NCBI RefSeq assembly: GCF_003814705.1
Contig: NZ_RKRA01000001.1
Span: 310,001-374,000, forward strand
Origin: Georgenia muralis
Lineage (GTDB): Bacteria; Actinomycetota; Actinomycetes; Actinomycetales; Actinomycetaceae
DNA length: 64,000 nt
Reading direction: 5' to 3'
Shown piece by piece: positions 1-64,000 of the stretch. How positions within the stretch are numbered: position 1 is the stretch's first letter; each line of letters begins with the position of its first letter. Made by a program: the position numbers and the translations under genes. The notes beneath the pieces are model-generated. The model saw only the letters and a list, made by a program, of their open reading frames with translations, made no database searches and was not told the DNA's origin.

Positions 1-842
1 TGTCCCTCCTCGTCCTGGGCATCGCCTCGGTCATCGAGGCCGTGGTGCTGGTGGTCTTCCTCGGCCAGGCGATGCCCGTGCTCGACCCGGCCCTCCTCGA
101 GGGCAGTGCCACCGCGAGCGAGGCGCTGGGCGTCGGCCCGGGCAGCGTGCTCGGCCTCCTCGCGGCCGCCGTGGCCGTCTTCCTCGCCACGATCGTCCTC
201 ACCGGCCTGCTCATCATCTCCGTGAGCCAGTCCGTCCTCGGCCGGGTGGTGAGCATCGGTGAGGTCTGGACCCGAGCCAGAGGACGCCTCGGCGCCCTGG
301 TCGGGCTCACGCTGCTCATCGGTGTCGCCGCGACGATCGCGATCACGCTGGTCGTCGTGGTCTCCGCCCTGCTCATCGGCGGGCTGGCCACCGCCCTCGG
401 CGACAGCGCCGGCGTGCTCGTCCTCCTCGGCCTGCTGATCTTCGCCGCCGCGGTCGTCGCGACCGCCTGGCTGTCGATCAAGCTCGCGCTCGCCGCCCCC
501 GTCCTCGTGCTGGAGCGCGCCTCGGTGATGACGTCGCTGCGCCGCTCGTGGTCGCTGACCGCCGGGCACTTCTGGCGCATCTTCGGCTCCCTCGTGCTGT
601 CGTCGATCATCGTCTCGGTGATCTCCTACGCCCTCATGGTGGTGCCCACCCTCATCACCGCCCTGGTGGCGACGAGCCCCGACGCGATCGTCACCGCCAC
701 CGTCGTCACGACCGTCCTGTCGGTCCTCATCTCCGCCGCCACGACGCCGTTCCTCGCCGCCGTGCTGGCCCTGGTCTACATCGACGTGCGGATGCGCAAG
801 GAGGGCCTCGACGTCGAGCTGGCCCGCGCCGCGGGGGCATGA
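1..842 (+). CDS. Polytopic membrane protein, 5'-truncated by window edge
   Basis: The reading frame is open from the first bases of the window, so the true start lies upstream. A GTG at 42 is internal and only the first possible start inside the window. The visible part (about 280 residues) is almost entirely hydrophobic, with several membrane segments. Near residues 150-190 it has an amphipathic stretch, ALAAPVLVLERASVMTSLRRS, typical of the membrane domain found in actinobacterial glycerophosphodiester-phosphodiesterase-like (GPDPase_memb) proteins. No catalytic domain is visible. The stop overlaps the ATG of the next gene (ATGA at 839-842), so it is the promoter-proximal visible member of the DUF4129/DUF4350/MoxR/DUF58 operon. 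Its function is unknown; a membrane scaffold role is only a guess from the neighbours. Confidence 0.75.
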   Translation, partial: SLLVLGIASVIEAVVLVVFLGQAMPVLDPALLEGSATASEALGVGPGSVLGLLAAAVAVFLATIVLTGLLIISVSQSVLGRVVSIGEVWTRARGRLGALVGLTLLIGVAATIAITLVVVVSALLIGGLATALGDSAGVLVLLGLLIFAAAVVATAWLSIKLALAAPVLVLERASVMTSLRRSWSLTAGHFWRIFGSLVLSSIIVSVISYALMVVPTLITALVATSPDAIVTATVVTTVLSVLISAATTPFLAAVLALVYIDVRMRKEGLDVELARAAGA

Positions 843-1546
843 GCCCGGCGCCGGCCGTCCTCCTCCCCGTCGGCGTCCCGGTCCGGCCGGACGCCGAGGA
901 GGCACGCCGCTGGGCGCAGGAGGAGCTCGCGAAGGCGGCGTACTCCGACTCCCCCGGGCTCGTCGAGCGCTTCCTCGACTGGCTCGGCGGGATCCTGGGC
1001 CGCGTGGGTGACCTCGACACGCTCACCCCGCCCGAGGTCGTGCCGGTGCTGCTCGTGGTGGGCCTCGTCGTCGTGCTCGTGCTCGCCAGGGTCCTCGGCG
1101 GGCGGGTGCGCCGCGGCCGGGCGCGAGACGTCCCGGGCGGGACGGCGCTGTTCGACGACGACCGCAGCAGCGCCGACCTCCACGCCGCCGCCGACGCCGC
1201 GGCACGTCGCGGCGACCACGTCGCCGCCGTCCTGGACCGCTTCCGCGCGATCATCCGCCGACTGGACGAGCGCGGCGCCCTGGACGACCGCGCGGGCCTC
1301 ACCGCGCACGAGGCCGCAGCCCTGGCGGCCGGTGCGCTGCCGGACCTCGCCGGGCCGCTCGGCTGGGCGGGGCGCCTCTTCGACGACGTCCGGTACGGTC
1401 ACGCGTCGGCCGGTCCCGCGGAGGACGAGGCCATGCGCTCGCTCGCGGCGCGGGCCTCCGCCGTGCACCCGCTGGTGACCGCCGGAGCGGGCGCCGCTCC
1501 GCACGGCGCCGGCGCCGGCACGAGAACCGGTCCGGCGGCACCGTGA
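839..1546 (+). CDS. DUF4129 domain-containing membrane protein
   Basis: 235 aa, starting at the ATG that overlaps the previous stop by 4 bp. The N-terminal third (PDAEEARRWAQEELAKAAY) is a soluble helix. One strong membrane helix follows around residues 65-85, and the C-terminal half is the Ala/Arg-rich helical DUF4129 region, with an LTAHEAAALA motif near residue 160 and RLFDDVRYGH near 180. The family has no assigned enzymatic function but almost always sits next to MoxR and DUF58 genes, as here. It is translationally coupled to the next gene by a GTGA overlap. Family assignment rests on the combination of motif and context. Confidence 0.8.
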   Translation: MSPAPAVLLPVGVPVRPDAEEARRWAQEELAKAAYSDSPGLVERFLDWLGGILGRVGDLDTLTPPEVVPVLLVVGLVVVLVLARVLGGRVRRGRARDVPGGTALFDDDRSSADLHAAADAAARRGDHVAAVLDRFRAIIRRLDERGALDDRAGLTAHEAAALAAGALPDLAGPLGWAGRLFDDVRYGHASAGPAEDEAMRSLAARASAVHPLVTAGAGAAPHGAGAGTRTGPAAP

Positions 1547-2700
1547 GCGCAGCCACCGCCGCGCCGGCGGTCGAGCGCGGACCCACCTGGTGGTCGCGCA
1601 ACAGGTTCCCCGTGCTTGCCTCGCTCGCGTTCGCCGTCCTCATGCTCGCCGCCGTCGCGCTGACCGTCCGGAGCTCCGACCGGCCGCTCGCGCCGGACAA
1701 CCCTCGCCCGGACGGGGCGCAGGCCGCCGCCGAGATCCTGCGGCGCCAGGGGGTGGAGGTGCGGCCGGCCTCCTCGCTCGCCGACGTCGGCGCGCTCGCC
1801 GGACCGGGCTCGACCGTCCTCGTCGTCGACCCCGGCCTGCTCTCCGTCGACCAGCGCGCCGAGATCGTGGCCACCGGGGCCGACCTCGTCATCGCCGGCG
1901 ACCCCTTCACCGACCTCGAGGGGTTCGGCGTCCCGCTGCTCACCTCCGGTGCGGGGTCCGCAGACCCCGTCGACGCCGCCTGCGCCGATCCCGACGCCGT
2001 GGCCGCCGGGCGCGTCGGCTTCACCCGCGGCTCCGTCGGTCCCGCGGACGGCGGCACCGGCGGCGAGGCGGTGGTCTGCTTCCCCGTCGGCGACGGCGAC
2101 GGCGGGTACGCCGTCTGGTCGGACGGCGCGCGGACCGTCCGCTACCTCGCCGACGAGCGCCTCATGAGCAACGAGTTCCTCGCCGTCGAGGGCAACGCCG
2201 CCCTGACCCTGCGGGCGCTCGGCCGGCACGAGGTCCTCGTGTGGTTCCTGCCCGGCGCCGTCGACACCACGAGCACCGGGGCCTCGGTCCCCCTCGTGCC
2301 CCCGGCGGCCACCGCCGCCCTCACCGTCCTCGCCGCCGCCGCCCTCGTCCTGGCGCTCGCACACGGGCGGGCGCTCGGGCCCGTGGTCACCGAGGTCATG
2401 CCGGTGGTGGTCCGCTCCGCCGAGACGACCCGCGGCCGGGGCCGGCTCTACCGCCGCTCCGGCGCCCACGACCACGCGGCGGCGAGCCTGCGCGCCGGGA
2501 CCGCGGACCGGCTCGCCCGCACCCTCGGCCTGCCCCGGTCGGCGGGCCCCGACGCACTCCTCGGCGCCCTGGCACGCGCCACCGGCCGCCCCGACCCGGG
2601 CCTGCGGCAGCTGCTGTACGGCCCACCCCCCACCAGCGACGCCGCCCTCCTGGCGCTGTCCGCCGAGCTCGACGCCCTGGAAAGCGAGGTCCACCAGTGA
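1543..2700 (+). CDS. DUF4350 domain-containing membrane protein
   Basis: 385 aa with a GTG start overlapping the upstream TGA. A membrane anchor at about residues 23-43 is followed by an extracytoplasmic domain. That domain has the DUF4350 pattern: NPRPDGAQAAAEILRRQGVEV, then a Rossmann-like stretch (GSTVLVVDPGLLS). A second membrane helix lies near residue 260 (LVPPAATAALTVLAAAALVL), and the cytosolic tail contains YRRSGAHDHAAASLRAGTAD. The family is related to GATase-like domains lacking catalysis. The order DUF4129, DUF4350, MoxR, DUF58 is a recurring actinobacterial operon implicated in envelope or chaperone functions. No specific substrate can be inferred. Confidence 0.82.
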   Translation: MSAATAAPAVERGPTWWSRNRFPVLASLAFAVLMLAAVALTVRSSDRPLAPDNPRPDGAQAAAEILRRQGVEVRPASSLADVGALAGPGSTVLVVDPGLLSVDQRAEIVATGADLVIAGDPFTDLEGFGVPLLTSGAGSADPVDAACADPDAVAAGRVGFTRGSVGPADGGTGGEAVVCFPVGDGDGGYAVWSDGARTVRYLADERLMSNEFLAVEGNAALTLRALGRHEVLVWFLPGAVDTTSTGASVPLVPPAATAALTVLAAAALVLALAHGRALGPVVTEVMPVVVRSAETTRGRGRLYRRSGAHDHAAASLRAGTADRLARTLGLPRSAGPDALLGALARATGRPDPGLRQLLYGPPPTSDAALLALSAELDALESEVHQ

Positions 2701-3767
2701 CGACCCCTCCGTACGGCCCTGCGCCTGCGACCCCGGCCGCCCCCTCCGTCCCGGCCTCACCCCCGCCGGAGCCGCCGACCGCCGGGCCGGGCGCCCGCGC
2801 CCCGCACGCCCACGCCGGCTCGCAGGCGCGCGAGCGGCTCGGCGGCCTGCGCGCCGAGATCGGCAAGGCGGTCGTGGGGCAGGACCCGGCGGTCACCGGG
2901 CTGGTCATCGCCCTGCTGTGCGGCGGGCACGTCCTGCTCGAGGGCGTCCCCGGGGTGGCCAAGACGCTCCTCGTGCGGACCCTCGCGGCGAGCCTGGACC
3001 TGGGTACGAAGCGGATCCAGTTCACCCCCGACCTCATGCCCGGCGACGTCACCGGCTCGCTGGTCTACGACGCCCGCACCGCCGAGTTCTCCTTCCGGGA
3101 GGGCCCGGTCTTCACCAACCTCCTCCTCGCCGACGAGATCAACCGGACCCCGCCCAAGACCCAGGCCTCCCTCCTCGAGGCCATGGAGGAGCGCCAGGTC
3201 TCCGTCGACGGCGAGCCGCGGGCACTGCCGCAGCCCTTCATGGTCGTGGCCACGCAGAACCCGGTCGAGTACGAAGGCACCTACCCCCTCCCGGAGGCGC
3301 AGCTCGACCGCTTCCTCCTCAAGCTGGTCCTGCCGCTGCCCGAACGGGGGCACGAGGTGGAGGTCCTGCGCCGGCACGCCCACTCCTTCGACCCCCGCGA
3401 CCTCGCGAGGGCCGGCGTACGGGCCGTCGCCGGCCCGGGCGACATCGCCGCCGCCCGCGCCGAGGTCGGCCGCGTCGAGGTGGCACCCGAGGTGCTCGGC
3501 TACATCGTCGACCTCGTCCGGGCGACACGGACCTCGCCGTCGCTGTCCCTGGGCGTCTCCCCGCGCGGGGCGACGGCGCTGCTGGCGACGTCGCGGGCCT
3601 GGGCGTGGCTGAGCGGCCGGTCGTACGTCACCCCCGACGACGTCAAGGCGCTCGCGCACCCCACGCTGCGGCACCGGGTGCAGCTGCGGGCCGAGGCCGA
3701 GCTCGAGGGCGTCACCGCCGAGACCGTCCTGGACGGGGTCCTGGCCACGGTGCCGGTGCCACGCTGA
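2697..3767 (+). CDS. moxR: MoxR-family AAA+ ATPase
   Basis: 356 aa with a GTG start at 2697 inside a GTGA overlap. A Pro/Ala-rich N-terminal tail of about 42 residues precedes the AAA+ core. Walker A is GVPGVAKT (residues 83-90), Walker B LLLADE (142-147), followed by NRTPPKTQASLLEAMEE, a sensor-type ATQNPVEYEGTYPLPEAQ stretch and the C-terminal lid. MoxR ATPases act as chaperones that remodel partner proteins, usually together with a von Willebrand-A or DUF58 protein encoded downstream, which is exactly the arrangement here. Strong family call; the client is unknown. Confidence 0.93.
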   Translation: MTTPPYGPAPATPAAPSVPASPPPEPPTAGPGARAPHAHAGSQARERLGGLRAEIGKAVVGQDPAVTGLVIALLCGGHVLLEGVPGVAKTLLVRTLAASLDLGTKRIQFTPDLMPGDVTGSLVYDARTAEFSFREGPVFTNLLLADEINRTPPKTQASLLEAMEERQVSVDGEPRALPQPFMVVATQNPVEYEGTYPLPEAQLDRFLLKLVLPLPERGHEVEVLRRHAHSFDPRDLARAGVRAVAGPGDIAAARAEVGRVEVAPEVLGYIVDLVRATRTSPSLSLGVSPRGATALLATSRAWAWLSGRSYVTPDDVKALAHPTLRHRVQLRAEAELEGVTAETVLDGVLATVPVPR

Positions 3768-5056
3768 TGGTCCCCACGGCGCGCGCGGCCGTGGTCACCG
3801 CGCTCGGCGCCCTCCCCGCGGCGGTGTGGCCCACGACCACCACCGTCGGCCTCTGGGTGGGCCTGGTCGTGCTGGGGTGCGCCGTCGACACCGCGCTGGC
3901 GGCCTCCCCGCGGGCGGTGACCGTCGACCGGTCGGTCGGGACGTCGGTGCGGCTGGGAGAGGCGGCGACGTCGGTGGTGACCCTCACGAGCACCGGTAGC
4001 CGCCGCCTGCGCGGGGTCCTCCGCGACGCCTGGCCGCCCTCGGCGGGCGCCACGGCCGACCGGCACCGGCTCGACATCCCCGCCGGTCAGCGGCGCCGCG
4101 TGCGCACGGCCCTGCGCCCCACCCGGCGCGGGGACCGGCCGGCCGACCTCGTCACGGTCCGCACCGTCGGCCCCCTCGGTCTCGCCGGCCGGCAGGCCTC
4201 CCACCCGGCCCCCGCGACGCTGCGGGTGCTGCCGGCCTTCACCTCACGCCGTCACCTGCCCTCCCGCCTGGCGCGCCTGCGCGAGATGGACGGACGCACC
4301 GCCGTCCTGATCCGCGGCCAGGGGACGGAGTTCGACTCCCTGCGCGAGTACGTCATCGGCGACGACGTGCGGGCCATCGACTGGCGCGCCACCGCCCGCC
4401 GGGCCGACGTCGTCGTGCGCACGTGGCGGCCCGAGCGCGACCGCCGCGTCCTGCTCGTCCTGGACGTCGCCCGCCTGTCCGCGGCCCGGCTCGGCGAGGC
4501 GCCCCGCCTGGACGCCCAGATCGAGGCAGCCCTCCTGCTCGCCGCCCTCGCCTCACGGGCCGGCGACCGGGTCGACCTCGTCGCCGTCGACTCCGAGGTG
4601 CGCGCCCGGGTGGCCGGCGAGACCGGTCCGCGGCTCCTCGGCGCGCTGGCGTCGGCCCTGGCGCCGCTCGAGCCGTCCCTCGTCGAGACGAGCTGGACCC
4701 GCGTCACCCAGCTCGTGCGCGACCTGCCCCACCGCACGCTCGTCGTCCTCCTCACCGCCCTCGAGCCGACGGCCGTCGCGGCGGGCCTGCTGCCCGTGGC
4801 CGCCGCCCTGGCGCGGGACCACGCGGTGGTGCTGGCCTCCGCGTCGGACCCCGAGGTCGAGGCGCTGCGCCGGGACCGCTCCGACACCGACGCCGTCTTC
4901 GACGCCGCGGCCGCCGAGCGGGCAGAGCTCGAGCGCCGGGCGGCTGCGCTGCGGCTGCGCCGACGGGGCGTGGAGGTCGTCGAGGCCACCGCGGACGACC
5001 TCGCGCCCGCGCTGGCCGACACCTACCTCGCCCTCAAGGCGGCGGGCCGGCTGTGA
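3767..5056 (+). CDS. DUF58 domain-containing protein
   Basis: 429 aa; the ATG shares one base with the MoxR stop (TGATG). Two N-terminal membrane segments (residues about 1-45) are followed by a beta-rich region. The DUF58 signature follows at about residues 190-225: FDSLREYVIGDDVRAIDWRA, then a vWA-like segment RVLLVLDVARLSAARLG. The VLLVLD part resembles a MIDAS-type beginning but the full DxSxS is not evident. The family works with MoxR ATPases, probably as their membrane-linked client or adaptor. It closes the tightly coupled five-gene set; the next gene starts 16 bp later. Confidence 0.9.
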   Translation: MVPTARAAVVTALGALPAAVWPTTTTVGLWVGLVVLGCAVDTALAASPRAVTVDRSVGTSVRLGEAATSVVTLTSTGSRRLRGVLRDAWPPSAGATADRHRLDIPAGQRRRVRTALRPTRRGDRPADLVTVRTVGPLGLAGRQASHPAPATLRVLPAFTSRRHLPSRLARLREMDGRTAVLIRGQGTEFDSLREYVIGDDVRAIDWRATARRADVVVRTWRPERDRRVLLVLDVARLSAARLGEAPRLDAQIEAALLLAALASRAGDRVDLVAVDSEVRARVAGETGPRLLGALASALAPLEPSLVETSWTRVTQLVRDLPHRTLVVLLTALEPTAVAAGLLPVAAALARDHAVVLASASDPEVEALRRDRSDTDAVFDAAAAERAELERRAAALRLRRRGVEVVEATADDLAPALADTYLALKAAGRL

Positions 5057-5072
5057 GACGTAGGCTCGTCGG

Positions 5073-5450
5073 ATGAGCCCGGCGCAGGCCCCCCCGACGG
5101 CCCGGGTCGACGTGTGGCTGTGGTCGGTACGGCTCTTCCGCACCCGGTCCCTCGCGACGGCGGCGTGCAAGGCGGGGCACGTCCGCATCAACGGCGAGCG
5201 GGCCAAGCCCGCGGCACCCGTCGGCCCCGGGGACCGGGTGGTCGTGCGCGGCGGTGAGCGCGAGCGCGACGTCGAGGTCGTCCAGGTCCTGCTCAAGCGG
5301 GTCGGCGCGTCCGCGGCCGCCGCCGCCGTGGTCGACCACAGCCCCGCCCCGCTGCCGCGTGAGGTGTTCGCGGTCCCGCGACGCGAGCGGGGCGCCGGCC
5401 GGCCGACGAAGCGGGAGCGGCGCGACATCACCCGGCTGCGTGGCCACTGA
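5073..5450 (+). CDS. S4 RNA-binding domain protein (Hsp15-like)
   Basis: 125 aa. The S4 fold is clear from the start: VDVWLWSVRLFRTRSLATAA, then GHVRINGERAKPAAPVGPGD and RVVVRG. This matches the Hsp15/YrfH group, which binds rRNA on stalled, free 50S subunits in E. coli. A basic C-terminal tail (RPTKRERRDITRLRG) fits RNA binding. It lies 16 bp downstream of the DUF58 gene in the same direction and could be co-transcribed, although its function is unrelated. Length is usual for the family. Confidence 0.85.
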   Translation: MSPAQAPPTARVDVWLWSVRLFRTRSLATAACKAGHVRINGERAKPAAPVGPGDRVVVRGGERERDVEVVQVLLKRVGASAAAAAVVDHSPAPLPREVFAVPRRERGAGRPTKRERRDITRLRGH

Positions 5451-5582
5451 GGCCGGTGCGGCCGTCACCCGGCGCCGGGACGGAGGCGGGACGGCCCCAT
5501 CCCGCGTCGGCACGGCGCCGATCGTGACCCGAACGCAACGAAAGTCCCAGGTCACGTCCGTGACGAGGCGCCAGAATGAGGC

Positions 5583-6557
5583 ATGGACGCCGGCAGGCAG
5601 CTCGCCGACCGGGGATCCGGGAGGGACGTGGTGCGGGCCGTGCTCGCCACGGTCGCCGCCATGGCCCTGACCCTGGTCACAGTCGCGTGTCTGCCGGCCG
5701 ACGACCCGGACCCGGGGCCGTCGGGCACCACCACCGAGACCCCCTCCGGCCCGCGGACGACCGGCCCCGCCCCGGAGCCCACGCCCGCCACCACCGAGCC
5801 CGCGCCCGCCACGACCGCCCCGACCCCCGCTACGACGCAGCCCGCGCCCGCCACGACGCACCCCGCGCCCGCCACGACCGCCCCGGCCCCCGCCACCCCA
5901 CCCGCACCCGCGCTGGTGCCGGCCGCGTGGCGCGGCGCCGACATCGAGGTGCTCCCCGGCGCCGGGCCCGTGGTGGCGCTGACCTTCGACGGCGGGGCGT
6001 CCGACGCGGCCGTCGCGCCGATCCTCGCGACCCTGGACCGTTACGACGTCCCGGCGACGTTCTTCGTCACCGGTGCCTTCGCGCGCACCTACCCCGACGC
6101 CGTGCGGGCCATGGCGGCGGCCGGGCACCCGGTCGGCAACCACTCCGACACCCACCCCTCGTTCGCCGACTCGACGAACGAGGTCATCCGCGCCGAGCTG
6201 GCCGGGGCCGAGGCGGCCATCTCGGCGCTGACGGGACGGACCACCCGGCCGCTGTTCCGCTTCCCGTTCGGTGCGCGGACCGACCTCGACGTCGCCGTCG
6301 TCAACGGCGAGGGGTACGTGCCGTTCCGGTGGAGCACCGACACGCTCGGGTGGCAGGGCACGGAGGGTGGGATCACCGCCGACGTCGTCACCGACCGGGT
6401 GCTCGGCACCGCCCGGGACGGCCAGATCGTCCTCATGCACGTCGGGGCGAACCCCGACGACGGCACCACCCTCGACGCCGACGCGCTCCCGGCGGTCATC
6501 GAGGGGCTGCGCGCTCGCGGGTACGGCTTCGTCCACCTCGGCGGCGTGGTCCGCTGA
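5583..6557 (+). CDS. NodB-type polysaccharide deacetylase, predicted lipoprotein
   Basis: 324 aa. A hydrophobic N-terminus ends in a lipobox-like LVTVAC (Cys36), so it is probably a secreted lipoprotein. A Pro/Thr-rich linker with repeated PAPATT units (about residues 55-115) leads to a NodB domain. Its motifs are TFDGGASD (motif 1, about 133), GNHSDTHP (motif 2), RFPFGA (motif 3), DTLGWQGT (motif 4) and LMHVG (motif 5). The family removes N- or O-acetyl groups from peptidoglycan or other glycans in a metal-dependent way. Motif 1 reads TFDGG rather than the classical TFDDG; the metal-binding His pair is kept. It closely resembles the C-terminal domain of the deacetylase at 48198-49589. Confidence 0.88.
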   Translation: MDAGRQLADRGSGRDVVRAVLATVAAMALTLVTVACLPADDPDPGPSGTTTETPSGPRTTGPAPEPTPATTEPAPATTAPTPATTQPAPATTHPAPATTAPAPATPPAPALVPAAWRGADIEVLPGAGPVVALTFDGGASDAAVAPILATLDRYDVPATFFVTGAFARTYPDAVRAMAAAGHPVGNHSDTHPSFADSTNEVIRAELAGAEAAISALTGRTTRPLFRFPFGARTDLDVAVVNGEGYVPFRWSTDTLGWQGTEGGITADVVTDRVLGTARDGQIVLMHVGANPDDGTTLDADALPAVIEGLRARGYGFVHLGGVVR

Positions 6558-6561
6558 CCCC

Positions 6562-7557
6562 TCAGCCCGCCTCGGCGAGGGTGTGCCCGGCGAGGTCGTC
6601 GGCGAGGTCCCCGGTGTGCCCCTGCCGGACCGCGCGGCGGCCGAGCACGAGGGTGTAGGCCCAGTACGCGGCCAGGACGAGGGCGCCGACGGCGATCTTC
6701 AGCCCGGTCGGCAGCGGCGACGGCGTCACGAAGCCCTCGACGAGCCCGGACACGGCCAGGACCACCACGAGGCCCGTCGCGACGGTCACGAGCGCCCGGC
6801 CCTCCTGCGCCAGGGCCCGTGAGCGGCTGCGCCGGCCGGGCGCGAGCGCCGTCCAGAACAGCTTCAGCCCGGTGCCGCCGGCGATGAAGATCGCGGTGAG
6901 CTCCATGAGCCCGTGCGGGAGGATCAGCCCGAAGAACACCCCGAGGTCGCCGTGGACGGCCATGATGGCCCCGGCGTGACCCACCCCCACCGCGTTGGCG
7001 TAGAGCACGTAGAGCGGGAAGATTCCGGTGATGCCGAGCCCGATGACCTGCGCGGCGATCCAGGCGTTGTTCGTCCACACCTGCGCGGCGAAGTCCGGCG
7101 CGGGGTTGTCGGAGTAGTAGGCCTCGAACGCCTCCTGCGCGTACCTCTCGAGCTCCGCTGGGGTACCCAGCTGCGCCATGACGGCCGGGGTCCGGGCGGC
7201 CCAGGCGCCGACGACGACGGCGAGGCAGACCCACGCCACCATCACCGCCACCGTCCACCAGCGGACCCGGAAGAACGCCGCCGGCAGGGTCGTGGTGAAG
7301 AAGCGCCCCACGTCGGCGAGCCTGAGCTCGTGGGCGCCGGCGATCCGGGCCCGGGCCTGGCCCAGCAGGGTCGAGAGCCGGCCCACGAGGTACGGGTCCG
7401 GGGCCGAGGTCCGCAGCGCGGAGAGGTGACCGGCGGTGGCCTGGTAGAGGCGGACCAGCTCGTCGACCTCCTGGCCGGTCAGGCGCCGGCGGCGGCTGAG
7501 CTCCTCGAGCCGGCGCCACTGCGGCTCGTGCACCGCGGCGAAGGCATCGGTGTCCAC
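6562..7557 (-). CDS. SpoIIM-family membrane protein (stage II sporulation protein M-like)
   Basis: 331 aa from the GTG at 7557 (protein begins VDTDAFAAVHEPQW). Longer in-frame extensions upstream run into the divergent RDD gene and were not chosen. An N-terminal soluble helical part with RRRRLTGQEVDELVRLYQ and RLSTLLGQARARI precedes about five membrane helices. The LPHGLMELTAIFIAGGTGLK motif near residues 220-240 is diagnostic of the SpoIIM family. In actinobacteria, SpoIIM-like genes stand beside RDD genes in non-sporulating species, as here, so a sporulation role is not implied. It ends 4 bp after the convergent deacetylase stop. Confidence 0.85.
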   Translation of the reverse strand: MDTDAFAAVHEPQWRRLEELSRRRRLTGQEVDELVRLYQATAGHLSALRTSAPDPYLVGRLSTLLGQARARIAGAHELRLADVGRFFTTTLPAAFFRVRWWTVAVMVAWVCLAVVVGAWAARTPAVMAQLGTPAELERYAQEAFEAYYSDNPAPDFAAQVWTNNAWIAAQVIGLGITGIFPLYVLYANAVGVGHAGAIMAVHGDLGVFFGLILPHGLMELTAIFIAGGTGLKLFWTALAPGRRSRSRALAQEGRALVTVATGLVVVLAVSGLVEGFVTPSPLPTGLKIAVGALVLAAYWAYTLVLGRRAVRQGHTGDLADDLAGHTLAEAG

Positions 7558-7576
7558 GAGCGTTACCCTGCCACAC

Positions 7577-8446
7577 GTGAGCAGGACCACCGGGCCCCAG
7601 GCTGCGCTCGCCCGAGCCCGGCTCCAGGACGACCTCGTCGTCACCGGTGAGGCCGTGGCGCTCGACGTGCGCCCGGCGTCGGTGGGCGTGCGGATCCTCG
7701 CCGGCCTCGTGGACGCGCTCGTCTACGGCGGCGTCGCCGTCCTGCTCCTCGTCGCGGCCGGACGGGTGCTCACCGAGCTCAACCCCGCCCAGCTCGGCGT
7801 CGTCCAGGTGGCCACCTTCGCCGGGGTCCAGGTACTCGCCCCCACCGTCGTGGAGACCCTCTCCCGCGGCCGGTCCCTCGGCAGGCTGGCCGCCGGGACG
7901 TCGATCGTGCGCGACGACGGCGGTCCGGTGCGCCTGCGTCACGCCCTCGTCCGGGCGCTGGCCGGGGTGGGCGAGCTGTGGCTCACCGCGGGCTCCGTGG
8001 CCATCGTCGTCGCCGGCCTCAACCGCCGCGGGAAGCGCCTCGGCGACCTCCTCGCCGGCACCTACGCCGTCCGGGTCCGCGGCGGCCAGCGCCGTCCCGG
8101 GCCCCTGCACATGCCCCCCGAGCTCGCCGGCTGGGCGGTCGGTGCCGACATCCGCTCCCTGCCCGACGGCCTCGGCCTCGCGGCCCGGTCCTACCTCAGC
8201 CGGTCCGCCACGATGACGGCGGACGCCCGGGCCCGGATGGGGGCCGCGCTGGCGGCGGAGGTGGAGCCCTTCGTCGCCCCTCCGCCGCCGTGGGGCACCC
8301 CGCCCGAGCGCTTCCTCACTGCGGTCCTCGTCTCCCGCCGGGACCGGGAGCACGCCACCGGTGTGCGGGCGCGCGAGCGCGAGGTCGCGGAGTCCGCAGC
8401 GGTCGCCCGCCTGCCCCACGGGGTGCCCGACTCCCGCCGAGGCTGA
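7577..8446 (+). CDS. RDD family membrane protein
   Basis: 289 aa from the GTG at 7577, divergent from the SpoIIM-like gene with only 19 bp between start codons, so promoters must overlap the coding regions or transcripts be leaderless. The RDD signature appears as VGVRILAGLVDALVYGG (first helix, with the Arg and Asp of the family name), and SRGRSLGRLAAGTSIVRDDG precedes the later helix. About three membrane helices occupy residues 35-160. The remaining 130 residues form a soluble tail containing PPELAGWAVGADIRSLPDGL, common in actinobacterial members. Function is unknown; some RDD proteins are Na+(Li+)/H+ antiporters. Confidence 0.85.
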   Translation: MSRTTGPQAALARARLQDDLVVTGEAVALDVRPASVGVRILAGLVDALVYGGVAVLLLVAAGRVLTELNPAQLGVVQVATFAGVQVLAPTVVETLSRGRSLGRLAAGTSIVRDDGGPVRLRHALVRALAGVGELWLTAGSVAIVVAGLNRRGKRLGDLLAGTYAVRVRGGQRRPGPLHMPPELAGWAVGADIRSLPDGLGLAARSYLSRSATMTADARARMGAALAAEVEPFVAPPPPWGTPPERFLTAVLVSRRDREHATGVRAREREVAESAAVARLPHGVPDSRRG

Positions 8447-8468
8447 GCCGCACCGGCACGGCGCGGTG

Positions 8469-8984
8469 TCAGAACCTGACCTCCGGCGCGGGCACGACGG
8501 CGACGCCGTCCGCGGCGAGCTCCTCCTCCACCTCGCGGGACAGGACGGCGGCGGAGGCGTCGTCGTCGTGGGTGGCGTGCGCACCGCTGGCCAGGACCAC
8601 CGCGAAACCCGCCTGCAGCGCCGACCGGCTCGTGGCCCGGACGCAGAAGTCGGACTGCATCCCGGCCACGACGACGGTGCCGACGTCCTCCTCGCGCAGG
8701 CGCGCGGCGAGACCGGGGTTGGCCGCGAAGGCGTCGGAGACGTCCTTGCGCAGCACCACCTCGCCCTGCGCCGGGGCGACGGCCAGCTCCCACCCGGGGG
8801 TCCCGGGCTCGTCGGGGTACCCGCGCGGACCGTCGTTCTGGACGTGGACGACGACCGCGCCCGCGGCGCGGGCGGCGGCGAGGAGCCGGTCGACCGCCGT
8901 CCGGACGCTCTGCGCCGTGGGGACCGCACCGTCACCCTCGAGCATGTTGCGCTGGGCGCCGAGGACGAGCAGGGCACTTCTCAT
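8469..8984 (-). CDS. Isochorismatase-like cysteine hydrolase, catalytic Asp apparently missing
   Basis: 171 aa from the ATG at 8984 (MRSALLVLGAQRNML). The fold signature of the isochorismatase/nicotinamidase family is clear: a central VVLRKDVSDAF carries the catalytic Lys, and VVVAGMQSDFCVRATSRSAL the nucleophilic Cys. At the first beta strand, where family enzymes read LLVIDxQ, this protein has LLVLGAQ, so the triad Asp is replaced by Gly. Either it uses another residue, has altered activity, or is inactive. Its stop is 22 bp from the convergent RDD gene. Substrate unknown. Confidence 0.82.
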   Translation of the reverse strand: MRSALLVLGAQRNMLEGDGAVPTAQSVRTAVDRLLAAARAAGAVVVHVQNDGPRGYPDEPGTPGWELAVAPAQGEVVLRKDVSDAFAANPGLAARLREEDVGTVVVAGMQSDFCVRATSRSALQAGFAVVLASGAHATHDDDASAAVLSREVEEELAADGVAVVPAPEVRF

Positions 8985-9111
8985 GCAGCCAGTGTGCCGA
9001 CCCCGGGCCACGAGGGGAACGGACCTCGGTCGCGGCGTATCCTCGAGAGGTCACCTCCACGGCGGCGTCGCCGCGGCGGTGCTGCGACGACGCGCAGCGG
9101 GAGGGATCGGC

Positions 9112-10200
9112 ATGGTCACCGGCGAGACGCGAGCCACCGGGGAGCTCCCCACCCCGGAGCGCCCGACGCCGGCCGGACCGGGCCCACGGACCCCCGCCCG
9201 CCGGAGGCTCGCACCCCGCCTCCTCACACCCGGCACGCTCGTCCCCCGGACACCCGCGTCCCGGGCCGCCGGTCCGCGTGCTCTCGTGCCACCGACCCTC
9301 GCCACGCACGTCGAGGCCGCCCGCGACCGGCTGCCCGGATGGCGGCTCGAGACGCGGCGGGCGCTGGGCCGGCGCCTGGTCATCACGGCGGACGACCTCG
9401 GGATCGACCCCGAGACCAACGCCGCCATCGTCGACCTCCTCGCCGCCGGGCACGCCTCGGCGGCCACCCTCATGCCGGTGGCGCCCGCGGCTCGGGACGC
9501 CGTCCGCCAGGTGCTCGCCCGGGCGGTGCCGCACCCGCGCCTGCACGTGACCCTCACCGGCGCCCGCGAGTTCGCCCCGTGGCACCCGCTCGCGGGCCCC
9601 GCGGTCCACAGCCTCACCGACGACGCCGGCGCCTTCCACGTCTCCGCCGCCCGGGTAGAGCGGGAGGGCGACCCGGACCACGTCGTCCACGAGATGACCG
9701 CCCAGCTGGGCTGGATGCACGACGAGGGGCTGGCGCCGGAGGTCGTCGACTCCCACTCCGGCACCCTGTACGGCATGCACGGCCGGTCCTTCGCCGAGGA
9801 GGCCGTGCGCTTCGCCGCCCGCCACGGGCTCGCCCTGCGGATCCCCCGGCGGCTGGGCACCGCCGCGGTGCTCGGGCCGCGCTTCCGCCGCGACCACGCC
9901 CGGGCCGTGGCCCTCGCCGACGCCTCCGGCGTCCCGCTGCCCGTGGCGATGGTGAGCTGCTGGTTGCCCGGACGCCTGGTCCTGTCCTACGCCCAGCTCC
10001 GCGCCGCGGTCCTCGCCCAGCTGCGGCACCTGCCCGCGGGCACCTCCGAGCTGGTGGTGCACCCCGCGCCGCCGGGAGGGGCGGGCCGGCTCGTCCCGGC
10101 CGAGGGCCGCAAACGGGTGTGGGAGCTGCGCCTGCTGCGCGACCCGGTCCTGCACCGCGAGCTGTGGCGCGAGGGCATCGAGGTCGTGCCGTCCTGGTAG
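9112..10200 (+). CDS. YdjC/ChbG-like carbohydrate deacetylase
   Basis: 362 aa from the ATG at 9112, preceded by a good ribosome-binding site (GGGAGGG, about 9 bp upstream). The first 85 residues are a Pro/Arg/Thr-rich, low-complexity extension not found in typical ChbG. The family domain follows: RRLVITADDLGIDPETNAAI (metal-binding DD), LHVTLTG in place of the usual HLxLT, and VVDSHSGTLYGMHG around residues 205-220. ChbG removes an acetyl group from chitooligosaccharides or related sugars. No signal peptide is evident, so the enzyme is probably cytosolic. No carbohydrate-utilisation genes adjoin it, so the substrate cannot be inferred from context. Confidence 0.8.
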   Translation: MVTGETRATGELPTPERPTPAGPGPRTPARRRLAPRLLTPGTLVPRTPASRAAGPRALVPPTLATHVEAARDRLPGWRLETRRALGRRLVITADDLGIDPETNAAIVDLLAAGHASAATLMPVAPAARDAVRQVLARAVPHPRLHVTLTGAREFAPWHPLAGPAVHSLTDDAGAFHVSAARVEREGDPDHVVHEMTAQLGWMHDEGLAPEVVDSHSGTLYGMHGRSFAEEAVRFAARHGLALRIPRRLGTAAVLGPRFRRDHARAVALADASGVPLPVAMVSCWLPGRLVLSYAQLRAAVLAQLRHLPAGTSELVVHPAPPGGAGRLVPAEGRKRVWELRLLRDPVLHRELWREGIEVVPSW

Positions 10201-10204
10201 CCCG

Positions 10205-10221
10205 GTCGGGGGGCGCCCGAC
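10205..10221. terminator. Hairpin between convergent genes, candidate terminator
   Basis: GTCGGG (10205-10210) and CCCGAC (10216-10221) form a 6-bp GC stem with a 5-nt loop, immediately after the YdjC-like stop and upstream of the convergent ABC permease stop. A second GC-rich inverted segment (GGCCGGCCCGGCCGG) follows. No T-run is seen, which is common in such genomes. Bidirectional termination is plausible, not shown. Confidence 0.4.
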
Positions 10222-10240
10222 GCGCGGCCGGCCCGGCCGG

Positions 10241-11455
10241 TCAGGCTTCGAGCCTCAGCGCCTGGCGCCAGGTGAGCGCGGTCCCGCCCTGCATGACGGC
10301 GCGCTGGTAGATGCGCTCGCCGACCCGCAGGAGCCCGTAGGCGGTGACGGCGGTGAGCAGCACCGAGGCGGCCGGCTCCCACAGCGCGACGTCGTCGCTG
10401 AGCATCCGCACCGGCATCGCCACCGAGGAGACGACCGGCACGTAGCTGGCCACCGTGAGCCACACGTCCTCGGCGAACAGGCCGGCGAAGAACGCGACCA
10501 TGATGACGCCCATGACCGGACCGGTGTTGCTCTGGAGGTCCTCGCTGCGCGAGGCGAGCGAGCCGAGCACCGCCCACACCGACGCCAGCGCCGCGAAGCC
10601 CGCGACGAAGAAGACGATGAACCAGCCCGAGACGCTGACCAGTCCGCCGAGGTCCGAGGCCAGGCCGGCGACGTTGACCGCCACCAGGGCGACGATGCCG
10701 TACAGGAGGATCTGGGCGAGGGCCAGGAGGGAGTTGCCCAGCACCTTGCCGTACAGCAGCTGCCGGATCGGGATGGCGGCGGCCAGGATCTCGACCACCC
10801 GGTTCTGCTTCTCCTCGAGGACCGACTGGGCGATGGTCATCCCGAAGATGATCGCCGCCATGTAGAACAGGAAGGCGAAGACGAACGTCGCCGCGTAGAT
10901 CGTGCCCTCCGGCATGGCGTCGGGGTCGAGCAGCTCCGTGGTGAGCCCCGCACCGGCGGTGAGCTCGTCCAGACTCGTCCCGGCGGCCTCGGCGTTGACG
11001 GAGACGACGTAGGTCCGCACGCCCTCGGTGAGCACCGCAGTCAGGGTCTCCCCGACGCCGTCCCGGCCCACCAGCACCCAGTCGCCGTCCTCCGCCAGGA
11101 GCGCGGCGTCGGCCTCCTCCGCCTCGACGGCGGCCCGGGCGTCGGCGGGCGAGCCGACCTCGACCGCGGTGAGCGTGTCGCCCTCGAGCCCGGCCGCGGC
11201 GGCCTCGACCGCACCGCGCCCCTCCGAGGACGCGACGGCGACCCGGTACTCCTCGGCCCGGCCCTCCATGAAGACGCTCAGGGCGACGCCGCCGGCGATG
11301 AGGGCGAGCGTGACGGCGGTCGAGACGAGGAAGTTGCGGTCGGTGAGCTTGACCATGATCTCCCGGACCGTCACCACGACCCACGGCCGCCGCGGAGGGC
11401 TGGTGGTTCCGGGCCCGGCGGTGGCGGGAGGTGCGTCGGTCGTCGTGGTGGTCAT
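10241..11455 (-). CDS. ABC-2 type transporter permease (NatB-like)
   Basis: 404 aa from the ATG at 11455, which overlaps the ATPase stop (ATGA). The start of the protein is Thr-rich. One membrane helix near residues 45-65 is followed by a large extracytoplasmic domain (about 65-190), then a cluster of five or six helices, with SVLEEKQNRVVEILAAAIPI between the first two. The latter motif is characteristic of the NatB/ABC-2 family of exporters (Na+ or drug efflux). It is partnered with the ATPase gene immediately upstream. Substrate unknown. Confidence 0.88.
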   Translation of the reverse strand: MTTTTTDAPPATAGPGTTSPPRRPWVVVTVREIMVKLTDRNFLVSTAVTLALIAGGVALSVFMEGRAEEYRVAVASSEGRGAVEAAAAGLEGDTLTAVEVGSPADARAAVEAEEADAALLAEDGDWVLVGRDGVGETLTAVLTEGVRTYVVSVNAEAAGTSLDELTAGAGLTTELLDPDAMPEGTIYAATFVFAFLFYMAAIIFGMTIAQSVLEEKQNRVVEILAAAIPIRQLLYGKVLGNSLLALAQILLYGIVALVAVNVAGLASDLGGLVSVSGWFIVFFVAGFAALASVWAVLGSLASRSEDLQSNTGPVMGVIMVAFFAGLFAEDVWLTVASYVPVVSSVAMPVRMLSDDVALWEPAASVLLTAVTAYGLLRVGERIYQRAVMQGGTALTWRQALRLEA

Positions 11456-12366
11456 CGCAGTGCCTCGCGGTAGATCTCGGAGAGGGAGGGGACGATCGGG
11501 CTGAACTCGCGCAGACCGCGCTCGACCGCGGCGCGAAGGAGGGGCTCGCGGGCGGCGTCGTCGGCAAGCTCGACGACCGCCGTGGCGCCCTCGACGTCGA
11601 GGACCCGGACGCCGGGAGCGCCGCGGACCCAGCCGGCGTCGACGGTGGCCGTGAGCCGGAACCGCAGGGGACCGCCCGAGCGCAGCTGCTCGGCGGGGCC
11701 GGCGGCCATCACCCTGCCGTCGGAGAGGATGACGAGGGAGTCGCACAGCCGGTCGACGAGGTCGAGCTGGTGGCTGGAGAAGATGACCGGCACGCCGTCG
11801 GCGAGCCGGTCGCGCAGGAGGTCGACCATCGAGTCGACGGCGACAGGATCGAGACCGGAGAACGGCTCGTCGAGGACCAGCGCGACGGGCCGGTGCAGCA
11901 GCGCAGCGGCGATCTGGACCCGCTGCTGGTTGCCGAGGGAGAGCGACTCGAGCTTGTCGTGCCGACGGCCGCCGAGCCCGAACCTGTCGAGCAGCCGCGC
12001 GGACTCGGCCTGCGCGTCGCGACGGGTCATCCCCCGCAGCTGGCCGAGGTAGGTGAGCTGGTCGGTCACCGGCTGCTTGGGGTAGAGGCCGCGCTCCTCG
12101 GGCATGTACCCGAACCTGGCCCGGTCCGCCGCGGTCAGCGCACGCCCGCCCCACCGCACCTCGCCGCCGTGGACGGCCAGGACCCCCATGACCATGCGCA
12201 TCGTCGTGGTCTTGCCGGCACCGTTGGCACCGACGAAGCCGGTCATGCGGCCGGGCTCGACGGTGAACGTCACGTCGTCGACGACCGTCCGCTCGCCGAA
12301 GCGGCGGGTCAGGTGCCGAACCTCGAGCGCGGGCGCCGGGCCGTGCGCTGCGGCTGAACCGTTCAT
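11452..12366 (-). CDS. ABC transporter ATP-binding protein (NatA-like exporter ATPase)
   Basis: 304 aa. Walker A GANGAGKTTT lies near residue 45, the Q-loop region at GYMPEERGLYPKQPV, the signature SLGNQQRVQIAAALL at about residue 140 and Walker B VALVLDEPFSGLDP right after it. A C-terminal extension of about 75 residues (FRLTATVDAGWV onward) is the DUF4162 type often seen in NatA-like ATPases. It is translationally coupled to the permease. The pair lies directly downstream of the kinase/regulator genes on the same strand, which suggests regulation by that two-component system. Confidence 0.92.
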   Translation of the reverse strand: MNGSAAAHGPAPALEVRHLTRRFGERTVVDDVTFTVEPGRMTGFVGANGAGKTTTMRMVMGVLAVHGGEVRWGGRALTAADRARFGYMPEERGLYPKQPVTDQLTYLGQLRGMTRRDAQAESARLLDRFGLGGRRHDKLESLSLGNQQRVQIAAALLHRPVALVLDEPFSGLDPVAVDSMVDLLRDRLADGVPVIFSSHQLDLVDRLCDSLVILSDGRVMAAGPAEQLRSGGPLRFRLTATVDAGWVRGAPGVRVLDVEGATAVVELADDAAREPLLRAAVERGLREFSPIVPSLSEIYREALR

Positions 12367-12458
12367 GGTGCTCCTCCAGGTGTGGACCTGTCCTCAGGCT
12401 AGGGAGCGGACCGCCGGCCGCGGATCCCTCCCGGGACGGGGATCGCGGTCCCGGCGCT

Positions 12459-12475
12459 CCCCCGCACGGCGGGGG
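12459..12475. terminator. GC hairpin downstream of the response regulator
   Basis: CCCCCGC (12459-12465), loop ACG, GCGGGGG (12469-12475): a perfect 7-bp stem 24 bp past the response-regulator stop and about 90 bp upstream of the ABC ATPase start. It could end the two-component transcript or act as an attenuating structure before the ABC genes. An imperfect inverted repeat around 12418-12449 (CGCGGATCCC / GGGGATCGCGG) nearby could be an operator for the regulator. Confidence 0.4.
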
Positions 12476-12498
12476 CCCGCCGCCGGACGCGGCGGAAA

Positions 12499-13203
12499 TC
12501 AGCCGGCCAGACCGGTGCGGTAGGCGAAGACGACGGCCTGGACCCGGTCGCGCGAAGCCGTCTTGGCGAGGACGTTCGAGACGTAGGTCTTCACGGTGGA
12601 CTCCCCGAGGAAGAGCTCGACGGCGATCTCGGCGTTGGACAGGCCGCGCGCGAGCAGTCCGAGCACCTCGCGTTCGCGCGGGGTGAGCGCCTCGATCGCC
12701 CGGCGGTCGGCCGGGGCGGGGCCGGGTGGGGCGGTCGGCGGAGCCGTTGCCCCTCCTGCCGGCTCCCGCCGAAGCGCCGGGTGGTCTCCCACGAGCCGGG
12801 CGATCACCCGCAGGGTCGCCTCCGGGGCCAGCAGGGCGTGGCCCTCGGCGACGGCGTGGACGGCGTCGACGAGGTCGTCGGGGTCGGCGTTCTTGAGCAG
12901 GAACCCGCTCGCACCCGCCGCGAGGGCGTCGAAGAGGTAGTCCTCGCGGTCGAACGTGGTGAGGATGACGACCTTGCCGAGACCGCGCGCGACGATCTCC
13001 GCCGTCGCGGCGATGCCGTCCATGACGGGCATCTGGACGTCCATGAGCACGACGTCGGCAGGGGTGCGGGCGAGCACCGCGAGGGCCTCGGCGCCGTCCG
13101 CCGCCTCACCGACGACCTCGATGTCGTCCTCGACGGAGAGCACCATGGCGAAGCCCGAGCGCACGAGGGACTGGTCGTCGACGAGGACGACCCGCACGCT
13201 CAC
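12499..13203 (-). CDS. NarL/LuxR-family response regulator
   Basis: 234 aa. The receiver domain starts VRVVLVDDQSLVRSG, with the phospho-acceptor Asp55 in VVLMDVQMPVMDG and the conserved Lys in FLLKNADPDDL. A Gly/Pro/Ala-rich linker (about residues 145-165) leads to a LuxR HTH: LTPREREVLGLLARGLSNAE and STVKTYVSNVLAKT. It is coupled by a 4-bp overlap to the histidine kinase upstream and forms a standard actinobacterial NarL-type pair. The likeliest target is the ABC exporter directly downstream. Confidence 0.95.
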   Translation of the reverse strand: MSVRVVLVDDQSLVRSGFAMVLSVEDDIEVVGEAADGAEALAVLARTPADVVLMDVQMPVMDGIAATAEIVARGLGKVVILTTFDREDYLFDALAAGASGFLLKNADPDDLVDAVHAVAEGHALLAPEATLRVIARLVGDHPALRREPAGGATAPPTAPPGPAPADRRAIEALTPREREVLGLLARGLSNAEIAVELFLGESTVKTYVSNVLAKTASRDRVQAVVFAYRTGLAG

Positions 13204-14621
13204 GAGGCGCTCCGCAGGGGCAACCGGGCGCGCACCCGCCAGCCGCGCGCCCCCTCCCGGGGTCCGATCTCGGCCTCACCGGAGTGGAGCTGCACCCGCT
13301 CGCGCAGGCCGCGGAGCCCGTACCCGGAGCCCGCGGTGCCGGGCCGCGAGGCTCCGTCGTCGACGACCTCGACCTCGACCCACCGCGTCGCGGCGGCCGC
13401 CGTGCCGGTGCGGACCGTGACGCTCACGCGCGCCGCGGTGGAGTGCCGCCGCACGTTCGCCAGCGCCTCCTGCGCCACCCGGTAGACGCACAGGGCCAGT
13501 GGTCCGGACAGCCCCAGGAGGTCGCCCTCCCGCTCCTCCACCACCGTCAGCGTGACCGCGAGACCGGCCGCCCGGTGGGTCTCGGCGAGCTCGGCGAGCT
13601 CCCGCAGCCCCGGCTCGGGCGCGCGGCCGTCCTCCCGGCCGGCACCGGTCTCGCTGCGCAGCACGCCGAGCAGCGAGCGCATCTCCGCCACGGCGTCACG
13701 GCTGCTCGACTCGATCGTCCGTAGGGCCTGCGCCGTCTCCCCGGGGTCGCGCGGCAGGACCCGCCGGGCGGCAGCGGCCTGGATGCCGATGACCGAGACG
13801 TGGTGGGCGACGACGTCGTGGAGCTCCCGCGCGATCCGCAGCCGCTCGTCGACGACGGCCCGCCGGGCGAGCTCGGCCGCCTGCTCGCGGATCTGCGCCG
13901 CCTGGGCGGCCAGGCGCTCGCGCTGGAGGGCGCCGCGCCAGGACGAGCGCCCCACGAGGATCGCCCCGCCGAAGTAGGCGAGGTTGACCACCGCGCTGTA
14001 GAGCACGGCGGCCGTCAGCTGCGGGAGCGGCCCGTCGGGCTCGCCGTAGTTGGCCGCCGCCTCCTCGAAGCCGGCGGTCACGGTGAAGTACGCGACCACC
14101 CACAGCGTCATCGCGAGCAGGACCAGGCCCATCGCGATCCACAGCGGGCGCCGGTCACGCGCCCAGGCCACCGCGGTGTACAGGGCCGTGAAGTAGGCGA
14201 CCTGGAAGGCGATCTGGAAGGCGGCCTCGGGGCTGAGGTACGACAGCCCCACGAACAGGCCGGAGGATGCCAGGAGGACCGCGAGGGGGTAGCGCCGGCG
14301 CGCGGCCAGCGGCAGGATCATCGCGGCGGTGGCGACGTACGCCCGCCAAATCTCCTCACTCTCGTAGCGCATGCCCATGGACTTGGCCACGGCCACCATC
14401 GCCAGCGCCACCACGAGGAACGCCAGGGCCCCGGCGACGTCGTTGCGCAGCTGGGCCGGCGTGGGGCCGGGCCGCTCCCACCAGGGGTCCGCCGGGTCGT
14501 TGAGCCAGGCGTTGAGGCGGGCGCCGCGCGGGTCTGCCGCGACGTCGCCGAGCCCCTCGACCCCTGCAGGGGCGGACCCGGTGAGCGGGTCCGGCCGCCG
14601 GCCGGTGAGCGTGCTGGGCAT
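13200..14621 (-). CDS. Sensor histidine kinase (HisKA_3 type)
   Basis: 473 aa. A Pro-rich cytoplasmic N-terminus with LNAWLNDPADPWWERPGPTP is followed by six or so membrane helices (about residues 60-225). The HisKA_3 dimerisation domain has the phospho-acceptor His268 in RIARELHDVVAHHVSVIGIQ. The ATPase domain has VYRVAQEALANVRRHS (N box) and GSGYGLRGLRERVQLHSGEA (G boxes). No extracellular sensor domain is visible, so sensing is probably intramembrane, as in antibiotic- or envelope-stress kinases that control adjacent ABC exporters. That functional reading is inference. Confidence 0.94.
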   Translation of the reverse strand: MPSTLTGRRPDPLTGSAPAGVEGLGDVAADPRGARLNAWLNDPADPWWERPGPTPAQLRNDVAGALAFLVVALAMVAVAKSMGMRYESEEIWRAYVATAAMILPLAARRRYPLAVLLASSGLFVGLSYLSPEAAFQIAFQVAYFTALYTAVAWARDRRPLWIAMGLVLLAMTLWVVAYFTVTAGFEEAAANYGEPDGPLPQLTAAVLYSAVVNLAYFGGAILVGRSSWRGALQRERLAAQAAQIREQAAELARRAVVDERLRIARELHDVVAHHVSVIGIQAAAARRVLPRDPGETAQALRTIESSSRDAVAEMRSLLGVLRSETGAGREDGRAPEPGLRELAELAETHRAAGLAVTLTVVEEREGDLLGLSGPLALCVYRVAQEALANVRRHSTAARVSVTVRTGTAAAATRWVEVEVVDDGASRPGTAGSGYGLRGLRERVQLHSGEAEIGPREGARGWRVRARLPLRSAS

Positions 14622-14643
14622 GGAGCCAGCCTAGTTCGCGGCT

Positions 14644-14713
14644 CCCGCGCTCCCCCTCCGCCGTCGGAGGGACCGATCAGCGGCCCCTCCTCCGCCGCGA
14701 GGGGGAGCGCGGG
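14644..14713 (-). terminator. Nested inverted repeats downstream of aceB
   Basis: A long stem, CCCGCGCTCCCCCTC (14644-14658) with its exact complement at 14699-14713, ends 7 bp before the aceB stop codon region. A smaller hairpin CCCTCCG/CGGAGGG with a 4-nt loop (14654-14671) competes with it. The block lies between the aceB stop and the kinase start on the same strand, so it most likely terminates aceB transcription. No U-tract follows. Confidence 0.55.
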
Positions 14714-14719
14714 CGGCGA

Positions 14720-16516
14720 TCAGCCGACCCGCAGCGTGTACGCCGGCACCGTGAGGAAGGTCGGGAACTCCTCCCCGAGGGCGACCTCGGCGAAGAGCTC
14801 GGCGGCCTGCACGACCCGCCCGCAGCGCCCGGGATCGCCGGCGGCCTCCGCGGTGAGGGCGGCGGTCTCCTCGTCGAGGACCCCCCGGACGAGCCCGCCG
14901 GTGACCGTGACACCCTCGGCGGTGCGGGTGCCGTTGCGGATCCACTGCCACACCTGGGACCGCGAGATCTCCGCCGTCGCGGCGTCCTCCATGAGGCCGC
15001 CGATCGCCACGGCGCCGCGACCGCCGAGCCACGCCTCGAGGTAGCGCAGGGCCGCCGCGACGTTGGTCCGGACCCCGGCGAGGGTGACGTGGCCGGGGGT
15101 GGCGGCGACGTCGAGGAGGTTCCGGGCGGTGACGTGGACCTCTTCCCGGGTGCGCCACAGCTGGTTCGGGCACCGCCCCAGGACGTCGTCGAACACGTCG
15201 CGCACGTAGCCGACCATGCCCGGGTGCGCGACCCACGACCCGTCGAACCCGGCCTTGGCCTCCCGACGCTTGTCGGCGCGCACGAGGGACTCGACCTCGG
15301 CGTCGCGCACGGGGTCCTTGCTCGGGATGAAGGCGGACATGCCGCCGATCGCGTGCGCGCCCCGCTTGTGGCAGGTCCGCACGAGCAGCTCGGTGTAGGC
15401 ACGCATGAAGGGGGCGGTCATCGTGACGTCCGCCCGGTCGGGCAGGACGTAGGCGGGGCCGGAGTCGCGGAACTTCTTGATGACCGAGAACAGGTAGTCC
15501 CAGCGCCCGGCGTTGAGGCCGGCGGAGTACTCGCGCAGCTCGTAGAGGATCTCCTCCATCTCGAACGCGGCCATGATCGACTCGATGAGGACGGTGGCCC
15601 GCACGGTGCCGCGGGCGATCCCGAGGTCCTCCTCGGCGAAGGCGAAGACGTCGTGCCAGAGCCGGGCCTCGAGGTGGTTCTCGAGCTTGGGGAGGTAGAA
15701 GTAGGGCCCCGTGCCCCGGGTGACGAGCTCGGCCGCGTTGTGGAACAGGTAGAGCCCGACGTCGACCAGGCCCGCGACCATCGGCTCACCCCCGACGCGC
15801 AGGTGCTTCTCGAGCAGGTGCCAGCCGCGGGGACGCACGACGATCGTGGGCAGCTCCCCCTCCCGCAGGCGGTACTCGCGGCCTTCGGGCGAGGTCCAGG
15901 AGATCTCCCGCCGGACGGCGTCGCGCAGGTTGACCTGCCCGTCGATGACGTTGGTGAAGTGCGGGGTGTTGGCGTCCTCGAGGTCCGCGAGCCAGACCCT
16001 CGCACCGGAGTTGAGCGCGTTGACGGTCATCTTGCGCTCGGTGGGGCCGGTGATCTCCACCCGCCGGTCGACCAGGCCGGGCGCCGGCGGGACCACCTGC
16101 CACGAACGGTCGTCGCGGATGTGGCGGGTCTCGGGCAGGAAGTCGGGCAGCCTGCCGACGACGAGCTGCTGCCGCCGTTCGTGACGGGCGGTGAGCAGCT
16201 CGGCTCGGCGGGCGGCGAAGCGGGTGTGGAGCCGGGCGAGGAAGGCCAGGGCCTCCACGGTCAGCACCGTCGTCGCTCCGGGGACGTCGGCGAGGACCTC
16301 CACCGCCGGCGTCGGGCGTGGCGTCAGCACCCGCGTCGGGCGTGGCGTCGGGCGTGGCGTCGGGCGTGGCGCCAGGACCGGCGCGGACGGCGGGGTGGAC
16401 GCGCTGGGGGCGCTCGGGCCGCTGGGGGCGACCACCCGCAGCGGGGCCTGGTCGGCGGTGCGCCGGGGCGGGGCGACGACGAGGCGCGTGGGGGTGGTGC
16501 CGGCGGTGGTGGTCAT
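14720..16516 (-). CDS. aceB: Malate synthase A
   Basis: 598 aa. Condenses glyoxylate and acetyl-CoA to malate, the second step of the glyoxylate shunt. Family motifs are present: ITGPTERKMTVNALNSGARV, LADLEDANTPHFTNVIDGQ, VVRPRGWHLLEKHL, and GRWDYLFSVIKKFRDSG toward the middle, followed by HAIGGMSAFIPSKD. The enzyme is about 60 residues longer than usual, because of an N-terminal low-complexity tail with a PRPTPRPTPRPT repeat encoded by a 12-bp DNA repeat at about 16311-16372. It lies 27 bp downstream of aceA and is probably co-transcribed. Confidence 0.96.
   Translation of the reverse strand: MTTTAGTTPTRLVVAPPRRTADQAPLRVVAPSGPSAPSASTPPSAPVLAPRPTPRPTPRPTRVLTPRPTPAVEVLADVPGATTVLTVEALAFLARLHTRFAARRAELLTARHERRQQLVVGRLPDFLPETRHIRDDRSWQVVPPAPGLVDRRVEITGPTERKMTVNALNSGARVWLADLEDANTPHFTNVIDGQVNLRDAVRREISWTSPEGREYRLREGELPTIVVRPRGWHLLEKHLRVGGEPMVAGLVDVGLYLFHNAAELVTRGTGPYFYLPKLENHLEARLWHDVFAFAEEDLGIARGTVRATVLIESIMAAFEMEEILYELREYSAGLNAGRWDYLFSVIKKFRDSGPAYVLPDRADVTMTAPFMRAYTELLVRTCHKRGAHAIGGMSAFIPSKDPVRDAEVESLVRADKRREAKAGFDGSWVAHPGMVGYVRDVFDDVLGRCPNQLWRTREEVHVTARNLLDVAATPGHVTLAGVRTNVAAALRYLEAWLGGRGAVAIGGLMEDAATAEISRSQVWQWIRNGTRTAEGVTVTGGLVRGVLDEETAALTAEAAGDPGRCGRVVQAAELFAEVALGEEFPTFLTVPAYTLRVG
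16311..16372. repeat. 12-bp coding repeat in the aceB N-terminus
   Basis: Four to five copies of GTCGGGCGTGGC, in frame, encode the PRPTPRPTPRPT tail of malate synthase. Copy number can change without a frameshift. Confidence 0.85.
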
Positions 16517-16543
16517 CTCGGTGTCCTTCCGTGCTCGTCGTGC

Positions 16544-17914
16544 CTAGTGGAACTGCTGCTCCTCGGTGGAGCCCCGCAGCGCGAGGGTCTCGCTGTCGGG
16601 GTTGATCGCCGTGGCGACGAGGTCGAAGTACCCCGCGCCGACCTCGCGCTGGTGCTTCGTGGCGGTGTACCCGTGCTCCTCCGCGGCGAACTCCTTCTCC
16701 TGGAGCTCGACGTAGGCACTCATCCCTCGCTCGGCGTAGCCGCGGGCCAGCTCGTACATGCCGTAGTTGAGCTGGTGGAAGCCGGCGAGGGTGATGAACT
16801 GGAACTTGTACCCCAGCGCCCCGAGGTCCTGCTGGAACGTGGCGATCTGCTCGTCGGTGAGGTTGGCCCGCCAGTTGAACGACGGCGAGCAGTTGTAGGC
16901 GAGCAGCTTGCCCGGGTGGCGCTCGTGCACTGCCTCGGCGATCCGCCGCGCGAGGCCGATGTCGGGCGTTGCGGTCTCGACCCAGATGAGGTCGGCGTAC
17001 GGGGCGTAGGCCAGCGCCCGGGCGATGACGGGATCCGGCCCGGGCTCGGTGCGGTAGAAGCCTTCCGGGGTGCGCTCTCCGGTGAGGAACGGCCGGTCGG
17101 TGGGGTCGACGTCGGAGGTGATGAGGTTTGCGCCGAGGGAGTCGGTCCGGGCGACGATCACGGTGGGGACGTCCAGGACGTCGGCAGCCAGGCGGGCGGC
17201 AACCAGGGTGCGCACGTGCTGGGAGGTCGGGACGAGGACCTTCCCGCCCAGGTGGCCGCACTTCTTCTCCGCCGCGAGCTGGTCCTCGTAGTGGATGCCC
17301 GAGGCGCCGGCGTCGATCATGGCCCGGGCGAGCTCGTAGGCGTTGAGGACCCCACCGAAACCGGCCTCGGCGTCGGCGACGATCGGGGCGAACCAGTCGG
17401 TGCCGTCCTGCTCCTCGGACCAGCTGATCTGGTCGGCTCGGCGTAGCGCGTTGTTGATCCGGCGCACGACCGTCGGGACCGAATTCACGGGGTAGAGGGA
17501 CTGGTCGGGGTACGTCTCGCCCGCCGTGTTGCCGTCACCGGCCACCTGCCAGCCGGACAGGTAGATCGCCTGCAGGCCGGCGCGCACCATCTGGACGGCC
17601 TGGTTGCCGGTGATCGCGCCGAGGGCGTGGACGTAGTCCTCGGTGTGCAGCAGCTCCCACAGCCGCTGGGCGCCCCGACGGGCGAGGGTGTGGTCCTCAC
17701 GCAGCGTCCCGCGCAGCCGCACGACGTCCTCGGCGGTGTAGCTGCGCCGAACCCCCGCCCAGCGCGGGTCGCTCGCCCAGCGACGCTCGAGCTCGGCTGC
17801 CTCGGTACGGATGCGCTCGGCGGTCGTCGTGGTGGTCGTGGTGGCGGTCGTGGTGGCGGTCGTGGTGGCGGTCGTGGTGGCGGTCGTGGTGGTCGGTTCC
17901 AGGGTGGTGGTCAT
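16544..17914 (-). CDS. aceA: Isocitrate lyase
   Basis: 456 aa. Cleaves isocitrate to glyoxylate and succinate, allowing growth on acetate and fatty acids. The catalytic signature KKCGHLGGK is at residues 217-225 with Cys219. [40 protein letters not shown] and [20 protein letters not shown] are also typical. The first 31 residues are nearly pure Thr/Ala (TTTA units), encoded by about five copies of a 12-bp repeat (17834-17890); the family domain starts at about residue 32. The ATG at 17914 has an AGGAG ribosome-binding site. It is divergent from the RamB-like regulator, a conserved arrangement. Confidence 0.97.
17834..17890. repeat. 12-bp coding repeat in the aceA N-terminus
   Basis: Four to five perfect copies of GGTCGTGGTGGC, in frame, encode the Thr/Ala tail of isocitrate lyase. 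It lies just inside the start codon, so expansion or contraction would alter only a disposable tail. Confidence 0.9.
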
Positions 17915-17944
17915 CGTGTGCTCCTCGATCGGGGCTCGCAGCCC

Positions 17945-18028
17945 GTGAACTTCTGCGTTCCTCTACTCTGGCGACGTGACGTGGCTCACAGACAGCACTA
18001 GGTTGAGTGAAGTTCGACCGATCTTCAC
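17945..18028. promoter_or_regulatory. Candidate regulator sites in the aceA-ramB divergent region
   Basis: The 127-bp space between aceA and the divergent regulator holds two copies of GTGAASTTC: GTGAACTTC at 17945-17953 and GTGAAGTTC at 18007-18015. The second is half of a perfect inverted repeat, GTGAAG (18007-18012), 10-bp spacer, CTTCAC (18023-18028). They flank the region where both promoters must lie. By analogy with RamB autoregulation and control of aceA/aceB, they are good candidate binding sites. The sequence differs from the published corynebacterial RamB core, so this is inference. Confidence 0.45.
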
Positions 18029-18041
18029 GGAGGGAGAAGAA

Positions 18042-19499
18042 GTGTTGGAGGAGCCGGAGGTAGATCTGCCGACGCTCGGACGCCGCGTCCGGCACGCGCG
18101 GCAGCAGGCGGGCCTGACGCTGGCGGACCTGGCGGCGCGCGTGGAGCGGGCGCCCTCCCTGCTCTCGCAGATCGAGAACGGCCGCCGGGAGCCTCGGCTA
18201 GCCCTGCTCTCCCACGTCGCCCGGGAGCTGGGCGTCACGGTCGCCGACCTCATGCGTCCCGAGGCTCCGTCCCGGCGGGCCGCGCTCGAGCTGGCGCTCG
18301 ACCAGGCGCAGGCGCGACCGCAGTATGCGGCGCTGGGCCTGCCGCGGGTGCGGGCCGGCGCGAAGGTGCCCGACGAGGCCCTCGAGGCGCTCGTCGGCCT
18401 CCACGAGGAGCTGCAGCGCCGGGCCGAGATCCGCGCGGCCACCCCGGAGGAGGCCCGGCGCGCCAACGCCGCCCTGCGCCACAAGATGCGCGCGAGGCAC
18501 AACTACTTCGCCCACATCGAGTCGCTGGCGTCCGCGATCTCCGCTGCGGTCGAGCACACCGCAGGCCCGCTCACCGAGCGCGGTGTCGCCGCGGTGACCG
18601 CGCACCTCGGCTTCACGCTCCACCGGGTCACCGACCTGCCCCGCTCGACGCGCTCCATCTCCGACCTGCGCAACCGCCGGATCTACCTGCCCGTCGAGGT
18701 CCGCGGCGGGCACGACCCCCGCCTGATCGTCCTGCAGACCCTGGGCCACTTCGCCCTGGAGCACTCCGACCCCACGGGCTACGCCGACTTCCTGCGCCAA
18801 CGCGTCGAGGCGAACTACTTCGCCGCCGCGCTGCTCATGCCCGAGCGACCTGCCGTGGAGTTCCTCGTCGCGGCGAAGGCGGAGCGGTCCCTGGCGATCG
18901 ACGACCTCCGGGACACCTTCGCCGTCTCCTACGAGACCGCCGCGCACCGGTTCACCAACCTCGCCACCGAGCACCTCGAGCTGCCCGTGCACTTCATGCG
19001 CGTCGGTGAGGACGGGGTCATCTACAAGGCGTACGAGAACGACCGGGTGACTTTCCCCACCGACGTCACCGGGGCGATCGAGGGGCAGATCGTGTGCCGG
19101 TACTGGGCCTCCCGGCAGGTCTTCCACAACCCCGACCGCTACGCAACGCACTACCAGTACACCGACATGGGGCGCGGGACGTACTGGTGCACCACCCACG
19201 TCGAGCGCACCGCGGACGGCGACTTCGCGATCGACGTCGGTGTGCCGTTCGAGCACGTGAGGTGGTTCCAGGGCCGGGAGACGACGCTGCGGGCACGATC
19301 GTCATGCCCGGACCCGGCCTGCTGCCGCCGGCCACCGGCGGAGCTCGCCGACCGGTGGTCCACGCACGCCTGGCCGAGCGCACGGGCCCACAGCCACCTC
19401 CTCGCCGCCATCCCCCCCGGGACGTTTCCCGGTGTCGACGACACCGAGGTCTACGAGTTCCTCGACCGCCACAGCGTCACCGAGGCGCAGGTGCGGTGA
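18042..19499 (+). CDS. ramB: RamB-like XRE-family regulator of acetate metabolism
   Basis: 485 aa from the GTG at 18042, chosen because AGGGAGAAGAA lies just upstream; a longer form from 17976 is possible. The N-terminal HTH is RVRHARQQAGLTLADLAARV plus PSLLSQIENGRREPR. The centre has an ImmA/IrrE-like fold with LQTLGHFALEHSDPTGYADF (degenerate HExxH) and RVEANYFAAALLMPE. The C-terminal DUF2083 part has VCRYWASRQVFHNPDRY, YWCTTHVE and a Cys-rich RSSCPDPACCRR. This architecture is that of RamB and the short-chain fatty acid regulators of actinobacteria, which control aceA/aceB. The divergent position beside aceA supports the call. Confidence 0.9.
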   Translation: MLEEPEVDLPTLGRRVRHARQQAGLTLADLAARVERAPSLLSQIENGRREPRLALLSHVARELGVTVADLMRPEAPSRRAALELALDQAQARPQYAALGLPRVRAGAKVPDEALEALVGLHEELQRRAEIRAATPEEARRANAALRHKMRARHNYFAHIESLASAISAAVEHTAGPLTERGVAAVTAHLGFTLHRVTDLPRSTRSISDLRNRRIYLPVEVRGGHDPRLIVLQTLGHFALEHSDPTGYADFLRQRVEANYFAAALLMPERPAVEFLVAAKAERSLAIDDLRDTFAVSYETAAHRFTNLATEHLELPVHFMRVGEDGVIYKAYENDRVTFPTDVTGAIEGQIVCRYWASRQVFHNPDRYATHYQYTDMGRGTYWCTTHVERTADGDFAIDVGVPFEHVRWFQGRETTLRARSSCPDPACCRRPPAELADRWSTHAWPSARAHSHLLAAIPPGTFPGVDDTEVYEFLDRHSVTEAQVR

Positions 19500-19542
19500 G
19501 GCGCCCCACGGGCGGATGCGGCACGGCGCCGCGGATGCGGGA

Positions 19543-19842
19543 TCACCACCGTCTGTCCGACCGCGCCCGTGCCGTCTCCGGCGCGACGAGCAGGTCCCCA
19601 GGACGCATGCCCAGGGCCGGGGCGAGCCGGCCGACGTCGTCGAGCGACCAGGGCACCTTGCCGGTGGCCCGCTGGGAGATGGCGGGCCGTGACCGTCCGA
19701 CGATCTCGCCGAGGTCCTGCTGGGTCAGCCCGCGACGTGCGGCCTCGTAGCGGATGTTGGCCGCGACGACCGCACCCAGGCCCCCAGCCCGGAGGTCCGG
19801 CAGGTCGTCGAACAGGCCCTCGTACGCCATGTGCTCATACAT
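19543..19842 (-). CDS. Small XRE-type helix-turn-helix protein
   Basis: 99 aa from the ATG at 19842, preceded by GGAGGA. Longer in-frame starts exist up to 19926, but they lack a good ribosome-binding site. The HTH is NIRYEAARRGLTQQDLGEIV followed by GRSRPAISQRATGKVPWSLD. The N-terminal 30 residues are acidic and hydrophobic (MAYEGLFDDLPDLRAGG). It resembles single-domain Cro/C1 regulators; no partner toxin gene is visible beside it. Convergent with ramB, with a 43-bp gap between the stops. Target unknown. Confidence 0.75.
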   Translation of the reverse strand: MYEHMAYEGLFDDLPDLRAGGLGAVVAANIRYEAARRGLTQQDLGEIVGRSRPAISQRATGKVPWSLDDVGRLAPALGMRPGDLLVAPETARARSDRRW

Positions 19843-20589
19843 CCGTCCTCCGCTCCTCGCACGTGCCTCCACATCAGCATCGCCGAGGACCGCATGCCGT
19901 GACGCCCTCGTCCCCAGCCTCCGCAATCAACGACCACCCACAGGCTCGCGGGCCATGGGTGAACGCGCGGACCCGGCGGTTTCGGGAGGAGGCCGACCAT
20001 CCGTGCCCGAAGCCCCCGCCGCCTCCGGCTCATGACCAGCGACGCAGACAGGGGCACCAGGACGTTGCTCGGAGCGATGTCGGCGATCCGGAATTCCCGT
20101 TCGCCCAGACGTCACCCCCGTCCGATGGGTGCTCATCCGTCGGCAGATCGAGCACGGCGAGTCGGCAGATCGGGGCACGCTCAGTCCGCCCCCAGTCCAC
20201 CCTTGAGCACGCTCCGTCCGCCCCCAGTCCACCCTTGAGCACGCTCCGTCCGCCCCCAGTCCACCCTTGAGCACGCTCCGTCCGCCCCCAGTCCACCCTT
20301 GAGCACGCTCCGTCCGCCCCCAGTCCACCCTTGAGCACGCTCAGCACGAACGAACGCCTGCAACGAGATCGAGCGTGGGTGACAGGAACGGACTCGGCGT
20401 CCGCTTCGGCGCACACGGTTCTCGATCAGCCGACAGTCCCCGAACCAGCACCCGGACCCGGGCCTTCGACGCAACGGGACCAGGCCGCATCAAGACCCGG
20501 GCCACGATCCGACCGGGGCCACAACGAGACACTGCCCGGGACCCTGTGGGTCCCTGGCGCGACGCTGCCTCGGCTGGGACCATCGAGTC
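19843..20589. other. Gene-poor 747-bp stretch with tandem repeat
   Basis: No convincing gene was found on either strand. The open frames across this region are produced by the repeat and by GC bias, and have no ribosome-binding site or recognisable domain. Two copies of GTCGGCAGATCG (around 20138 and 20161) precede a perfect 32-bp x 5 tandem array. Base composition is slightly lower in GC than in the neighbouring genes around 20030-20180, so a degraded gene or an insertion scar is possible. Confidence 0.6.
20178..20337. repeat. Perfect tandem array, 32-bp unit x 5
   Basis: Five uninterrupted copies of a 32-bp unit, beginning CGCTC and ending TTGAGCA. Only the sixth base of the first copy (A instead of C) differs. 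Each unit junction carries the small inverted repeat GAGC-AC-GCTC, and the core has CCGCCCCCAGTCCACCC. The period is not a multiple of three, so it is not a coding repeat, and there are no spacers, so it is not CRISPR. It is a minisatellite, possibly with repeated protein-binding sites. Confidence 0.95.
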
Positions 20590-21174
20590 ATGCGCGGCAC
20601 CCGCGAGTGGCTCAACCCGCCAGCCGACGTCGTCCAGCACGACGACGCGCTGACCGTCACGGCCGAGCACGGCTCGGACTTCTGGCGCGAGACCCTCTAC
20701 GGGTTCACGCGGGACTCCGGGCACGCGCTGCTGGTCCCGGTCGAGTCCACCGGCTCGCTGGAGGTCAGCTTCTTCGTGAGCTTCGACGGCCGCTACGACC
20801 AGGCGGGACTCATGCTCCGCAACGACGCCGCGCACTGGATCAAGGCCGGGGTGGAGATCACCGACGGCTCCCCGCACGTCGGCGCCGTCGTCACCCACGG
20901 CCGCTCGGACTGGTCGCTCGCGCCAGTCCCGGACTGGGCGGGCCGCGAGGTGACGGTACGCGCGAGCTGGGCGGCGGGTGCCGTCACGCTGCGCGCCCGA
21001 CCACACGGGGAGGCGTGGCGGACGATCCGGGTCGCCCCCTTCGACGTGGGGGCCGCGACGGGCGCCGGCCTGTACCTGTGCGCGCCCGAGCGCGCGGGGA
21101 CGGTGGTGACCTTCACCGGGGTGCGCCACGGCGAGCCGGACACCGACCTGCACGAGGACCCGCCCGTCCCCTGA
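20590..21174 (+). CDS. DUF1349 domain-containing protein
   Basis: 194 aa. The family shows a jelly-roll, glucanase-like fold. The visible signatures are WLNPPADVVQHDDALTVTAE, GSDFWRETLYGF near the N-terminus, DGRYDQAGLMLRNDAAHWIK in the middle, VEITDGSPHVGAVVTHGRSD after it and VRASWAAGAVTLRARPHGEAW toward the end. These match DUF1349 proteins (yeast YfeA-like, bacterial regulation of enolase-like proteins), whose substrate is unknown. No signal peptide is present, so it is cytosolic. It stands alone between the repeat region and the convergent nirK operon. Confidence 0.85.
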   Translation: MRGTREWLNPPADVVQHDDALTVTAEHGSDFWRETLYGFTRDSGHALLVPVESTGSLEVSFFVSFDGRYDQAGLMLRNDAAHWIKAGVEITDGSPHVGAVVTHGRSDWSLAPVPDWAGREVTVRASWAAGAVTLRARPHGEAWRTIRVAPFDVGAATGAGLYLCAPERAGTVVTFTGVRHGEPDTDLHEDPPVP

Positions 21175-21204
21175 GCCGGCGGGCCCAGGCGGAGCCCGGC
21201 GGGA

Positions 21205-21222
21205 GCCCGGCCTGGACCGGGC
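21205..21222. terminator. Hairpin between DUF1349 gene and nirK
   Basis: GCCCGG (21205-21210), loop CCTGGA, CCGGGC (21217-21222) lies in the 75-bp convergent gap, inside a run of GGAGCCCGGC units. It is a plausible bidirectional terminator; there is no T-tract. Confidence 0.4.
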
Positions 21223-21249
21223 CGGAGCCCGGCCGGGGCCCGCAGGGTC

Positions 21250-23937
21250 CTACGGCGCCACGGCGAAGACGCCGTGCGCGCCACGCTCGGCGTCGACCAT
21301 CGCGTGCGAGACGAACGGGTACGTGCCGGCCTCGGGGAACGTGAGCTCGACGAACCCGCCCTGCGCCGCGACGAGCGGCAGCACCTGTGCTCCACCGGTG
21401 GGCTCGCCCGCCGCCTCCGGCCCGCCGAGCAGGTAGGCGCCCTCGGTGTAGACGGTGTCGAACTGACCGCCGACCACGTGGAAGGCGCTGCCGCGGGACG
21501 GTCCGGCGTCGAGGACCCATACCCGGACCCGCTCACCCACCCGGGCGACCAGCGGCTCGTGGTCGTACTGGTTGGCATAGCCGTTGAAGACGACCAGGTC
21601 CGGCTGCTCGGCACCGATCTTGGTGGCGTCGGCGGGCCCGCCGACCGACCCGAGGTAGACCTCGGACTGGACGAGGACGTACTCACGGTCCACGGGCTCC
21701 AATCCGGGCGGGTCGATGATCACCGCACCGAACATGCCGTTGGCGATGTGCATCGACATCGGCATGGTCGAGCAGTGGTACATCCAGATCCCGCTGCGGG
21801 TCGCGGTGAACCGGTAGGTGAGGGACTCCCCCGGTGCGATGGTGCGCATGGGCCGGTCCGGTGCGAAGGCGCCGGCGTGGAAGTCGATCGAGTGCCCGAT
21901 GGTCCCGTCGTTGACGAGGGTGATGTCGAAGACGTCCCCGACCGATCCCCGCAGCGTCGGGCCCGGTGCCGTGCCGCCGAACGTCCACCGTTCCTGCTCG
22001 ACGCCCGGCGCCACCTCGACCGTGGTCTCGGAGACGGTGAGGGTGACCTCGTGGACCGTCGCGCCCGGCGCCGGCGCCAGGGTGGCGTCGTGGGCGGAGA
22101 AGTCCGCTCCGGGGGTGGCCATGAGGTCGAGGAGGTCCGCCGCGGCCGGGCCGTCGGCATTGCTGCCGGAGGGGGCGTGGTCACCGGAGGGGGCGAGATC
22201 GCCGGAGGGGGCGAGATCGCCGGAGGCGGCGTGGTCACCGGCGGTGACCGGCTCGCGCGGGACGCCGGAACCGGTGACGACGACGTCCAGGGTCATCCCC
22301 ATCTGCCGGTGCCCCGCCACGGAGCACCAGCCCTCGAGGTCGGCGCCCACCACCCCTGCCTCGAGCGTCGCTCGCTCGCCCACCCCGAGACGGCCGGTCG
22401 TCGCCCCGCTGGCCAGGACGAGGTCGTGCACGTCGGCGCCCGTGTTGGTGAGCTCGATGACGAGCTCGTCGCCGGCGGGGACCTCGACGACATCGGGGAC
22501 GAACCGCATGCCCTCCACGCGCACCTCGACGGTCGTGGTGCGTCCGGTCGCTGCGACACCGTCCGCGGCCGAGGCCGTGCCGAGCCCGGCCGCGGCGGGG
22601 TCGCCCGCGACCCCGAGCACCACCGCGAGGGCGACAGCCGCGGCGCCCCACACCCCGCCGAGCCGGCGCGGCTGCGCCGGCGGGCCCAGCGGCAGGCTCG
22701 TGGCGAGCAGGTCGTCGTCGCGGCGGCGGGCAGCCCGGCGGCGCTCGAGGCCCGCACGGGCGAGGAGGACGAGGAACGACGCCAACGCGGCCAGCCCCAG
22801 CAGGGAGGTGGTCACCCGCACGAGCGAGGGCAGGGGCAGGACGAAGAGGACGAGGCAGGCGTTGGTCACGACGACCCGCGCGACCGCGGCCCGGTCCATC
22901 TCTCGGTTCACGGCCCGCACCACCGACGGTCCGCCACCGAGCATCACGGGCGCGAGGTAGCTGAGGGCGCCGAGCAGCACCTGGGCGGCGAAGCCCACCG
23001 CGAACGGGGCCACGAGCGCGCCGAGGCGGTCCGGCACGGCGGCCGGCGCCGGAGCGGTGGCGACGACGACGCCGAGGGCGGCCGCGGTTCCGGCGAGCCA
23101 CGCCACCGCCGCCGCCGCGGAGAGGGGCGCGAAGGATCGGGGCGGGCTCACCCGGGCAACGGTCACCATCGGCCGGACGAGGACGCCCAGCCCCGTCAGG
23201 TAGAGCGCGACACCCGCCGGCACGGCGAGGGCCAGGCCCGCGAGCGCCCCGGCGGCCGCGACGGCGACGCCGGCCAGGAGCAGCCACAGGGCGCGTCCCG
23301 CGGCGAGCGGCGCACTCTCGACCATCTTCGTGCGCAGCATCGTCGGCCACAGCACCACGAGTGTGCCGAGGACGGTGAGCCCGACGAACCCCAGCAGCAT
23401 CACGGTGACGTGCGCCCCGTACAGGCCCGCGTGGGTGGCGGCGTCGGCGCCCGGCCGGGCGAGGAGCACGCCCAGCACGGCACCGGTCGCGAGCGCCCCG
23501 GCGGCCGCGAGGTAGTAGCGCGACAGGGCCCCGAACCGGGCCATGAGGGCTCCGCGGCGCTGGCGGGCGATGACCGCGCCGTGCACGAGTGCGGTGGTGG
23601 CGACGAGGAGGCCGCCGGCCGTCGTCAGCGTCTCGTGGCCCGTCGACAGCCCGGCGACGACGCCCAGCGCCCCCGCGTTGTGGGCGGCGAGGCGCACCAC
23701 CATGAACCGCTGGCCGCCGGGGGCGGGCCGGCCGAGGAGGGTGTCGGCGAAGTGGGCGGACCAGATGAGGATCGCGGAGCCGACCGCCCCGAGGAGCAGG
23801 AGGTGGGTCATGAGCCACCCGGCACCCGGCACCCAGCGGTGGACGACGGCGACGACGACCGCGGCGACGAGCCAGGCGACGACGACGGCGTTGACGCGCA
23901 CGTGCCAGGTGCGCCTGTCCAGCCCGGGCGCGCTCAT
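21250..23937 (-). CDS. nirK: Copper nitrite reductase fused to membrane domain and cupredoxin
   Basis: 895 aa from the ATG at 23937 (ATGA overlap with the upstream gene). Residues 1-450 hold about 11-12 membrane helices resembling NnrS/heme-copper-oxidase-like proteins. Residues 465-555 are a cupredoxin with His504, Cys538, His543 and Met546/548 as likely type-1 copper ligands. A linker of GDLAPS repeats (567-590) leads to the CuNIR domain (about 625-895). Type-1 ligands appear as His682, Cys722, His730 and Met735; type-2 ligands as His687, His721 and His820; catalytic Asp685 sits in HSIDFH. By my hand alignment the second catalytic His of classical NirK is Asp810. Expected to reduce nitrite to NO outside the membrane, with the cupredoxin relaying electrons. 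A multicopper oxidase with another substrate is possible. Confidence 0.85.
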   Translation of the reverse strand: MSAPGLDRRTWHVRVNAVVVAWLVAAVVVAVVHRWVPGAGWLMTHLLLLGAVGSAILIWSAHFADTLLGRPAPGGQRFMVVRLAAHNAGALGVVAGLSTGHETLTTAGGLLVATTALVHGAVIARQRRGALMARFGALSRYYLAAAGALATGAVLGVLLARPGADAATHAGLYGAHVTVMLLGFVGLTVLGTLVVLWPTMLRTKMVESAPLAAGRALWLLLAGVAVAAAGALAGLALAVPAGVALYLTGLGVLVRPMVTVARVSPPRSFAPLSAAAAVAWLAGTAAALGVVVATAPAPAAVPDRLGALVAPFAVGFAAQVLLGALSYLAPVMLGGGPSVVRAVNREMDRAAVARVVVTNACLVLFVLPLPSLVRVTTSLLGLAALASFLVLLARAGLERRRAARRRDDDLLATSLPLGPPAQPRRLGGVWGAAAVALAVVLGVAGDPAAAGLGTASAADGVAATGRTTTVEVRVEGMRFVPDVVEVPAGDELVIELTNTGADVHDLVLASGATTGRLGVGERATLEAGVVGADLEGWCSVAGHRQMGMTLDVVVTGSGVPREPVTAGDHAASGDLAPSGDLAPSGDHAPSGSNADGPAAADLLDLMATPGADFSAHDATLAPAPGATVHEVTLTVSETTVEVAPGVEQERWTFGGTAPGPTLRGSVGDVFDITLVNDGTIGHSIDFHAGAFAPDRPMRTIAPGESLTYRFTATRSGIWMYHCSTMPMSMHIANGMFGAVIIDPPGLEPVDREYVLVQSEVYLGSVGGPADATKIGAEQPDLVVFNGYANQYDHEPLVARVGERVRVWVLDAGPSRGSAFHVVGGQFDTVYTEGAYLLGGPEAAGEPTGGAQVLPLVAAQGGFVELTFPEAGTYPFVSHAMVDAERGAHGVFAVAP
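22170..22245. repeat. 18-bp coding repeat in the nirK linker
   Basis: Near-identical 18-bp units (GGAGGGGGCGAGATCGCC and variants), in frame with the gene, encode the hydrophilic GDLAPS/GDHAPS linker between the cupredoxin and the nitrite reductase domains. Being a multiple of three, the copy number can change without a frameshift, so the linker length probably varies between strains. Confidence 0.7.
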
Positions 23938-25109
23938 GCCGGGCGCTCCGTGCCGCGCACGGCCGACCACGCGGCCACGGCGACGAAGGCCAGCACCGCC
24001 ACGATGTTGACGACGCCGCCCGCCTGGACCGCCCAGGTCAGGCCCCGCGCGTCGCCCACCGCCAGGCGCAGGACGAGGGAGGCGTGCAGGAGGACGACCG
24101 GCGCGTACATGAGCCGGTGGTAGGGCAGCGGCCGGCGCAGCACCGCGGGGAGGATGACGGGGGCGTGGGCCATGATCATCGGCAGGACGAACCCGAGCAT
24201 GACGGCGTGGAGGACGGCGTCGTAGGCCGGTCCCTCGACGACCTCCCCGCCCAGCGCCCAGATCGCCCCGGCCACCGCGAGCCACGCGTACCCGGCGAGC
24301 AGGCTGACGGCGACGAAGCGCGGCAGACCGGCTCCGGTGACCGTGCGTCGCGCGACGTCGCGCCGGGCCAGCCAGCCGGCCACCCCCAGGAGCGCGAGCC
24401 CGGTCAAGGTGTGACCGGCGTCGGGTGCGAGCAGGGAGAGCGCGGCGGCCGCCAGCACGAGGATCGCGAGCGCCGTCGCCGACCGCCCGGCTCCCGGGCT
24501 GAGCACGGCGACGCGAGCGAGCTCGAGCCGTTCGCCGAAGATCGTCAGGACGAGGTAGCCGCTCAGCCACGGCACGAGCGAGGGCACCGGGACGCCGCCG
24601 GCCCACAGGATCGCCGCGCCGAGCGCCATGACGGCGCCGAGCACCTCGATGGTGACGGCCGGGGCGGGCTGGCGGGCGTGGAGCCGGCCGTACACGGCGA
24701 GGGTGAGGACCTGGGCGAGGACGAGCAGGCCCTGGCCCGCCGCGAGGGGAAGGGGAGAGACCAGGGCGAGGACGGCGAGCCCGGACACGGCGGGCGCGGC
24801 GTAGCCCCACGGCAGGCCGAGCGCGACCGCCCGCTCCAGCGCGATGACGGTGCCGACGAAGCCGAGCACCATCAGCGGTCCGTGGACGGCGGGCAGCCGC
24901 TCGAGCCCGAGGATCGGGCCGACGAGCTGCGGGAGGCCGAGCAGCCCGAGCGCGGCGTCGAGCCCGAGGATCAGGGCGATCCCGCCGGGGGCGAGCAGTG
25001 CCCCGCGGAAGGCCGGCCGGCTTCGCCAGGGTCGCACGACCGGGCGGGCGGCCGTGCGCACAGCCGTCGCCGCCGCGGTGCCCGACGTGCCCGTCACGGT
25101 GCCGGTCAT
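23934..25109 (-). CDS. NnrS-like polytopic membrane protein of the nirK operon
   Basis: 391 aa from the ATG at 25109, overlapping the regulator stop by 4 bp and overlapping nirK by 4 bp. About ten to twelve membrane helices fill the protein. Conserved-looking His motifs are AVHGPLMVLGFVGTVIALER (about residue 75), VLHAVMLGFVLPMIMAHAPV and PYHRLMYAPVVLLHASLVLR. NnrS proteins are haem/copper membrane proteins linked to NO metabolism, and this protein also resembles the N-terminal membrane half of the downstream nitrite reductase. A role in electron delivery, NO handling or copper supply to NirK is inferred from the operon. Confidence 0.7.
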   Translation of the reverse strand: MTGTVTGTSGTAAATAVRTAARPVVRPWRSRPAFRGALLAPGGIALILGLDAALGLLGLPQLVGPILGLERLPAVHGPLMVLGFVGTVIALERAVALGLPWGYAAPAVSGLAVLALVSPLPLAAGQGLLVLAQVLTLAVYGRLHARQPAPAVTIEVLGAVMALGAAILWAGGVPVPSLVPWLSGYLVLTIFGERLELARVAVLSPGAGRSATALAILVLAAAALSLLAPDAGHTLTGLALLGVAGWLARRDVARRTVTGAGLPRFVAVSLLAGYAWLAVAGAIWALGGEVVEGPAYDAVLHAVMLGFVLPMIMAHAPVILPAVLRRPLPYHRLMYAPVVLLHASLVLRLAVGDARGLTWAVQAGGVVNIVAVLAFVAVAAWSAVRGTERPA

Positions 25110-25951
25110 GCCGGGCCCACCCGCAGGCCCGCGGCGCCGGCGTCGGCCCCGACGTGCAGGAGGCAGGCACCCGGTTCGACGAAGGCCGCCAGGCTCACCT
25201 GGCCGGGCTCGACCCCGGACGAGGAGAGGATCTCCCGCGCCATGCCGAGATGGGCGTTGCACACGACCTCCGGCCGCTCCCGCGCCAGCTCGAGCACCGG
25301 GCAGCGCCCCAGCCGAACCGTGCTGACGGCGCCGTCGTGGCGGGTGCCGGAGTCGAACCCGGCGCGGTCGAGCATCGCGGCGAGACGGTCGACGGCGTCA
25401 CGACGCACGCGAGCGGAGGGCACCCGGGCCGCCGGCGTGGCAGGTCCGCCCGTCGGCGTGGCCCGTCCGCCCCTCGCCGCCGCACCTCCCCCGGCGTTCG
25501 CAGCACGCCCACCGGCGCCGTCCGCCGTCCGGTCACCGGCCAGCTCGCGGTCGCGCTCGACGATGGCGCGACCCCAGGAGCGGCCGGCCTCGAGCGCGTG
25601 GTCGCGCAGCACCGGGCCGTCGGGGACGGTGCGGGTGAGGTAGGAGACGAGCACCCGGGCCAGGACCGCGTACTCCGGGCTCGTGAACGACGCCTCCGGC
25701 GCGTAGGTGTAGACCGACGCCGGGCGGCCCCGGCCGGCCGGCGGCAGGTGGTCGCGGCGCGCCAGGCCCGCCCGGGTCAGCGCCTCGAGGTGCTCGCGGA
25801 CGGTGTTCGGGTGCTGACCGAGCGTCCGGGCCACCCGGGTGACGGTGAGCGGCTCGTCCTGCTCCACCAGCTGGTCGAGGACCGCGCGCCGCGGCTCGGA
25901 CAGCTGTGCCCGACGGTCGGCGCGGGACGGACGGGGACCCAATTTCTCCAC
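25106..25951 (-). CDS. ArsR/SufR-like winged-helix regulator with three cysteines
   Basis: 281 aa from the GTG at 25951. Longer GTG/ATG starts up to 26086 are in frame, but a good promoter lies just upstream of 25951. The N-terminal winged helix has RRAVLDQLVEQDEPLTVTRV, LGQHPNTVREHLEALTRAGL and GRGRPASVYTYAP. A Gly/Ala/Thr-rich insertion occupies about residues 138-180. The C-terminal part carries Cys217 (GRCPVLELA), Cys231 (VVCNAHLG) and Cys263 (GACLLHV), spaced much like the Fe-S cluster ligands of SufR. It is the first gene of the nirK operon (4-bp overlap with the next). A cluster-based NO or redox switch for nirK is the natural hypothesis. Confidence 0.82.
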   Translation of the reverse strand: MEKLGPRPSRADRRAQLSEPRRAVLDQLVEQDEPLTVTRVARTLGQHPNTVREHLEALTRAGLARRDHLPPAGRGRPASVYTYAPEASFTSPEYAVLARVLVSYLTRTVPDGPVLRDHALEAGRSWGRAIVERDRELAGDRTADGAGGRAANAGGGAAARGGRATPTGGPATPAARVPSARVRRDAVDRLAAMLDRAGFDSGTRHDGAVSTVRLGRCPVLELARERPEVVCNAHLGMAREILSSSGVEPGQVSLAAFVEPGACLLHVGADAGAAGLRVGPA

Positions 25952-25986
25952 GGTTTGACCGTACAAATTTCGCTCCGCGGAGTCCA
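25950..25986 (-). promoter_or_regulatory. Promoter and palindromic operator of the nirK operon
   Basis: Read on the minus strand, TGGACT (25986-25981), a 17-bp spacer and TACGGT (25963-25958) form a sigma70-type promoter. It lies 6 nt before the GTG start at 25951, so the transcript would be leaderless or nearly so. A perfect palindrome ACGGT-N3-ACCGT (25950-25962) covers the -10 element and the start codon, and another, CTCCGCGGAG (25973-25982), lies in the spacer. Both are well placed for autorepression by the regulator itself. Confidence 0.5.
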
Positions 25987-26048
25987 GGACCTTCGTCCCG
26001 TGCGACCGTGACGAACGCCTCGTTCCGGACACGCTGGTACGGCAAAGG

Positions 26049-26064
26049 GTAACGATGGAGTAAC
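26049..26064. promoter_or_regulatory. GTAAC-N6-GTAAC direct repeat (GlnR/MtrA-type box)
   Basis: GTAACGAT at 26049-26056 and again at 26060-26067, an 11-bp period (one helical turn): GTAAC, 6 bp, GTAAC. Direct-repeat boxes of the form GTnAC-N6-GnAAC are bound by the OmpR-family regulators GlnR and MtrA in actinobacteria. MtrA controls osmolyte uptake genes in corynebacteria and GlnR controls nitrogen genes including nitrite reductases, so either fits this divergent region. The match is by eye only. Confidence 0.45.
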
Positions 26065-26099
26065 GATCCCCTTGGGGTGCCGTCAAGGCCTCAGCCGCA

Positions 26100-26161
26100 C
26101 GATCGCAACGGAAAACCCCTCTCCGCGCGGTCTCGTGAGCCGGATGAGGGGGATGCGATCG
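26100..26161 (+). promoter_or_regulatory. Nested inverted repeats in the leader of the betaine importer operon
   Basis: An outer helix CGATCGCA (26100-26107) / TGCGATCG (26154-26161) encloses an inner helix CCCCTC (26116-26121) / GAGGGG (26146-26151), inside which CGG-CTC can pair with GAG-CCG. The element lies 315-375 bp upstream of the ATPase start. It could be a structured leader RNA or a chance product of GC-rich sequence; it did not match a riboswitch I could recognise. Confidence 0.3.
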
Positions 26162-26475
26162 CCGGCCGGAGATGTCACGGTGGGACGTCCCGTCGTGCTG
26201 GCCGTGCCGGAGGTCGTGCGCGGCCCTGGACGCCCCATGCGGTGGCCGGACGACTCGTCCTCCGGACGCCGCTGCCCGGCCGATGGGCTGCGGTGGCCGG
26301 AAGGTCGCGGCCCGCGGACCCTGCCGGGTCGGCCCCAGCCGGCCGGGCTGGCCGCGTGCGCCGCCCCGCGAACGGTCGGGACAGCACGCACGACAGCAAC
26401 GACGGCGCCCGGTCCGGGCGCTGTCATCACGCGCGGACGACGCTCAGGCGCCGTTCACGCCGGAGGAAGAACGAG

Positions 26476-27678
26476 GTGAGCGTGAGCGCCATTCACGCCG
26501 AGCACGTCTACAAGGTCTTCGGCCGACGGTCCGCCGAGGCCGTCCGACGGCTGGAGGAGGGACACAGCCGCGAGGAGGTCCGCCCCCTGGGGACGGCCGC
26601 CGTCGCCGACGCCAGCTTCGAGGTCCGCAGCGGCGAGACGTTCGTCGTCATGGGCCTGTCGGGATCGGGGAAGTCGACGCTGATCCGGATGCTCAACGGG
26701 CTCCTCGCTCCGACGGCGGGCACGATCTCCGTCGACGGCCGCGACATCTCCGGCATCGCGCCCGCCGAGCTGCGCGAGATCCGCCGCCGGAAGGTGTCGA
26801 TGGTCTTCCAGCACTTCGCCCTGCTGCCCCACCGCACCGTGCTCGACAACGCCGCCTACCCCCTGGAGATCCAGGGCGTGGACCGGTCGAGCCGGCGCGA
26901 CAAGGCCGCGGAGGCGCTCGCCATGACGGGCCTGGCCGGGTGGGAGGACTCCTTGCCGTCCCAGCTCTCCGGCGGCATGCGCCAGCGCGTCGGCCTGGCC
27001 AGGGCCCTCGCCGCCGACACCGACATCCTCCTCATGGACGAGGCGTTCTCCGCCCTCGACCCGCTCATCCGCCGCGAGATGCAGGACCAGCTCGTCGAGC
27101 TCCAGGCGAACTTGGGCAAGACGATCGTCTTCATCACGCACGACCTCAACGAGGCCATGTACCTCGGTGACCGGATCGCCGTCATGCGCGACGGCCGCAT
27201 CGTCCAGATCGGCACCGCGGAGGCGATCCTGAACTCCCCCGCCGACGAGTACGTCGCCCAGTTCGTCGCCGATGTCGACCGCTCCCGCGTCCTGACCGCG
27301 AGCTCGCTCATGACCCGGCCGGTCGTGACCGTCCCGCTGTCCGGCGGACCGTCGGTGGCGCTGCGCGCCCTGCGCGAGGCCCAGGTCTCCGCCGCCTACG
27401 TCCTCGACCGGCGCCGGGTCCTGCACGGGTCGGTCTACGACGACGAGCTGCTCGCCGCCCACCAGGAGGGCCGGGAGAGCCTCGACGGGCTCGTCCACCC
27501 GGACTCCTCCGCCGTCGGACCCGACGCCCCGCTGTCGGAGATGTTCGCCCCGGCCGCCGAGGCGCGGCTGCCCCTGGCCGTCGTCGACGAGCAGAACCGG
27601 CTCCAGGGCGTGGTGCCTCGCGTGGCGCTGCTCGAGGCGATGGCACCGGCCCCCGCGACCGAAGGAGCGACCCGATGA
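26476..27678 (+). CDS. proV: Glycine betaine/proline-type ABC transporter ATP-binding protein
   Basis: 400 aa from the GTG at 26476, with GGAGG about 10 bp upstream; a second GTG at 26482 is possible. It begins with the ProV/OpuAA-specific segment HVYKVFGRRSAEAVRRLEEG. Walker A is GLSGSGKST (60-68), the Q-loop VSMVFQHFALLPHRTVLDN, the signature LSGGMRQRVGLARALA and Walker B ILLMDEAFSALDPL. The C-terminal 120 residues form a CBS-like pair (SLMTRPVVTVPLSGG onward), which in OpuA senses ionic strength or c-di-AMP. It is the first gene of a three-gene importer operon, overlapping the permease gene by 4 bp. Confidence 0.94.
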   Translation: MSVSAIHAEHVYKVFGRRSAEAVRRLEEGHSREEVRPLGTAAVADASFEVRSGETFVVMGLSGSGKSTLIRMLNGLLAPTAGTISVDGRDISGIAPAELREIRRRKVSMVFQHFALLPHRTVLDNAAYPLEIQGVDRSSRRDKAAEALAMTGLAGWEDSLPSQLSGGMRQRVGLARALAADTDILLMDEAFSALDPLIRREMQDQLVELQANLGKTIVFITHDLNEAMYLGDRIAVMRDGRIVQIGTAEAILNSPADEYVAQFVADVDRSRVLTASSLMTRPVVTVPLSGGPSVALRALREAQVSAAYVLDRRRVLHGSVYDDELLAAHQEGRESLDGLVHPDSSAVGPDAPLSEMFAPAAEARLPLAVVDEQNRLQGVVPRVALLEAMAPAPATEGATR

Positions 27679-28535
27679 CCTACCGCATCCCGCTCGGCGA
27701 CTGGGCCGACTCCTTCGTCGGCTGGCTCACGTCGGCCCTCGGCGCGGTCTTCGACCTGCTCGGCGCCGTCCTGCGAGGGTCCTACGACCTCGTCTTCCCT
27801 GTCCTGGCCACGCCCCCGTTCCTGGTGGTGGCCCTCGTCCTCGCCGCGGCGGCGTTCGCCGCGAAGGGCTGGCGCCTCGCCGTCGGCAGCCTCCTCGGGT
27901 TCGCCGTGATCCGTGGGGTGGACCAGTGGGACAACGCCATGGCGTCGCTGGCACTGGTGCTCGTCGCCAGCGTCATCGCCCTCGCCGTCGGCATCCCGGT
28001 GGGCATCTGGGCCGCGCGCAACGTGCGGGTGTCGGCCGCCGTGCGCCCCGTGCTGGACTTCATGCAGACCATGCCGGCGTTCGTCTACCTCATCCCCGCC
28101 GTGGTGCTCTTCCGCGTCGGGGTGGTCCCGGGGCTCGTGGCCACGATCATCTTCGCCCTCGCCCCGGGGGTGCGCTTCACCGAGCTCGGCATCCGGCAGG
28201 TCGACGGCGAGGTCGTCGAGGCCGGCCACGCCTTCGGCGCGACCCCCGGGCGCATCCTGCGCCAGGTCCAGCTCCCGCTCGCCCTGCCGACCATCATGGC
28301 CGGCGTCAACCAGGTGATCATGCTGGCGCTGTCGATGGTCGTCATCTCCGGGATGGTCGGCGCCGCCGGGCTCGGCCAGGACGTGGTCCAGGCCCTGCAG
28401 CGGGTCGACATCGGCCTGGGCTTCGAGGCAGGGCTGTCCGTCGTCGTCCTGGCCATGTACCTCGACCGCGTCACCGCCGCCCTGGGCGACCGATCCCCCG
28501 TCGCGCGGGCCCTCAAGGTCCGCGCGGCCGCCTGA
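27675..28535 (+). CDS. proW: Glycine betaine/proline-type ABC transporter permease
   Basis: 286 aa with an ATGA overlap with the ATPase gene. Membrane helices fill residues 20-270. The permease-specific pattern is present: MQTMPAFVYLIPAVVLFRVG, then the cytoplasmic EAA-type loop FGATPGRILRQVQLPLALPT, followed by IMAGVNQVIMLALSMVVISG and AAGLGQDVVQALQRVDIGLG. All of these are signatures of ProW/OpuAB. It forms the channel for the substrate delivered by the lipoprotein encoded 49 bp downstream. Confidence 0.94.
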   Translation: MTYRIPLGDWADSFVGWLTSALGAVFDLLGAVLRGSYDLVFPVLATPPFLVVALVLAAAAFAAKGWRLAVGSLLGFAVIRGVDQWDNAMASLALVLVASVIALAVGIPVGIWAARNVRVSAAVRPVLDFMQTMPAFVYLIPAVVLFRVGVVPGLVATIIFALAPGVRFTELGIRQVDGEVVEAGHAFGATPGRILRQVQLPLALPTIMAGVNQVIMLALSMVVISGMVGAAGLGQDVVQALQRVDIGLGFEAGLSVVVLAMYLDRVTAALGDRSPVARALKVRAAA

Positions 28536-28584
28536 CCCGCACACCAGACCGTCGAGCGCACCCGCGCTCAAGGAAGGAAACACG

Positions 28585-29499
28585 ATGATGAACATCAGCG
28601 CGCGCCGTCGGGGCGCCGCCATCGCGACCGGCACCGCCCTCGCGCTCACCCTTGCCGCCTGCGGCGGGACCGACGCGGAGTCCGGCGCCGACGGCACCGG
28701 GAGCGGGACGGACGCCGGCCCCATCACGATCGGTGTCCACTCCGGCTGGGACGAGGGCATCGCCGTCTCCCACCTGTGGAAGAACATCCTCGAGAGCGAG
28801 GGGCACGAGGTCACCCTCGAGACCGCCGACGCAGGTGTGGTCTTCACCGCCCTCGCCGAGGGCGACTACGACCTCAACTTCGACACGTGGCTGCCCCTGA
28901 CGCACGCCTCCTACATGGAGCAGTACGGCGACCAGCTCGAGGAGCTCGGCACCTGGTACGACGACGCCAAGCTCACCATCGCGGTGAACGAGGACGCTCC
29001 GGTCGACTCCCTCGCCGAGCTCGCGGAGAACGCCGACGCGTTCGACAGCCGGCTCGTGGGCATCGAGGCGGGCGCCGGGCTGACCGAGACCACCCAGGAG
29101 GCGGTCATCCCGACCTACGGCCTGGAGGACATGGAGTACCTCATCTCCTCGACCCCGGCCATGCTGGCCGAGCTCGACTCCGCCACCGCGGCAGGGGAGA
29201 ACATCGCCGTCACGCTGTGGCGTCCGCACTGGGCGTACGACGCCTACCCGATCCGGGACCTCGAGGACCCCGAGGGCACCCTCGGCGACGCCGAGGAGAT
29301 CAAGGTCATGGGGACCGCGGGCTTCTCGGATGACAACGCCGACGTCGCGGGCTGGATCGAGGGCTTCACCCTCACCGACGAGCAGCTGTTCTCGCTCGAG
29401 AACATCATGTTCAACGAGATGGGCGGCGAGGACAACGACGCCGCGGTCGAGGCCTGGCTGGAGGGCAACCCCGACTTCGTCGAGGGCATCACCGGCTGA
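28585..29499 (+). CDS. proX: Glycine betaine/choline-type ABC substrate-binding lipoprotein
   Basis: 304 aa with a strong ribosome-binding site (AAGGAAGGAAA) before a double ATG; the second ATG at 28588 would also do. Signal peptide with lipobox LTLAACGG (Cys26). The binding-protein domain follows: ITIGVHSGWDEGIAVSHLWK, YDLNFDTWLPLTHASYMEQY, VGIEAGAGLTETTQEAVIPT and VTLWRPHWAYDAYPIRDLED. The aromatic-rich WLPLTH and WRPHWAYD segments match the betaine cage of OpuAC/ProX proteins. It completes the importer. Mature protein acidic, as usual for secreted actinobacterial proteins. Confidence 0.93.
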   Translation: MMNISARRRGAAIATGTALALTLAACGGTDAESGADGTGSGTDAGPITIGVHSGWDEGIAVSHLWKNILESEGHEVTLETADAGVVFTALAEGDYDLNFDTWLPLTHASYMEQYGDQLEELGTWYDDAKLTIAVNEDAPVDSLAELAENADAFDSRLVGIEAGAGLTETTQEAVIPTYGLEDMEYLISSTPAMLAELDSATAAGENIAVTLWRPHWAYDAYPIRDLEDPEGTLGDAEEIKVMGTAGFSDDNADVAGWIEGFTLTDEQLFSLENIMFNEMGGEDNDAAVEAWLEGNPDFVEGITG

Positions 29500-29530
29500 G
29501 GTCGCTCGGCCGCCGGCGAGGTCCGGCCTG

Positions 29531-29559
29531 ACTCCGGCCCCGGGCCCGGCCCCCGGAGT
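29531..29559 (+). terminator. Hairpin after the betaine importer operon
   Basis: ACTCCGG (29531-29537) and CCGGAGT (29553-29559) enclose a 15-nt GC loop that can itself pair (CCCCGGGCC). It begins 32 bp after the proX stop. Without a T-run the call depends on position and stem strength. Confidence 0.45.
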
Positions 29560-29641
29560 CCGGCCCGGCCCCCCCGAGGCCCGGCCCGGCTCCGCCGAGG
29601 CCCGGCCCGGCTCGGCTCGGCCGAGGGCCGGCCCGGCCCGG

Positions 29642-29694
29642 CACAACGCAGAAAGTTCTGTACGGATCATCCGTACAGAACTTTCTGCGTTGTG
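29642..29694. repeat. Perfect 53-bp palindrome
   Basis: Two exactly complementary 26-bp arms (29642-29667 and 29669-29694) around a single central C. Each arm starts CACAACGCAGAAAG and continues TTCTGTACGGAT toward the centre. Its composition (about half A+T) stands out from the surrounding sequence. It could form a cruciform, a very strong RNA hairpin, or a dimeric binding site. Only one copy is present in this window. Confidence 0.95.
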
Positions 29695-29880
29695 ACCAGA
29701 CGGCGCCCCTCCGGCGAAGCCGAGGCGGACCTCCCGGCCATGCCGAGGCGGACCTCCCGGCGATGCCGGGCCAGCCCCGTGATGCCGAACCCCTCCACCG
29801 CTAGGCGTCTGAAGGCACCGATATCCCCAGCCGCGCCCCAGCCGCCCCGGTGGGGGCCGCCACCACGGGACGGTTTCCTC

Positions 29881-30864
29881 GTGAACGCCGACGTCGACGC
29901 CATCGACCGCCTCGCACGACGCCAGGACGCCGTGCTCTCCAGGCGCCAGCTCATCGATCTCGGCGCCACCCCGGACTGGATGAGCCGGCGCGTCACCTCG
30001 GGCCGCTGGCTGCGGCTCCACCCCGGGGTGTACCTCGTCCACACCGGCGCCGCGCCCTGGCGGTCGCGCGCCCGTGCCGCGCTGCTCTACGCCGGTAACG
30101 GGGCAGCGCTGAGCCACACCTCGGCGGCGTTCCACCACCAGCTGCTCCCGGAACCCGGCAGGACGGTCCACGTCAGCGTTCCCTCGACGCGCCGCGTCCG
30201 CCACCAGCCCGGCCTGCGCATCCACCACCGGGACGACCCGCCCCCGTCGTGGGGTCGCCTGCGGGCGACCTCGCCGATCTCCACCGTCCTGGACCTCGTC
30301 GCGGAGACCACGAGCCGGCCCGACGACGTCGTCGCCCTCGTCTGTGCGGCCGCCCAGCGCAACGTCGACCTCGCTGCACTACGCCGGGCGGCGCGCGCCC
30401 GCGGACGACTTCGGCACCGAGCGCTCATCGAGGAGCTCGTCCCGCTGGTGGACACCGGGATCGAGTCCCCGCTCGAGTTCCGCTACCACGCTCTCGCCGG
30501 GCGCCACGGGTTGCCGCAGGCGGTCCTGCAGGTCCGGGAGATCCTCGACGGGCTCTGGCTCCGGGCGGACTGCCGCTACGTGGGTCTGGGTCTACGGGTC
30601 GAGCTGGACGGGCGCCTGGCTCATCCGCACGGACGGACCGACACAGACGTCTGGCGGGACAACGCCGTCGTCGTCGCCACCCGTGAGATCACGCTGCGGT
30701 ACCGGTGGCGGCACGTCGCGCTGGCACCGTGCGCTGTGGCGCGCCAGGTTGCTCTCGCACTGGTCTCGCTGGGCTGGGCCGGTCGACCACGGCCGTGCTC
30801 CCCCACCTGTGCCATCGACGGTCAGCAGAGCCTCGTACCGAAGAGTCCGTCAGGCAGGGCCTGA
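29881..30864 (+). CDS. AbiEi-like / DUF559-type protein
   Basis: 327 aa from the GTG at 29881, the first start after which the domain begins; the open frame reaches back to 29692 without conserved features, and the ribosome-binding site is weak. The N-terminal winged-helix-like part (LARRQDAVLSRRQLIDLGA, WMSRRVTSGRWLRLHPGVYL) matches the AbiEi antitoxin-type HTH. The C-terminal part (YVGLGLRVELDGRLAHPHGR, TDTDVWRDN) matches the DUF559 endonuclease-like fold. This architecture is abundant as solitary genes in actinobacteria and is often labelled type IV TA antitoxin. No cognate AbiEii toxin lies beside it, so a toxin-antitoxin role is unsupported here. Confidence 0.8.
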   Translation: MNADVDAIDRLARRQDAVLSRRQLIDLGATPDWMSRRVTSGRWLRLHPGVYLVHTGAAPWRSRARAALLYAGNGAALSHTSAAFHHQLLPEPGRTVHVSVPSTRRVRHQPGLRIHHRDDPPPSWGRLRATSPISTVLDLVAETTSRPDDVVALVCAAAQRNVDLAALRRAARARGRLRHRALIEELVPLVDTGIESPLEFRYHALAGRHGLPQAVLQVREILDGLWLRADCRYVGLGLRVELDGRLAHPHGRTDTDVWRDNAVVVATREITLRYRWRHVALAPCAVARQVALALVSLGWAGRPRPCSPTCAIDGQQSLVPKSPSGRA

Positions 30865-30874
30865 CGGACTCTTC
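30840..30874. terminator. 15-bp perfect hairpin, bidirectional terminator
   Basis: GAAGAGTCCGTCAGG (30840-30854), loop CAGGG, exact complement at 30860-30874, followed by TGCTTCTC. The stop codon of the DUF559-like gene lies within the right arm. It sits between two convergent genes and is the clearest intrinsic-terminator-like structure of the window. Confidence 0.75.
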
Positions 30875-30940
30875 TGCTTCTCACATCGGGCGGCCGGTCG
30901 CGTGCATGCCCGCCGGACCACCTGGTCGCCGTCGACGTGG

Positions 30941-31156
30941 TCAGTCGGCCTGGTCCGTGAGAGGACTGACCGCCCTGGCCTCCGCCTCGAGCAGGATCGG
31001 GACGCCGTCGCGGACCGGGTACGCGAGCGTGTGGATCTCCGAGGTCGAGACGAGCTCGGGCTCGCCGTCGGGGCCGACCGCGTCGACCAGCTCGGCTCCG
31101 GTGACGGGGCAGCGCAGGAGCTGACGCACCCAGGGGTCGATCGTCGCGTGGGTCAT
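30941..31156 (-). CDS. Trm112-like small protein
   Basis: 71 aa from the ATG at 31156. The family pattern is VRQLLRCPVTGAELVD at the N-terminus and LVSTSEIHTLAYPVRDGVPI, then LLEAEAR, at the C-terminus. The canonical bacterial form begins LLxCPxCxxxL; here only one of the two cysteines remains (CPVTG), so zinc binding as in eukaryotic Trm112 is unlikely. In actinobacteria this gene belongs to a conserved block with DUF3499, phosphomannomutase and whiB. Phosphomannomutase is absent here. Role unknown. Confidence 0.82.
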   Translation of the reverse strand: MTHATIDPWVRQLLRCPVTGAELVDAVGPDGEPELVSTSEIHTLAYPVRDGVPILLEAEARAVSPLTDQAD

Positions 31157-31459
31157 GCCGGGGGCTCCTTCGTCGGGCGGTCGGGTCCAGGATAGGGCCG
31201 CCACGGGCGGCAAGCCGGCACGGCGCGGGGGACCCGCGGCACGGCGGCACCGTCGGCACGGTCGGCGCGGCGGCACGGCGGCACGGTCGGCACGGTCGGC
31301 ACGGCGGCACGGTCGGCATCGTCGGCACGATCGGCACCGTCGGCACGGTCGGCATCGTCGGCACGATCGGCACCGTCGGCACGGCGGCACGGTCGGCGCG
31401 GGGACGGCGTCGGCACGGCGCAGGACGGAGCCGTTCCGGGGCTGCCGGTGGTCGGACGC
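31157..31459. repeat. CGGCACGGT-type microsatellite in a 303-bp gap
   Basis: Between the Trm112-like and DUF3499 genes, about 31215-31425 is built almost wholly of 9-bp CGGCACGGT-like units and their variants (CGGCATCGT, CGGCACGAT). A larger unit GTCGGCATCGTCGGCACGAT appears twice (from 31314 and from 31350). Open frames through it are an artefact of the repeat. No gene or promoter was identified. Confidence 0.9.
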
Positions 31460-31870
31460 CTACTCGCCGTCGCCCTGCAGGACGCGCAGGTGGCCGCGGC
31501 GGCCGATCTCGTGGTCGGCGGGCTGGGGCAGGTGGTGCGTCACGGGTGCGGGGACCGCCGACCCGGGACGCTGCGCCGGCCTGGTGTGGTGCGGGCCCGA
31601 CCTGGACGCCTCGCGGACGGCGTCCGCGAGCGCCACGAGGTCGTCCTCGGAGGGGGCGGCGGGCACGAAGTCGCTCGCGAGCCGGACCACCTGCCACCCG
31701 CGCGGGACGGTGAGGCGCCCGGCGTGCGCATCGCACAGGTCGTAGGCGTGCGGCTCCGCGCTCGTGGACAGCGGCCCGAGGACGGCGGTGGAGTCCGCGT
31801 AGACGTACGTGAGGGTGGCGACCGCCGAACGGTCGCACGCGGACCTGGTGCACTGGCGGACGGCTCTCAC
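31460..31870 (-). CDS. DUF3499 family protein
   Basis: 136 aa from the GTG at 31870 (protein starts VRAVRQCTRSACDRSAV); an upstream GTG at 31915 is in frame but adds non-conserved residues. Four cysteines in CTRSACDRS and YDLCDAHAGRL form a probable zinc ribbon. The typical ATLTYVYADSTAVLGPLS and GWQVVRL segments complete the family signature. The C-terminal 50 residues are low-complexity. DUF3499 is restricted to actinobacteria and lies next to the metallopeptidase-like gene, as here (63 bp, divergent). Function unknown. Confidence 0.88.
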   Translation of the reverse strand: MRAVRQCTRSACDRSAVATLTYVYADSTAVLGPLSTSAEPHAYDLCDAHAGRLTVPRGWQVVRLASDFVPAAPSEDDLVALADAVREASRSGPHHTRPAQRPGSAVPAPVTHHLPQPADHEIGRRGHLRVLQGDGE

Positions 31871-31933
31871 AGCAGGCGACGTTACCGCCTCACGACGGCG
31901 GGCCGAACCGTCCACGCCGTTACGCTCGTGCGC

Positions 31934-32395
31934 GTGAGCTCACTGGTCCCCGTGCCCGGCATCCCCCCGCGCCGCGGCGCCCACCGGCGCGACCGGCACG
32001 GGCGCGGCCTGCGGGGGCCGCTCATGCCCCCCACGCTGCCCGCCTGGCGGACCCGGGCGGACCGCTTCGACGACGTCGTCATCCGCAACGTGGAGCGGCT
32101 CGAGCGCCGCTGGGCGAAGCAGCTCAAGGGCGTGGAGTTCGCGGTCGAGGAGGTCCCGCCGTCCGACCCGGCGCCGTGGGAGCACCGCACCGTGGCGTTG
32201 GGGCGGTACTTCCCCGCGGACCCCGCGGCCGGGCTGAGCCACCGTGTGGTGGTCTACCGGCGCCCCGTCCTCGGCCGCTGCGAGGACACCGAGGAGCTCG
32301 ACCAGCTCGTCCGGGTGGTCCTCGTCGAGCAGGTGGCCGGGATGCTGGGCCGGGGACCGGAGGAGATCGACCCGGAGTACCCGCGAGAGGACTGA
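31934..32395 (+). CDS. Metallopeptidase-like (zincin family, DUF1025) protein, motif degenerate
   Basis: 153 aa from the GTG at 31934. The family layout is intact: RRDRHGRGLRGPLMPPTLPA, FDDVVIRNVERLERRWAKQL, GVEFAVEEVPPSDP, and ending GRGPEEIDPEYPRED. In active members the last helix contains HExxH (HEIAHHFG); here it reads VLVEQVAGMLG, so all zinc ligands are missing. Probably a non-catalytic member, widespread in actinobacteria. Divergent from DUF3499 and 22 bp upstream of the next gene. Confidence 0.85.
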   Translation: MSSLVPVPGIPPRRGAHRRDRHGRGLRGPLMPPTLPAWRTRADRFDDVVIRNVERLERRWAKQLKGVEFAVEEVPPSDPAPWEHRTVALGRYFPADPAAGLSHRVVVYRRPVLGRCEDTEELDQLVRVVLVEQVAGMLGRGPEEIDPEYPRED

Positions 32396-32417
32396 GCCGC
32401 CGCCGTACGATCCCCCT

Positions 32418-33014
32418 GTGGGGGCCACGTTCAGCATCGACCCGGTCACGCTCCGCGAGGTGCCGGACGACCCGCGCGCCGCCTGGCGGCACGTCCGCGA
32501 GCTCGAGGCCGGCGGCGAGGCGGGTGACGGCGACCGGGTCGCCTGGCTGCGGATCCTCGGCGACCTCGACGCCGCCGAGGAGCTCGGCAGACGGGTCCTG
32601 GTGCGGGCGGGCGGCCCTGGTGCCGGGGACCCGGACCCCACCCTGCCCTGGCGCGCGGTCGCGCCGGCCCTGCGGCTGGGCCAGGTGCTGCAGTGGCAGG
32701 GGCGCCACGTCCCCGCCGAGCAGCTCATGCGAGCGGCGGTGGGGGCGGCCGGCGCCGCGGCGCGCGCCCACCCCGACGACCGCCGGGCGCTCGCTCTCCT
32801 CGCCTACGCGGAGCAGCACCTGGGCAAGGTCCTGCTCGACCAGGGCCGCGACCGCCACGCGTGGTCCTGCCTCCGTCGCGCGCTTCTCATCCGGACCGGG
32901 ACCGGCGCACCGGCGGAGGAGGTGCTCTCGAGCCGGCTCGCGGTCGCCGTCGCGGCGGAGCACGTCGAGCGGGCGGAGCACACACACCGGTCCCACCGCT
33001 CCCCCGTCGACTAA
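32418..33014 (+). CDS. TPR-like hypothetical protein
   Basis: 198 aa from the GTG at 32418. Helix-rich sequence with TPR-like periodicity: VAPALRLGQVLQWQGRHVPA, EQLMRAAVGAAGAAARAHPD, LLAYAEQHLGKVLLDQGRDR and HAWSCLRRALLIR. No catalytic motif or membrane segment. Similar small TPR proteins in actinobacteria are often annotated as aminoacyl-deacylase-like or tetratricopeptide hypothetical. Its stop overlaps the stop of the convergent reductase by 3 bp (CTAA at 33011-33014). Confidence 0.65.
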   Translation: MGATFSIDPVTLREVPDDPRAAWRHVRELEAGGEAGDGDRVAWLRILGDLDAAEELGRRVLVRAGGPGAGDPDPTLPWRAVAPALRLGQVLQWQGRHVPAEQLMRAAVGAAGAAARAHPDDRRALALLAYAEQHLGKVLLDQGRDRHAWSCLRRALLIRTGTGAPAEEVLSSRLAVAVAAEHVERAEHTHRSHRSPVD

Positions 33015-34114
33015 CCGCGGTAGGCCGCCGTGAGGAGCTCGCGCACGTCCGCGGTGCCCACCGGCCGAGGGTTGGCGAGCGGGAGGGCGGCGCAGAGTCG
33101 GACGACCGCCTCCTCGAGCTGGTCCCGGCGCATGCCGAGCTCCACGAGCCCGCGCGGCGCGCCGACCTCGGCGCACAGGCCGCGCAGGCCCAGCACCGGG
33201 TGGTCCGCACCGAGCGCCCGCGCCACCCGGGCGGCCGCCGCGGGGACCGCCGGGGCGTTGAACGCCAGGACGTGCGGCAGGACGACGGCGTGGAGCTGGG
33301 CCAGCGGGAGGTCGAAGGTGCTCGTCAGCAGGTGGCAGACCCGGTGGTGCAGGCCCGTGCCGGTCACCGACCTCGCCGTGGCGGCGACGAAGACGCCGTA
33401 GAGGAGCTGCTCACCCGCCTCCTGGGAGGTCCCGGCCCACGTGCCGACGGGGTCGGCCACCTCGTCCTCCGGCTCCCGGCCGTGCGGGGCCGCCGCGCGT
33501 CCACGCAGGCCGGCGGCGAGGGCCGAGACCGCCTCGTCCGCCAGGACCGAGCTCACCGGGTTGGCGCCCGGCGCCCAGTGCGCCTCGACGGCCTGCGCCA
33601 CGGCGGTCAACCCCGCGCCGACCGCCGCCGTCCACGGCTGGACGTCGGTGAGGTCGGGGTCGAGCACCACGGAACGGGGCAGCACGGCGGGGTCGGTGCC
33701 GGTCTCCCGGCGGCCCGCCGACATCGTCGCCCACACGGGTGTGAGCTCCGTGGCGGGATAGCCGGTGGGCACGGCGAGGATCGGCAGCCGGGTCTCCCGG
33801 GCGACGATCTTGCCCGTCCCGGTGGCGGCGCCGTCGCCGAGGGTGAGGACCCCGTCGGCGCGCAGGTCCCGGGCGAGGGCGACGGCACGCATGGCGGCGG
33901 CGAGCGGCACGTGCGGCTCCGCCCCGGCGAACCGTCCGACGACGGCGTCCGCGAAGCCGTCGGTGACCTCGTGTGCGGTCGCCTCGTGGACCCGGTCGGT
34001 GACCACGAGCACGCGCTGCATGCCCAGGTGCTCGACCTCGCCGACCAGCGCGGTGCGCGCCGTGCCCCGCCCGAACACGACCCGGGCGGGCCTGGTCTCG
34101 TACCGGAACCGCAC
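33011..34114 (-). CDS. Maleylacetate reductase-like iron-containing alcohol dehydrogenase
   Basis: 367 aa. The Fe-ADH superfamily fold is recognised from FGRGTARTALVGEVEHLGM, ADGVLTLGDGAATGTGKIVA (nucleotide binding), LPILAVPTGYPATELTPVWA, DPDLTDV and the His-rich GLHHRVCHLLTSTFDLPLAQ with AVVLPHVLAFN. These variants (TGYPATELTP, HHRVCH) are characteristic of maleylacetate reductases, which reduce maleylacetate to 3-oxoadipate in (chloro)aromatic degradation. No dioxygenase or hydrolase of that pathway is nearby. It appears inserted in a block of conserved cell-envelope genes. Confidence 0.85.
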   Translation of the reverse strand: MRFRYETRPARVVFGRGTARTALVGEVEHLGMQRVLVVTDRVHEATAHEVTDGFADAVVGRFAGAEPHVPLAAAMRAVALARDLRADGVLTLGDGAATGTGKIVARETRLPILAVPTGYPATELTPVWATMSAGRRETGTDPAVLPRSVVLDPDLTDVQPWTAAVGAGLTAVAQAVEAHWAPGANPVSSVLADEAVSALAAGLRGRAAAPHGREPEDEVADPVGTWAGTSQEAGEQLLYGVFVAATARSVTGTGLHHRVCHLLTSTFDLPLAQLHAVVLPHVLAFNAPAVPAAAARVARALGADHPVLGLRGLCAEVGAPRGLVELGMRRDQLEEAVVRLCAALPLANPRPVGTADVRELLTAAYRG

Positions 34115-34165
34115 TGCTCGCTCCCCGCCGTCCGGGCCCGCGGGCCGGGGCCCTCCTGACCGACG

Positions 34166-36004
34166 TTAGCGCACGTCGACGCGCACCGAGCGGGCCGTGT
34201 GCGGGTCCGGCGAGGCGGGCAGCACGGTGATGAGCTCGCCGTCGGCGGACTCCGCCGTGAGGACCACCGCGGCGGCGACGCCGGCGTCCGCCGACATGAC
34301 CACCGCGACGCCCTCGGCGATGTCGGTCGCGGTCGTGGACCGGGCGGGCACGGTGACCTCGACGACGTCGCCGGCGTCACCGCCGACCGGTGTCAGCTCG
34401 ACGTCGACGTCGTCCTCGCCGGGGTTGGTGAGCGTGACCGTGGCCGGTCCGGCCAGGCTGCCCAGGCCCGGCAGCGGCAGCACCGCGGAGGTGAGGAGCT
34501 CCGACGCCGCCGTCCACGCCCGGTCCACCGGTGCGGTGTCGGGGTCGAGGTCCCCGGCCGTGCCGGTCCGGGCGAGGACGACAGCCCCCGTGACGGGGAC
34601 GTCGGAGTCGATCTCGACGGCGTAGACCCCGCCCTCGATGCCGTCGAGGGAGAGGTCGAGCACCGCGCCCGGGTCGAGCACCACCGCGTCGGCACCGGGC
34701 ACCTGGACGGCGCCGTCCTCGCCGAGGAGCAGGACGCTCGCCGTCGCGGTCTCGTCGCCGGGGTTGACCAGACGCACGGCGGACGTCGCGACCGCCCCGG
34801 GGGCGGCACCGTCGAGGACCACGCCGGGCACGACCGTCCGCAGGGCCGGCGCCGCACCCGGGGTGACCGTGTCGATACCGGCCGCGACGAGACCGTCGAG
34901 GCGGAGGTCCTGGATGCTCGCGGTCACCTCGCCGCCGGCGGCCTCGACCCGCAGCGCCAGGGCGGGGTCGGCCGACGCGACGCCCTCGAGCAGGATCGTG
35001 GTGCGCTCCCCGGGGGCGACCGTGACGCCGCGCAGGCGCGGCGCGTCCGCCAGACCCAGGGAGGTCCAGAGCGTGGCGTCGACCGTGGCCGGCGTCTGGC
35101 CGCTGTTGGTGAGGACGAGCGCCGAGCTCTGCCCGAGCTCGGTCGCCCCGCCCACGAGCCACGAGGTCGTGGCGGGTGCGAGACACGGCGTGGCGACGAG
35201 GCCGCGCAGGTCCCCGGCGTCGGTGCGGGTGAGCGTGGCCCCGGCCACCAGGGCGCTGGTGGTGCCGGCCGGCCGGGCACGGAGCACCCCCGGCCCCGGC
35301 GGGTCGGTGACCTCCAGGCGGCGCACCGCCCCGGCGCGCTCCAGGCCCACCTCATCCCCGTCCAGGGGCGAGAAGGACGCCTCGCCGGCCGCGGAGTCGT
35401 CGCGCGGGAGCGACAGGACGTCCAGCACGGTCTCGGGCACCACGTCGGAGGGGTCGACGTCGGGGTCGACGGACATGCCCTCACCCGTGGTGAGCTCGGG
35501 CGGCCCGGCGCACACCTGGGTGATCGTGCCCGGCGGTACGGCGACGACCGGCACGTCGAGGGCGGCCGTCGGCGCCCCGTCGGCACGGTCACCCAGGACG
35601 ACGATCCCGGCGGCCGCGCCCACGAGCGCGAGGGCGGAGGCCGTCAGCCCGACCACCCGCAGCGCGGAGACCTTCCGGCTCGGCGTCGCGGCCGAGGCGC
35701 CGCCCTGGGAGGAGTCGGCCTCAGCGGGCGCCGGAGCACCACCGGCAGGCTCGGCGTCGGTCTGCTGGGCGTCGACCTGCTCGGCGTCGGTGTGCGCGGC
35801 GTCGGTGTGCGCGGCGTCGGCCTGCGCGGCGACGGTCTGCTGGGCGGACTCCCCGGTGGCCGCCGACGGCTCCGGTGGCTCCGGCCCGGTCGTCACCTCG
35901 GCGTCGTCGCGCGACGTCGCGGGCTGCTCGGGCTGCTCGGGCTGCTCGGGCTGCGCGGGCTGCTCGGGCTGCTGACGCTCCTCGTCACGCTCGTCGTCGG
36001 CCAT
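34166..36004 (-). CDS. DUF5719 family protein
   Basis: 612 aa from the ATG at 36004. The first 100 residues are acidic and low-complexity (QPEQPEQPEQP, then HTDAAHTDAEQVDAQQ). One membrane helix lies at about residues 105-125 (VVGLTASALALVGAAAGIVV) and the rest is extracytoplasmic and beta-rich, with repeated segments such as LVLTNSGQTPATVDATLW, LVNPGDETATASVLLLGEDG and VTLTNPGEDDVDVELTPVGG. DUF5719 is an actinobacterial family encoded with the giant glycosyltransferase next door. The stop of the latter touches this gene's start, so they are co-transcribed. Function unknown; surface attachment is likely. Confidence 0.85.
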   Translation of the reverse strand: MADDERDEERQQPEQPAQPEQPEQPEQPATSRDDAEVTTGPEPPEPSAATGESAQQTVAAQADAAHTDAAHTDAEQVDAQQTDAEPAGGAPAPAEADSSQGGASAATPSRKVSALRVVGLTASALALVGAAAGIVVLGDRADGAPTAALDVPVVAVPPGTITQVCAGPPELTTGEGMSVDPDVDPSDVVPETVLDVLSLPRDDSAAGEASFSPLDGDEVGLERAGAVRRLEVTDPPGPGVLRARPAGTTSALVAGATLTRTDAGDLRGLVATPCLAPATTSWLVGGATELGQSSALVLTNSGQTPATVDATLWTSLGLADAPRLRGVTVAPGERTTILLEGVASADPALALRVEAAGGEVTASIQDLRLDGLVAAGIDTVTPGAAPALRTVVPGVVLDGAAPGAVATSAVRLVNPGDETATASVLLLGEDGAVQVPGADAVVLDPGAVLDLSLDGIEGGVYAVEIDSDVPVTGAVVLARTGTAGDLDPDTAPVDRAWTAASELLTSAVLPLPGLGSLAGPATVTLTNPGEDDVDVELTPVGGDAGDVVEVTVPARSTTATDIAEGVAVVMSADAGVAAAVVLTAESADGELITVLPASPDPHTARSVRVDVR

Positions 36005-39000
36005 CAGTCGATCTCCCCTCGTCGCCGTCGCACGGGCAGCGCGAGCAGGGCGGTCAACCCGAGCACGATGCCCTGGGCCCAGGTCCAGAACCCGCCCAGC
36101 GGGGTGACGTACCCGACCGTGAGCGTGCCGGTGTGCGCAGGCAGCTCGAAGGCCTGGCGCCAGCCGTCCGTCGTCGCGCGCAGCGGCCGTCCGTCGTACC
36201 AGGCCTGCCAGCCGGCGTCGGCCCGCTCGGCCAGCACGAGACGGCGGCCCTCGGGACCCGACGCGAGCTCGGTACCGATCTTGACCACGCCCGCGTCGAC
36301 GTCCTGGACCCACGCGCCGTCGGCGTCGACGACCCGCGCGCGGGCCACGGACTCGGCGGCGCCCGAGCGCGCCGCGTCGGTCGAGACGCGCCACACCACA
36401 CCGGCGGCGTTCTCGGTCACCCGTTCCAGGCCCGCGGTGGCGTCCAGCCGCGCGACCAGCGCGGTCCGCTCCGCGCCCGTGGGCTCGGTGCCTGGAGGCA
36501 CGTAGCCCGGCTCCGGCGGGACGACGACGACGCCGACGGCGTGCTCACCGAGGGCTGGACCGACGTCCTCGGTGGCCCCGGCGGCGAGCGCGGCGACGAC
36601 CGCGGCGAGCGCGGCGTCCGCGGCGTCGGGGTCCGATACATCGTCGGCGGCGGACGCCGGGTCGTCGCCGGGCGCGGCGTCGGAGGCGGAGTCCTGGGAC
36701 CCCGTGCGGGTCTCGACCGCGGCGAGCTCGCGCAGGTCGGCGGCGGAGGAGGTCTCAACGAGCTGGGGCCCGGGTCCGCGCCAGAGCTCCGCCCGCAGGC
36801 CGTCGGCGGTCGGGACGAGGGCGAGGACGCGTGAACGCTGCCCGGAGCGCTGCATCTCCCCGGCGACGGCGGGAACGGGGTCCGCGGTGCGGGCCGTCAC
36901 CGCGAGGAGGGCGGTGGGCTCGCCGAGCCCGGCCCGGACGGCCACGAGCCAGCCGCCCACCGTGGCCAGCGGGCCGAGGACCGCCAGCACGGTCAGGGCC
37001 GCGGCGACGACCTGGCGCCAGCCGAAGCTCCGCCCGGCCAGCGTGGTGCGCAGACCGTCCCCGCCCGCCACCGCGGCGAGCAGCATCCCCAGGACCACGA
37101 GGGACAGGCCCGTGCCCGGCCAGCCCGTCACGACCTGGGACGAGCCGTCGAGGGAGGAGCCGACCGCGACGCCGGTGCGCGCCGAGAGCACCGCGACGCC
37201 GAGCCCGGCGACGACGAGGAGCCAGCCGGCCCGCACGGCGCGGGCGCGGGCCGTGCCGCGGACGAGCGCGACCAGGGCGAGGGCGGTGAGGACCGCCCCG
37301 CCGGCGAGCAGCCCCCACGTGGCGAGGAAGCCGGCGACACCGTCGCCGGCCAGCCCGGGGAACGCCGGTGGCCGCACGGGCCAGCCGAGCACCCCGAGCC
37401 AGGCCGGCGCCTGCCCGGCGGACCAGGCGCGGCCCGGGTCCGACACGAGCAGCCGCCACGAGCCACCGGCGACGTCGGACAGCGCCGCCACGACGGTGGG
37501 GGCCAGGAGCACCAGCGCGGGGAGCGGGACGGCCAGGACCAGCAGACGGCGCCGCGGGACGACCACCGCGACCACGGCGAGGACGAGGAGGGACGTGGGC
37601 AGCAGGACCGGGGCCCCGGCGGCCGCGACGGCCAGGGCGAGCGCCGCGCCGGCGGCAGCGGCGACCGACCCCGCGGCCGAGCGGCGCGCGACGACGCCGG
37701 CCTCGGGCGGTCCGGCCAGGACCCGCGGCTCGGGCTCGTCACCGGTCACCCGCGTCGTGACCGGCACCACCCGCCGGGCACCGACGAGGCCGGGCAGGAC
37801 GATGTCTCGCCGGTTCACCCCCGCGGCGCGGGCGACGCCGAGCGCCACCCAGGGCAGGGCGAGGTGGGCCAGCAGGGCACCCACCCGGCCCTGACCGACA
37901 GCGAGGAGCAGCGGCGGGGCGAGCGCCCAGCCGGCGGCGGCCCACGCGCGCAGCGCGACGGCGCGGGTGGCCGCCCCGGCCGCGAACCACGCCCCCGCGC
38001 CGGCCAGTGGCAGCGCCAGGAGGACGAGGACGGAGAGGAGGACCGACGTGCTGGCACCGAACGCGGCGAAGGGGAGCTGGAGGGCGGCGAGGACCTGCCA
38101 CAGCGCGTCCGGCGGCCCCGGCGTGCCGTCCCCGCCCGGGACCCAGCCGCTGCGGGCCACGCCCCACAGGTCACCGAGGCGGGTGTCGGCCGGCAGGAGT
38201 GCCCCGCCGGTGAGGGCCCCGCCCTGGACGACGGGCAGGAACGTCACGAGCGCGACCGCGGCGAGGACGACGGCGACGACGGCACCGACCACGCGGCGCC
38301 GCCGGGCCAGGGCCGCCCGCTCGGCGATCTCCAGCTCGCTCGGCGCCTGGGCGGCGCGGCGCGCGGCCGTCGCCTGCCGGCGCACGTCCCGCTTGGTCCG
38401 GCGGATGTCCGCGCCGGTGGCCTGAAGCGGCGCGAGCGCGCGGGGGGACAGGCGCCGGGTCCGGCCGGCGGTGCGGCGCGCACGCCACAGCGCGCCGGGC
38501 GCGCCCAGGACGGCGAGCGCGGCGCCGATCTCGGCGGCAGCCAGCCCGAGCTCCTTCGTCGCGATGCGCCACAGCGCGCGCAGCGGGGCGAGGATCACCA
38601 GGCCGAGGAGGAGGAACGGCACCGCCGCCGCCGGTGCGGCGACGAGGGCGTTGTGGAGCTGGGCCCGCCGGCGGGCCAGGAACGAGCGCCGCGGGTCGGG
38701 CCGGTCGGGCGACGTCGGACCGCCGTCACCGCGCAGCCCGAGGAACGACGCACGCGCATGGTGGACCACCGCCGTCGGGACCACCACGACGCGGTGGCGG
38801 GCCAGGCGCGCGCGGCGCGAGAGGTCCAGGCCGTCCCCGAAGGGACCCAGCACCGGATCGGGGCCGCCGAGCTCCTCCCACACGTCCGACCGCACCAGCG
38901 CGCCCGCGAGGCCCACCGCCAGGACGTCCTCACGGTCGTCGTGCTGGCCCTGGTCGATCTCCCCGGGCTCGATGTCCGAGACGCGCCGGGCGGAACGGGT

Positions 39001-39636
39001 CGCACGCACGCCCACCTCGAGGAGCCGGTCGGGCTCGGCCCAGTCGCGCTGCTTCGCGCCGGCGACGGCGACGGATCGCCCGGACTCGGCGGCGTGCAGC
39101 AGCTGGTCCAGCGCGGCCGGCTCGGGCGCGGAGTCGTCGTGGAGGAGCCAGAGCCAGTCGGCGGCCGCAGCAGGGTCGGCCCGCCCCTCCCCGACCGCCC
39201 GGATCTCACCGGTGGTGACGGGGTTGAGCTCGCCGGTCACGCCGGCCCACGGACCGCCCGGGGCGAGGGTGCCCTGCCCGCTCAGGCCGCCGTCCCAGCC
39301 GCGCCGGTGTGCCCGGCGCGCCGCGCGCTCGACGAGCTCGCGGTAGGCGACGAGCCCCAGGCGGACCGCCTCACCGAAGGTCGTGGCCTCCGGGGCGCGA
39401 ACCACCCGGACGCGGGTGACGGCCTCCAGCCCGGCATCGGTGACCGCCTCGTGCACGGGGATCCCGGTGCCGAGGTCACGCCCCGGGGCGCCCACGTCGA
39501 CGACGAGGACGACGTCGGGGGCATGGGTCTGCCCCGCGACCGCAGCGAGCGTGCGGGGCAGGTAGACGGAGACGCCGGCGCTGACCACCACGGCGAGGGT
39601 GGCGGGGCGACGGGCCTGGTGGTGCGGTACCGCCAC
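36004..39636 (-). CDS. Giant glycosyltransferase family 2 membrane protein
   Basis: 1210 aa. The first 300 residues are a GT2 domain: ATLAVVVSAGVSVYLPRTLA, VVLVVDVGAPGRD, a catalytic-type WLWLLHDDSAPEPAALDQLL and GPFGDGLDLSRRARLARHRV. Then come at least 14 membrane helices in two groups (about 325-375, and 450-980), followed by an extracytoplasmic C-terminal region with a last helix near residue 1190. It shares one base with the start of the DUF5719 gene. In mycobacteria and relatives this gene pair flanks whiB; it is thought to belong to cell-wall polysaccharide synthesis, but acceptor and donor are unknown. Confidence 0.9.
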   Translation of the reverse strand: MAVPHHQARRPATLAVVVSAGVSVYLPRTLAAVAGQTHAPDVVLVVDVGAPGRDLGTGIPVHEAVTDAGLEAVTRVRVVRAPEATTFGEAVRLGLVAYRELVERAARRAHRRGWDGGLSGQGTLAPGGPWAGVTGELNPVTTGEIRAVGEGRADPAAAADWLWLLHDDSAPEPAALDQLLHAAESGRSVAVAGAKQRDWAEPDRLLEVGVRATRSARRVSDIEPGEIDQGQHDDREDVLAVGLAGALVRSDVWEELGGPDPVLGPFGDGLDLSRRARLARHRVVVVPTAVVHHARASFLGLRGDGGPTSPDRPDPRRSFLARRRAQLHNALVAAPAAAVPFLLLGLVILAPLRALWRIATKELGLAAAEIGAALAVLGAPGALWRARRTAGRTRRLSPRALAPLQATGADIRRTKRDVRRQATAARRAAQAPSELEIAERAALARRRRVVGAVVAVVLAAVALVTFLPVVQGGALTGGALLPADTRLGDLWGVARSGWVPGGDGTPGPPDALWQVLAALQLPFAAFGASTSVLLSVLVLLALPLAGAGAWFAAGAATRAVALRAWAAAGWALAPPLLLAVGQGRVGALLAHLALPWVALGVARAAGVNRRDIVLPGLVGARRVVPVTTRVTGDEPEPRVLAGPPEAGVVARRSAAGSVAAAAGAALALAVAAAGAPVLLPTSLLVLAVVAVVVPRRRLLVLAVPLPALVLLAPTVVAALSDVAGGSWRLLVSDPGRAWSAGQAPAWLGVLGWPVRPPAFPGLAGDGVAGFLATWGLLAGGAVLTALALVALVRGTARARAVRAGWLLVVAGLGVAVLSARTGVAVGSSLDGSSQVVTGWPGTGLSLVVLGMLLAAVAGGDGLRTTLAGRSFGWRQVVAAALTVLAVLGPLATVGGWLVAVRAGLGEPTALLAVTARTADPVPAVAGEMQRSGQRSRVLALVPTADGLRAELWRGPGPQLVETSSAADLRELAAVETRTGSQDSASDAAPGDDPASAADDVSDPDAADAALAAVVAALAAGATEDVGPALGEHAVGVVVVPPEPGYVPPGTEPTGAERTALVARLDATAGLERVTENAAGVVWRVSTDAARSGAAESVARARVVDADGAWVQDVDAGVVKIGTELASGPEGRRLVLAERADAGWQAWYDGRPLRATTDGWRQAFELPAHTGTLTVGYVTPLGGFWTWAQGIVLGLTALLALPVRRRRGEID

Positions 39637-39652
39637 GGATCAGGCGGCCGGG

Positions 39653-39979
39653 TCAGACGGCACGGCGCTTGAGCTTGCGACGCTCCCGCTCGGACAGCCC
39701 GCCCCAGATGCCGAAGCGCTCGTCGTTGGCCAGCGCGTACTCCAGGCACTCGGCCCGGACGTCGCAGGACGTGCACACCCGCTTGGCCTCCCGGGTGGAA
39801 CCGCCCTTCTCGGGGAAGAACGCCTCGGGGTCGGTCTGCGCGCACAGCGCCCGCTCCTGCCAGGCGAGCGCGCCCTCGTCGGGGGCGTCGTCGACCAGGA
39901 GGTGGAGGACGTCGCCGTCCGTACGCTCCTCAGCTGCGATACCCGAGGTCAGCGGACCATCACCGAGAATGTTCCACAC
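39653..39979 (-). CDS. whiB2: WhiB-family iron-sulfur regulator (WhiB2/WhmD type)
   Basis: 108 aa from the GTG at 39979. Four cysteines (Cys46, 69, 72, 78, spaced C-x22-C-x2-C-x5-C) hold a 4Fe-4S cluster. GIWGG (90-94) and the basic tail ERERRKLKRRAV follow, the DNA- or sigma-contacting end. The DDAPDEGALAWQERALCAQT segment is typical of the WhiB2/WhmD subgroup, which is essential for septation and division in mycobacteria and sporulation in Streptomyces. The context (giant GT2, DUF5719, TIGR03089) matches the conserved whiB2 locus. Confidence 0.93.
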   Translation of the reverse strand: MWNILGDGPLTSGIAAEERTDGDVLHLLVDDAPDEGALAWQERALCAQTDPEAFFPEKGGSTREAKRVCTSCDVRAECLEYALANDERFGIWGGLSERERRKLKRRAV

Positions 39980-40391
39980 GGCCGTTCCCCCTTCTCGCCA
40001 GCGGATGTTGTACCCCGAATTACACGCGTGTCATCCCCTGAAGTCAAGCGAAAAAGTGCTAATGATCGCGACTGCGCGACCCCAGAAATCGTGGTAACGG
40101 CGTGTCGTACGGCGTGTCGCGGGACCGAGGACCCGGGCCGGTGCCCTTCCTCGCCGGACGATCACTCCGTCGCCGAACGATCCCGGCAGACCACTCCCGC
40201 TCGGCTACCGCGGGATCGCTCGCACCAGGTGGCAGGCACACCGGGATCGCTCGCACCCCGTGGCACACCGGATCGCTCGCGCCGGGTCGGCACCAGGCAG
40301 TCATCCGCGTCGGCTCGGCGACGACCACACTGCCGCCGACCACCGCCGCCAACGACTGCCCCGGTCAGGGTCCTGGCCCTAGGCTCGGACC
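39980..40391. other. Intergenic region between whiB and TIGR03089
   Basis: 412 bp with divergent promoters and no gene. It has a run of relatively AT-rich sequence (about 40010-40075) where the whiB promoter lies. Three imperfect direct repeats of GGGATCGCTCGCACC lie at 40212-40226, 40243-40257 and 40270-40283, spaced by 31 and 27 bp and 110-180 bp upstream of the TIGR03089 start. Confidence 0.7.
40019..40047 (-). promoter_or_regulatory. Sigma70-like promoter of whiB
   Basis: On the minus strand, TTGACT (40047-40042), exactly 17 bp, then TGTAAT (40024-40019). It is the best promoter match seen in the window, 40 bp upstream of the GTG start at 39979, giving a leader of about 33 nt with an AAGGGGGAA ribosome-binding site. 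Position and spacing make it convincing, although no experiment supports it. Confidence 0.65.
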
Positions 40392-41282
40392 ATGAGCCAC
40401 CCCGACACCCTCCCCGGTCAGTTGCTCACCGCCCTGCTCGGCCCCGGTGCCACCGGCCCTCGCCTGACCTGGTACGGCGTGGACGGCGAGCGCACGGAGC
40501 TGTCGGGCCGGGTCCTGGGGAACTGGGTGACCAAGGCGGCGAACCTCCTCGTCGAGGAGGCCGACGCCGGCCCCGGCACGGTGGTCGTCCTCGACCTGCC
40601 GGTGCACTGGCGCACCCTCGTATGGGCGCTCGGGAGCTGGGTGGCCGGCGCGCAGGTCACCCTGCCCTCCGAGGACCTCCTCGAGGAGGACGAGGACGCC
40701 GACGCCCCGGACGTCGTCGTGACCTCACGACCCGGTGAGTCCCCGGGCGAGGACGACGCGGAGCTGGTCCTCGCCGTCGCGCTGCCGGCGCTCGCGATGC
40801 GGTGGGACGGCGACCCGCTCGGCGCCAACGTCGTCGACGCCGCGGCCGAGCTGATGACCTTCGGCGACCAGCTGGGCTACGTCAGCGAGCCGGAGTCCAC
40901 CGACCTCGCGCTCGTGACCGAGAACCTCGAGGTGACCTACGGCGACCTCGCCGGGTGGGCCACCGGCGCCGCCGAGGAGGACGACATCGACGCCGACGAC
41001 GTCGACCTCGAGCCGGGGTACGAGGACGAGCTCGACACCGTCGACGATTCGGACGACGACACGGCGGCGGTGGCCGCCGAGGACGACGACATCGAGGCCT
41101 ACGAGCGCCCGTCGGCCGCGCCGGTCCGGGCCCTGCTCGCCCCCGACGACGTCGCCGACCTCCTCGAGCAGGCTGTGCGCACGTGGCACGGGGGCGGCTC
41201 CGTCGTGCTCGTCGAGCCGGGGCTGCCGGCGGACGTGCGACGCCGGGTGGCCGCGGACGAGCGGGTCGAGGCACGCCCCTAG
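40392..41282 (+). CDS. TIGR03089 family protein
   Basis: 296 aa from the ATG at 40392. The family is specific to actinobacteria and resembles the N-terminal part of AMP-binding (acyl-CoA synthetase) enzymes: TWYGVDGERTELSGRVLGNW near residue 25, WVTKAANLLVEEADAGPGT, and ALGSWVAGAQVTLPSED. The C-terminal ATP/AMP-binding part of full enzymes is missing. A very acidic insertion (about residues 195-240, DDIDADDVDLEPGYEDE and DDSDDD) is unusual. It stands divergent from whiB, as its orthologue does in other actinobacteria. Catalytic activity is doubtful. Confidence 0.88.
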   Translation: MSHPDTLPGQLLTALLGPGATGPRLTWYGVDGERTELSGRVLGNWVTKAANLLVEEADAGPGTVVVLDLPVHWRTLVWALGSWVAGAQVTLPSEDLLEEDEDADAPDVVVTSRPGESPGEDDAELVLAVALPALAMRWDGDPLGANVVDAAAELMTFGDQLGYVSEPESTDLALVTENLEVTYGDLAGWATGAAEEDDIDADDVDLEPGYEDELDTVDDSDDDTAAVAAEDDDIEAYERPSAAPVRALLAPDDVADLLEQAVRTWHGGGSVVLVEPGLPADVRRRVAADERVEARP

Positions 41283-41375
41283 CGCTGTCGTCGGGGCGGC
41301 CAGGTGCTGCGTGCGAGCGTGCCGGTGGACCGGGATCCCGTACGTGCCACTGACGAGGACGTACGATGCGATGTC

Positions 41376-42461
41376 GTGGCAGCCACCGTCTTCATCACCC
41401 GGAAGTTCCCGCCTTCCGTGGGCGGCATGGAGACCCTCGCCAAGGACGTCTGGGCGACCCTGAGCGCAGGTGCCGCCACACCCACGTTCCTCGTCGCCCA
41501 CGGTGGGTCGAACCTCCTGCTGCCGCTCTGGCTTCCCCGCGCCACGTTCCGGCTGCTGGTCCTGGTACTTCGCGGGAAAGTGGACTTCGTCCTCCTCGGC
41601 GATGTCGTCCTTCACATCCTGCTGGCGCCGCTCCTGCGCGTCCTTGGCGTCCGGTACGCCACGATGGCGATGGGCAAGGACATCATCTGGAACCGGTCCT
41701 GGTACCAACGACTCGTCCTGCGCGCCCTTCCCCGCGCCTCCGACGTCCTGGCCAACAGCTCCGCCACCGCCGCCGCCGCCGTCACCGCCGGGACGCCTGC
41801 TGACCGCGTGCACGTGGTTCGGCTCGGGGTCGAGGACCCCCAGGTGGACCGTCACGAGGCCGCGGTCGCCTCGGCCGCGCTCCGACGTCGGCTGGGGGTG
41901 GGCGACGACGCGTTGGTGGTGCTGACCCTGGGCCGTCTCGTCCGCCGCAAGGGGGTCGTCTGGTTCCTCCGGTCCGTCCTCCCGCACCTGCCGAAGAACG
42001 TCGTCTACCTCGTCGCCGGCGAGGGTGTCGACGCACCGCGCGTACGGACGAGCGTCGAGGAGCTCGGGCTGCAGGACCGGGTCCACCTTCTCGGACGCGT
42101 CTCCGACGAGGAACGGGAGCAGCTCATGCGGGGCGCGGACGTCTTCGTGCAGCCGAACATCCAGGTGCCCGGCGACATGGAGGGCTTCGGCCTGGTCGCC
42201 GTCGAGGCGGCCATGCGCGGCTCGCTCGTGGTCGCCGCGAGCCTGGAGGGCCTCCGCGACGCCGTCGTCGACGGCGAGACCGGCGTGCTCCTCCCCTCGG
42301 GCGACCCCGATGCGTGGACTCGGCGGCTGAGCGACCTCGCCGCCGACCGCACCGCCACCCGCGAGCTCGCCGCGCGCTTCCAGCTCCAGTGCCGCGAGCG
42401 GTACGCCCGGGAGAACATGGGCCGCGAGCTGTGCCGGGTGCTGGGCATCCCCGTGCGCTGA
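41376..42461 (+). CDS. Glycosyltransferase family 4
   Basis: 361 aa from the GTG at 41376; a GTG at 41304 is in frame but adds unconserved residues. The N-terminal acceptor domain (TVFITRKFPPSVGGMETLAK) and the donor domain signatures are typical: VLTLGRLVRRKGVVWFLRSV, VHLLGRVSDEEREQLMRGAD and, at the catalytic E-x7-E, GDMEGFGLVAVEAAMRGSLV. Retaining GT-B enzyme using a nucleotide-activated sugar, here probably in surface polysaccharide assembly, since it directly precedes rmlA. Acceptor unknown. Confidence 0.9.
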   Translation: MAATVFITRKFPPSVGGMETLAKDVWATLSAGAATPTFLVAHGGSNLLLPLWLPRATFRLLVLVLRGKVDFVLLGDVVLHILLAPLLRVLGVRYATMAMGKDIIWNRSWYQRLVLRALPRASDVLANSSATAAAAVTAGTPADRVHVVRLGVEDPQVDRHEAAVASAALRRRLGVGDDALVVLTLGRLVRRKGVVWFLRSVLPHLPKNVVYLVAGEGVDAPRVRTSVEELGLQDRVHLLGRVSDEEREQLMRGADVFVQPNIQVPGDMEGFGLVAVEAAMRGSLVVAASLEGLRDAVVDGETGVLLPSGDPDAWTRRLSDLAADRTATRELAARFQLQCRERYARENMGRELCRVLGIPVR

Positions 42462-42561
42462 TGCGGCGAGGCTGACCCGCCCAGGGCTGCCACCCGGCCT
42501 GCCGGCCGCCGCCCCGTAGCACCGGGCCGCCATCGTGGCGGGTATGCGCCACACTGTGCGG

Positions 42562-43431
42562 ATGCGAGGAATCATTCTGGCCGGCGGGTCCGGCACGCGA
42601 CTGCACCCGATCACCCTCGGCGTGAGCAAGCAGCTCGTGCCGGTCTACGACAAGCCGATGATCTACTACCCGCTCACGACTCTCATGCTCGCGGGGATCC
42701 GGGACGTGCTCGTCATCACGACCCCGCACGACGCCGAGTCCTTCCATCGCCTCCTCGGCGACGGCTCACAGTTCGGCATCAACATCTCCTACACCGTCCA
42801 GGAGGTGCCCAACGGCCTGGCGCAGGCCTTCGTGCTCGGCGCGGACTTCGTCGGCGGCGACAGCGCCGCCCTGGTCCTGGGCGACAACATCTTCTACGGC
42901 CCCGGCATGGGCCACACCCTCAACCGGTTCGGCGACATCGACGGCGGGGCCGTGTTCGCCTACCACGTGGCCGACCCCACTGCCTACGGCGTCGTGGAGT
43001 TCGACGAGAGCTTCACGGCGGTCTCGCTCGAGGAGAAGCCCGCGCAGCCGAAGAGCTCCTACGCCGTGCCGGGCCTGTACTTCTACGACAACGACGTCAT
43101 CGCGATCGCCCGGGACCTCCAGCCCTCGGCGCGCGGTGAGTACGAGATCACCGACGTCAACCGGGTGTACCTCGAGCAGAGCCGCCTCAAGGTCGAGGTC
43201 CTCCCCCGCGGCACCGCATGGCTCGACACCGGCACCTTCGACTCCCTGGCCGACGCCACCGCGTTCGTGCGCACCGTCGAGGCCCGGCAGGGACTGAAGA
43301 TCGGTTGCCCGGAGGAGGTCGCCTGGCGGCGCGGCTTCCTCGACGACGACCAGCTGCGCGAGCGGGCCGAGCCCCTGCGCAAGTCGGGCTACGGCGAGTA
43401 CCTCATCGCCCTGCTCGAGCACCGCATCTGA
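42562..43431 (+). CDS. rmlA: Glucose-1-phosphate thymidylyltransferase
   Basis: 289 aa from the ATG at 42562. First step of dTDP-L-rhamnose synthesis: glucose-1-phosphate plus dTTP to dTDP-glucose. Motifs are [20 protein letters not shown] (nucleotide binding), [29 protein letters not shown], and [20 protein letters not shown]. Length is normal for the family (about 290). rmlC and rmlD lie within 4 kb; rmlB (the 4,6-dehydratase) is not in the window. Confidence 0.97.
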
Positions 43432-43437
43432 CGGCGT

Positions 43438-43467
43438 ACCCGGTGGCCCCGGGACGGGCCGCCGGGT
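43438..43467. terminator. Hairpin between convergent rmlA and rmlD
   Basis: ACCCGGTGGCCC (43438-43449), 6-nt loop, GGGCCGCCGGGT (43456-43467): 12-bp stem with a single mismatch, 7 bp past the rmlA stop. A bidirectional terminator is likely. Confidence 0.6.
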
Positions 43468-43536
43468 GTCAGGCCCGGTGCTGCGCGTCCGACGCAGGAC
43501 AGCCGGGACCCTCTCCGTCCGGCCCGGCAGACAGCC

Positions 43537-44382
43537 TCAGGCGAGCACCGTCGGCGCCGCCGCGGCCCAGCGCTCCTCCCACGGCCCGATGGGGGCCACG
43601 CCCGCCGCGGTGAGCGCGTCGTGGCCGAGGACCGAGTAGGCGGGCCGCGGCGCGGGACGGACGAACGCCTCCGACGTCGTCTCCTTCACCATCGCAGGGT
43701 CCTTGCCGAGGGTCGCGACGATCGCGCGGGTGAACCCGTGCCAGGACACCGCCCCCGCCGATGTGCCGTGGTAGGTGCCCGACGGCGCCCCGGCCTCGAC
43801 CAGGCGCACGACGAGGTCGGCCACGTCAGCGGTCCACGTGGGCTGGCCGACCTGGTCGGCGACGACCTGCAGCTCGTCGCGGTCCGCGGCGAGCCGGGCC
43901 ATCGTCTTGGGGAAGCAGCCGCCGTGGGCGCCGTAGAGCCACGCGGTGCGCACGACGATGTGGTCGGGGTTCTCCGCCCGGACCGCCCACTCCCCGGCCG
44001 CCTTGGTCCGCCCGTACGCCGAGCGCGGCGCCAGCGGGGCGTCCTCGGCGTACGGCGAGGTCGCCGAGCCGTCGAAGACGTAGTCGGTGGAGACCTGCAC
44101 CAGCCTCGCTCCGGCCACGCGGGCCGCGCGTGCGAGGAGCTGGGGAGCCACCGCGTTGAGGGTGAAGGCGGGGGCTTCGGTGGTCTCGGCGTCGTCGACG
44201 GCGGTCCACGCCGCGCAGTTGACGACGACGTCGACGTCGCGCACCGCCCGCTCCACCGCCGCCGGGTCGGTGACGTCGAGCTCGCCGCGATCCGCGGCGC
44301 GCACGTCGTGCCCGGCTCCCGCGAGCCGGGCCACCATGTCCGTGCCGAGCATGCCGCCCGCCCCTGTCACCAACCAGCGCAT
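43537..44382 (-). CDS. rmlD: dTDP-4-dehydrorhamnose reductase
   Basis: 281 aa from the ATG at 44382. NAD(P)H-binding Rossmann motif MRWLVTGAGGMLGTDM. The SDR-type catalytic motif is visible as QVSTDYVFDGSATSPYAEDA and YGRTKAAGEWAV (Tyr-x3-Lys), and PDHIVVRTAWLYGAHGGCF follows. Catalyses the last step of dTDP-L-rhamnose synthesis. It is encoded opposite to rmlA and rmlC, a scattered arrangement of the pathway. Confidence 0.96.
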   Translation of the reverse strand: MRWLVTGAGGMLGTDMVARLAGAGHDVRAADRGELDVTDPAAVERAVRDVDVVVNCAAWTAVDDAETTEAPAFTLNAVAPQLLARAARVAGARLVQVSTDYVFDGSATSPYAEDAPLAPRSAYGRTKAAGEWAVRAENPDHIVVRTAWLYGAHGGCFPKTMARLAADRDELQVVADQVGQPTWTADVADLVVRLVEAGAPSGTYHGTSAGAVSWHGFTRAIVATLGKDPAMVKETTSEAFVRPAPRPAYSVLGHDALTAAGVAPIGPWEERWAAAAPTVLA

Positions 44383-44548
44383 CGTCTCTCCCTCGTCGTC
44401 GGTCGTCCGCGAGGGTATCCGGTCGGCCGACCCCTGACGGGGCCGCGAGGGCGAGTTTCGCTGCCCGGATGGCACCCGATGCCCACCGCTGCCCTCATCG
44501 GTGGGGGTAGTCTCGGGCCGCACGCCCGCCGTCGAACCGGAGACATCC

Positions 44549-46471
44549 ATGCGCAGACCCCTCGCCCGGCTCGTCGTGGGGCTGCTCGTCGCGGCCGCGA
44601 CGCTGCTCCCGGTACCCACCGCCGGCGCCGCCACCGAGCGCTACCCGGTACCGGCGTCCGGCGAGTGGGAGGTCGACGGACGGGGCTGGGGCCACGGCAT
44701 CGGTATGTCCCAGTGGGGTGCGAAGGGCGCGGCGGAGGCCGGCCTCACCGACACCCAGATCCTCGACTTCTACTACCCGGGCACGGTGATGTCCCGTCTG
44801 GGCAGCTTCGGCGGGACGATGGCGAATCCCACGATCGGGGTGGGTCTGCTCTCCCTCGGCCTCGTCGGGACGACCGAGGCGACCCTGTGGACGCCGGCGG
44901 GTCAGGGCTCGGTGCGCGTCGAGGTCGTCGGCGGTCCGGGCGTGACCCTGGGCGCCGGACGGCTCAGCATCACCCGCTCGGGTGACGGCTTCGTCGTCGT
45001 CCACGGCCCCACCGGAGCCCGGCACACCCTCACCGGCGCCGCCGTGCGGGTCTCGACCGGTGACGGCATCGTGGTCGCCCGCAACGCCACGGCGACCACC
45101 GGCACCTGGTACCGCGGCTCCGTTCGCCTGGCGGCGCGGACAGACCTCGCGAGTCGTTTCGACGTCGTCAACGATGTCCCGCTCGAGGAGTACCTGCGCG
45201 GGGTGGTGCCCCGGGAGATGCCGGCTTTGTGGAGCGCCCACGCCGTGCGCGCCCAAGCCGTCGCCGCCCGCAGCTACATGCTCGCCGAGAGCCGCCGCAC
45301 CGAGAACTACGACACGTGCGACACGACCGCCTGCCAGGTGTACGGGGGGCGCGCCTCGGTGGCGACGGACGGGCGGGTCGTCAGCACCTGGGAGCATCCC
45401 GCGGCCGACGACGCGATCGAGGCCACCGCCGGGCAGGTCCGCACCTACGACGGTCGGGTCGCGACCACCCAGTTCTCCTCGACCAACGGTGGCTGGTCGG
45501 TCAGGGGCGGCGCCCCCTACCTCGTCGCCCGCGCCGACCCGTACACCGGCACCGCGGCCGGGGACACCCGCACGAGCTGGTCGACGGCACTCAGCGCGAC
45601 GACGGTCGCCCGGTACTGCCCGTCCGGCGAGTCGCTCTCCGCCCTCCTCGTCACCGGCCGGGACGGCAACGGCGCGCTCGGCGGACGCATCACCGGCCTG
45701 TCCGTGGAGTGCAGCGGCGGCGTCTACACGGTGCCGAGCAGCGCGTGGTCGCTGGGGATGCTCTCGCGGTGGTGGCGCCCGCAGGACCCGCCGCACACGT
45801 TCTACCTTGCAAACACGTTCTCCACCTCAGCCGACGTCGTCTTCGAGAACGGATACGGCGAGGACGTCGCGCTCGTCGGTGACTGGGACGGCGACGGGGT
45901 CGACACCGTGACCCTCCGACGGGGCGCGGTCTACCAGGTCCGGAACAGCAACAGCGCCGGCCCGGCCGACACCACGTTCGTCTACGGCCGCGCCGACGAC
46001 GAGGTGCTGGTGGGCGACTGGGACGGCGACGGGGTCGACACCCTCGCGGTCCGGCGGGGCTCCGAGTACCACGTGAAGAACTCCGTCAGCGCCGGGCCGG
46101 CCGACACCACGTTCGTCTACGGCCGCGCCGCCGACGAGGTCTACGCCGGTGACTGGGACGGCGACGGCACGGACACGCTCACGGTCCGGCGCGATGGCGT
46201 CTTCCACGTGAAGAACACCCTCTCGAGCGGCCCGGCTGACGTCGTCGTGCGGTACGGCCGCCCCGAGGACGTCGTGCTGACAGGGGACTGGGACGGCGAC
46301 GGCGACGACAGCCCGGCGGTGCGACGGTCGAGCACCTACTACCTCAAGAACGCCTTCGCGCCGGGTGATGCGGACGTCGTGGTCACGTACGGCCGGGCCG
46401 ACGACACCGTCCTCGTGGGGGACTGGGACGGCGACGGCGACGACACCCTGGGGGTGAAACGCAAGCCGTGA
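44549..46471 (+). CDS. SpoIID/LytB-type protein with C-terminal GDWDGDG repeats
   Basis: 640 aa from the ATG at 44549, which follows a GGAGAC ribosome-binding site. Signal peptide 1-27. A conserved GWGHGIGMSQWGAKG (46-60) and the SpoIID core (about 200-330) with PLEEYLRGVVPREMPALWSA, RAQAVAARSYMLAE and TTQFSSTNGGWSV. SpoIID is a lytic transglycosylase acting on denuded glycan strands. Residues 430-640 are five repeats of about 45 residues, each with a GDWDGDG (Ca-binding-like, FG-GAP/VCBS-type) motif and an (H/Y)VKN strand. The same repeats occur in the deacetylase at 48198. Exported; probably acts on the cell wall. Confidence 0.88.
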   Translation: MRRPLARLVVGLLVAAATLLPVPTAGAATERYPVPASGEWEVDGRGWGHGIGMSQWGAKGAAEAGLTDTQILDFYYPGTVMSRLGSFGGTMANPTIGVGLLSLGLVGTTEATLWTPAGQGSVRVEVVGGPGVTLGAGRLSITRSGDGFVVVHGPTGARHTLTGAAVRVSTGDGIVVARNATATTGTWYRGSVRLAARTDLASRFDVVNDVPLEEYLRGVVPREMPALWSAHAVRAQAVAARSYMLAESRRTENYDTCDTTACQVYGGRASVATDGRVVSTWEHPAADDAIEATAGQVRTYDGRVATTQFSSTNGGWSVRGGAPYLVARADPYTGTAAGDTRTSWSTALSATTVARYCPSGESLSALLVTGRDGNGALGGRITGLSVECSGGVYTVPSSAWSLGMLSRWWRPQDPPHTFYLANTFSTSADVVFENGYGEDVALVGDWDGDGVDTVTLRRGAVYQVRNSNSAGPADTTFVYGRADDEVLVGDWDGDGVDTLAVRRGSEYHVKNSVSAGPADTTFVYGRAADEVYAGDWDGDGTDTLTVRRDGVFHVKNTLSSGPADVVVRYGRPEDVVLTGDWDGDGDDSPAVRRSSTYYLKNAFAPGDADVVVTYGRADDTVLVGDWDGDGDDTLGVKRKP

Positions 46472-46577
46472 CGCCGGGTATCCAGCCGGAACCCCCGACG
46501 GCAGCGCGCACCGGCCCGGCAGCTTGGGCGGCAGTAGGGTGGGGGCCGTCGTCCGCCGCGCCGAGAGGGAGTCCGCC

Positions 46578-47195
46578 GTGCAGTTCCGCGAGTTGAAGGT
46601 CCCGGGTTCCTGGGAGATCACCCCCAGGCAGTTCGCCGACCCCCGCGGGGTCTTCCTCGAGGTGTTCAAGGAGGCCGCCTTCACCGAGGCGGTCGGGCAG
46701 CCGCTGGACCTCAAGCAGGCCAACTCCTCCATCTCGGCCGCCGGCGTGGTGCGCGGCATCCACTTCGCCGACGTCCCGCCGTCGCAGGCGAAGTACGTCA
46801 TGTGCCCGAGCGGCGCCGTGCTCGACGTCGTCGTCGACATCCGGGTCGGCTCCCCGACCTTCGGCCAGTGGGACTCCGTGCTCCTGGACGACGTCGACCG
46901 CCGCGCCATCTACATCTCCGAGGGCCTCGGCCACGCCTTCTGCGCCCTCGAGGACGGCTCGACCGTGGTGTACCTGTGCTCGGAGCCGTACGCGCCCGGT
47001 CGGGAGCACGGCATCAACCCCCTCGACCCGGCCGTCGGGATCGACTGGCCCACGACCGCGCGGGACTGCTCCCCGCTGACCCTCCAGCTCTCGGAGAAGG
47101 ACGAGGAGGCCCCCGGCCTGGAGGAGGCCCGCGACACCGGCCTCCTGCCGATCTTCGCGGACGTCCAGGACTACCTCGCCTCCCTGCGCGGGTGA
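46578..47195 (+). CDS. rmlC: dTDP-4-dehydrorhamnose 3,5-epimerase
   Basis: 205 aa from the GTG at 46578. Cupin-fold epimerase of dTDP-rhamnose synthesis: FADPRGVFLEVFKEAAF, ANSSISAAGVVRGIHFADVP (catalytic His62, Phe where GLHYQ is usual), VLDVVVDIRVGSPTFGQWDS, and YISEGLGHAFCALEDGSTVV with VYLCSEPYAPGREHGINPLD. Overlaps the next gene by 4 bp (GTGA). With rmlA and rmlD it gives three of the four pathway enzymes. Confidence 0.95.
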   Translation: MQFRELKVPGSWEITPRQFADPRGVFLEVFKEAAFTEAVGQPLDLKQANSSISAAGVVRGIHFADVPPSQAKYVMCPSGAVLDVVVDIRVGSPTFGQWDSVLLDDVDRRAIYISEGLGHAFCALEDGSTVVYLCSEPYAPGREHGINPLDPAVGIDWPTTARDCSPLTLQLSEKDEEAPGLEEARDTGLLPIFADVQDYLASLRG

Positions 47196-48127
47196 GCTCC
47201 CCGGGCGCGTCGGCGCCGGACGTGGCGGGAGTCGTGGCCGTCGTCGTCACCTACCGGCCCGACCTCGCCCGGACCCGCCTCCTGCTCGAGGCGCTGGCCG
47301 CCCAGTGCGGGCGCGTCGTCGTCGTCGACAACGGCTCGTCCGTGACGGCCGCGCTCGCCGAGGTCTGCGCCCACGCCGGGGCCGAGCTGGTCCCGCTGCC
47401 CGTCAACGAGGGCATCGCCCGCGCCCAGAACGTCGGGATCGAGCGCGCGACGACGCTCGGTGCGTGGGCCGTGCTGCTCTCCGACCAGGACTCGATGCCG
47501 GCACCGGACATGGTCGACCGGCTCCTCGACGGTCTCCGGCGCGCCACCGCCGCCGGTCTGCGGGTCGGCGCCGTGGGGCCGGTGTCCTCGGACACCCGCT
47601 CGGCCACCGAGCAGATGGTCTACGTCGCCCGCCGCTGGGGGCCACGGCGGGCCCGCCCGGAGGAGGCGCACGACGGCCTCGTCGAGGCGGCGTTCCTCAT
47701 CGCCTCGGGGTGCCTCGTCACCGTCGAGGCCCTCGCCGCCGCCGGACCGATGAACGAGGCGTGGTTCATCGACCACGTCGACCTCGAGTGGGGGCTGCGG
47801 GCCCGCCGGCACGGGTTCGACCTCCTCGCGGTGACGGACGCGCGGCTCGACCACGAGCTCGGCGACCGACTCGCCCGGGTGCCGGGGCGGGCCCAGGAGG
47901 TCCACGTCCACGCGCCGGTGCGCAACTACTACCTCGCGCGCAACACCGTCCTGCTCATCCGCTCCGGGCTCATGCCGCTCGGGTGGAGCGTGGGGTACGT
48001 GGTCTGGCTGGCGAAGTACGCGGCGTTCAACCTCGTTGCGGTCGCCCCGCGACGCGCGCGCGCGACGATGCTCGCCCGAGGCCTGCGCGACGGTCTCCTC
48101 GGCCGGACCGGACCGCTGCGCCGGTAG
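47192..48127 (+). CDS. Glycosyltransferase family 2, rhamnosyltransferase-like
   Basis: 311 aa from the GTG at 47192, translationally coupled to rmlC. GT2 domain: VVAVVVTYRPDLARTRLLLE, VVVVDNGSS, VNEGIARAQNVGIERATTLG and LLSDQDSMPAP (DxD-like). NEAWFIDHVDLEWGLRARRH follows toward the acceptor side. This combination is typical of rhamnosyltransferases of the WbbL/RfbF type, and the direct coupling to rmlC supports a dTDP-rhamnose donor. A hydrophobic stretch near residue 265 may associate with the membrane. Confidence 0.9.
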   Translation: MSSPGASAPDVAGVVAVVVTYRPDLARTRLLLEALAAQCGRVVVVDNGSSVTAALAEVCAHAGAELVPLPVNEGIARAQNVGIERATTLGAWAVLLSDQDSMPAPDMVDRLLDGLRRATAAGLRVGAVGPVSSDTRSATEQMVYVARRWGPRRARPEEAHDGLVEAAFLIASGCLVTVEALAAAGPMNEAWFIDHVDLEWGLRARRHGFDLLAVTDARLDHELGDRLARVPGRAQEVHVHAPVRNYYLARNTVLLIRSGLMPLGWSVGYVVWLAKYAAFNLVAVAPRRARATMLARGLRDGLLGRTGPLRR

Positions 48128-48197
48128 GTGACCTGCGACCCTTGCCCTGGGGCCGACCCGGGCGGATCATGGTGGCACCGGGACGAAGGAGTCCGCC

Positions 48198-49589
48198 ATG
48201 GCCGCCGTGGCAAGGTCGTTGCGAGGGTTGTTCGCGCTCGTTGTCGCGGGGGTGCTGCTGATGTTGCCCGGGATTCCGGGTGCGGCAGCCGAGCCCGACC
48301 GTCAGGTCGTCACCCGCGGGGCGCAGTGGTTCGTCGCCGGCGGACCGACCTTCACGTACGGGCGTAGCGCGGACGTGCAGGTCATGGGCGACTGGAACGA
48401 CGACGGCGTGCGCACCCCCGGGGTCTTCCGCGCCGGCACGTGGTACCTGCGCAACACCCTCTCCTCGGGTGCCGCCGACCTCGTCGTCGCGTTCGGCCGC
48501 GCCGGGGACCGCCCGGTCGTCGGAGACTGGGATGGTGACGGCCGTACCGGGATCGGCGTCGTGCGAGGCAGCACCTGGTTCCTGCGCGGCACCCCGACCA
48601 GCGGGGTCGCCGAGGTGACGTTCGCGTTCGGCCGACGCGGTGACACCGCGGTCACGGGGAACTGGGACGGTGTCGGAGGCGCCGGGATCGGCGTGGTGCG
48701 CGCGGGTGTCTGGTACTTGCGGGAGGCTCCCGGCAGCGGCCTGGCAAACACGTCGTTCGTCTACGGCGCTCGCGGTGACGTGCCGGTCACAGGCGACTGG
48801 GACGACGACGGTCGGACCGGCATCGGCGTCGTCCGCGGCGCCACCTGGTACCTCAGGAATGTGCCCGGTCCAGGTGCTGCGAGCTCCGTGGCCACATACG
48901 GCCGGTGCGGGGACGGCGTGCTGAGCACCCACTCCGCCCGGACCGAGCCGGGCGTGCCGCCCTCCCTGCGGGGCACGGAGTGGTCCGTCCTGCCCACGAC
49001 CGAGCGCGTCGTCGCCCTGACCTTCGACGCGGGCGCCAACGCGGACGCCGTCCCCTCCATCCTCGCGACGCTGCGTGCGACGGGCACACCCGCTACGTTC
49101 TTCCTCACGGGTGCATGGACGCAGTCCTTCCCGGGGCTGGCGGCTGACATCGCCGGGGCCTACCCAGTGGGCAACCACACGCAGAGCCACCCGGACCTCA
49201 CGACGTTGTCCGACGCCGACGTGCGCAGCCAGGTCATCGCTGCCGACAGCGCCATCCGCGAGGGCGCCGGCACCGATCCCCGCCCGTGGTTCCGGTTCCC
49301 CTTCGGTGCGCGGGACGCCCGGACCATCTCGCTGGTCAACTGCCTGGGCTACGGCTCCGTCCGCTGGACCGTGGACACCCTCGGCTGGCAGGGCACGTCC
49401 GGCGGCCAGAGCGCATCGGCGATCGTCAGCCGCGTCCTGGCCAACCTGAGGCCAGGCGAGATAGTGCTCCTGCACGTCGGTTCGCACCCCACCGACGGCA
49501 GCACCCTCGACGCCGACGCGCTGCCCGCGATCATCCGCGAGGTCGAGGCCCGCGGGTACCGCTTCGTCGACCTGGACGACTACCGCTGA
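48198..49589 (+). CDS. Secreted NodB deacetylase with N-terminal GDWDGDG repeats
   Basis: 463 aa from the ATG at 48198. Signal peptide of about 34 residues (LFALVVAGVLLMLPGIPGAA). Residues about 50-240 hold four to five repeats of about 45 residues (GDWDGDG, WYLRN units), like those in the SpoIID-type protein at 44549. The NodB domain starts near residue 270: TFDAGAN (motif 1), GNHTQSHPDL (motif 2), RFPFGA (motif 3), DTLGWQGT (motif 4) and LLHVGSHPTDG (motif 5). Predicted metal-dependent removal of acetyl groups from a wall or capsular glycan. As in the 5583 paralogue, motif 1 has a non-Asp second position (TFDAG for TFDDG). Confidence 0.88.
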   Translation: MAAVARSLRGLFALVVAGVLLMLPGIPGAAAEPDRQVVTRGAQWFVAGGPTFTYGRSADVQVMGDWNDDGVRTPGVFRAGTWYLRNTLSSGAADLVVAFGRAGDRPVVGDWDGDGRTGIGVVRGSTWFLRGTPTSGVAEVTFAFGRRGDTAVTGNWDGVGGAGIGVVRAGVWYLREAPGSGLANTSFVYGARGDVPVTGDWDDDGRTGIGVVRGATWYLRNVPGPGAASSVATYGRCGDGVLSTHSARTEPGVPPSLRGTEWSVLPTTERVVALTFDAGANADAVPSILATLRATGTPATFFLTGAWTQSFPGLAADIAGAYPVGNHTQSHPDLTTLSDADVRSQVIAADSAIREGAGTDPRPWFRFPFGARDARTISLVNCLGYGSVRWTVDTLGWQGTSGGQSASAIVSRVLANLRPGEIVLLHVGSHPTDGSTLDADALPAIIREVEARGYRFVDLDDYR

Positions 49590-49601
49590 GCGGAGGCCCT
49601 G

Positions 49602-50558
49602 CTACGGCTGAGCGGTGCTCCCCGTCTCCTCCGTGTTCACGACGCCGCGCCGTGCCAGGAGGAGCCCGACGGCGCCGAGGATCAGATCAGCGGCCGTGAG
49701 TAGCACACGGCTGAGCAGGACAACCAGGACCACGGCCCCGGTGGTGAGCTGGGTGGCGAGCACCGCCGCGAGCACGGCCTCGCGGACGCCCACGCCGGCC
49801 GGGACGACCAGGACGAGGAAGCCCACGGTCCAGGCGAGGGCATAGCCGCCCGCCGCGATCGCGTACGTGGCAAGACCGGGCTCCATGCCGAGCGGGACCG
49901 CCAGGAGGCTGACGAGGGCACCGGCGGTGAGCCAGGAAAGCAAGGACCACCCGGCCGACATCGCGACGCCGGACGCACTGACGGGCTTCTCGAGGGGCGG
50001 GCGGCGGACCGCCCGCAGCGCCAGCGACAGCACCTGGTTGAGGACCGGCGGGGCGAGCAGCAAGAGGAAGACGGGGAACGTCCATCCGATCCAGCCGTAT
50101 GTGGCGGCCCCCTCGCCCGGGGCGATAGCGATGGCCGCGAGCGCAAGCGCGCTACCGGTCACGACCGAGACGAGCAGCGAGACCGCCATGACCGAGATCG
50201 ACCGCCGCCGGGGAATGGCGTGGTCGGCGCCCATCTCGGCCGCGGCGAGGATGTTCCATACTCCGCCCGGCAGGTACTTCGCCACCTGGGATACGAAGAA
50301 GAGCGAGGCGGCCGACCGCACGGGCAGGCGCGACCCCATGTCGGTCAGGACGGCCCGCCATGACAGCATGGTCAGCACGACGAAGACCAGGCCGACGAGC
50401 AGAGCGACGACGAGGGTGCCGACGCCCAGCCTGACAGCGGCCTCGCGGACCTCCGTCCACTGCACCGCCACTGCCCACACGGCGGCCGCAAGCGCTAGGA
50501 CGACAAACCCGCGCCTGACCCACGGCGAGCGCAGGACGGCCACGACGCGCGCCATCAT
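49602..50558 (-). CDS. UPF0104/lysylphosphatidylglycerol synthase-like flippase-type membrane protein
   Basis: 318 aa from the ATG ATG at 50558, the first being coupled to the upstream glycosyltransferase stop by an ATGA overlap. Eight or so membrane helices cover nearly the whole chain. The family signature runs FVSQVAKYLPGGVWNILAAA near residue 85, and LVVPAGVGVREAVLAAVL near residue 255. This is the membrane half of MprF (UPF0104), lacking the aminoacyl-transfer domain, common beside glycosyltransferase genes and suspected to flip lipid-linked intermediates. It lies in the minus-strand operon with two glycosyltransferases. Confidence 0.85.
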   Translation of the reverse strand: MMARVVAVLRSPWVRRGFVVLALAAAVWAVAVQWTEVREAAVRLGVGTLVVALLVGLVFVVLTMLSWRAVLTDMGSRLPVRSAASLFFVSQVAKYLPGGVWNILAAAEMGADHAIPRRRSISVMAVSLLVSVVTGSALALAAIAIAPGEGAATYGWIGWTFPVFLLLLAPPVLNQVLSLALRAVRRPPLEKPVSASGVAMSAGWSLLSWLTAGALVSLLAVPLGMEPGLATYAIAAGGYALAWTVGFLVLVVPAGVGVREAVLAAVLATQLTTGAVVLVVLLSRVLLTAADLILGAVGLLLARRGVVNTEETGSTAQP

Positions 50559-51688
50559 CGCGCACCCGCACGTCGGTTCGGGCGGGTCCTCAGCGCGTCC
50601 ACGACGGGCGCTGCGACCGCCGCAGGGGTGAACGCCCGACCCGCCAGCCCGGCGGCTCGGGAGCGCCAGGCTGCCAGGGCCTCCGCGTCGCCGGCGAGGT
50701 CCGCGAGGGCGTCGGCGAGCGCCGCCGGGTCCCCCGGCGTCACGAGGACCGCGCACCCGTCCAGGACCCGGCGCTGGGGGGCGGTGTCGGACGTGACGAT
50801 CGCCGCACCGGCCGCGGCGCCCTGGTAGACCTTGTTGGGGACCACGCGCAGGGCCTTGCCCTCGTCGCCGAAGACCCCGAGGCAGACGTCGTGCTCGGCG
50901 ACCAGCGCGGGCAGCTCGTCCGGGCCGACCCACGCGCGCCAGTGCACCTCGCTGAAGCCCTCGAGCTCCGCGCGGACCTCCGCCGCGTCCTGACCGTCCC
51001 CGACCAGGGTCGTCCGCACGGCCACACCGCGCTCGTGCAGGAGGCGCAGGGCGCGACCGATGACCGGCGTCCCCTGGAGCGGGGTGAAAAGGCCGTAGAA
51101 GACGACCGTCAGAGGGCTCGTGCCGTCTCGGCCCGTCAAACCCGTCCGGGCGGCTGCACCGGCGGCGAACCACTCCAACGGCGCACCCACGGGCGCGACC
51201 ACGGTGTCCTTGCGGCGGCGGTCGGGGACGAGCTCGCCGTGCTCCTCGGTGTCGACGACGATCACGTCGGCCGCGGCGATCGCTGCGCGGTCGAGCAGGC
51301 TCAGGAGCCACGTGCGCAACCCGGGCCTCGTCCCCCGGTCGGTCGCCGTCCCGGCCGCGAAGACGAGGTGGTCGAGTACGATCGTGGAGCGGGGGAAGAC
51401 GCCCCGTGCGAGGAGCACGTCGAAGTGCCCCATGTACCCCACGAGCACGACCTCCGGGCGCTGCCCGGCCGCCCCGGCGACGAGCCGGGCCCACCTCGTG
51501 ACCAGCCGGACGACCAGCGACGGCACGCGCCAGGGCTGCTGGAGGATGCGGACGCGCTCGGCGGTCGTCAGTCCCAACGGGTGCACGAGCTCGGTGACGT
51601 CCAGACCGAGGGCCCGCATCCCGTCGAGGAGCACCCCGACACGGGGGTGACGCTGGGTGTCGTAGGTGCCGAAACCCAGCACCCTCAC
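50555..51688 (-). CDS. Glycosyltransferase family 4
   Basis: 377 aa from the GTG at 51688, overlapping the stop of the preceding GT2 (GTGA). A GT-B fold with VRVLGFGTYDTQRHPRVGVL at the N-terminus, VVFYGLFTPLQGTPVIGRAL (start of the donor domain), ALRLLHERGVAVRTTLVGDG and HDVCLGVFGDEGKALRVVPN, then KVYQGAAAGAAIVTSDTA. The usual E-x7-E is replaced by a KxxxQG-type segment (KVYQGAAAG). Together with the flippase-like and the GT2 gene it forms a three-gene module for a lipid-linked sugar. Confidence 0.88.
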   Translation of the reverse strand: MRVLGFGTYDTQRHPRVGVLLDGMRALGLDVTELVHPLGLTTAERVRILQQPWRVPSLVVRLVTRWARLVAGAAGQRPEVVLVGYMGHFDVLLARGVFPRSTIVLDHLVFAAGTATDRGTRPGLRTWLLSLLDRAAIAAADVIVVDTEEHGELVPDRRRKDTVVAPVGAPLEWFAAGAAARTGLTGRDGTSPLTVVFYGLFTPLQGTPVIGRALRLLHERGVAVRTTLVGDGQDAAEVRAELEGFSEVHWRAWVGPDELPALVAEHDVCLGVFGDEGKALRVVPNKVYQGAAAGAAIVTSDTAPQRRVLDGCAVLVTPGDPAALADALADLAGDAEALAAWRSRAAGLAGRAFTPAAVAAPVVDALRTRPNRRAGAR

Positions 51689-52788
51689 CGTCGCGGGACC
51701 GCCGTCCCACCGGAGCCGACCGTCTCCGCCGTCGCGGCGGTGGCGGGCCGCGCCCCCGGGGCGGCGTCCGCGGGCGCGGCGAGCGCGGTCGTGCCGTCCC
51801 GGAACCCAGCGCCGGGCCTGACATCGGTGGTGAGGAGGACCTCGGCCGGCGGCCGGTACTGCATCTCCTTGAGCCGTTCGAGGGACTCCTCGAGCAGGAC
51901 CCGGTTGGTGCGCTGGAGGTCGGCGATCACGAGCAGCGCGTAGCTGAGCAGGGCGCCGACGAGCATCGCGGTGCCGAAGATGAGGGACTGGACGTGCCCG
52001 CCGGCGTCTCCCATCAGCAGCAGGATCAGGAACCGTACGAACGGGACGAGCGCCGCGACGAGCATGATGGTGCCCAGGCCCCCGAGGACGATGTGCGGCT
52101 TGAACATGAGGTAGGAGCGGCTGATGGCGGTCCCTGACTTGAACATGTGCTGCCAGATGTTCTTGAAGAGCCGGGACTCGCGAGTCTTGGCGTTTGTCGT
52201 CACCGGCACCGAGGCGATTCGCAGGCGCTTGTTGCCGGCCTGGATGATCGTCTCCATGCAATAGCTGAACTGGGTGACGACGTTGAGCCGGATGAGCGAG
52301 GCCTTGGAGTAGGCACGGAAGCCGCTCGCGGCGTCGGGCAGGTCCGTACCCGCGGCGACGTTGACCACCTCGGAGCCGATCTTCTGCATCGCCTTCTTGA
52401 ACGGCGAGAAGTGCGTGATCTTCGCGGTCTGCCGGTCGGCGATGACGATGTCGGCCTCACCCCTCACGATGGGCTGGACGAGGTCGGTGATCCGCGCCTG
52501 CGGGTACTGGTTGTCGCCGTCGGTGTTGACGACGATGTCCGCGCCGTGCGCGAGCGCGTAGTCCACGCCGTCGCGGAAGGATCGCGCCAGGCCCATGTTC
52601 CGGGCGTGCTGGACGAAGTGCGTGACGCCGTGGGCGCGGGCGACCTCGACCGTGCGGTCGGTGGAGCCGTCGTCGATGATGAGGATCTCGACCGCGTCGA
52701 TCCCGGGGATCTCGCGCGGGATCGTCTCGAGGACCGACGGGAGGGTCTCCTCCTCGTTGAGACAGGGCACCTGGACGAAGAGCTTCAT
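51685..52788 (-). CDS. Glycosyltransferase family 2, DPM1/polyprenyl-phosphate glycosyltransferase-like
   Basis: 367 aa from the ATG at 52788 (AGGGAAG ribosome-binding site). GT2 domain of the polyprenol-phosphate type: KLFVQVPCLNEEETLPSVLE, ILIIDDGSTDRTVEVARAHG, DIVVNTDGDNQYPQARITDL and DAASGFRAYSKASLIRLNVV. Two membrane helices near residues 240-300 (VLGGLGTIMLVAALVPFVRF, LIFGTAMLVGALLSYALLVI) anchor it. These enzymes move a sugar from a nucleotide onto polyprenyl phosphate. The C-terminal 60 residues are low-complexity. Probably first in the minus-strand operon. Confidence 0.9.
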   Translation of the reverse strand: MKLFVQVPCLNEEETLPSVLETIPREIPGIDAVEILIIDDGSTDRTVEVARAHGVTHFVQHARNMGLARSFRDGVDYALAHGADIVVNTDGDNQYPQARITDLVQPIVRGEADIVIADRQTAKITHFSPFKKAMQKIGSEVVNVAAGTDLPDAASGFRAYSKASLIRLNVVTQFSYCMETIIQAGNKRLRIASVPVTTNAKTRESRLFKNIWQHMFKSGTAISRSYLMFKPHIVLGGLGTIMLVAALVPFVRFLILLLMGDAGGHVQSLIFGTAMLVGALLSYALLVIADLQRTNRVLLEESLERLKEMQYRPPAEVLLTTDVRPGAGFRDGTTALAAPADAAPGARPATAATAETVGSGGTAVPRR

Positions 52789-53006
52789 GCTTCCCTCGGA
52801 CGACGTTCCTGACCGGGTGATCCGCGGTCGTGTGACGGTGGCGCCGCGGCAGGCGCGCATCGCCACTGCGCTGACAGGGTAGCGTAACCCTGCCGTCGTC
52901 CCGGGAAGGGTCGGCCTCGTGCGCGGTCCCTCAGCCGCTGCGCCCGCCCCTCGGTCGTCGGCCTGAGGGCTGACGGATCGACCGTCGGGTCGGACGGGAG
53001 GGGCGT

Positions 53007-54401
53007 ATGGCAGGGACCGAGGCGGAGACGGCCGCGGACCGGCGGCCGGCGGAAGCGGCCCTGCCGGGCGGTCGGCCGGCGTGGCTGCCAGATCTATTGT
53101 GGTCCCTCCTCCTGGTTGTCATGGCCGTGGGCCTTACCGTGGCGGGGGTCGTCAACGGCCCGACGATCTCCGGCGTCGACGAGCACACCCATCTCGACTA
53201 CGCCTGGAAGATCGCCCAGGGCGAGCTGCCGTACGCGGGCTCCGAGCTCTCCGACTACGTCCTCGACGAGTGGGCCTGCCGCGGGCAGGACAACCTCGAG
53301 GACGCCTTGCCGAGCTGTGCGGACGCCACGAACGACGTCGTGGGCCCCGAGGCGTACCCGGGCCGCGGCGAGAACTACAACTTCTGGCACCCGCCCGGTT
53401 ACTACGCCGTGACCGCGGTCCTCGCCACCGCGATCGAGAACCTGCCACTCGGGGTGACCTTCACCACGGGCGCCCGTCTCACCGGGGCGCTCTGGCTCGC
53501 GACGGCGGTCGTGGCCATGTACCTCGTCCTGCGCCAGTGGCACGTCCGGCGATGGATGTCCGCCTCTGGTGCCGCTGTGGTCATGGGCGTGCCGAGCATC
53601 GCGCACGCCTCCTCGACGGTGAACAACGATGCACCGGCCGCCCTCATCGGCGTGGCGGCGCTCTGGATCCTCACCCGGGCGTTCCTCCACCACCGCACGG
53701 GGTGGGTGCTTCCCACAACCGTGGCCGTCCTGGCAGCCTCGGTGAAGCTGATGAGCACCGTGGCGATCCTCGTCGCCGTCGGCGTCGTCGCGCTGACCGC
53801 CGTGCCCGCTTTGCGTGAACGACGCTTCGCGGATGCCGCGCGGCGGCTCGCCGTCGCGGTGGGACCGGTGGTCGGGGTCGCACTGGTCGCCGGGGGCTGG
53901 TCGGCCCTGCAGGCAGGCCGCGGCGAGCCGGGTTGGGTCAACCCCATCAGCGGCGTCAACACGGCCGAGATCACCGGCCTGCCCTTCGACGAGTGGGCTC
54001 CGACACTGACCAGCGCTTTCGGTCTCGTCAGGGACTTCTACCTCCAACCCGCCCTCAACAGCCTGGTGCTCGGCGCCGTCGTCGCCCTTCTCGCACTCCT
54101 GCTCACGGCCTCACCCTTCGTCAACGTCGCCTTCTACGACCGCGGCAGACCCGAGCGGATGCTGGGATGGGCTGCGCTGCTCGGCGCGCTCGCCGTCCCC
54201 ATCCTCGTCCAGGGCCAGGAGCTCTTCCGCGGAGGCGAATACTTCCCCCGCGTCAGCTCGCGTTACGCGGTGACCCTCCTGCCGATGACCGTCGCCGCGA
54301 TCCTCCTCGTCGCCCAGAGCCGCCGTTTCCAGATCGCGACCGCGGTCGTCGCCGCGGGGACGTACCTCGTCGTGCTCCTCGGGTTCACGGGGCTGATCTA
54401 A
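53007..54401 (+). CDS. DUF2142-like polytopic membrane protein (GT-C type)
   Basis: 464 aa from the ATG at 53007 (GGGAGGGG ribosome-binding site). About ten membrane helices. The first extracytoplasmic loop has ISGVDEHTHLDYAWKIAQGE (Asp and Glu typical of GT-C enzymes), then NYNFWHPPGYYAVTAV and STVNNDAPAALIGVAALWIL, all characteristic of DUF2142-like, PMT-related proteins. Such proteins transfer sugars from polyprenyl-phosphate sugars. Its stop overlaps the stop of the convergent YfhO gene by 4 bp. Donor sugar may come from the GT2 at 51685. Confidence 0.8.
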   Translation: MAGTEAETAADRRPAEAALPGGRPAWLPDLLWSLLLVVMAVGLTVAGVVNGPTISGVDEHTHLDYAWKIAQGELPYAGSELSDYVLDEWACRGQDNLEDALPSCADATNDVVGPEAYPGRGENYNFWHPPGYYAVTAVLATAIENLPLGVTFTTGARLTGALWLATAVVAMYLVLRQWHVRRWMSASGAAVVMGVPSIAHASSTVNNDAPAALIGVAALWILTRAFLHHRTGWVLPTTVAVLAASVKLMSTVAILVAVGVVALTAVPALRERRFADAARRLAVAVGPVVGVALVAGGWSALQAGRGEPGWVNPISGVNTAEITGLPFDEWAPTLTSAFGLVRDFYLQPALNSLVLGAVVALLALLLTASPFVNVAFYDRGRPERMLGWAALLGALAVPILVQGQELFRGGEYFPRVSSRYAVTLLPMTVAAILLVAQSRRFQIATAVVAAGTYLVVLLGFTGLI

Positions 54402-57196
54402 TCTCGCCCCGGTGGGGCCTCAAGAATGCGCGGGGGGCGCCCACGGCGCGCCACCCACCACCAGACCACGACCAGCGCCCCGGCGGCGCCGCCCGACACC
54501 CAGGGCCCGGCCCCCCACCCGGCCGGGCGGTAGGTGAGTTCGACCACGTGGTCCCCCGCCGGCACAGCGACACCCCGCATCGCGTGGTCGGCCCGCACGA
54601 TCGGCTCGTGCGTCCCGTCCACCGTGGCGACCCAGTCGTCCTGGAAACCGTCTGCGACCACGAGCATGCCGGCACCCTCGGCAGAGACTGCCACGCGCTG
54701 ACGGTCGTCCAGGTCCTCCAGGACGCGGACGACCGCCCTCGCCCCGGAGAACGCGGCGCGGGCGTTGTCCTGCGGTGCCAGCAGCACGACGTCCGGCGGC
54801 GTGCTGGACATGAGCGCGGCACAGGTCTGCGCGGACCCGCACGCCCGGCCGCCTGACGCCCACCGGAAGCGCGGCATGGCGGTCGAGCGTTCGTAGACCT
54901 GCGCCTCGTCGGTCTCCACCAGCGTCAGGGAGTCCTCGGGCGCGACCATCACCCCCACCCAGGCGGTGCCGGACTGCGCGGGCGCCCCTCCCGCAGCGAG
55001 GACCTCGACGTCCTCGCCTCCGACGGCGCTGACCCGGACCTCGTAGGCGGAGGTCGTCGAGGCCAGCGACTCCCCCGCCACCGCAACGGTCACCGCCCCC
55101 TTCTCGCCATCGCGCACCCGCCTCTCGCCGGTCGCGAGCACCGTGCCGTCGTGGCCGACGACCTCGACCACGAGCCGCGCCGGGTCGGCGGACTCCGCGA
55201 CGTCACCCAGCGGTGCGGCCAGCTCGACGACCGCTCCGCGTAGGGGCGTTCCCGCCTCGACCGTCCGGGCGCCCGGGCTCGTCTGGAGGGTGACCACCCG
55301 TGTGTCGTCCTGCTCCCCGTCCCCATGGAAGTCGGCCTTGGGGACGACGGTGGTGTCGGCGACACCGAAACGCACCGACAGCCGGTCCAGGACGGAGCTC
55401 TCGAGGGCAGTAAGCGAGCTCAGGGAGTGGTAGGTGGGCGACGAGGCGAACATCGCGGGGTCCGCCTCGAGCAGGAGGTCGCGCCAGGACGGCGGGACGA
55501 ACGCATGCCCGGAGAGCGACCGCAGACCGTTGACCTGGCCGGCGCCGCCCCAGTAGGCGCTGTGGACCCCGACCAGGCGTTCACTCCCCAGCTCCGCCTC
55601 GAGGAACGCATCGGTGGCGGTCGGCCGGTACAGCTGCCCGGGGTCGACCCGGGGCCAGAACGCCCCGGCGAAGACTATCCCCTCGACGGCGACGAGCAGC
55701 GGCACGGCTGCGAGGGCCACGCGAGGTCGCGAGTCGACGCGTCCCGCCATCACCAGTGCCCAGATCACCGCCGTCGACGTCCCACTGATCAGGCCGAGGA
55801 TCACCCCGGGGGCGATCTGGGACTGCTCTCCCGGTCCGGGTGCGAGCACGAACGAGGCCACGGCGGCGGCGGCGAGGAGGGTCGGACCGGCGATCACACC
55901 CACCCAGGCGACCGGGCGGCGCAGTCCGGCGGAACGCGCGACGGCGTCGAACCCGGCCGCGGCGAGCATGACGAGCATCAGCCCGCCGACGGCGCGCATC
56001 CGGTGCAGGCCCGAGTTGCCCATCAGCGGCAGGGACTGCAGGACATAGTTGAGTGGCCCCCCGACGAAGGTGGCGCCCAGGGTGAGCAGCCCACCCACGA
56101 GGAAGAAGCCCCGCAGGCCGTCCAGGCGATGGGAAGCCCGTGGCAGCGTGAGGGCTGCCAGGCACAGGACGAGGGCGGCCGCACCCACGAAGGAGATGCC
56201 CTCCACGGGGATGACCGAGCCCCACCTGCCGTCCCCGCTCCGGCAGGTCCCCAGCGCCGTCGGGTAGACCGTGGTCAGGACCTCGCGGGGCGCGAAGGTC
56301 CGCGACCACAGGTCCGCACGGTGACTCAGGTCCGTGCCGGCGAGCTGTCGGGCCCACGGCACGATCTGGAACCCCACGAGCGCCACGCCGACCAGGCCTC
56401 CCCCGACCGCCAGCGTTGGGGCACGGCCCCAGCGGCGCCACGCCGACGTGCCGGAGGGCGCCGACCGCCGGTTCGCCAGCACCAGGCGAAGGACTCCGTA
56501 CGCGGCGGCGAGATATGCGGCGTGCACGACGATCGCCGGGAAGCCGCCCAGGACGAGGGCTGCCAGGACCAGTGGGAGGGGTAGCGCGGCACGGATGGTC
56601 CGGTCCTGCACGATGCGCTCGATCGCCCAGAACAGGAGGGGGAAGAACGCGGCCGTGCGTGTCTGGGGCCAGTTCGTCCACATCACCATGAAAGCGCTGG
56701 TCGAGAACATGAACCCGGCGAGCACGCCTGCCGCCGTCGACAGGCCGATGCGGCGGCCCCACAGCACCGTCCCGCCGACCGCGGCCGCGACCTCCAACAG
56801 CTTGATCCACGCGGTGAAGGAGGTGTCAGTCGCCAAGAGACTGAGGCCGAACAGCGGTGATGTCACACCTTGCATCGGTGCGGCACCGAGGATCGCACCG
56901 GCGGAGGCCTTGTTGTTCCAGAGCGGGACGAGGTCGCCCTCGGCGAGCCGCTCACGGAAGGTGATCTGCTGCGGGAGCGTCGAGTCGATCGTGTCCGAGA
57001 CGCACGTGTTCTGGACCTGCTCGACCGTGCTGTTCTCGGCCCAGGGGGCCCGGAGGTCGATGAGGTCCCCGGCGGCGAAGAGACGCAGACCGAGCAGGGC
57101 GGGACCGAGGAGGACCGCGACGAGCAGGACGGGTGCGGCCCAGGCCGTGAGGAGAGCCGGCGCCCGTGCGGCTCGGAGCCGGAGCCGCTCCGTCAC
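54398..57196 (-). CDS. YfhO-like polytopic membrane protein
   Basis: 932 aa from the GTG at 57196. A dozen or so membrane helices in the first 500 residues, with LRAPWAENSTVEQVQNTCVS just after the first helix (residues 45-70), an extracytoplasmic domain (about 510-900), and a final helix near residue 905. The tail DHVVELTYRPAGWGAGPWVS with the GSAQTCAALMSSTPPDVVLL segment fits the YfhO family. YfhO adds sugars to teichoic acids or other surface glycans in Firmicutes, and it is common in actinobacterial polysaccharide loci. Overlaps the upstream GT4 fusion by 4 bp (GTGA). Confidence 0.85.
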   Translation of the reverse strand: MTERLRLRAARAPALLTAWAAPVLLVAVLLGPALLGLRLFAAGDLIDLRAPWAENSTVEQVQNTCVSDTIDSTLPQQITFRERLAEGDLVPLWNNKASAGAILGAAPMQGVTSPLFGLSLLATDTSFTAWIKLLEVAAAVGGTVLWGRRIGLSTAAGVLAGFMFSTSAFMVMWTNWPQTRTAAFFPLLFWAIERIVQDRTIRAALPLPLVLAALVLGGFPAIVVHAAYLAAAYGVLRLVLANRRSAPSGTSAWRRWGRAPTLAVGGGLVGVALVGFQIVPWARQLAGTDLSHRADLWSRTFAPREVLTTVYPTALGTCRSGDGRWGSVIPVEGISFVGAAALVLCLAALTLPRASHRLDGLRGFFLVGGLLTLGATFVGGPLNYVLQSLPLMGNSGLHRMRAVGGLMLVMLAAAGFDAVARSAGLRRPVAWVGVIAGPTLLAAAAVASFVLAPGPGEQSQIAPGVILGLISGTSTAVIWALVMAGRVDSRPRVALAAVPLLVAVEGIVFAGAFWPRVDPGQLYRPTATDAFLEAELGSERLVGVHSAYWGGAGQVNGLRSLSGHAFVPPSWRDLLLEADPAMFASSPTYHSLSSLTALESSVLDRLSVRFGVADTTVVPKADFHGDGEQDDTRVVTLQTSPGARTVEAGTPLRGAVVELAAPLGDVAESADPARLVVEVVGHDGTVLATGERRVRDGEKGAVTVAVAGESLASTTSAYEVRVSAVGGEDVEVLAAGGAPAQSGTAWVGVMVAPEDSLTLVETDEAQVYERSTAMPRFRWASGGRACGSAQTCAALMSSTPPDVVLLAPQDNARAAFSGARAVVRVLEDLDDRQRVAVSAEGAGMLVVADGFQDDWVATVDGTHEPIVRADHAMRGVAVPAGDHVVELTYRPAGWGAGPWVSGGAAGALVVVWWWVARRGRPPRILEAPPGRD

Positions 57197-59808
57197 CGGA
57201 CGCGGTCCACGCCTCGTCGCACCGCCTGCATCGTCCTGTCCGACACCCCGCGCAGACCGTCGGCCCGGTAGACCCGGCGGGCCGACGCGAGCTTGCGCAC
57301 GAACGGGTGCCCCACCACCGAGGCCGGCACGAGCCGCCTGCCGGTGGGGAGCGCGTAGGCGTCCACGACGCTGTCCGCCGCCGAGAACGGCTCGTCGTCA
57401 GCCACCGCCTCCCAGTCCGTGGGAACGCGTGGCCCGCGGAGCCTCACCTGCTCCGCCGCCGCGAGCAGATTCTCGAGGTACACCTCCCCCTGCAGGTGCG
57501 GCGACCAGCGCAGCAGCGCGTCACGCCGAGCCTGGGTGCCGACGCGTCGCCGCAGGGCGACGTCGTCGAGCAGCTCGCCGACTGCGGCCGCCCACTCCTG
57601 CGACGACGTCGCGAGAAAGCCGGTCCGGCCGTGCTCGACCGCCTCACGGAAGGGCTCTGTGGAGGAGGCGACGACGGGTGTCTCGACCAGAGCGGCCTCG
57701 AGCCACTTGATCGCGGACTTCGCCTCGTTGAATTGGCTGTCCCCCGTCAGCGGAGCGAGACAGACGTCGACGTCGCGCAGCAGAGCGGGGAGCTGGTGCC
57801 ACGGGACGAACGGCAGCCGGCGGATGCGGGAGGCAACCGGCTCGAGCGCCGACGTCGGTACGACGTGACCGCCGAGCCAGAGCTCGACCTCGGGGTGATC
57901 CTCCATCACCTGCAGCACCGCCGGCTCCACCGCCGCCCAGTCCGCATCGTGCGTGGTGGTCCCGGAGAAGTAGCCGATGCGCAGGGGGCCCGGGGCACGC
58001 GCCCTGGTCACCTCCTGGTCGCTGACCTGTGCCAGGAGCAGTCCCACGCCGTTCGCGAAGCGGCGGGCGGGCAGCCCAGTCACGGCGGTCGCGTGCCGGC
58101 ACAGCTCGGCGGTGGAGCCGACGAACATGTCGGCGGTCTCCATGGTCGTGCGATAGCGCGCCACGCCGCGCCACCACAGCGCAACCTCGTTCTCGGGAAG
58201 GTTGGCCAGACCGTGCACCTGGTCCTTCAGCGACGGGTCGAAGATCAGGTCGTCGACGTCGTAGAGCACCGGGATCCGTCGCTCCCGCCCGCGGACGGAG
58301 TCGACGAGGCTCAGCACCTGGACGGTCGCCGGGACGCGGTAGAGAACCAGCGCGTCCACCTCCTGGACGAGGTGCGGCAGCGCCGGGTCACGGTAGTGCC
58401 GGACCTCGACGTCGAGCCCGATCATCCGGAGGGCCTCGGCGGGCAGGTGCGCCCGGTACCGCAACGGGGCCCCTTGGATGCCGACGACGAAGAGCACCTT
58501 GCGCATCAGCTGCAGCGCAGCCTCGCGGTCGATCTCCTCACCCTCCTCCGGGCGGCGCTCCGCCTCGACGGTGGTGAGCTCCCGGTAGAGCGCAACGAGA
58601 CCTTCCGCCTGCTCGGCCGTCGTCCGGACGCGTGTGACGGACCCCTGGCCCTTCATGGCGCGCGCGAGGTCGGGCTGTTCGATGAGCCCTCGCAGCGCGG
58701 CGGCCAGCGCCTCGGGATCCGCGGCTGGTACCACCAGACCGTTGCGCCCGTGGTCGACCGCCTCCTCTGGGCCGAGGGTGTCCGAGCACACCACGGCCAG
58801 TCCGGCCGTGAGCGCCTCGCGGGTGAGGATCGAGTGGGACTCGCGGGCCACCGAGGGTAGGACGAGGACATCGTGAGCGGCCATCACCGACGCCAGCTGC
58901 TCCGGCTCGAAGGGCTCGAGCGTCCGGACGGAGGTCGGCAGGTCGCGGGGCGGGCTCGCGGCCACGCCATACATGTCGAGCTGCCACCCTGCGACGTCCC
59001 TGAGCTGTCGGGTCGCCTCGGCAAGGACGTCCACACCCTTGAGAGGTTCGGCGCCCCCTGCGTACATCAGGCGAAGCGGCTCACCGGCGCCCGTCGTGGA
59101 CTTGGGATCCGTCGCACCCGCGGCGACCGACCGGTAAGAGGCACCGGCAGCACCGGTCGTCGTCCCCGGGTCGCCGGGCACGCCGTTCTCGTCCACCCTG
59201 ACCCGATCCAGCGGGACGCCGTTGGCCGCCAGGACACGCGCTGCGCTCGCCGAGGGCGCGAGCACCATGTCCGCGGCGGCGAGGTGCTCGGCGAGGACGG
59301 CGTCCCGGACCTCGAGGTGGACACGCCCCGCCGCACAGGCGCAGGTGCCGCAGCTCACAACGAGGGAGCACGGCTGGAGCTCGGCGCTGACGAGGAACTG
59401 GCGCGCGCAGAACCACCAGAAGTCGTGCATCGTCACCACCACCTTGGCGCCGGCGTCCCGGGCCGCGGTCACCAGCGACCCGCCTAGGGTCTGGAGGGAG
59501 TGGAAGTGCACGACGTCCGGCCGTACGTCCTCGAGCCAACGAGCGAAGTCCTCGGCGACCTCGGGGTTGAGATAGTTGAGCGGGTCGTTCCACGCCGTCC
59601 ACGGCGTCGTGACGATCCACCGGACGTCCACGTCGCCGTCCGTCGTGGTCCACGTCTCGAGCGGCCTGCGTTCCTCGTCGAGATAACCGGCGTATACGAG
59701 GCTCTCGTGTCCCGCTGCCGCGACGGCTCGCGCGATGCGCTGCGGCACCAGCGTTCCCCCGCTGACGAAGTTCGGAGGAAAGTGGGCCGAGACCTGGACG
59801 ACGCGCAT
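57193..59808 (-). CDS. Tandem GT4 fusion glycosyltransferase
   Basis: 871 aa from the ATG at 59808. Residues 1-400 are one GT4 unit: VVQVSAHFPPNFVSGGTLVP, DVVHFHSLQTLGGSLVTAAR, a Cys-rich CGTCACAAG near residue 165, and SHSILTREALTAGLAVVCSD. A second complete unit starts near residue 435: MRKVLFVVGIQGAPLRYRAH, IPVLYDVDDLIFDPSLKDQV, LRIGYFSGTTTHDADWAAVE and SAIKWLEAALVETPVVASST. Two catalytic domains in one polypeptide suggest that two consecutive sugars are added, or that one is regulatory. Coupled to the YfhO-like gene. Confidence 0.9.
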   Translation of the reverse strand: MRVVQVSAHFPPNFVSGGTLVPQRIARAVAAAGHESLVYAGYLDEERRPLETWTTTDGDVDVRWIVTTPWTAWNDPLNYLNPEVAEDFARWLEDVRPDVVHFHSLQTLGGSLVTAARDAGAKVVVTMHDFWWFCARQFLVSAELQPCSLVVSCGTCACAAGRVHLEVRDAVLAEHLAAADMVLAPSASAARVLAANGVPLDRVRVDENGVPGDPGTTTGAAGASYRSVAAGATDPKSTTGAGEPLRLMYAGGAEPLKGVDVLAEATRQLRDVAGWQLDMYGVAASPPRDLPTSVRTLEPFEPEQLASVMAAHDVLVLPSVARESHSILTREALTAGLAVVCSDTLGPEEAVDHGRNGLVVPAADPEALAAALRGLIEQPDLARAMKGQGSVTRVRTTAEQAEGLVALYRELTTVEAERRPEEGEEIDREAALQLMRKVLFVVGIQGAPLRYRAHLPAEALRMIGLDVEVRHYRDPALPHLVQEVDALVLYRVPATVQVLSLVDSVRGRERRIPVLYDVDDLIFDPSLKDQVHGLANLPENEVALWWRGVARYRTTMETADMFVGSTAELCRHATAVTGLPARRFANGVGLLLAQVSDQEVTRARAPGPLRIGYFSGTTTHDADWAAVEPAVLQVMEDHPEVELWLGGHVVPTSALEPVASRIRRLPFVPWHQLPALLRDVDVCLAPLTGDSQFNEAKSAIKWLEAALVETPVVASSTEPFREAVEHGRTGFLATSSQEWAAAVGELLDDVALRRRVGTQARRDALLRWSPHLQGEVYLENLLAAAEQVRLRGPRVPTDWEAVADDEPFSAADSVVDAYALPTGRRLVPASVVGHPFVRKLASARRVYRADGLRGVSDRTMQAVRRGVDRVR

Positions 59809-59867
59809 GGCTCACATGCTAGGTGCCGGGGCGGGCTACGCCCGTGCGGTGCTCTACGTTAGGGACC

Positions 59868-60266
59868 ATGCGGAACGACGAGACCGACGACGCCGTCTTC
59901 TGGATGCGTACCCTGGTCCAGGGCGACCGCGCACTGCACGACTCCCTGGCGACCACGGCCGCCGCCGTCGAGCTCGACGGCCTGCGGGCCCGGTGCGCGT
60001 CGCTGAGCGCCGCGCTGCTCCAGGCGCGGACCGCGCTGGACATCCGGCGCGAGATGGTCGCCGAGCAGTCCGCGGCTCTAGCCGAGCGGGACGCGCGGAT
60101 CGAGGAGCTGCTCACCGAGGTCTCCGCAGCCAGGACAGAGGCCCAGGAGTGCCGGGCCACCGTGACGGAGATCGTCGGTTCGCGCCGGTGGCGAGCCGGC
60201 GACGCGCTCGCGACGGTGGTCCGCGCCCCGCGCACGCTCCTCGTTCGCCGGCGGGGCTCTGCATGA
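59868..60266 (+). CDS. Small coiled-coil protein ahead of GT2
   Basis: 132 aa from the ATG at 59868 (AGGGACC just upstream). Long amphipathic helix with heptad spacing at residues 25-95 (LVQGDRALHDSLATTAAAVE, then AALAERDARIEELLTEVSAA), followed by a short VTEIVGSRRWRAGDALATVV tail. The same coiled-coil-plus-SRRWR arrangement is usually the C-terminus of actinobacterial glycosyltransferases. Here it is encoded separately and coupled to the following GT2 by ATGA. Probably a partner or accessory domain of that enzyme. Confidence 0.75.
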   Translation: MRNDETDDAVFWMRTLVQGDRALHDSLATTAAAVELDGLRARCASLSAALLQARTALDIRREMVAEQSAALAERDARIEELLTEVSAARTEAQECRATVTEIVGSRRWRAGDALATVVRAPRTLLVRRRGSA

Positions 60267-61747
60267 GTCCGGCCCTCTGTCTCGTCGTGGCGGTCCCGAC
60301 ATCACCGTCGGGAGACACCGACGGCCGCCTGCTCGAGGCCACCCTGGCGTCGTTCGTCGCTCAGGGGGAGGGTTCCTGGGAGGTCCTCACGGTGGAGGTC
60401 CCGGCCGATCCGTCGCCTTTGGGGGCTGCCGCGCTGACCCACGCTGCGACGACCACGACCGCGGCGTACGTCGCCCTCGTGGAGGCCGGCGACCGTCTCG
60501 AGCCGGGAGCGCTGTCGGCCGTGCTGGAAGGCGTCGGTGACCGGCGGCCCGGTCTGCTCTACACAGACGAGCAGTGGCCGGCGCAGGGCGCCGCAGGCAT
60601 CTTCACCAAGCCCGACTGGATGCCTCGCTACCTCGAGGCCCTCCCGTACCCGGGACGCCTGACCTTCTTCCGCCGGGACGTCCTGCTCGACGCGGGCGCC
60701 TGGCGTCACGAGCACGGACCGGCGTTCGAGTGGGACACCCTGCTCCGCGTCACGGAGCTCACGGACGACGTCGTCCACGTACCGGTGCTCGGTGTGTCCC
60801 GGCACCGGCCGCCAGAGCTCGCGAGTCTCCTCGAGAGCGGCCGGGACGCCGTTGCCGCGCGGTTCCGCCGCCTCGATGTCCCCGCGACCGTGGAGGTCGT
60901 CCGGTCCGGCGACCAGGGCTTCCTGAGGGTGTGGCGCGACGTGCCCGACCCGCCGCTCGTCACCCTCGTCATCCCGACCGCCGGAGGACGCAGGAAGGTT
61001 CGCGGCGAGGATGTCGTCCTGGTCACCAACGCCCTGCGTGCCCTACTCGAACGCACCAGCTACCCGCGGTGGGAGGTCGTGCTCGTGGTCAGCGACGGCA
61101 CGCCTGCCGAGACCATCCGGGAGTCGACGGCTCTGCTCGGCGACCGCCTGGCGGCAGTCGTCCCCGTGTCCGGCCCCTTCAACTTCTCCCGGTCGGTCAA
61201 CAGCGGTGCCGCCGCCGCCCGGGGCGACTTCGTGCTGGCGCTGAACGACGACACCGAGGTGATCGAGCCCCGCTGGCTCGACCGGATGGTCGCCGTCGCC
61301 CAGGACCCGGACGTCGGTGCAGTCGGTGCGAAGCTCCTCTTCGAGGACGGCCGGATCCAGCATGCCGGCATCGTCTTCGCGAACGACGGCCGCCCGCTCC
61401 ACGTCCACATCTTCGAGTCGGACGCGGACGCGGGCCACTTCGGGTCCAAGGTGGTCGACCTCGACTACCTGGCCGTCACCGGTGCGTGTCTCCTCGTCCG
61501 CAGGAGCCTGTACGAGACGGTCGGGGGGTTCACCGAGGACCTACCGCTGAACTTCAACGACGTGGACTTCTGCCTCAAGCTCGTCGCCACCGGCCACCGG
61601 GTGGTGTGCACCCCGTACGCGCGTCTGCACCACTACGAGTCGAGCACGCGGCACGCCGAGGTCCGCGACTTCGAGCTCGAGGCGCTCGCGTGGTGGAGGC
61701 CGTGGACGCTCGCGGACCCGCACGTCAACGTACGCGGCATCGTCTAG
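60263..61747 (+). CDS. Glycosyltransferase family 2
   Basis: 494 aa from the ATG at 60263. The N-terminal 200 residues resemble a degenerate GT2-like domain (LEATLASFVAQGEGSWEVLT, LLYTDEQWPAQGAAGIFTKP). The functional domain begins near residue 235: PPLVTLVIPTAGGRRKVRGE, FNFSRSVNSGAAAARGDFVL, ALNDDTEVIEPRWLDRMVAV (DDT as the DxD), GAKLLFEDGRIQHAGIVF, YLAVTGACLLVRRSLYETVG and NFNDVDFCLKLVATGHRVVC. This is the O-antigen/rhamnan-type GT2 often seen in ABC-transporter-dependent polysaccharide loci. It is coupled to the coiled-coil gene. Confidence 0.9.
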   Translation: MSPALCLVVAVPTSPSGDTDGRLLEATLASFVAQGEGSWEVLTVEVPADPSPLGAAALTHAATTTTAAYVALVEAGDRLEPGALSAVLEGVGDRRPGLLYTDEQWPAQGAAGIFTKPDWMPRYLEALPYPGRLTFFRRDVLLDAGAWRHEHGPAFEWDTLLRVTELTDDVVHVPVLGVSRHRPPELASLLESGRDAVAARFRRLDVPATVEVVRSGDQGFLRVWRDVPDPPLVTLVIPTAGGRRKVRGEDVVLVTNALRALLERTSYPRWEVVLVVSDGTPAETIRESTALLGDRLAAVVPVSGPFNFSRSVNSGAAAARGDFVLALNDDTEVIEPRWLDRMVAVAQDPDVGAVGAKLLFEDGRIQHAGIVFANDGRPLHVHIFESDADAGHFGSKVVDLDYLAVTGACLLVRRSLYETVGGFTEDLPLNFNDVDFCLKLVATGHRVVCTPYARLHHYESSTRHAEVRDFELEALAWWRPWTLADPHVNVRGIV

Positions 61748-61833
61748 GAGCGACCATCAGGGGTGGAGGCGCCCCCGCAGCCCGGACCCGGTCGTGCGTC
61801 AGGCGATCGCCCGAGCGAGGATGAGCGCCCCGT

Positions 61834-63198
61834 TCAGCGCGAGCGCCGCTTCGCCAGCCGCCACCGGAACTTCTCCATGACTGCACGGGGTCCACCGGAC
61901 CTGAGATGGCTCATCACCGCCCTGGCATCGAGTCGGATGCGCACGGTCAGGGGCAGCGACGCGAAGTCGACCGGCAACGGGGCACGGTCGGGACGTCCGG
62001 CGTCGGCGGCACGGTAGGGCTCCCGGCAGTACTCGAGGAGTGGCGCGAGCACGACTGGCCATGTGTACCGCGCGGCGACCCGCGCGACGTTCGCTCGGAC
62101 CTCGGTACGCCGCTCGTCGTCCTCAAGAAGCCTCACCAGCTCGTCCGCGAGCCGCTTCGGGTCCTCGGAAGGCACGGCCGCGCCGAGCCCCTCCTGCTCG
62201 ACGAGCGCACCGAACGTGTCGCCCTCGGAGCACACGATGGGCAGGCGCGCCCACAGGTAGTCGAGGATGCGGGTACGGAAGCTGAACGCCGTCTCGATGT
62301 GCTGGAAGTGGGTGCTGACCCCGATGTCGGCATCGAGGAGGTAATCGGCGCGGCGCGAGTACTCCACCCAGTCCTCGTTGAAGAAGACGTGCGTGCCCGT
62401 CAGGCCCAACGAGTCCGACACCTCCCGGGTGCGGGTGGCCATCGCCATCTCGGGGACATCGGGGTTGGGATGCTTCATCCCGAGGAAGTACAGCCGCACC
62501 TCGGGCACGCGGCGGCGGACGTCGTCGATCGCACGAACGACCGTGACCGGGTCGAACCAGTTGTAGATGCCTCCGCCCCACAAGACGACCTTGTCGGCGG
62601 CGCCGATCCCGGGGGTGACCTCCTTGATGGCCCGGGCCTGGCGGACGGGGGGCGTCGGGGCGGTGCCGAATGGGACGACGGTGACCAGGTTCTCCAGGGA
62701 CGGGTCTGCGTCGTAGGTCTCGGGGTTGATCCGGCCGGCCGCTGCGAGGTGGCCGAGCCAGAGGTCACGCTGCTTCTCGGAGGCGCACAGGAAGAGGTCG
62801 CCGCGGGCCGCCTGGGCGTGCAGTTCGCGGAGCGCGTTGGCGAGCGAGGCGTGCCGCTCGGGTGTCGGTCGGTAGCGCTCCACCTCGAGCGACTCCAGGT
62901 GGAACGGGTCGTAGAGGTCGACGACGATGTGCTGCGGGCAGGTCTGCAGCCAGGGAAACGTCTGCGCGACGAAACCCTGGATGATGACGACGTCCGCACC
63001 GTCGACCTCGGCGCGGAAGTCCTCTACGCTGACGTGCCGGGTCGCGAACCCCTCGCCTGGCCGGGAGCACGCCCCGAAGGTGACGAGCCGGACGGGGTGC
63101 TCGGCGGCGAGCGCGGCGGAGATTTCCCATGCCCGGATGGCCGGGCCGGCCATCCGTTCGGCCAGCGTGTCGAGCGTGACCACGAGGACCCGGGTCAC
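61834..63198 (-). CDS. Glycosyltransferase family 4
   Basis: 454 aa from the GTG at 63198, coupled to the ABC ATPase stop by GTGA. GT-B signs: [80 protein letters not shown] and [20 protein letters not shown], with [20 protein letters not shown] in the donor domain. Such glycosyltransferases accompany Wzm/Wzt transporters. The C-terminal [20 protein letters not shown] is not conserved. Confidence 0.88.
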
Positions 63199-64000
63199 GC
63201 GCGCACCGACCCGGCGGTCGGGAAGCTCCAGGTCCCACCCATCGTGATGTACCCGCCCGACTCGAAGGGCACGCCGCGACCGATGTAGATCCGCGCCGCG
63301 TCCCTGACGTAGTCGAAGACGTGCTCCGTCGTCGAGTCGACCACCGAGCCGTGGACGACGAAGCCGCCGATCGCGAGCGGGATGGCGGGAATGGTCAGGT
63401 CGATCACCCCACGGCCCTCGATGCGGTCGATCGGGAAACCGAGGTCACGGGTGTTGTTCCCCCACATGTAGGTCCCGTCCTGGGCCTCCATCGCGAACCC
63501 GAAGACCGGGTCGTCGATCCGCTGCCGCGCGTCGTAGTGGAGACGGAGCACGACCGTGGACCCGGTCGGCACAACGTCGGGGAACGGTGCGCCGTTGCCG
63601 TCGAGTACCTCGACCCGTTCGACCATCGCCTCTCCGGAGCCCCACCGGACCCGACCGTCCTCACTTACCCTGATGTCGGACCTGGTCGAGTCGAGGTACT
63701 TCTCCAGCACGACGTTGGCGGACCCAACCTCCTTGAGTTGTCCGTGCTCGAGCCAGGCAGCCTGGTCGGACATGTTGCGCAGCTGTGGCATCGAGTGGGA
63801 GACGACCACCACGGTTCGCCCCTCGCGCCGGAACTCCGCGAACTTCTCCCCGCACTTCGTCTGGAAGGCGGCGTCGCCGACGGCGAGCACCTCGTCGACC
63901 AGGAGGATCTCGGGATCGACGTTGATGGCCACGGAGAACCCGAGTCGCACGTACATCCCCGACGAGTAGTTCTTCACCGGCTGGTCGATGAACTCCTCGA
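63195..64000 (-). CDS. Wzt-type polysaccharide ABC transporter ATPase, 5'-truncated
   Basis: The gene runs off the right end of the window; the first 269 visible residues include [20 protein letters not shown], the ABC signature region of Wzt/TagH proteins, and Walker [14 protein letters not shown]. Switch His in [17 protein letters not shown]-terminal domain of about 150 residues ([40 protein letters not shown]) is the carbohydrate-binding Wzt_C type that selects the finished glycan. Energises export of the lipid-linked polysaccharide. The permease partner (Wzm) should lie to the right, outside the window. Confidence 0.92.

What the first reader, a model, noticed from the sequence alone, without database searches (positions are those of the whole stretch)
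21250..25109. Membrane-cupredoxin-CuNIR fusion with an NnrS-like companion
The 895-aa protein joins an NnrS-like polytopic membrane domain, a complete cupredoxin (His504, Cys538, His543, Met546/548) and a copper nitrite reductase in one chain. Classical NirK is a soluble enzyme of about 360 residues that depends on a separate cupredoxin or cytochrome. Here the donor and anchor are fused, and a repetitive linker of variable length separates donor and enzyme. The neighbouring gene encodes another NnrS-like membrane protein, so the pair could form a quinol-to-nitrite electron path in the membrane. Motifs are read from sequence; the electron path is inference.
Basis: partly seen in the sequence, partly recalled or inferred. 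Interest (0 to 1): 0.75.

Follow-up and report, generated by a model that had tools for sequence, protein, structure and literature searches.

The report
Membrane-anchored, cupredoxin-fused copper nitrite reductase
An actinobacterium carries a nitrite-reducing copper enzyme joined in one chain to a small copper protein and a 12-helix membrane part; this build is already known in actinobacteria, but its membrane part and its neighbour gene look related to respiratory oxidases and their job is untested.

Summary
It ends a three-gene operon (regulator, 12-helix companion, fusion) joined by two ATGA overlaps. The organism is a Georgenia.

The architecture is not new: Decleyre et al. 2016 (PMC4770552) describe ~900-aa actinobacterial NirK with a 400-aa transmembrane domain "of unknown function" plus a cupredoxin.

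The parts
21250..23937 (-). Fusion gene: 12-TM region, TM13, cupredoxin, linker, copper nitrite reductase (895 aa)
   Evidence: ORF and start/stop checked; 18 full-length relatives at 96-42% identity
22711..23916 (-). Residues 8-409: 12 transmembrane helices; His45, His62, His119, His176 conserved
   Evidence: AlphaFold2 helices; the four His are kept in 77, 76, 72 and 77 of 77 sequences; PF00115 COX1 matches in 4 of 77 relatives, best E 1.2e-5, below Pfam's cut-off
22603..22659 (-). Residues 427-445: 13th helix, anchor/export segment before the cupredoxin
   Evidence: in 5 clearly split relatives the cupredoxin-NirK gene has such a hydrophobic segment of its own
22270..22545 (-). Residues 465-556: cupredoxin (His504, Cys538, His543, Met548)
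   Evidence: Pfam Cupredoxin_1 E 1e-6; ligands 74 of 74
22096..22269 (-). Residues 557-614: repetitive linker; 18-bp repeat at 22166-22241
   Evidence: (pLDDT under 50 at 560-593)
21253..22095 (-). Residues 615-895: copper nitrite reductase core (type 1: His682, Cys722, His730, Met735; type 2: His687, His721, His878; Asp685, His820)
   Evidence: residues 74 of 74, Met735 72 of 74. Ligand roles assigned from recalled NirK numbering and the alignment
23934..25109 (-). Companion: 12-TM protein with heme-copper-oxidase subunit I fold; His76 (TM2), His301 and His315 (TM10)
25106..25951 (-). Winged-helix (ArsR/IclR-like) regulator with conserved Cys217, Cys231, His234, Cys263
   Evidence: Pfam HTH_20 E 7.3e-11; the four residues 18 of 18; ATGA overlap with the companion. 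The GTG start is my choice

Best explanation
It is a membrane-bound, donor-fused copper nitrite reductase of the known actinobacterial kind. The NirK core and the cupredoxin lie outside the membrane, held by TM13 and the 12-helix region. I infer that the 12-helix region is a heme-copper-oxidase-like module that binds b-type heme on its conserved His (His45/His176 near the outer face, His62/His119 near the inner face) and passes electrons from menaquinol to the cupredoxin, then to the type-1 copper and to nitrite at the type-2 copper, releasing NO. The flexible linker lets the cupredoxin swing between donor and enzyme. The companion is a second, separate heme-copper-oxidase-fold protein, probably heme-binding and concerned with NO. 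Shown: the parts, residues, topology prediction, companion fold, operon and conservation. Inferred: heme, quinol oxidation, electron direction and the companion's role.
For: NirK and cupredoxin ligands complete and conserved. Predicted 12 TM + TM13 with Lys/Arg on the inner side puts the copper domains outside. His45 and His176 in 77 of 77 and 20 of 20; His62 76 of 77 and 16 of 20; His119 72 of 77 and 19 of 20. The membrane part travels with the enzyme: fused in 76 of 80 loci, separate but adjacent in 5 clear cases; distance matrices of membrane part and NirK correlate at 0.83, best of 500 permutations 0.11 (relatedness not removed). Membrane region: COX1 profile matches in one register in five Georgenia-like relatives; internal repeat TM1-4/TM5-8, E 3.6e-4, reversed 0.05-0.07. 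NarG over its cut-off in 20 of 27 genomes with this gene against 6 of 32 without.
Against: No family model names the membrane region, and the window's own protein has no COX1 match; the COX1 matches are below Pfam's cut-off and all come from one group of close relatives. The profile score between fused region and companion (27-42) is not clearly above controls: most reversed controls scored 14-23, but the companion against its own reverse scored 27.8. No quinol site was identified. Decleyre et al. (passages) report that in the known cupredoxin-NirK the extra cupredoxin lies too far for effective transfer and that its type-1 mutant was more active, which weakens the donor idea. The predicted model cannot place the cupredoxin against the enzyme. 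1 of 80 loci (L111) has the membrane gene without NirK beside it.
Confidence: 0.48

Rival explanations
1. The membrane region is only an anchor (or assembly aid). Electrons reach NirK through the cupredoxin from the cytochrome bcc complex, as for other reductases outside the membrane.
For: About 500-aa actinobacterial NirK without a transmembrane domain exist (passages); the Intrasporangium study treats NirK as an electron exit downstream of the Rieske protein (passages). Split relatives keep an own hydrophobic segment on the cupredoxin-NirK gene.
Against: A plain anchor does not explain four conserved His inside predicted helices, Gln319, Trp280 and Arg354 without exception in 74-77 sequences, or 12 helices, nor why a separated membrane gene stays next to the enzyme gene.
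Confidence: 0.26
2. The membrane region and the companion handle the NO product (binding, scavenging or sensing it), like NnrS-type proteins, rather than donating electrons.
Against: Neither protein keeps a CuB-type His set, so catalysis as in NOR is unlikely. Genomes without the companion do not carry qNor instead: 0 of 10 have it, against 26 of 69 with the companion, so it does not behave as a substitute.
Confidence: 0.2
3. The C-terminal domain is a laccase-like multicopper oxidase or copper-resistance oxidase without nitrite activity.
Against: Asp98- and His255-equivalents and three type-2 His are kept in 74 of 74; best PDB matches by sequence and fold are NirK; it co-occurs with NarG.
Confidence: 0.05

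Closest known systems
Actinobacterial ~900-aa NirK (Propionibacterium acnes type; Decleyre et al. 2016, PMC4770552, passages read)
   Same: 400-aa N-terminal transmembrane domain, cupredoxin with CX4HX4M, NirK core; about 900 aa
   Different: Nothing in the architecture. The paper calls the membrane domain of unknown function; companion gene, operon and HCO-fold kinship are not in the passages I saw
Hyphomicrobium denitrificans cupredoxin-NirK (2dv6, 6tfd, 6tfo)
   Different: No membrane region; soluble hexamer (recalled)
NnrS (PF05940)
   Same: His in TM2 and TM10; companion aligns over 339 columns, E about 0.002
   Different: No Pfam match of the window's proteins; fused region shows no similarity to NnrS
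Heme-copper oxidase / NO reductase subunit I (PF00115)
   Same: Companion has the whole fold; relatives of the fused region have faint sequence matches
   Different: No CuB His set; companion keeps a TM2/TM10 His pair plus His315; fused region has its His in TM2, TM4 and TM6
HCO Homology (HCOH) proteins, Pei et al. 2014 (doi 10.1002/pro.2503; not held; abstract recalled; cited in PMC4602095, passages)
   Same: As recalled: 12-helix HCO relatives, NnrS among them, with few His, proposed to act in denitrification or NO detoxification
   Different: I could not check whether this companion or the fused region is among the families that paper lists
Chloroflexi NirK with cytochrome and N-terminal cupredoxin (PMC8756737, passages)
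   Same: A cupredoxin N-terminal to NirK in one chain
   Different: Cytochrome c instead of a membrane region; the authors say it may be an assembly artefact

Membership tests
Copper nitrite reductase (NirK) | Type-1 Cu ligands (2 His, Cys, Met) | tested here: met
   His682, Cys722, His730 74 of 74; Met735 72 of 74
Copper nitrite reductase (NirK) | Type-2 Cu His triad and catalytic Asp/His | tested here: met
   His687, His721, His878, Asp685, His820 74 of 74
Copper nitrite reductase (NirK) | Curated family score (TIGR02376 cut-off 296 bits) | tested here: not met
   164 bits, E 5.5e-48; this lowers the equivalog label, not the site and fold evidence
Copper nitrite reductase (NirK) | Two-domain cupredoxin fold like solved NirK | tested here: met
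Copper nitrite reductase (NirK) | Nitrite to NO activity | not testable with these tools
   No assay
Actinobacterial TM-cupredoxin-NirK fusion | Transmembrane domain + CX4HX4M cupredoxin + NirK in about 900 aa | tested here: met
   definition
NnrS (PF05940), companion | Pfam NnrS match over cut-off | tested here: not met
   No match in own genome; 2 of 58 companions match, best E 0.033
NnrS (PF05940), fused membrane region | Pfam NnrS match or profile similarity | tested here: not met
   No NnrS match in 20 or 77 members; profile score 15, reversed control 19-21
Heme-copper oxidase superfamily, companion | 12-TM subunit I fold | tested here: met
Heme-copper oxidase, companion | CuB His on TM6/TM7 and HxH on TM10 | tested here: not met
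   No His on TM6 or TM7 of the window's companion; TM10 His are 14 apart
Heme-copper oxidase superfamily, fused membrane region | 12-TM subunit I fold | tested here: inconclusive

The most novel reading that the evidence does not exclude
The fused 12-helix region is a degenerate heme-copper-oxidase module turned into a two-heme transmembrane wire (outer His45/His176, inner His62/His119), so one polypeptide is a complete menaquinol:nitrite oxidoreductase that bypasses the cytochrome bcc complex; its repeat units may be shifted by one against the oxidase order (His176 like the oxidase TM2 His, His45 like the TM10 His), and the HCO-fold companion handles NO in organisms that lack any NO reductase.
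Probability: 0.2. Interest if true: 0.72.

Novelty: new member of a known kind. Interest (0 to 1): 0.4.

Why it matters
How actinobacterial NirK is fed with electrons and where its NO goes are left open in the papers seen (passages). The conserved His pairs and the HCO-fold companion turn both questions into simple tests: heme content, menaquinol-driven nitrite reduction, and NO release with and without the companion. If the wire reading is true, this is a nitrite reductase that needs no separate electron carrier.

Tried and rejected
Laccase reading: rejected on type-2 residues and fold. NnrS membership of the fused region: rejected by Pfam and profile tests. Companion as a stand-in for qNor: the expected inverse pattern is absent; 0 of 10 companion-less genomes have qNor, 26 of 69 others do, Fisher p 0.026, relatedness not removed. 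Companion absence was searched genome-wide only in the 19 genomes without it beside the fusion; a copy in two pieces (L082) counts as present. Circular shift of repeat units: tested by reordering units of the companion, NnrS and COX1 alignments against the fused region. Shifted orders scored 41.8 against 27.5 in register, but two non-cyclic orders scored 40.4 and 42.5, so a shift is not shown; COX1 and NnrS gave no useful score in any order. Profile comparison of either membrane protein with a COX1 set from relatives: nothing above controls. PDB sequence searches with two membrane profiles: 0 matches at E up to 5. Promoter scan upstream of the regulator: none; two imperfect inverted repeats, not followed. 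Paper searches; of what I opened, only PMC4770552 describes the fusion.

Corrections: L041 and L046 were labelled split; one search shows a run of unknown bases (L041) and a probable frame break after TM13 (L046), so 5 of 7 splits are clear. The tree count of 4 changes (2 forced by well-supported branches) used all 7 labels and was not redone. Three NnrS yardsticks were in a wrong frame and replaced. G051, one of the 27 carriers, has only membrane region and cupredoxin, and G038 (L049) has frame breaks; without G051 the NarG count is 20 of 26 against 6 of 33. Rows dropped: A4 uses 73 of 76 fused loci (not L079, L108, L127); A5 is the window plus 57 of 60 companions (not L069, L079, L130); A6 is the window plus 76 of 80 loci (not L069, L079, L100, L130). 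Five plasmid records with NirK gave one NnrS fragment, so S. meliloti pSymA and its relatives supplied the yardstick.

Full report
Observation. The window is G000:C1:310001-374000 of a 4.14-Mb genome. A genome of the same genus (G005) has a contig of the same length as Georgenia subflava NZ_VUKD01000005.1, so the source is a Georgenia. On the minus strand three genes overlap by ATGA: a winged-helix regulator (25106-25951), a 12-helix protein here called the companion (23934-25109) and the 895-aa fusion (21250-23937). On either side lie unrelated genes: a DUF1349 protein and a glycine-betaine ABC transporter.

The linker. An 18-bp unit repeats 4.2 times, and the profile-defined gap between cupredoxin and NirK varies from 30 to 81 residues in 76 loci.

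The membrane region. It has 12 predicted helices plus TM13. With the N-terminus inside, inner loops hold 10 Lys/Arg and outer loops 2, which puts the cupredoxin outside (counted). Four His stand out: His45 and His176 (outer halves of TM2 and TM6; 77 of 77), His62 (76 of 77) and His119 (72 of 77), on the inner halves of TM2 and TM4. In 20 more diverse relatives the counts are 20, 20, 16 and 19. The window's region matches no Pfam or NCBIfam model. The only Pfam family that recurs is COX1: 2 of 20 (L033 and L026) and 4 of 77 (L053, L056, L058, L059), best E 1.2e-5. All are Georgenia or close kin, below the cut-off, and map helices 5-9 onto COX1 helices 1-4. TM1-4 and TM5-8 resemble each other at E 3.6e-4, reversed control 0.05-0.07. 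Against the companion the profile score is 29 in the larger sets and 34-48 in the smaller ones; most reversed controls gave 14-23, but one reached 27.8. I read this as a probable, unproven heme-copper-oxidase-type fold.

Distribution and history. A scan with the membrane region found 432 relatives; the best 80 are all actinobacteria. Of these 80, 76 have membrane region, cupredoxin and NirK in one frame, 60 have the companion within 600 bases, and 48 have a regulator relative in the locus, 39 of them upstream on the same strand. The four others are two frame-broken copies, one truncated copy and one membrane gene without NirK. Of 59 relatives of the window's genome (itself included) 30 had any match; I count 27 with this gene, one of them (G051) without the NirK part. 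Five clear cases have the membrane gene separate and directly before a cupredoxin-NirK gene with its own hydrophobic segment. On a NirK tree of 46 rows the fused/split label needs 4 changes, at least 2 by well-supported branches, with two doubtful labels. Distances in membrane region and NirK correlate at 0.83. Of 641 plasmid records with a match none covers 80% of the chain in one place.

Context. NarG over its cut-off occurs in 20 of the 27 carriers and 6 of 32 non-carriers, p 2.4e-5, relatedness not removed. The window's genome has NarG, one full-length COX1-family protein and a short COX1 fragment, no qNor cytochrome domain and no PF00042 globin. Of 79 genomes behind the 80 loci (two loci share one), 26 have qNor. 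The companion is missing from 10 of 79, and none of those ten has qNor. So the companion does not replace qNor in any simple way; what removes NO in these bacteria stays open, as Pold et al. 2024 also say (passages).

What is known. Decleyre et al. 2016 (passages) state that the ~900-aa P. [quoted passage not shown] The finding is therefore a new member of a known kind. The data on other cupredoxin-NirK quoted there argue that a fused cupredoxin need not be the donor.

Verdict. The architecture is real and known; the electron path is plausible and untested; the NnrS label should be replaced by 'heme-copper-oxidase-fold companion' for the neighbour and 'probable HCO-like 12-helix module' for the fused region. 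On rechecking I lowered the best explanation from 0.50 to 0.48, because one control was higher than I first reported, and raised two rivals by 0.01 each.

Noticed in passing
window 25106-25951: Regulator of the operon keeps three Cys and one His (Cys217, Cys231, His234, Cys263) in 18 of 18 relatives; the pattern suggests an iron-sulfur or NO-sensing switch.
   Followed up: partly
L111:4242-7188: A metagenome genome has regulator plus the 12-helix gene but no cupredoxin-NirK beside it; a methyltransferase-like frame follows. The only such copy in 80 loci.
   Followed up: partly
L052:5935-8607 (also L031): Georgenia subflava carries a second fusion copy without regulator or companion in the locus.
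   Followed up: no
L049:4344-7126: A small-genome relative has the companion's C-half in frame with a helix-cupredoxin-NirK and no 12-helix region found, but with frame breaks; may be decayed or a sequence error.
   Followed up: partly
window 20175-20342: 32-bp tandem repeat, 5.2 copies at 99% match, close to a DUF1349 gene.
   Followed up: no
window 17819-17897: 12-bp tandem repeat, 6.5 copies, near an HTH + IrrE-like (Peptidase_M78) regulator gene at 17976-19499.
   Followed up: no
window 26401-29499: Glycine-betaine ABC transporter genes (ATPase with CBS, permease, OpuAC) divergent from the nitrite operon.
   Followed up: no
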